Positions 1 to 16,257 of a DNA stretch of 16,257 bases are shown in pieces. Position 1 is the stretch's first letter, and each line of letters opens with the position of its first letter. A program made the translations under genes and the position numbers. The notes beneath the pieces were generated by a model. That model had not been told where the DNA came from, ran no database searches, and worked only from the letters and a program-made list of their open reading frames with translations. The stretch is taken from assembly GCA_902782475.1 (NCBI GenBank), contig CACZNR010000050.1, positions 1 through 16,257 on the forward strand, given 5' to 3'. The stretch is from an uncultured Eubacteriales bacterium (lineage in GTDB: Bacteria; Bacillota; Clostridia; Christensenellales; Christensenellaceae).

Positions 1-1
1 C

Positions 2-757
2 AGAGGCGAATATGAATTCCTGACCTGCTACATGACAGCCAGTGTCTCCAGCATGGCAAAGAAGTCAGATTCCTGGTTCAGGAATGACATATATGAGCTT
101 TACCATGAAAATAATGAAAGTTTCATATTTGATAAATCAAAGCTCATCTTCACCAGCGATGGCGAGGATCTCCTTCTGGACCTCTCAGAGGAAGAAGGAA
201 AGATCCATTCCATAAGGATCCATGCATACGCTGATACAGGCAATTACTTCATACAGCTTGGCGACATGCCTGCAATACTTCAGAATGCAGAAGGAAAATA
301 CATCATCTCTGAGTCGATAGAGGAATGGCTCACCATCAACAGCCAGACTGTCTCTACATATGGCTACAGGGGTTTTGATGATGAGGAGTATTATCTTATC
401 CCCTGCAAGATAAATGACAAAATGAGCCAGTTGCTGGCCAATTCAGAGGAAGTGCTTACTTCCGTCACCACCATGGGTGTATTTACCAGGACTGACAACC
501 TGAATACCGGAGATGTCATCGAATTCTTCTATCCTGTAGTCTCTTACAATGGTGTAAATGTGGATGACATGAGCTATGGCTACAAGATAGCTATGGCAAA
601 TGAGCTCCAACTCACATATGAAAAAGTATCCATAGGAGACATAATCGTTCAGGTTGTGGTCACTGACATCGCCGGGAACCAGTACAAGAGCGAACTCATC
701 AATCTGAGGTCGGCTCTCATCGATAACGAACCTGAAGCTTCAGAAGTTAAAGGATGA
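2..757 (+). CDS. 3' part of an exported or peptidase-like protein, possibly clostripain-related (partial)
   Basis: The frame is open from base 2 to a TGA at 755-757, so the 5' end lies outside the window. The ATG at 32 has no ribosome binding site and is most likely internal. The visible 251 residues are acidic and soluble, with no membrane segment. They contain beta-rich stretches, a W-L-T-I-N segment followed by a Y-Y-L-I-P segment, and near the end a V-T-D-I-A-G-N-Q-Y motif. This layout resembles the C-terminal region of clostripain-related (C11) cysteine peptidases of Clostridia, but no catalytic His/Cys is in the visible part, so the family call is only a suggestion. A hairpin at 779-806 follows the stop. 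The neighbouring operon converges on it. Confidence 0.4.
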   Translation, partial: RGEYEFLTCYMTASVSSMAKKSDSWFRNDIYELYHENNESFIFDKSKLIFTSDGEDLLLDLSEEEGKIHSIRIHAYADTGNYFIQLGDMPAILQNAEGKYIISESIEEWLTINSQTVSTYGYRGFDDEEYYLIPCKINDKMSQLLANSEEVLTSVTTMGVFTRTDNLNTGDVIEFFYPVVSYNGVNVDDMSYGYKIAMANELQLTYEKVSIGDIIVQVVVTDIAGNQYKSELINLRSALIDNEPEASEVKG

Positions 758-778
758 TCTAAAACTGATGATACTTAA

Positions 779-820
779 AAGGATCGGCACCTTGGTACCG
801 ATCCTTATTTATATTTATCA
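779..820. terminator. Bidirectional intrinsic terminator between convergent genes
   Basis: AAGGATCGG (779-787) pairs perfectly with CCGATCCTT (798-806) around a 10-base loop, followed on the plus strand by a T/A-rich tract. On the minus strand the same hairpin is followed by TTTT. It lies between the stop at 757 and the minus-strand stop at 824, so it can serve both transcripts. Confidence 0.7.
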
Positions 821-823
821 TCC

Positions 824-2287
824 TCAGCCGTTGGTTGGCTCAAATGTCAGATTGCATCCCAGTCTCTTGAATGTGTTCCTGTCTGCCTGTGACAGAAGGA
901 CACTTGAATGTACCTGACAGCCTTCAAGTTCATGAAGGTGTTCAAGAGCTTTTCTTGCAACAGGATTTGCAGTTGCCGTTGCTGAAAGCGCTATCAGCAC
1001 TTCATCTGTATGAAGTCTCGGGTTCTTGCTTCCAAGATATTCAGTCTTAAGATGCTGGATAGGCTCAATGGCAGACGGAGCAAGGAGCTTCGTCTCGTCA
1101 TCTATGTCTGCCAGTACCTTTATTGCATTAAGGAGCGCCGCTGACGATGCTCCAAGAAGATCAGATGTCTTTCCTGTGATGATGGTACCATCATTAAGCT
1201 CCATGGCCACGGCAGGTGCGCCTGTCTCCTCTGCTCTCTTAAGAGCAGGTTCAACGGTCTTCCTGTCGAATACTGTAAGGTTTGCCTGACTCATGAGCAT
1301 CTGTATCTTGGTCACTTCTTCAGGAAGTCTTCTTCCTTCGGAAACTCCCGTAACTGCATCATAATATCTTCTGATGATCTCCTGATAGGATGCTTCCCTG
1401 CATGCCTCATCATCGATTATGCAGTTTCCTGCCATATTGACTCCCATGTCTGTAGGTGATTTGTATGGGCTTTCTCCATATATCCTCATGAATATGTCAT
1501 TGAGTACAGGGAATATCTCAACGTCCCTGTTGTAATTGACTGTTGTAACTCCATATGCCCTGAGATGATACGGGTCTATCATGTTGATATCATTGAGGTC
1601 TGCGGTGGCTGCCTCGTATGCAAGATTCACAGGGTGATCAAGAGGAAGGTTCCATATAGGGAATGTCTCAAATTTGGCATATCCTGCCCTGACTCCTCTC
1701 CTGAGCTCATGATAAAGCTGTGAAAGGCATGTTGCCATCTTTCCGCTTCCAGGTCCAGGAGCTGTAACGACTACAAGACTTCTCTCAGTCTCTATATAGT
1801 CATTCTTTCCGTAACCGTCCTCACTGACTATGGATAAAACATTTGTAGGATAGTCAGGAATGAGAAAGTGATGATAAACCTTTACGTTGAGTTTCTTAAG
1901 CCTCTGTTCAAACAGGTCGATCTTCCTGTGACCGTTATATTTTGTAAGCACTACACTTGAAACATAGAGCCCTCTGCCTCTGAACTCATCGATGAGACGG
2001 ATGACCTCGTTGTCATAGGTGATACCAAGGTCACCTCTGACCTTGTTCCTTTCTATGTCCTGTGAGCTTACAGCAATAACTATCTCTGCCTGGTCAGCAA
2101 GCTTTGCCAGCATCTGCAGCTTTGAGTCAGCAGCAAATCCCGGAAGGACCCTTGCAGCATGGTAGTCATCAAAAAGTTTTCCGCCAAACTCCAGATACAG
2201 CTTGTTATCGAATTTGGATATCCTCTCAAGGATATGTTCTGACTGCATCTTCAAATACTTCTCATTGTCAAATCCTATCCGTTTCAT
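824..2287 (-). CDS. DUF1846 (UPF0371) family protein
   Basis: This 487-residue protein matches the DUF1846 family in length and in recognisable segments: a K-R-I-G-F-D start, an L-E-F-G-G-K-L-F-D-D-Y-H-A-A-R-V-L-P-G-F block near residues 32-51, and a T-A-P-G-P-G-S-G-K loop at 175-183 that resembles a nucleotide-binding P-loop. Structures exist for the family but I know of no established biochemical role. It is predicted to be cytoplasmic, with no membrane segment. The start codon lies 3 bases after the stop of the PnuC gene, with AGGAG overlapping that gene's end, so the two are cotranscribed and probably translationally coupled. It is the last gene of the valS operon and ends 4 bases from the terminator hairpin region. 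The family call is firm; function is unknown. Confidence 0.9.
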   Translation of the reverse strand: MKRIGFDNEKYLKMQSEHILERISKFDNKLYLEFGGKLFDDYHAARVLPGFAADSKLQMLAKLADQAEIVIAVSSQDIERNKVRGDLGITYDNEVIRLIDEFRGRGLYVSSVVLTKYNGHRKIDLFEQRLKKLNVKVYHHFLIPDYPTNVLSIVSEDGYGKNDYIETERSLVVVTAPGPGSGKMATCLSQLYHELRRGVRAGYAKFETFPIWNLPLDHPVNLAYEAATADLNDINMIDPYHLRAYGVTTVNYNRDVEIFPVLNDIFMRIYGESPYKSPTDMGVNMAGNCIIDDEACREASYQEIIRRYYDAVTGVSEGRRLPEEVTKIQMLMSQANLTVFDRKTVEPALKRAEETGAPAVAMELNDGTIITGKTSDLLGASSAALLNAIKVLADIDDETKLLAPSAIEPIQHLKTEYLGSKNPRLHTDEVLIALSATATANPVARKALEHLHELEGCQVHSSVLLSQADRNTFKRLGCNLTFEPTNG

Positions 2288-2290
2288 CCC

Positions 2291-3073
2291 TTACTCCTTT
2301 ACAAGTCCCTTATCTATCTTTTTCTGTCTTTCCTTTATGTATTTCGTCCATTTGATATAACCGTAAGTCGTATTGGTGAAATATCCTGCCTTGAGGATCA
2401 GAAGTATCCACTGTCCTGCCAGTATGTTCATTATCGTCTCAAGTATGGTATTGATATACCATGCTATCCACTGTTCCCTGTATCTGAAAAGGATGAACAG
2501 ACCATTTGCAATTCCGACTGCACTGCAGCATGCATCAAGATAGACCACTATCGTCTCCAGTGTAGGATTGTCAGAGAATATGCCGTTGTATTCCACAAGT
2601 GTCAGCAGATATCCGACTACCACTGTCCATACAGCTATGGCTGCAACCACAAGGACCTCCTGCCAGCCGGTAAGTTTCCTTACTATGGTAAGCTCTTCCT
2701 GATCCATATCCTTATGTCTGTGCCAGTTGAAGAAGCTTATGATGTCTATAGGTATCCAGAAGAACAGAGTCGTGGCAAGTGTTGCAAAACGGTATGAGAG
2801 CACTATGGAGATAAGTATCTCTGTTACTTCCACCACCAGTGACACCAGGAAGTTCCACTTGCTCTGTTTTGATATCAGCAGTTCACAAAGGACATTGCTG
2901 AATATGTCAACAAGATACAGTGCCATTATCAGCTTTCCATTGACTCCCTGGGTCTCTTCCTCGGGGAATATGAAAGCAAATATTATCGAAAGTATAACTA
3001 TACTGAAAAACCAGATCTTCTCATATGTTGTAAAAAATCCCCACAGATTTCTTACACGCTGCTTAAAATTCAT
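2291..3073 (-). CDS. pnuC: PnuC-family vitamin transporter (nicotinamide riboside transporter-like)
   Basis: A 260-residue integral membrane protein with about seven or eight hydrophobic segments. Signature segments of the PnuC family are visible: F-F-N-W-H-R-H at 114-120, R-E-Q-W-I-A-W-Y around 199-206 and N-T-T-Y-G-Y-I-K-W at 234-242. The C-terminus is a lysine-rich cytoplasmic tail. PnuC proteins move unphosphorylated vitamins by facilitated diffusion with metabolic trapping. Most handle nicotinamide riboside, but relatives carry thiamine or riboflavin, and sequence reading alone does not settle the substrate. The start has a GAGGAG site about 6 bases upstream. It begins 10 bases after folC and is followed after 3 bases by the DUF1846 gene. 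No NAD or thiamine riboswitch was seen directly upstream, as expected for an internal operon gene. Confidence 0.85.
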   Translation of the reverse strand: MNFKQRVRNLWGFFTTYEKIWFFSIVILSIIFAFIFPEEETQGVNGKLIMALYLVDIFSNVLCELLISKQSKWNFLVSLVVEVTEILISIVLSYRFATLATTLFFWIPIDIISFFNWHRHKDMDQEELTIVRKLTGWQEVLVVAAIAVWTVVVGYLLTLVEYNGIFSDNPTLETIVVYLDACCSAVGIANGLFILFRYREQWIAWYINTILETIMNILAGQWILLILKAGYFTNTTYGYIKWTKYIKERQKKIDKGLVKE

Positions 3074-3083
3074 TTGTAACTCC

Positions 3084-4193
3084 TCATTTCGTCAGCATAT
3101 CCAGTGCTTCGCCTGCCTGATAGATAGAACCGGCAAAGACCACCATGACATCCTGATCCCCTATGTATTCTTTTGCTTTTCTGTAAGCATCTTCTGTGTC
3201 GCTGCAGAGAACAGTCTCCACCTCATCATCAAATATGGCAGCAAGTTCAGTATTCTTGAAACAGCGTTCATATTCCATCTGTGAAACGAATACCTTTTCA
3301 AACTGATCCTTTGCCATATCGTTAAAATATGTGACATCCTTATCCTTAAGTGCTGCACATACAAGGACTTTTCTCTTTCCGCCGTATACATTTTTCAGAG
3401 TATCGTGCAGGAACTTCAGAGAGTCCACATTGTGTGCACCATCCACAAGGACATTCTCCTTCTCAAGATACTGCTGACGGCCCAGAAGGAACGTGTCTTC
3501 CAGCGCTTCCTTTATGGCATCACCTGTTATGTTGAATCCCCTTCTGCGAAGTCCCATGGCTGATGCAATGGCAACTGAAGCATTCACATACTGAAGGCTC
3601 GTTGGGTTCTTGAGCATGACATTGCTGATCCCCATGTAGGAAAAGCTTCTGTCTTCATTTATCTTTATATCTTCAGGAAGGACCTCCTTTAATGAAGCCT
3701 TCCTGAGATATGCGGTGGTTTTTATAAGTGTGCTGACTTCCGGCACCTGAGGAGCAGAGATGACATCACCCTTCATCCTGACTGCAGCGATCTTTTCCAG
3801 CGCTATCTTCTGTATGGTATCGCCAAGGACATTCATGTGATCCATTCCTATCCTTGTGATGACCAGCTGCATGACGTCAAGTTCCGTAGCAGGGTCATAT
3901 CTTCCTCCCATGCCTGTCTCCATTACTGCAACATCGACATTCTGTTCGTGGAACCACATTATGGCTACCTGGAAAAACTTCCTGAAATATCCACTGACAG
4001 TTGTTTTCTTCATGTATCTTGCCAGGACATCGTCAGGGATATTCTTCCCGTCGATGCTGATCCTCTCATTCTCCACCTGGATATGAGGCGAAACGAACAG
4101 GCCTGTTTTATATCCTGCAGCAGTAAGTATATTGGCAATATATGTGGATGTGGATCCCTTGCCTTTTGTCCCGACTACCTGTAGAAATCTCAT
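3084..4193 (-). CDS. folC: Folylpolyglutamate/dihydrofolate synthase-like Mur ligase, short N-terminus
   Basis: A 369-residue ATP-dependent ligase of the FolC/Mur family, which adds glutamate to (dihydro)folate or dihydropteroate. Visible landmarks are the P-loop G-T-K-G-K-G-S at 8-14, S-P-H at 35-37, M-E-T-G-M-G-G-R at 91-98, the G-M-D-H segment ending at His119, an E-K at 133-134 (the lysine position carbamylated in characterised FolC) and D-G-A-H-N at 251-255. Usual FolC proteins are about 420-430 residues, with some 40-50 residues before the P-loop. This one starts 7 residues before it. The P-loop Asn is Lys and the usual Pro after D-G-A-H-N is Val. The ATG overlaps the valS stop as ATGA, which fixes the start and implies translational coupling. 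Whether it has one or both FolC activities is unclear. Confidence 0.8.
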   Translation of the reverse strand: MRFLQVVGTKGKGSTSTYIANILTAAGYKTGLFVSPHIQVENERISIDGKNIPDDVLARYMKKTTVSGYFRKFFQVAIMWFHEQNVDVAVMETGMGGRYDPATELDVMQLVITRIGMDHMNVLGDTIQKIALEKIAAVRMKGDVISAPQVPEVSTLIKTTAYLRKASLKEVLPEDIKINEDRSFSYMGISNVMLKNPTSLQYVNASVAIASAMGLRRRGFNITGDAIKEALEDTFLLGRQQYLEKENVLVDGAHNVDSLKFLHDTLKNVYGGKRKVLVCAALKDKDVTYFNDMAKDQFEKVFVSQMEYERCFKNTELAAIFDDEVETVLCSDTEDAYRKAKEYIGDQDVMVVFAGSIYQAGEALDMLTK

Positions 4194-6844
4194 TTTTTCT
4201 GCAACCTTTCCATTTCAGAGATCCTTGCAAGGGTAGCTTCCAGCATATCCCTGTACTTCGCAAGTTTTTCTCTTTCTTCGTTTACTACTGCTTCCGGAGC
4301 TCTGCTGGTGAACTTTTCATTGCTGAGCTTTCCTTCTGCACGTTTTACTTCACTCTCAAGATCGCTCTTTTCCTTGCCAAGTCTCTCCAGTTCCTTCTCT
4401 ATGTCTACCAGTTCTCCCATAGGCATGAAAGCTCTTGTATTCTGAGTGATGGCTGTTATGCTGCCTTCCGGTTCCTTGAAATCCTCATTTTCAAAATATA
4501 CCTCAGATGCATATGCAAGCCTTGTAAGGTAACTTCCTGCACTCTTTATCTTGTCGGATATCGAGGATGAAACATAAAGGGTCGCCTTCCTGCTCGGTGG
4601 AACATTCATCTGGGACCTTATGTTCCTTATGCTCCTTGTAAGTTCCATCACCTCTTCCATCGATGCAACTTCATCAGAGAATACATGTGCATCACTGCAT
4701 ACAGGCCATTCTGATATCATGATGCTTCCATCGTGTCCAAGCATTGTGGTATAGATCTCATCAGTGATGAAAGGCATTATCGGATGCAGGAGCTTGAGTG
4801 CATTCTCAAGTACATATACCAGTACTGAGATGGCTGTATCCTTCTCCCTGTCTGTGCCTTCATACAGTCTTGACTTGCACATCTCGATGTACCAGTCACA
4901 GTATTCGCTCCATATGAAGTCATATATCTTTTCTGAAGCAAGTCCGAGCTCGAATTTTTCCATGTTCTCGGTAACTTCGTTTATGACGCTGTTGAGCCTT
5001 GAGAGTATCCATTTATCCGATATGTCAAGTTCAAGTGCGTCCACGTCTTCCGTGATATTCCTGCCTTCCATGTTCATTGCCACGAATCTGGAAGCATTCC
5101 ATATCTTATTGCAGAAGTTGCTTGCAGCCTTTACCTTGCTGTCATAGTAACGCATGTCGTTTCCTGGACTTGTTCCCTGTGCCAGTGAGAACCTCAGTGA
5201 ATCTGCACCATATTCCTCGATGACCTTCAGAGGATCAATGCCGTTTCCAAGGGATTTGCTCATCTTTCTGCCCTGATCATCCCTTACTATTCCGTGTATG
5301 TTCACGTACTTGAAAGGAACATCTCCCATGGCTTCCAGTCCGAATACTATCATCCTGGCTACCCAGAAGAAGATTATGTCATATCCTGTTACAAGAACGT
5401 CTGTAGGATAGAAGTATTTGAGCTCCTCTGTCTGGTCAGGCCAGCCCATGGTGGAGAATGGCCAGAGTCCTGACGAGAACCATGTATCAAGGACATCTTC
5501 GTCCTGACGGAGCTTTCCTCCGCACTTCGGACATACTGTCTCATTGTTCTCTGATACGATCATCTCTCCGCAGTCATCACAGTAAAACACAGGTATCCTA
5601 TGTCCCCACCAGAGCTGACGGGATATGCACCAGTCTCTTATGTTCTCCATCCAGTTGAAGTATGTCTTTGAATACCTTTCAGGTATGAACTTTATCCTTC
5701 CGTCTCTTACAGCCTCTATGGCAGGCTCAGCCAGCGGCTTCATTGAAACGAACCACTGTGATGAGATGATAGGTTCGATGGTGGTACCGCATCTGTAGCA
5801 TTTTCCTACATTGTGGCTGTAATCCTCAATGCTTACAAGGTTTTCTAGCTCCTTGAGTTCTTCGACTATGTTGTCCCTTGCAACGAATCTGTCCTGTCCG
5901 CAGTATTTTCCGCCATTCTCGTTTACAACACCACCGTCATCCAGTACTCTTATTATCTCAAGTCCATGTCTCTGTGCGACTTCAAAGTCATTAGGGTCAT
6001 GGGCAGGTGTCATCTTTACGGCTCCTGTGCCGAATTCCATGTCAACATAGTCATCAGCCACTACAGGGATAGGTCTGTTCATGATAGGAAGGATAACATT
6101 CTTTCCTACGATGTCCTTATATCTCTCATCTGCAGGATTTACGGCAACACCTGTGTCACCAAGCATCGTCTCAGGTCTTGTGGTAGCAACTGTAACGCTG
6201 CCTGTACCGTCTTCAAGGTCGTACCTTATGTTCCAGAGATGTGAAGCCTGATCTTCATATTCGACCTCGACATCTGAAAGAGTCGTCCTGCACTTCGGAC
6301 ACCAGTTGATGATCCTGTTGCCCTTGTATATGAGTCCCTTGTTATACAGTCTTACGAACATGGACTTTACTGCACGGTTGCAGCCTTCATCCATGGTGAA
6401 ACGTTCTCTTTCCCAGTCACATGATGAACCAAGTTTCTTAAGCTGTGAAACTATCCTGCCACCATATTCTTCCTTCCACTTCCATGCACGCTTAAGGAAT
6501 TCCTCCCTTCCGATATCTTCCTTGGTGAGGCCTTCCTCCTTCTTCATCTGTTCAACTATCTTGACCTCTGTAGCAATGGAAGCATGGTCAGTTCCAGGCA
6601 TCCACAGAGTCTCATATCCCTGCATTCTCTTGAACCTGACGATGGAATCCTGCAGGGTATTGTCCAGCCCGTGTCCCATGTGCAGCTGCCCCGTGATATT
6701 TGGAGGCGGCATTACTATTGAGTAAGGCTTCTTGTTCTTGTTGGGTGTGGCATGGAAATATCCTCTTTCCATCCAGCGGGAATACAGTTTTTCCTCTACT
6801 TCAGCATGTGAATATGCCTTTGCGATCTCTTCCTGATTACTCAT
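4190..6844 (-). CDS. valS: Valyl-tRNA synthetase
   Basis: An 884-residue class I aminoacyl-tRNA synthetase that charges tRNA-Val. In order: the H-M-G-H form of the HIGH motif at 55-58; the editing domain with T-T-R-P-E-T-M-L-G-D near 221-230; zinc-finger-like C-x2-C pairs near 182-185, 349-352, 422-425 and 438-441; the K-M-S-K-S motif at 527-531; an anticodon-binding domain; and the ValRS C-terminal coiled coil from about 813 to the end. Length is normal. The start is the ATG at 6844, with AGGAG at 6852-6856 seven bases upstream. A longer frame from a GTG at 6910 begins inside the T-box and runs through the terminator, so it is not the start. Expression is controlled by the valine T-box leader. 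The stop overlaps the folC start. Confidence 0.97.
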   Translation of the reverse strand: MSNQEEIAKAYSHAEVEEKLYSRWMERGYFHATPNKNKKPYSIVMPPPNITGQLHMGHGLDNTLQDSIVRFKRMQGYETLWMPGTDHASIATEVKIVEQMKKEEGLTKEDIGREEFLKRAWKWKEEYGGRIVSQLKKLGSSCDWERERFTMDEGCNRAVKSMFVRLYNKGLIYKGNRIINWCPKCRTTLSDVEVEYEDQASHLWNIRYDLEDGTGSVTVATTRPETMLGDTGVAVNPADERYKDIVGKNVILPIMNRPIPVVADDYVDMEFGTGAVKMTPAHDPNDFEVAQRHGLEIIRVLDDGGVVNENGGKYCGQDRFVARDNIVEELKELENLVSIEDYSHNVGKCYRCGTTIEPIISSQWFVSMKPLAEPAIEAVRDGRIKFIPERYSKTYFNWMENIRDWCISRQLWWGHRIPVFYCDDCGEMIVSENNETVCPKCGGKLRQDEDVLDTWFSSGLWPFSTMGWPDQTEELKYFYPTDVLVTGYDIIFFWVARMIVFGLEAMGDVPFKYVNIHGIVRDDQGRKMSKSLGNGIDPLKVIEEYGADSLRFSLAQGTSPGNDMRYYDSKVKAASNFCNKIWNASRFVAMNMEGRNITEDVDALELDISDKWILSRLNSVINEVTENMEKFELGLASEKIYDFIWSEYCDWYIEMCKSRLYEGTDREKDTAISVLVYVLENALKLLHPIMPFITDEIYTTMLGHDGSIMISEWPVCSDAHVFSDEVASMEEVMELTRSIRNIRSQMNVPPSRKATLYVSSSISDKIKSAGSYLTRLAYASEVYFENEDFKEPEGSITAITQNTRAFMPMGELVDIEKELERLGKEKSDLESEVKRAEGKLSNEKFTSRAPEAVVNEEREKLAKYRDMLEATLARISEMERLQKK

Positions 6845-6856
6845 AATGTTTCTCCT

Positions 6857-6900
6857 AACAAAACTAAAGGCTTTTATCCTTATAAAAAGGACGAAAGCCC
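6857..6900 (-). terminator. T-box regulated intrinsic terminator of the valS leader
   Basis: On the minus strand GGCTTTCGTCC pairs with GGATAAAAGCC (one mismatch and one G-U pair) around a T/A-rich loop, followed by TTTAGTTTTGTT. The 5' arm shares its CGTCC with the antiterminator, as expected for a T-box switch. The U-rich tract ends directly before the valS ribosome binding site. Confidence 0.85.
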
Positions 6901-7100
6901 GTGTTACCACCTTTATTTCCCGGCCACCCTTTCAGGCACCGGCTCCTGATCCACTTACGTGGACACATGCTTAACGCGCATAAACGCCATATCCTTATCA
7001 GATATGGAGCTCCAAAGCAACATTCCCAATGTTCCATGCCGCTGTTATTTCAGCCAGGTAACAGCTCTCTGATGACAGTCCCAGAGGTACTCCTCTTCTT
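6857..7100 (-). promoter_or_regulatory. T-box riboswitch (tRNA-Val sensing) upstream of valS
   Basis: Read on the minus strand, the leader starts with the Stem I GA motif AGAGGA (7096-7091) and the loop-E AGTA (7091-7088), then an AGAGAG bulge with a CTGTTA/TAACAG stem. GGGAAT is followed by GTT at 7021-7019, the proposed valine specifier codon, with a purine after it as is usual. The conserved T-box sequence is at 6914-6900 (AAAGGTGGTAACACG) and holds the bases that pair with the tRNA acceptor end. AAAGG there can pair with CCTTT at 6890-6886 to form the antiterminator, which competes with the terminator downstream. Uncharged tRNA-Val should therefore allow readthrough into valS, folC, pnuC and the DUF1846 gene. 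The leader fills most of the 265 bases between pgsA and valS. Confidence 0.92.
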
Positions 7101-7109
7101 CACAGCATT

Positions 7110-7646
7110 TTATTTGTCTATAATGTCGTTTTTATTCCTCAGGGCATACTGTATCAGGCTTGCAACGCTTCCGGCCAGACCGATATATATGAACCACCTG
7201 TAGAAAGGATCAAGATATGCATGCAGGAAACATGTTGCAATAGAAGCATTGAACACGAATGCAGCTATCTTTCCGAAAAGATTGGAAGGCTGAACTCTTC
7301 TGGTATTCTTGGCCACCAGAAGGCCTCCCACTAACATAAGGAACTCCTTTGTGAAAATGACTATGGTCACCCATAACGGAAGGACTCCCTTTATGGTAAA
7401 AGCTACTATCACAAATACGGCCATGCACTTGTCAGCCAGAGGATCAAGGAATGTTCCAAGCTGTGTTATGAGACCGTAATGTCTTGCAATATAACCGTCA
7501 GCCAGATCCGTGAAACAAGCAAGAAGGAATACGACAAGAGCAACTATGTATCTGTCCTTCATGATGAGCATGAATACGACAGGTACCAGCAGCAGTCTTA
7601 TCATTGCAAGTATATTTGGTATATTGACTATTTTTTCCTTTTGCAC
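7110..7646 (-). CDS. pgsA: CDP-diacylglycerol--glycerol-3-phosphate 3-phosphatidyltransferase
   Basis: A 178-residue membrane enzyme that makes phosphatidylglycerophosphate from CDP-diacylglycerol and glycerol-3-phosphate, the first committed step to phosphatidylglycerol and cardiolipin. The CDP-alcohol phosphatidyltransferase signature D-x2-D-G-x2-A-R-x8-G-x3-D-x3-D is complete, with Asp47, Asp50, Asp68 and Asp72. The N-terminal N-I-P-N-I-L and several hydrophobic helices are typical of PgsA rather than other family members. I chose the GTG at 7646 because GGAGG (7654-7658) lies 7 bases upstream and the protein then begins just before the conserved region. A longer ATG start at 7700 lies within the promoter-proximal leader, has no such site, and adds residues not expected for the family. 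A good sigma-A-like promoter precedes it. valS with its T-box follows in the same direction. Confidence 0.92.
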   Translation of the reverse strand: MQKEKIVNIPNILAMIRLLLVPVVFMLIMKDRYIVALVVFLLACFTDLADGYIARHYGLITQLGTFLDPLADKCMAVFVIVAFTIKGVLPLWVTIVIFTKEFLMLVGGLLVAKNTRRVQPSNLFGKIAAFVFNASIATCFLHAYLDPFYRWFIYIGLAGSVASLIQYALRNKNDIIDK

Positions 7647-7682
7647 GGAAAAGCCTCCGAGTTTGCAATCTTTTACCGCATT

Positions 7683-7711
7683 ATTATACTCTTCAAGCAT
7701 TCAATATTCAA
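7683..7711 (-). promoter_or_regulatory. Sigma-A-like promoter for pgsA
   Basis: On the minus strand TTGAAT (7711-7706), a 17-base spacer and a perfect TATAAT (7688-7683). The start of transcription would be near 7676, giving a leader of about 30 bases before the GTG start. TTGAA occurs three times within this segment (the -35 and two copies in the spacer), which could also be an operator, but no regulator can be named. Confidence 0.7.
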
Positions 7712-7816
7712 GAAGTTTGATGCCTCCATGTCCCTGTAGGCCCCATATTCACGTACTTTTTATTCATATAATTATAATTTTTGCTGTTACCATTCATTAA
7801 ACTGCCTCTCAGCATG

Positions 7817-7845
7817 TTATCAATGCACTTCTTCTGTTTTATAAT
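7817..7845 (+). promoter_or_regulatory. Sigma-A-like promoter for the ROK kinase-pyrophosphatase pair
   Basis: TTATCA (7817-7822), a 17-base spacer and TATAAT (7840-7845), placed 30 bases before the kinase ATG. The bases between this promoter and the divergent pgsA promoter (7712-7816) are A/T-rich and show no gene or strong hairpin. Confidence 0.65.
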
Positions 7846-7874
7846 ATAAAAAACAAACTTAAGGAGTGATACAG

Positions 7875-8837
7875 ATGACCTATGCATTAGGTATCGATAT
7901 AGGCGGTACAAAGATAGCTATTGGGATCATGAACAGCGACAATGAGATGCTGTGTACTGATTCCTTCCTCATAGAGGGCATGACTGCCATCAGCATCTTC
8001 GTAAAGATGCAGGACACCATAGAAGAGCTCGTGCGCGAAGCCGGACTCAAGAAGGACGATATCTCAAGTATCGGTATCGGTGTCCCCGGCATAATCAACA
8101 AGGACAGAAGATCGGTCCTTTTTGCTCCGAACATCCCTCTTCTCAATGATTTCCCGCTTTACAGGTCTCTCAGGAACATGTTCCCTGATGCATCGATAGT
8201 GCTTGAAAACGATGCAAATGCTGCAGGCCTTGCTGAAAGCATACTGGGAGCGGGCAAGAATTTTGACAACATGATCTACTGCACCATCTCAACTGGTGTC
8301 GGTGCCGGCATCATAATCGACCACAAGCTGTTCCGCGGAAGCCATCTTGCTGCAGGTGAGATAGGACACATGATAACCTTCCCTGACGGTGAGCCATGCG
8401 GCTGCGGAAACAGAGGCTGTGCCGAAGCATATGCAGGTGGAGCAAACTATCCGAAGTATATAAGGCATGTCATAGATTCAGGAAGGGAGACCATACTCAA
8501 GGACTACCTTGAAGCACACGGCACCATAGATGGAAGAGCCCTTTCATTTGGTCTCGATAATCATGACGCCCTGGCAGAAGAGGTCTTCTCAAAGATCTGC
8601 AGGACCATAGGCATACTTTTCTTCAATCTTTACAAATGTCTCAATATCGACTGCTACATTCTCGGTGGTGGACTCACAAACCTCGGTGACAAGCTTTTCA
8701 CGGGCATTGAAGAGAATTTCCAGAAGCTCAGGGTCGGTGCAGATACCATGGAAAAGGTATATTTCCTGCCTGCACATTTCACATCGAATGAGATAGGTAT
8801 ATACGGAGCAGCCCTGGTTGCTCTCGAAAACAGATAA
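7875..8837 (+). CDS. ROK-family sugar kinase (glucokinase-like)
   Basis: A 320-residue cytoplasmic kinase of the ROK family, which phosphorylates glucose or related hexoses with ATP. The N-terminal phosphate loop G-I-D-I-G-G-T-K is at 6-13, the catalytic E-N-D at 111-113, G-E-I-G-H with zinc-ligand His165, and the zinc motif C-G-C-G-N-R-G-C at 175-182. No N-terminal helix-turn-helix is present, so it is an enzyme and not a ROK repressor. The ATG at 7875 follows AGGAG (7862-7866) by 8 bases. A GTG at 7866 overlaps that site and is not used. The pyrophosphatase gene starts 15 bases after its stop, in one operon. Glucose is the default substrate guess; other hexoses, N-acetylmannosamine or allose remain possible. 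Confidence 0.9.
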   Translation: MTYALGIDIGGTKIAIGIMNSDNEMLCTDSFLIEGMTAISIFVKMQDTIEELVREAGLKKDDISSIGIGVPGIINKDRRSVLFAPNIPLLNDFPLYRSLRNMFPDASIVLENDANAAGLAESILGAGKNFDNMIYCTISTGVGAGIIIDHKLFRGSHLAAGEIGHMITFPDGEPCGCGNRGCAEAYAGGANYPKYIRHVIDSGRETILKDYLEAHGTIDGRALSFGLDNHDALAEEVFSKICRTIGILFFNLYKCLNIDCYILGGGLTNLGDKLFTGIEENFQKLRVGADTMEKVYFLPAHFTSNEIGIYGAALVALENR

Positions 8838-8852
8838 AGGAAGGTACTGTAT

Positions 8853-9395
8853 ATGAACATGAATACTGTATGGCACTCCATAGATCCATCGAGAGTTTCA
8901 CCTGACGACTTTCTCTGTGTCGTCGAGATCGCCAAGGGAAGCAAGAAAAAATATGAACTGGACAAGGATTCAGGGCTCATAATCCTGGACAGGATACTGT
9001 ATACATCAACACACTATCCTGCAAATTATGGCTTCATCCCGAAGACTCTCGGTTCAGACCATGACCCGCTGGATGTCCTGGTGCTGTGCTCAGAGCCGCT
9101 GGATCCCCTTACACTGGTAAGATGCTATCCAATAGGACTGATACCAATGGTCGACAGCGGACTTGAAGATGAAAAGATAATAGCCATCCCTTTTGCAGAC
9201 CCTTCATACAACAACATAACCAACATAGCTGATCTTCAGCCTCATGTAATAAGGGAGATAAGGCATTTCTTCAGAGTCTATGGTGAGCTTCAGAACAAGG
9301 TCACCAATGTAGAGAAGGCTACGGGGCCGAATGCCGCAAAGAAGGTCATTGCCGAAGCCATCGAAAGATACAGGGAAAACTTCCCTGAAGCATAA
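8853..9395 (+). CDS. ppa: Family I inorganic pyrophosphatase
   Basis: A 180-residue soluble pyrophosphatase hydrolysing PPi to two phosphates, which pulls biosynthetic reactions forward. Active-site residues of the family are visible: Glu25 and Lys28 in V-V-E-I-A-K-G-S, Glu35 in K-Y-E-L-D, Tyr59, the D-x-D-P-L-D metal cluster (Asp69, Asp71, Asp74) and Asp101, Asp106 and Lys108 in M-V-D-S-G-L-E-D-E-K. Length is normal for prokaryotic family I. AGGAAGG at 8838-8844 lies 8 bases before the ATG at 8853. Another ATG six bases on is a weaker choice. It is the second gene of a two-gene operon with the ROK kinase and is followed by a terminator-like hairpin. Confidence 0.93.
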   Translation: MNMNTVWHSIDPSRVSPDDFLCVVEIAKGSKKKYELDKDSGLIILDRILYTSTHYPANYGFIPKTLGSDHDPLDVLVLCSEPLDPLTLVRCYPIGLIPMVDSGLEDEKIIAIPFADPSYNNITNIADLQPHVIREIRHFFRVYGELQNKVTNVEKATGPNAAKKVIAEAIERYRENFPEA

Positions 9396-9413
9396 GTAAG
9401 GAATATAAACACC

Positions 9414-9448
9414 AATGGTGTGGAACACTGTCCACGCCATTTATATAT
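9414..9448. terminator. Hairpin terminator shared by ppa and the AEC permease gene
   Basis: AATGGTGTGGA (9414-9424) pairs with TCCACGCCATT (9431-9441) over 11 pairs, including one G-U, with a 6-base loop. Flanks are A/T-rich (TATATATC to the right) but lack a clean T run. Its position between convergent stops at 9395 and 9452 supports a bidirectional terminator. Confidence 0.65.
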
Positions 9449-9451
9449 CTC

Positions 9452-10465
9452 TCAGATTATTCCTATGGAGCGTATCACTACGCAAAGTATGAACAATGTC
9501 AGCATGCCGAACACACTGCTCCAGACTACCACCTGGCCTGCAAGCTTGTCATCCGCCCCCATCTCTCCTGACATGACCACAGATGCGACTGCTACAGGTG
9601 AACCGTATGTAGCCACAAGGACTGCAGATATCTCAGGTGTGATAGTGAGTATCCCGAGCTTGTCGGCAAGTATCGCAAGGCCAAATCCTATGACAGGTGC
9701 GGCTACAAGTCTCAGTGCAACCGAAGCTACGAGTTCCTTTTTGTAATCCCCGATCTTTCCTATCTCAAGCTGTGCTCCAAGAAGTATGAGCGCCACAGGA
9801 GTCACCATGCTTGCAAGATATCCTATGGTCTTGTAGAGCCACGGCAGATCACGGTCTATCCTGAATACTGCTTCACCATCAAATCCCACAGGAAGCATTC
9901 CCCTTACAACAAGTATGAGAAGTCCGGCCAGAAGTCCCAGGATTATAGGATTCGTGAATATGGACTTTGCTATCCCGAGCACACTTACCTTTCTGTTTTC
10001 TCCTGTTGCATATACGCTTAATATCGTCACCGCCATGATGTTGAAGAACAGTATCGTAGGGAGCTGACATATGGAAGCAAGCTGCACGGCTGTCTTTCCC
10101 ACAAGTCCCTCAGCCAGTACAAGTCCTATAATGGCATAGTTGGATCTGAACCCTGCATTTATTATGACCGGTCTTCTTGTATTGTCCCTTGTCACAAGTG
10201 TCGCAACGATAAAGCTGACAAACAGTACTACAGCAAGGCTTACTATCAGGAACAGATACAGATCCCATGGGATGCTGAATCCGGAATCGAGCCCATAGAC
10301 ATTGTTTATCATCATGCACGGGAAGCAGAACCTGAACATGAATTTGTTCATCTGCTTTATGGTCGTATCCGATAGAAGTCCTATGCGTTTTGCTATATAG
10401 CCTACAACTATCAGAAGCAGTACCGGTCCAATGGCGTTGAAAGAAAAAGCTAAAACAGAAGTCAT
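9452..10465 (-). CDS. AEC-family (auxin efflux carrier-like) transporter
   Basis: A 337-residue integral membrane protein with about ten hydrophobic segments in two halves separated by a polar stretch near the middle. This matches the AEC/bile-arsenite-riboflavin transporter superfamily architecture. Recognisable segments include F-R-S-N-Y-A-I-I-G in the first half, L-L-G-A-Q-L-E-I-G in the second, and P-V-A-V-A-S near the C-terminus. Bacterial AEC members export or import organic acids such as malate or malonate; the substrate here cannot be told. The ATG at 10465 is preceded by GGAAAGG. It follows the cytidylate-kinase-like gene by 17 bases, so both are read from the promoter at 11138-11166. 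Confidence 0.88.
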   Translation of the reverse strand: MTSVLAFSFNAIGPVLLLIVVGYIAKRIGLLSDTTIKQMNKFMFRFCFPCMMINNVYGLDSGFSIPWDLYLFLIVSLAVVLFVSFIVATLVTRDNTRRPVIINAGFRSNYAIIGLVLAEGLVGKTAVQLASICQLPTILFFNIMAVTILSVYATGENRKVSVLGIAKSIFTNPIILGLLAGLLILVVRGMLPVGFDGEAVFRIDRDLPWLYKTIGYLASMVTPVALILLGAQLEIGKIGDYKKELVASVALRLVAAPVIGFGLAILADKLGILTITPEISAVLVATYGSPVAVASVVMSGEMGADDKLAGQVVVWSSVFGMLTLFILCVVIRSIGII

Positions 10466-10482
10466 TATCTACCTTTCCGAAA

Positions 10483-11106
10483 TCAGATGCCGGGTTTTTC
10501 TATATCCAGTTCAAATCTCTTACGGACTATGTCAAAAAGAAGGTCTGCCGTTCCCCTGATGCCGAAAAGACTGCTGTCTATCATAAGCTGCTTGCCGTGC
10601 CTGTCACCTCTGTCCTGACCGGTAACATACTTATAATAGTTGTGTCTCTGCTGATCGATCCTCTTTACAGATCTTTCAGCCTGCTGCTTTGAGAATCCAT
10701 ACAGATCCATTATCCTCTTCAATCTGATCTCATACGGAGCATAGATGAATACATTGAGAACATCTTTCCTTTCCTTAAGTATAAAGTCAGCACAGCGTCC
10801 TATTATGACACATGAGCTCTTATCTGCCAGTTCCCTTATGACATTGGACTGTGCCTCTACTGCAGCATCCATCTGCATTACATTGTTAAGGGAAAGGCCT
10901 CCTATGCTCAAGAGCCTGCTGGATCCTGCTGCGAACCTTTCCTCAGCTTTTGAGACGACCTCAAGGGAGAGGCCAGAATCTTCAACTGCCTTTTCAACGA
11001 TGTTCCTGTCGTAGCATTCTACTCCAAGATGCCACGCAAGTTCCCTGCCGATTTCCTTGCCGGAACTGCCGAATTCCCTTCCTATGGTTACTATAAAGTG
11101 GTTCAT
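10483..11106 (-). CDS. Cytidylate kinase-like P-loop protein
   Basis: A 207-residue protein of the cytidylate-kinase-like (Cytidylate_kin2) family, common in Clostridia. It begins almost directly with the phosphate-binding loop G-R-E-F-G-S-S-G-K-E-I (residues 9-19), followed by C-Y-D-R-N-I-V and C-V-I-I-G-R-C-A-D near 99-107, a basic lid-like region rich in Arg (K-R-I-D-Q-Q-R-H-N-Y-Y) and a C-terminal D-S-S-L-F-G segment. These resemble CMP kinase, but the standard Cmk is distinct in sequence, so this is a paralogue of unproven nucleotide specificity. It has AAGGAG upstream and is the first gene of a pair with the AEC transporter. Nothing in the pair explains a joint role. Confidence 0.87.
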   Translation of the reverse strand: MNHFIVTIGREFGSSGKEIGRELAWHLGVECYDRNIVEKAVEDSGLSLEVVSKAEERFAAGSSRLLSIGGLSLNNVMQMDAAVEAQSNVIRELADKSSCVIIGRCADFILKERKDVLNVFIYAPYEIRLKRIMDLYGFSKQQAERSVKRIDQQRHNYYKYVTGQDRGDRHGKQLMIDSSLFGIRGTADLLFDIVRKRFELDIEKPGI

Positions 11107-11137
11107 AAAAGTCTCCTTGCATAAACTCTTTTTTATT

Positions 11138-11166
11138 ATTATTCCATATTATTCATATATTGTAAA
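11138..11166 (-). promoter_or_regulatory. Probable promoter for the cytidylate kinase-like gene and AEC transporter
   Basis: On the minus strand TTTACA (11166-11161), 17 bases, then AATAAT (11143-11138). It lies 30 bases before the ATG in the 77-base gap after the YdcF-like gene. The -10 differs from consensus at one position and the region is very A/T-rich, so chance similarity is possible. Confidence 0.5.
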
Positions 11167-11183
11167 ACAAGAATGCACTGTGC

Positions 11184-11930
11184 TCAGAATATGTGTCCCC
11201 TCAGTATGTCAAGCCCGAAGGCCAGTACCTCTCTGAGGAGATTGTTTGGAAGGAATGAAGGCATGGAATACCCCGCTATGCCACAGACATGGCTGTATCC
11301 GAGCTTTCTTGCTATGCATATGCTTCTTTTTATGTGAAAGTTATTTGTCACTATGCCGACATGGTCATTTTTTCTGTCCAGGAATGCAGAGGAAAACAGA
11401 AGGTTCTCATAGGTGGTAGTAGCCCTGTCTTCCATTATTATGCGGTCCTCACGGATCCCATTTTCAACGAGATAACTTTTCATCCCTTCAGCTTCAGTTA
11501 TGGGTTCATTGTAACCCTGACCCCCTGTTACGATGCAGGCAGTCCCGGGATTTTCCTTAAGATATCTGTCCGCTTCCTGCAACCTGAAAAGCAGAGACTT
11601 GCTCGGTCCGTCCTCCCTTATCTGGGAGCCCAGTACCACAAGCACATCAAGGTTCTTCCTTTCATTGCCCCTTATGCCTGAAAGGATGTAAAGGAGGATC
11701 ATTGCTGCAGCAGCGGCTCCGCAGATGATAAGGACTGTCAGCACTTTGAACACTGCCCCTGGAATGTACCTGTCTATGCCTGTTATGAATATGATCCCGA
11801 AAAACAGGAGACAAAGGGAAATATAGTACCATGTCCTGTAGAACCTGGTCCCTGATCCGGCTTTTTTAATGAGTCTCCCGTACATGAAGGATACGAGAGA
11901 TAACAGTATCAGAACAGTTCCCTTAAGCAT
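11184..11930 (-). CDS. YdcF/SanA/ElyC-family (DUF218) membrane protein
   Basis: A 248-residue protein with hydrophobic segments near residues 3-20, 35-51 and 62-84 followed by a DUF218 domain. Family motifs are clear: V-V-L-G-S-Q at 98-103, T-G-G-Q-G at 135-139, E-A-E-G-M at 146-150, E-D-R-A-T-T-T-Y-E-N at 167-176 and N-N-F-H-I-K-R-S around 196-203. Members of this family in other bacteria affect cell-envelope integrity (ElyC, SanA), and the domain has a nucleotide- or sugar-phosphate-binding look. No reaction is firmly established for this type. The start overlaps the upstream EamA gene by 8 bases, with AAGG just before it inside that gene. It is the last gene of its pair. No strong terminator was seen after its stop. 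Confidence 0.88.
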   Translation of the reverse strand: MLKGTVLILLSLVSFMYGRLIKKAGSGTRFYRTWYYISLCLLFFGIIFITGIDRYIPGAVFKVLTVLIICGAAAAAMILLYILSGIRGNERKNLDVLVVLGSQIREDGPSKSLLFRLQEADRYLKENPGTACIVTGGQGYNEPITEAEGMKSYLVENGIREDRIIMEDRATTTYENLLFSSAFLDRKNDHVGIVTNNFHIKRSICIARKLGYSHVCGIAGYSMPSFLPNNLLREVLAFGLDILRGHIF

Positions 11931-12816
11931 TTTCCTTTTCTTTTTCCTGAAGTTTTTTCTTCTCTATCTTTCCCCCGATGAATACTATCAGCAGTGCACT
12001 TATCACAAGAAGTCCGCCTATGACTGTGTTCCATGCAAGAGTCTCACCAAGTACGAAGTACCCCAGCAGGGCTGAGAAAATGATGGTGGAGTTTGAGTAT
12101 ATCGAGACTTCTCCCGTTTCAGCAAGTCTGTAGGCATTAGTAAGGAAGACCTGACCTCCTGTACCGAATATACCTATCAGAATGAGCCAGAGGAGCTCCC
12201 TCCATGTCGGAACGACGAATCCGGATATGAATATCATGCATGGTATCATGATGAGCACGCTCACCACGGCAAAATGCAGCACTATCTGGTTTGGAAGTGC
12301 CTTTCCACGCAGATAGCCTACTATCGTATATGCAAAGCTTGATACCAGAGAGGTAAGAAGCGCCATTACTATTGGATACATGTTGGAATTGAACTTCGGA
12401 TTGGCTATTATGAAGGCTCCTGTGAATGCCAGTATTAGAGCCGGGATCTGCACTTTGGTTATCTTTTCATGCATGATGAAAAATGAGAGTATGGTTATAA
12501 GAAAAGGTGAGAGCCTGCTTAGTATGCTTACATCCGCCTGATTGCCTGAATTGGTGGCCAGGAAGCTGAATATCACTCCTATTACTCCAAGGATCGACCT
12601 TCCCCACAGAAGCAGCTGGGTACCGTCCTTGAAGAAGATCTTCGTATGCTCCCTGATGGTTGCAGGCAGCACCATGAGTATGATCACTATGTTTCTGAAA
12701 AAGACCTGTTCAAAGACCGGGATGGTCCCTCCGGTCGTCTTTACGGCTATGGACATGAGTGCAAAGCTCAAAGATGACAGTATCATTAGAAGAATACCTT
12801 TTGCTCTGTTTGACAT
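11923..12816 (-). CDS. EamA/DMT-family permease
   Basis: A 297-residue protein with ten hydrophobic segments arranged as two EamA repeats (about residues 5-138 and 148-281), ending in a highly charged Lys/Glu cytoplasmic tail. Drug/metabolite transporter superfamily signs include the first-repeat F-F-R-N segment (39-42), an H-E-K-I-T-K turn after the fourth helix and the matching L-G-E-T-L-A-W turn in the second repeat. These proteins export amino acids, nucleosides or other small metabolites; the substrate is not predictable here. The ATG at 12816 follows AAGGAG (12826-12831) by 9 bases. The 3' end overlaps the YdcF-like gene. It is divergent from the VTC gene, and the intervening 121 bases hold an 11-bp-period direct repeat. 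Confidence 0.9.
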   Translation of the reverse strand: MSNRAKGILLMILSSLSFALMSIAVKTTGGTIPVFEQVFFRNIVIILMVLPATIREHTKIFFKDGTQLLLWGRSILGVIGVIFSFLATNSGNQADVSILSRLSPFLITILSFFIMHEKITKVQIPALILAFTGAFIIANPKFNSNMYPIVMALLTSLVSSFAYTIVGYLRGKALPNQIVLHFAVVSVLIMIPCMIFISGFVVPTWRELLWLILIGIFGTGGQVFLTNAYRLAETGEVSIYSNSTIIFSALLGYFVLGETLAWNTVIGGLLVISALLIVFIGGKIEKKKLQEKEKENA

Positions 12817-12847
12817 TTATACATGCTCCTTGATTTCAATCATTTTT

Positions 12848-12877
12848 ATTATAAACACTTTTTCCACTATCATTTAA
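12848..12877 (-). promoter_or_regulatory. Candidate promoter for the EamA-YdcF pair
   Basis: A perfect TATAAT on the minus strand (12853-12848) lies 32 bases before the EamA start. The -35 region is poor: TTAAAT at 12877-12872 with 18-base spacing. That region overlaps the left copy of the direct repeat, which would fit a promoter depending on, or blocked by, a bound regulator. Confidence 0.45.
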
Positions 12878-12894
12878 GTTTTGCTTAAGTTTTG
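12874..12894. promoter_or_regulatory. Tandem direct repeat with 11-bp period, candidate response-regulator site
   Basis: TTAAGTTTTG occurs at 12874-12883 and exactly again at 12885-12894, one helical turn apart. OmpR/PhoB-class response regulators bind such 11-bp-period direct repeats as head-to-tail dimers. The repeat lies 5 bases upstream of a TATCAT (12900-12905) that could be the -10 of the VTC operon, and it overlaps the -35 region of the divergent EamA promoter. The regulator is not in the window. Role inferred, not shown. Confidence 0.5.
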
Positions 12895-12937
12895 TCACTT
12901 ATCATTTACTCACAGTTAAGACAGGAGGATAAAAGAT

Positions 12938-13672
12938 ATGGCAAACATAATGACATTCAACAGGACGGAAAAGAAGTACTTCATGACCGAAGACACATAC
13001 AGAAGATTCCTTGGAGCCATATCCCCATACATCGAGGCAGGAGACTTTCCAAAGAGCAGGATACAGAATCTGTACTTTGATACTCCGGACTTCTATTACA
13101 TAAGAAACTCCATAGACGCTGTAAACTACAAGGAAAAAGTAAGGCTAAGATGCTATGGAGAAGCTTCACCGGATTCCACAGTATTCCTTGAAATAAAGAA
13201 AAAATGCAACGGAATCGTTTACAAGAGAAGAGAGACAATGAAGCTTCGTGAAGCGGAGTTCTATATCAGGACAGGCCTAATGCCCAAGACTACCCAGATC
13301 ATGAAGGAGATCGACTATACAGTAAAGCAGAGAGAAGATACAGCTCCTGCAGTATATATAAGCTATGACAGGGATTCATACTGGGCAAAGGAAGACCATG
13401 ACATAAGGATCACCTTTGACAGCAACATACTGGCAAGGGTCAACGATCTGGACCTGAGATCAGGGATATACGGAAACAGAGTGATGCCGGAAAACACAAG
13501 GCTTCTGGAGATAAAGGTCTCCGACCACATGCCGATATGGCTCGCAAAAGCATTGTCACTGTACAGGATCTATCCTGCATCCTTTTCAAAATACGGAAAG
13601 GCATACAGGGATGGCCTGTGGAAATATTACACAGATAAAAAAGGAGTTGAGAAAAATGTCATCAATTTTTGA
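12938..13672 (+). CDS. VTC-domain (polyphosphate polymerase-like) protein
   Basis: A 244-residue cytoplasmic protein of the VTC-domain family, with the triphosphate-tunnel fold seen in yeast Vtc4, which builds polyphosphate from ATP. Charged beta-strand motifs that line the tunnel are visible: R-T-E-K-K-Y at 9-14, K-V-R-L-R at 67-71, L-E-I-K-K-K at 84-89 with K-R-R at 96-98, Y-D-R at 143-145, R-I-T-F-D at 157-161, L-E-I-K-V at 190-194 and S-K-Y at 217-219. No SPX domain or membrane segment is present, as in bacterial stand-alone members. GGAGG at 12924-12928 lies 9 bases before the ATG. The next gene starts 17 bases before this stop. Polyphosphate synthesis is inferred from the fold; nucleotide- or polymer-modifying activity is also possible. 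Confidence 0.88.
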   Translation: MANIMTFNRTEKKYFMTEDTYRRFLGAISPYIEAGDFPKSRIQNLYFDTPDFYYIRNSIDAVNYKEKVRLRCYGEASPDSTVFLEIKKKCNGIVYKRRETMKLREAEFYIRTGLMPKTTQIMKEIDYTVKQREDTAPAVYISYDRDSYWAKEDHDIRITFDSNILARVNDLDLRSGIYGNRVMPENTRLLEIKVSDHMPIWLAKALSLYRIYPASFSKYGKAYRDGLWKYYTDKKGVEKNVINF

Positions 13673-14324
13673 TTCAGTATTAACAGGTACTTTTACAGCA
13701 GATATATTTCTGTACTGTCTGCTGGCATCACTGCTCTGTGGAGCCATAATCTCCGCAGCAACAGGTTACAGGAACAAGGTAAGCAAAGGCTTTCTGATAT
13801 CCATAGTCCTAATGCCTGCAGTGGTGTTTGCCGTCATCACCATGGTCAATGGAAACATCGGCACAGGAGTTGCGGTAATGGGAGCCTTCTCCCTCATAAG
13901 GTTCAGGTCCAATGCAGGAAAAGCCAAGGACATACTCTCCATATTCCTGGCAATGACATCCGGACTTGCATGTGCAGCAGGATATATCGTCATCGGCATA
14001 CTATTCGCACTGGTGATTAGTATTATAATGGTATTGCTTGTGAAGCTCTACGGAGCACAGGACAAGAAGATGACTCTGAATATCACCATTCCTGAGTCAC
14101 TGGAATTTGAAAACAACTTTGACGACCTGTTCGACAAGTACACAAAACAGGCAGATCTCATAAAGACCAAGACAGCAAACATGGGAAGCCTCTACAAGCT
14201 TCAGTATGAGCTGACCATGAAAAAGGGTACGAGCATAAAGAATTTCCTGGATGACCTGCGCTGCAGGAACGGAAACCTTGAGATATCTATATTCGAGACC
14301 AAGGAGGATGAAGAACAATTATGA
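13656..14324 (+). CDS. DUF4956 membrane protein
   Basis: A 222-residue protein with an N-terminal membrane domain of about four helices (roughly 15-36, 46-66 and a long hydrophobic stretch 93-130 that can form two) and a soluble C-terminal domain of about 90 residues. The family hallmark, F-S-L-I-R-F-R-S-N at 78-86 followed by K-D-I-L-S-I-F-L-A-M, is present between helices and supplies two arginines near the membrane face. Function is unknown. DUF4956 genes commonly sit beside VTC-domain and CotH genes, as I recall from clostridial genomes. The ATG at 13656 has GGAG at 13643-13646, 9 bases upstream. A longer frame from 13611 lacks a ribosome site and lies inside the VTC gene. It overlaps VTC by 17 bases and the next gene by 4. 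Confidence 0.87.
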   Translation: MSSIFDSVLTGTFTADIFLYCLLASLLCGAIISAATGYRNKVSKGFLISIVLMPAVVFAVITMVNGNIGTGVAVMGAFSLIRFRSNAGKAKDILSIFLAMTSGLACAAGYIVIGILFALVISIIMVLLVKLYGAQDKKMTLNITIPESLEFENNFDDLFDKYTKQADLIKTKTANMGSLYKLQYELTMKKGTSIKNFLDDLRCRNGNLEISIFETKEDEEQL

Positions 14325-16156
14325 AAAAGGATCTTATAAAAGCAGCAGCACTGTCCCTCATACTGGGACTGCTGTTTACAGGATGCTCCAGGGAAGCATC
14401 CGTCATATCATCAGACACCGCTGCAGTATCATCATCTGTCGTAAGCGATGTCACGGCGGAGACCGCAGAACCAAGTCATGCTGCCACCCTCAGCTATTCA
14501 GCCGACATAGACATGACATTCTCAAATTCTGATGTCAGCGATGATGTGGATACTTCCACTGCCTGTGATATCACCATTTCAGGAAGTGATGTGTCCATCG
14601 AAGGAAAAGGTGCTGTATACTCTGACGGGATACTGTCCATCACTGAAGGTGGCACATATGTCCTTACAGGTTCATCAGATGACATCATGATATACATTGA
14701 GACCGGAGACGAAGAAAAGGTTTACCTGATACTCGATAACTGCACATTGGCAAACGATGACGGCCCTGTCATCTATATAAAGGAGTCAGACAAGGTCTTC
14801 CTGTATTCACCACAGGGCACGGTCAATGCCCTTTCGGATTCCTCGTCATATTCAGATGAATATACTGCTGAAAGCATTGACGGATGTGTATTTTCAAGGG
14901 CTGATCTTACCATAAACGGATCAGGCAGCCTTACCATAACAGGTAACTACAAGCACGCCGTAGTATCAAAGGATGACCTGGTCGTCTCAGCGACAGCTCT
15001 TGACGTCTCATCAGTATCTGCAGGGCTCGAAGGCAAGGACTGTGTCAAAATAACAGGCGCTGACATAAGCATTTCTTCCGGCACGGACGGCATCCGCTCC
15101 ACAAATGAGGAGGATGGGTCCAGGGGCTATGTATATATCGAAAATTCCAGCATAGATATCAGCTGCGGAAATGACGGCATACAGGCAGTAACGCTTCTTT
15201 ATGCATCATCTTCAGAGATCAGTGTAGTAAGCGGCACAACATCAGGCTCATCTACATCAGACTCATACAAGGGACTCAAGGCAGACCTTGACATATATCT
15301 AAAGGACTGTACAGTCACCGTGGACACAGCGGATGATGCGATCCACGCAAACGAGACTGTCGTTATCGACGGAGGATCATATACTCTCTCCTCAGAGGAT
15401 GACGGGATACACGCAGATACCGATCTGTCTATCCTGGAAGGTGCTGTAAACATAGAAAATAGCTATGAAGGCCTTGAAGCCACAGTGATCGACATATCAG
15501 GCGGCACAGTTACCATAAATGCCAGTGATGACGGCATAAATGCGGCCGGTGGCAGCAATACATCAAGCCAGTTCAGTCCGATGTTTGGAGGTGACAATTT
15601 CTCAGGCGGTTCAGGTGAACTGATAATCGACGGTGGATATGTATATGTCAACTCCTTAGGAGACGGACTTGATGCAAACGGATCCATCACCATAAACGGA
15701 GGCATAACACTTGTAAGCGGTCCTGTCAACAACGGCAACGGTGCCCTGGACTATGACCAGAGTGCGTCCATAAACGGTGGCGTCCTCGTAGCTGCTGGTT
15801 CCTCAGGCATGGCCCAGAACCTCAGTTCCAGCGATAGCCAGGCATCTGTGCTCTACAACGTGGGTAATCTTTCAGCCGGAACTGCCATAAGCATCACAGA
15901 TGAAAACGGAAACGTGATCCTTTCGTTCACACCAGAGAAGAACTATCAGACAGTGGTATTCAGTGCTCCAGGGCTCAAGTCCGGTAACACATACAGGATA
16001 GTAAGCGGAGGAACTGTATCAGGTGCTGACACCTACGGATTCTCTCAGTCAGGCACCATAAGCGGTGGCACTGAGATAGCTGAGATAGATATTGAGAGCA
16101 ATATCTTCGGCGGCACAGGCGGATTCGGTGGCGGAGGCTTTGGCGGAAAGCATTAA
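14321..16156 (+). CDS. Exported lipoprotein with beta-helix (DUF4353, carbohydrate-binding domain-containing)
   Basis: A 611-residue surface protein. It begins with a lipoprotein signal (M-K-K, a hydrophobic core at 8-19 and L-F-T-G-C with Cys22), then a Ser/Ala/Thr-rich linker to about residue 60. The body matches the 'carbohydrate-binding domain-containing' DUF4353 family. Turns of the form D-D-G-I-x-A recur at 233, 255, 284, 316, 338, 360, 382, 403 and 447, mostly 22 residues apart, which is the pitch of a right-handed beta-helix. A C-terminal beta domain follows, then a glycine-rich tail (F-G-G-T-G-G-F-G-G-G-G-F-G-G-K-H). The start overlaps the DUF4956 stop as ATGA, with GGAGG 13 bases upstream, so translation is probably coupled. 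Sugar binding is a family label only; no ligand site can be seen. No terminator follows before the intron end. Confidence 0.87.
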   Translation: MKKDLIKAAALSLILGLLFTGCSREASVISSDTAAVSSSVVSDVTAETAEPSHAATLSYSADIDMTFSNSDVSDDVDTSTACDITISGSDVSIEGKGAVYSDGILSITEGGTYVLTGSSDDIMIYIETGDEEKVYLILDNCTLANDDGPVIYIKESDKVFLYSPQGTVNALSDSSSYSDEYTAESIDGCVFSRADLTINGSGSLTITGNYKHAVVSKDDLVVSATALDVSSVSAGLEGKDCVKITGADISISSGTDGIRSTNEEDGSRGYVYIENSSIDISCGNDGIQAVTLLYASSSEISVVSGTTSGSSTSDSYKGLKADLDIYLKDCTVTVDTADDAIHANETVVIDGGSYTLSSEDDGIHADTDLSILEGAVNIENSYEGLEATVIDISGGTVTINASDDGINAAGGSNTSSQFSPMFGGDNFSGGSGELIIDGGYVYVNSLGDGLDANGSITINGGITLVSGPVNNGNGALDYDQSASINGGVLVAAGSSGMAQNLSSSDSQASVLYNVGNLSAGTAISITDENGNVILSFTPEKNYQTVVFSAPGLKSGNTYRIVSGGTVSGADTYGFSQSGTISGGTEIAEIDIESNIFGGTGGFGGGGFGGKH

Positions 16157-16174
16157 GACAGATATCATATACAG

Positions 16175-16257
16175 ATCGAGTAGGAGGCGGTCAACAGACC
16201 GCCGACCTCTCACACCACCGTACGTACCGTTCGGTATACGGCGGTTCAATCAACTTA
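16175..16257 (-). mobile_element. 3' end of a group II intron (domains V and VI), probably bacterial class C, partial
   Basis: Read on the minus strand, GAACCGCCGTATACC pairs with GGTACGTACGGTGGT (16247-16214) to give a typical domain V: ACC/GGT, a G-U, CCGTA/TACGG, a two-base CG bulge on the 3' side and a short capped stem. The CGC triad is the form seen in class C introns. GAGAGG then leads to domain VI, with GGCGGTC (16203-16197) pairing perfectly with GACCGCC (16192-16186), followed by CCTACTCGAT. The intron 3' end is placed at 16175, after CTCGAT. The rest, including any reverse transcriptase gene, lies to the right of the window. The 18 bases between the lipoprotein stop and this end are the 3' exon. 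Confidence 0.82.

Follow-up and report, generated by a model that had tools for sequence, protein, structure and literature searches.

Results

Three overlapping genes at the end of a contig

The window analysed here is a 16,257-nucleotide stretch of contig CACZNR010000050.1 from an uncultured Eubacteriales bacterium (assembly GCA_902782475.1). ORF and Pfam reading places on its forward strand, in this order, genes for a VTC-domain enzyme, a DUF4956 membrane protein and a beta-helix lipoprotein (Table 1). The best start of the DUF4956 gene is the ATG at 13656 (stop 14324), giving a 17-base overlap with the VTC gene, and the lipoprotein gene overlaps DUF4956 by 4 bases; the coordinates thus confirm the three overlapping genes of the preliminary description. 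Scans for promoters (9 found, 6.6 expected) and terminators (2 found, 2.5 expected) gave numbers not clearly above those for shuffled sequence, and an NCBIfam scan yielded no name for any of the three cassette proteins. An intron fragment is present as a single copy in the bacterium's own assembly.

Table 1. Features of the cassette, in window coordinates
Feature	Position	Strand	Basis
VTC ribosome-binding site, AGGAGG	12923..12928	+	read from sequence
VTC-domain enzyme of lineage I, 244 aa, predicted to be a cytoplasmic polyphosphate polymerase of the tunnel type	12938..13672	+	PF09359 E 2.4e-41; tree
VTC codons R69-L-R71, aligned with Vtc4 R264 and R266	13142..13150	+	132/132 VTC rows keep both
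DUF4956 ribosome-binding site, AGGAG, within VTC 3' end	13642..13646	+	read from sequence
DUF4956 membrane protein, 222 aa, candidate polyphosphate channel	13656..14324	+	PF16316 E 2e-15
DUF4956 codons R82-F83-R84	13899..13907	+	predicted cytoplasmic end of helix 3; conservation
Lipoprotein ribosome-binding site, AAGGAGG	14301..14307	+	read from sequence
Cthe_2159-family beta-helix lipoprotein, 611 aa, predicted extracellular partner	14321..16156	+	PF14262 E 2.5e-81
Codon of Cys22, predicted lipidation site	14384..14386	+	C22 conservation

The three products

The first product, the only VTC protein in its assembly, contains the VTC/TTM tunnel domain and is, as had been proposed, a tunnel enzyme of the Vtc4 type. 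The profile of its lineage (lineage I, see below) matches the Vtc4 structure 3g3q with E 1.1e-15, and the tunnel lysines and arginines looked for on the alignment are present: the protein is identical to Vtc4 at 12 of 13 positions that, R264 and R266 apart, we take to be active-site residues, the exception being K455. The available portion of a study of Vtc4 describes R264 and R266 as essential ATP-binding arginines (PMC8749416). At positions compared additionally, R196 is kept and R253 and K256 differ. The sole Pfam match in the 244 residues is PF09359 (residues 8-223), with neither an SPX domain nor a membrane domain of its own. We rejected the idea that VTC is fused to a membrane domain: in the long VTC proteins L053, L056 and L064, Pfam recognises nothing but the VTC domain, and the extensions read as charged linkers; at L089, a weak CotH match (E 0.0083) lies C-terminal to the VTC domain. 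The idea that VTC merely replaces PPK1 was likewise rejected, PPK1 being found in 14 of 34 genomes with VTC and 10 of 47 without. We found no established function for bacterial VTC-domain proteins in the literature searched.

The second product passes the Pfam cut-off for DUF4956 (PF16316, 57.4 bits against 30.6), and its structure model (pLDDT 86.8) has five long predicted helices and an ACT-like domain. Loops 38-43 and 83-89 hold basic residues and loops 64-66 and 108-110 none. The conserved arginines remarked on earlier are borne out by 130 aligned proteins, in which R82, F83 and R84 (residues 97-99 when counted from an upstream ATG) are 97, 98 and 99% identical; in the model this motif sits at the predicted cytoplasmic end of helix 3 (67-82). 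Compared by hhalign, DUF4956 matches MgtC (96.5%, E 7.4e-10) over both membrane part and tail. This homology is seen only between profiles: the window protein has no match to the MgtC/SapB model PF02308 up to E 0.1, and a related DUF4956 gene in another genome (G020) matches that model with E 5.6e-4, under the cut-off. Two further features set DUF4956 apart from MgtC/SapB, a GAFS-x-x-RFR motif and its pairing with VTC, with which it co-varies. Foldseek matches to solved structures cover its soluble tail only. Rather than a membrane protein of unknown function, as formerly labelled, DUF4956 is more aptly called an MgtC-related protein carrying an ACT-like tail.

The third product carries a lipoprotein signal peptide with LFTGC, in keeping with its earlier assignment as an exported lipoprotein; in an alignment of 37 cassette proteins C22 reaches at least 90% conservation, and 32 of the 37 show a lipobox-like pattern. 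Its PF14262 match and beta-helix fold place it in the Cthe_2159 family, and it is acidic (predicted pI 4.05). It differs from Cthe_2159 itself (4peu, 4phb) in being a predicted lipoprotein encoded in a VTC operon and in having a C-terminal part (about 337-611) past the stretch aligned with the crystal structure. This C-terminal half is not special to VTC cassettes, the same two-part architecture being found in genomes without VTC. Cthe_2159 proteins do not need VTC, and cassette and orphan genes do not form separate clades. A plasmid context was rejected, the lipoprotein having matches in 3 of 72,556 plasmid records at 28-33% identity.

Two lineages with different partners

DUF4956 adjoins VTC in 79 of 80 named relatives of the window VTC (74 of these 80 loci belong to Clostridia, and gut or rumen appears in many of their titles). 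In a set of 81 genomes, our own included, 52 of the 57 VTC matches have DUF4956 within 1.5 kb, so the pairing is far beyond chance and the partnership of the two families is a conserved one. The three families co-occur elsewhere too, as the preliminary description had led us to expect. VTC, DUF4956 and CotH all have matches in the genome of Corynebacterium glutamicum. Cthe_2159 comes next in 53 of the 79 named VTC-DUF4956 loci, while 22 of the 79 have room for it after the pair and lack it, and of the 56 VTC neighbourhoods that were read, 10 (the window's among them) have the three-gene order. In a wider draw, which placed VTC, Cthe_2159 and CotH, Cthe_2159 lies 0.97-1.27 kb downstream of all five lineage I VTC genes, with DUF4956 read in three of these loci and lying between in all three.

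In a tree, VTC-DUF4956 pairs fall into two deep lineages, with the window pair in lineage I. Cthe_2159 is present in 19/19 lineage I genomes and CotH kinase in 45/46 lineage II genomes, so the beta-helix protein takes the place of CotH in a dedicated lineage, much as had been surmised; among 67 genomes without VTC, Cthe_2159 is found in 9 and CotH in 8. Whole genomes do not follow this rule exclusively: CotH also occurs in 15 of the 19 lineage I genomes (below its cut-off in one of them), and 19 of the 46 lineage II genomes have Cthe_2159, against 9 of the 67 without VTC (p 0.002). At 52 VTC-DUF4956 pairs CotH and Cthe_2159 avoid each other, a single pair having both (Fisher p 1.9e-4). Eleven genomes hold both lineages. 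In six (G021, G040, G051, G100, G179 and G180) Cthe_2159 stands beside the lineage I pair and, in the same cell, CotH beside a lineage II pair, and in the other five (G007, G061, G071, G076 and G077) the full pattern is absent. On the window contig, which ends 101 bases past the third gene, there is no CotH, as originally stated, and the slot after DUF4956 holds Cthe_2159; the one CotH gene of the assembly lies on another contig (C43:1250-2167) beside FtsX/ABC genes. The split of VTC-DUF4956 into two lineages, each with its own outside partner, is new.

Discussion

The cassette resembles the eukaryotic VTC complex (Vtc1/3/4, polymerase and translocase) in the catalytic residues of the tunnel domain and in setting the enzyme beside a membrane part with conserved arginines. 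It differs in that the enzyme has neither SPX nor membrane domain, the membrane part is a separate, MgtC-related gene, and an extracellular partner gene is added. We propose, tentatively, a split bacterial VTC machine in which polyphosphate is made inside, passed through DUF4956 and anchored or used outside by the partner. The residues kept indicate that cytoplasmic VTC probably builds phosphate chains from ATP in the manner of Vtc4, and the near-obligate pairing, gene overlap and co-variation argue that it very probably sits on DUF4956. Oligomeric DUF4956 could then replace the eukaryotic membrane channel and export the chain, with R-F-R at the cytoplasmic mouth of the putative channel, a step for which we put the chances a little short of even. 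Outside, a dedicated partner would hold or use the chain. In lineage I, calcium could mediate the binding of polyphosphate, or of an acidic glycan, to the acidic Cthe_2159-type lipoprotein; in lineage II CotH, a secreted kinase, could draw its phosphate from polyphosphate in surroundings poor in ATP. Such a system would likely serve to build or cross-link the cell surface or biofilm matrix.

Several observations count against this mechanism. MgtC is not, to our knowledge, known as a polymer channel, and solved structures match only the soluble tail of DUF4956. Vtc4 residues K455, R253 and K256 are not kept, PPK1 is present in 14 of 34 VTC genomes, 22 of 79 named loci with room lack Cthe_2159 after the pair, Cthe_2159 does not need VTC and its two-part architecture also occurs outside cassettes, and the partner rule is not exclusive. 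In addition, deletion of the Streptococcus intermedius VTC gene SIR_1593 has, unlike deletion of either neighbour, no aggregation or Pel effect reported in the available portion of that study (PMC12345266). The fullest form of the proposal, modular polyphosphate secretion in which VTC feeds an MgtC-fold channel, the two lineages are wired to unrelated surface proteins, CotH uses exported polyphosphate as donor and a beta-helix lipoprotein that depends on calcium fixes polyphosphate at the cell surface or cross-links it there with acidic glycans, is doubtful as a whole.

The strongest alternative, unlikely in our estimate, is an exopolysaccharide accessory module: the pair would set or phosphorylate a surface glycan or its lipid carrier, with no export of polyphosphate, and CotH or the beta-helix protein would act on or hold the glycan. 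According to the available portions of the literature, the accessory genes of pel loci in Gram-positive bacteria include those for polyphosphate polymerase, DUF4956 and CotH (PMC7112168), in S. intermedius (SIR_1592-1594) deletion of SIR_1592 raises Pel and deletion of the CotH gene SIR_1594 lowers it (PMC12345266), and Cthe_2159 binds cellulose and polygalacturonate (PMC6712302). The pel accessory genes, in the order CotH-polyphosphate polymerase-DUF4956(-DUF4832), have, like the window, a VTC-DUF4956 core with the gene of an exported protein beside it, as does NELoc-2 of Clostridium perfringens, so far as its published description is available (PMC2879425) and if its 'tubulin/FtsZ' genes are taken, from place and size, to be DUF4956; the window differs from both in its lineage I VTC and DUF4956 and in having a Cthe_2159 lipoprotein in place of CotH. 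Four CotH-type loci (L045, L057, L060 and L062) are followed by genes for a HEAT protein and a GT2 glycosyltransferase (called with home-made profiles, with a Pfam check on L045), the same continuation as in NELoc-2.

Other evidence speaks against a glycan module. No glycosyltransferase family is found among the Pfam-scanned window proteins, the downstream side being cut by the contig end. Of 81 genomes, only 2 have PelG above its cut-off, both times on contigs without VTC, so we reject the view that the cassette belongs to a Pel locus, and the remark that synteny of such genes is reportedly not found outside Pel loci (PMC12345266, available portion) does not fit this gene order. The only PelG hit in our own assembly, unlike in pel loci, stays under the cut-off (18.6 bits against 29, contig C92), an absence that is uncertain at 85% completeness. 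The residues taken as active-site are also nearly all kept, and a protein with a purely regulatory role could do without them.

It is quite improbable that the MgtC-like DUF4956 with its ACT-like domain instead controls membrane phosphate or ATP balance, with VTC supplying or sensing (poly)phosphate and the surface protein a co-regulated adhesin. Such cytoplasmic regulation does not predict two unrelated extracellular partners, and the two-component pairs nearby look generic: for each of eight such proteins, none of the 25 best families listed from NCBIfam reaches its cut-off, and a phosphate-specific two-component system next to the cassette was rejected. Least probable is plain co-regulation or a shared niche, with fibre-attached gut bacteria tending to carry Cthe_2159 adhesins as well as VTC-DUF4956 and the third gene mechanistically unlinked: the clostridial, gut and rumen origin of the loci, the unseparated Cthe_2159 clades and the enrichment of Cthe_2159 in lineage II fit it, but niche hardly explains lineage-specific partners within one cell in 6 of 11 dual-lineage genomes, even with five lacking the full pattern, and the mutual avoidance at the 52 pairs also speaks against it.

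If the split VTC machine is real, bacterial VTC-domain proteins would gain a role in coupled polyphosphate synthesis and export, apart from PPK, and DUF4956 a candidate function. It would also explain how CotH, as a secreted kinase, could function in places with little ATP. The two-lineage partner rule makes a sharp prediction that can be tested by deletion.

Gene organization

The three genes named in the preliminary description, for a VTC enzyme, a DUF4956 membrane protein and a beta-helix lipoprotein, were recovered alike by gene calls and by Pfam matches, and their coordinates bear out the claimed overlaps, 17 bases at the VTC/DUF4956 junction and 4 where DUF4956 meets the third gene. A second in-frame ATG lies upstream of the DUF4956 gene at 13611; we prefer the start at 13656 because AGGAG is found at 13642-13646. 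The window is one entire contig of an assembly of 1.38 Mb that is 85% complete, and it ends 101 bases beyond the third gene. The group II intron stretch located there is single-copy in this assembly.

Features of the window
Feature	Position	Strand	Details
VTC	12938-13672	+	244 aa; PF09359, E 2.4e-41
DUF4956	13656-14324	+	222 aa; ATG start; PF16316, E 2e-15
Third gene, Cthe_2159 family	14321-16156	+	611 aa; PF14262, E 2.5e-81
Group II intron 3' end	16175-16246	-	RF00029; just past lipoprotein gene, at contig end
T-box leader	6884-7112	-	RF00230, 104.8 bits; upstream of valyl-tRNA synthetase gene
Valyl-tRNA synthetase	4190-6910		
Inorganic pyrophosphatase	8853-9395	+	PF00719; 3.5 kb from VTC gene; probably housekeeping

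Co-occurrence of the families

The count that the preliminary description had called for shows that the families recur together. VTC was matched 57 times in 81 genomes of the window's order, its own among them, and 52 of these matches have DUF4956 within 1.5 kb. Within 5 kb of these pairs lies CotH without Cthe_2159 in 30 cases, Cthe_2159 without CotH in 10, both in 1 and neither in 11, some of the missing partners being due to contig ends. Neighbourhoods could be read at 56 of the 57 matches, the window included (the last is an 82-residue fragment); on the same strand within 2.5 kb, Cthe_2159 is downstream in 10 (the window among them), CotH is downstream in 11 and upstream of VTC in 18, both partners are present in 1 and neither in 16. 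A GTDB genome scan used a profile of lineage I, the VTC-DUF4956 lineage that includes the window, and its best 80 of 591 confirmed hits are accordingly biased to that lineage; 79 carry the pair, with overlapping VTC and DUF4956 genes in 58 and Cthe_2159 directly downstream in 53. No Cthe_2159 stands next to the pair despite room in 22 of these 79, it lies elsewhere in 2 and the locus ends too early in 2; CotH occurs anywhere in the locus in 3. Across 14 control genomes, VTC and DUF4956 were present in the same three, Bacteroides ihuae, which has Cthe_2159 without CotH, and Corynebacterium glutamicum and Methanosarcina acetivorans, which have CotH without Cthe_2159 (genome-level presence).

Two lineages, each with its own partner

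A VTC tree built from 54 rows (without two fragments; quick search, SH-aLRT support only) places nine of the ten Cthe_2159-linked enzymes in a single clade of 14 rows (99%), lineage I. The opposite side (40 rows, 99%), lineage II, holds all 29 with CotH alone on their own strand together with L043, the locus with both partners. At L044, a locus of lineage I, CotH lies 2.4 kb away on the opposite strand. The DUF4956 tree (53 rows) divides likewise. Pairwise distances of the two proteins correlate at 0.91 over 51 pairs, a value inflated by the two-clade split; inside lineage II the correlation is 0.78 (permuted maximum 0.25) and inside lineage I 0.87 (permuted maximum 0.80).

In both trees the tenth Cthe_2159-linked enzyme, L037, belongs to a set with 98-99% support whose other members all have CotH downstream, except for one pair without a partner found, and its Cthe_2159 gene occupies the slot where its relatives have CotH. 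On tree position and gene order, L037 appears to represent a partner exchange that arose independently. Its nearest placement, beside L070 and L075, has weaker support (80-92%).

The association holds at the genome level. In the first set of 81, Cthe_2159 was found in 14/14 lineage I genomes versus 12/67 others, and CotH in 28/28 lineage II genomes versus 10/53 others, with G009 and G077 assigned to lineage I by profile score and G077 also by the DUF4956 tree. In a second sample, 159 genomes drawn phylum-wide, lineage was assigned by bit score (284-300 versus 72-125, no overlap), with the window's genome and two fragments (G108, G236) left out. Here Cthe_2159 was present in 5/5 lineage I genomes, always 0.97-1.27 kb downstream of VTC and with DUF4956 between them at the 3 of 5 loci read, and CotH in 17/18 lineage II genomes, within 5 kb at 15/20 loci; 20 controls, taken from 136 genomes without a VTC match, gave 0/20 and 1/20, respectively. 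Pooled, Cthe_2159 occurs in 19/19 lineage I and CotH in 45/46 lineage II genomes, although p-values are guides only since related genomes are not independent. The sole exception, G101, lacks CotH and has Cthe_2159 on a different contig.

CotH is also found in 15/19 lineage I genomes (in G043 only below cut-off) and Cthe_2159 in 19/46 lineage II genomes, in part because the two lineages coexist in 11 genomes, of which 6 have each partner beside its own pair within the same cell. The rule is thus that each lineage has its own partner, not that the other partner is absent. Among pooled genomes without VTC, CotH is present in 8/67 and Cthe_2159 in 9/67, so the occurrence of Cthe_2159 does not need VTC, and the cassette Cthe_2159 genes form no separate clade. 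These findings count against the polyphosphate-export reading given below, as do the 22/79 loci that lack an adjacent third gene and the VTC deletion in S. intermedius.

At L040 in G033, VTC-DUF4956 is followed by a protein of 1734 aa (4820-10024) that matches Cthe_2159 several times; another Cthe_2159 gene lies upstream, and three two-component pairs surround these genes. The CotH of the window's own genome (L031, 2-2239, on contig C43, which has no VTC) also has domains of the lamin-tail and chitobiase C-terminal kinds and sits next to an ABC ATPase and a pair of FtsX permeases. In one comparison (PMC6712302), Cthe_2159 and CotH are both listed among domains unique to anaerobic rumen fungi, a curious parallel to the partners described above.

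Relation to known gene sets

Polyphosphate polymerase-DUF4956-CotH gene sets are already known (PMC7112168, PMC2879425, PMC12345266). According to the last of these reports, in S. intermedius deletion of the VTC gene had no reported effect, deletions of SIR_1592 and the CotH gene SIR_1594 altered aggregation and Pel level, and the three-gene arrangement was not found outside the Pel locus in the authors' analyses. PelG scored above cut-off in 2/81 genomes of the window's order, on contigs without VTC (the assemblies are fragmented), yet CotH lies within 5 kb of 31/52 pairs; the remark therefore fails beyond its authors' set. Our literature search, which covered few subscription papers, found no publication connecting Cthe_2159-family proteins with VTC or DUF4956, and none on two VTC-DUF4956 lineages. 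At L045, L057, L060 and L062, VTC-DUF4956-CotH is followed by a large protein (without a Pfam match in L045, where this was checked), then by a HEAT protein and an enzyme of the GT2 type; these six genes make up another conserved set, which resembles C. perfringens NELoc-2.

The enzyme and a possible export system

The top solved-structure match of the lineage I VTC profile, built from 12 proteins, is catalytic Vtc4 (3g3q, 1.1e-15), with Vtc2 lower (1.6e-7). The Vtc4 fragments of the 3g3q match were placed in one alignment with 132 bacterial VTC rows (133 rows including Vtc4, 132 different). The preliminary description would have abandoned its proposal had the tunnel lysines and arginines been lost and phosphotransfer activity been absent; the window has the same residue as Vtc4 at K200, R264, R266, E279, K281, K294, R361, R373, E426, K428, S457 and K458, and differs at K455, R253 and K256. 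The twelve are identical in 130 to 132 of the 132 rows, the exceptions being gaps and one Lys for Arg. These twelve and K455 are the positions that we take to belong to the active site. PMC8749416 describes R264 and R266 as indispensable to synthesis, both in vitro and in vivo. PPK1 was not found in the window's assembly (85% complete). In L053, L056 and L064, the lineage II enzyme bears a charged N-terminal extension of ~190-275 residues without a Pfam match.

In eukaryotic VTC, polyphosphate is made in the cytosol and fed through a basic channel (PMC9911596). The bacterial enzyme, by comparison, keeps the active site but lacks the membrane domain, for which DUF4956 would be the obvious substitute as a candidate channel. 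That the partners are extracellular points to a product, or an effect of that product, that may lie outside the cell. With the active site kept, DUF4956 as the substitute and the partners outside, the most economical reading is polyphosphate export, putative as to product, channel and use.
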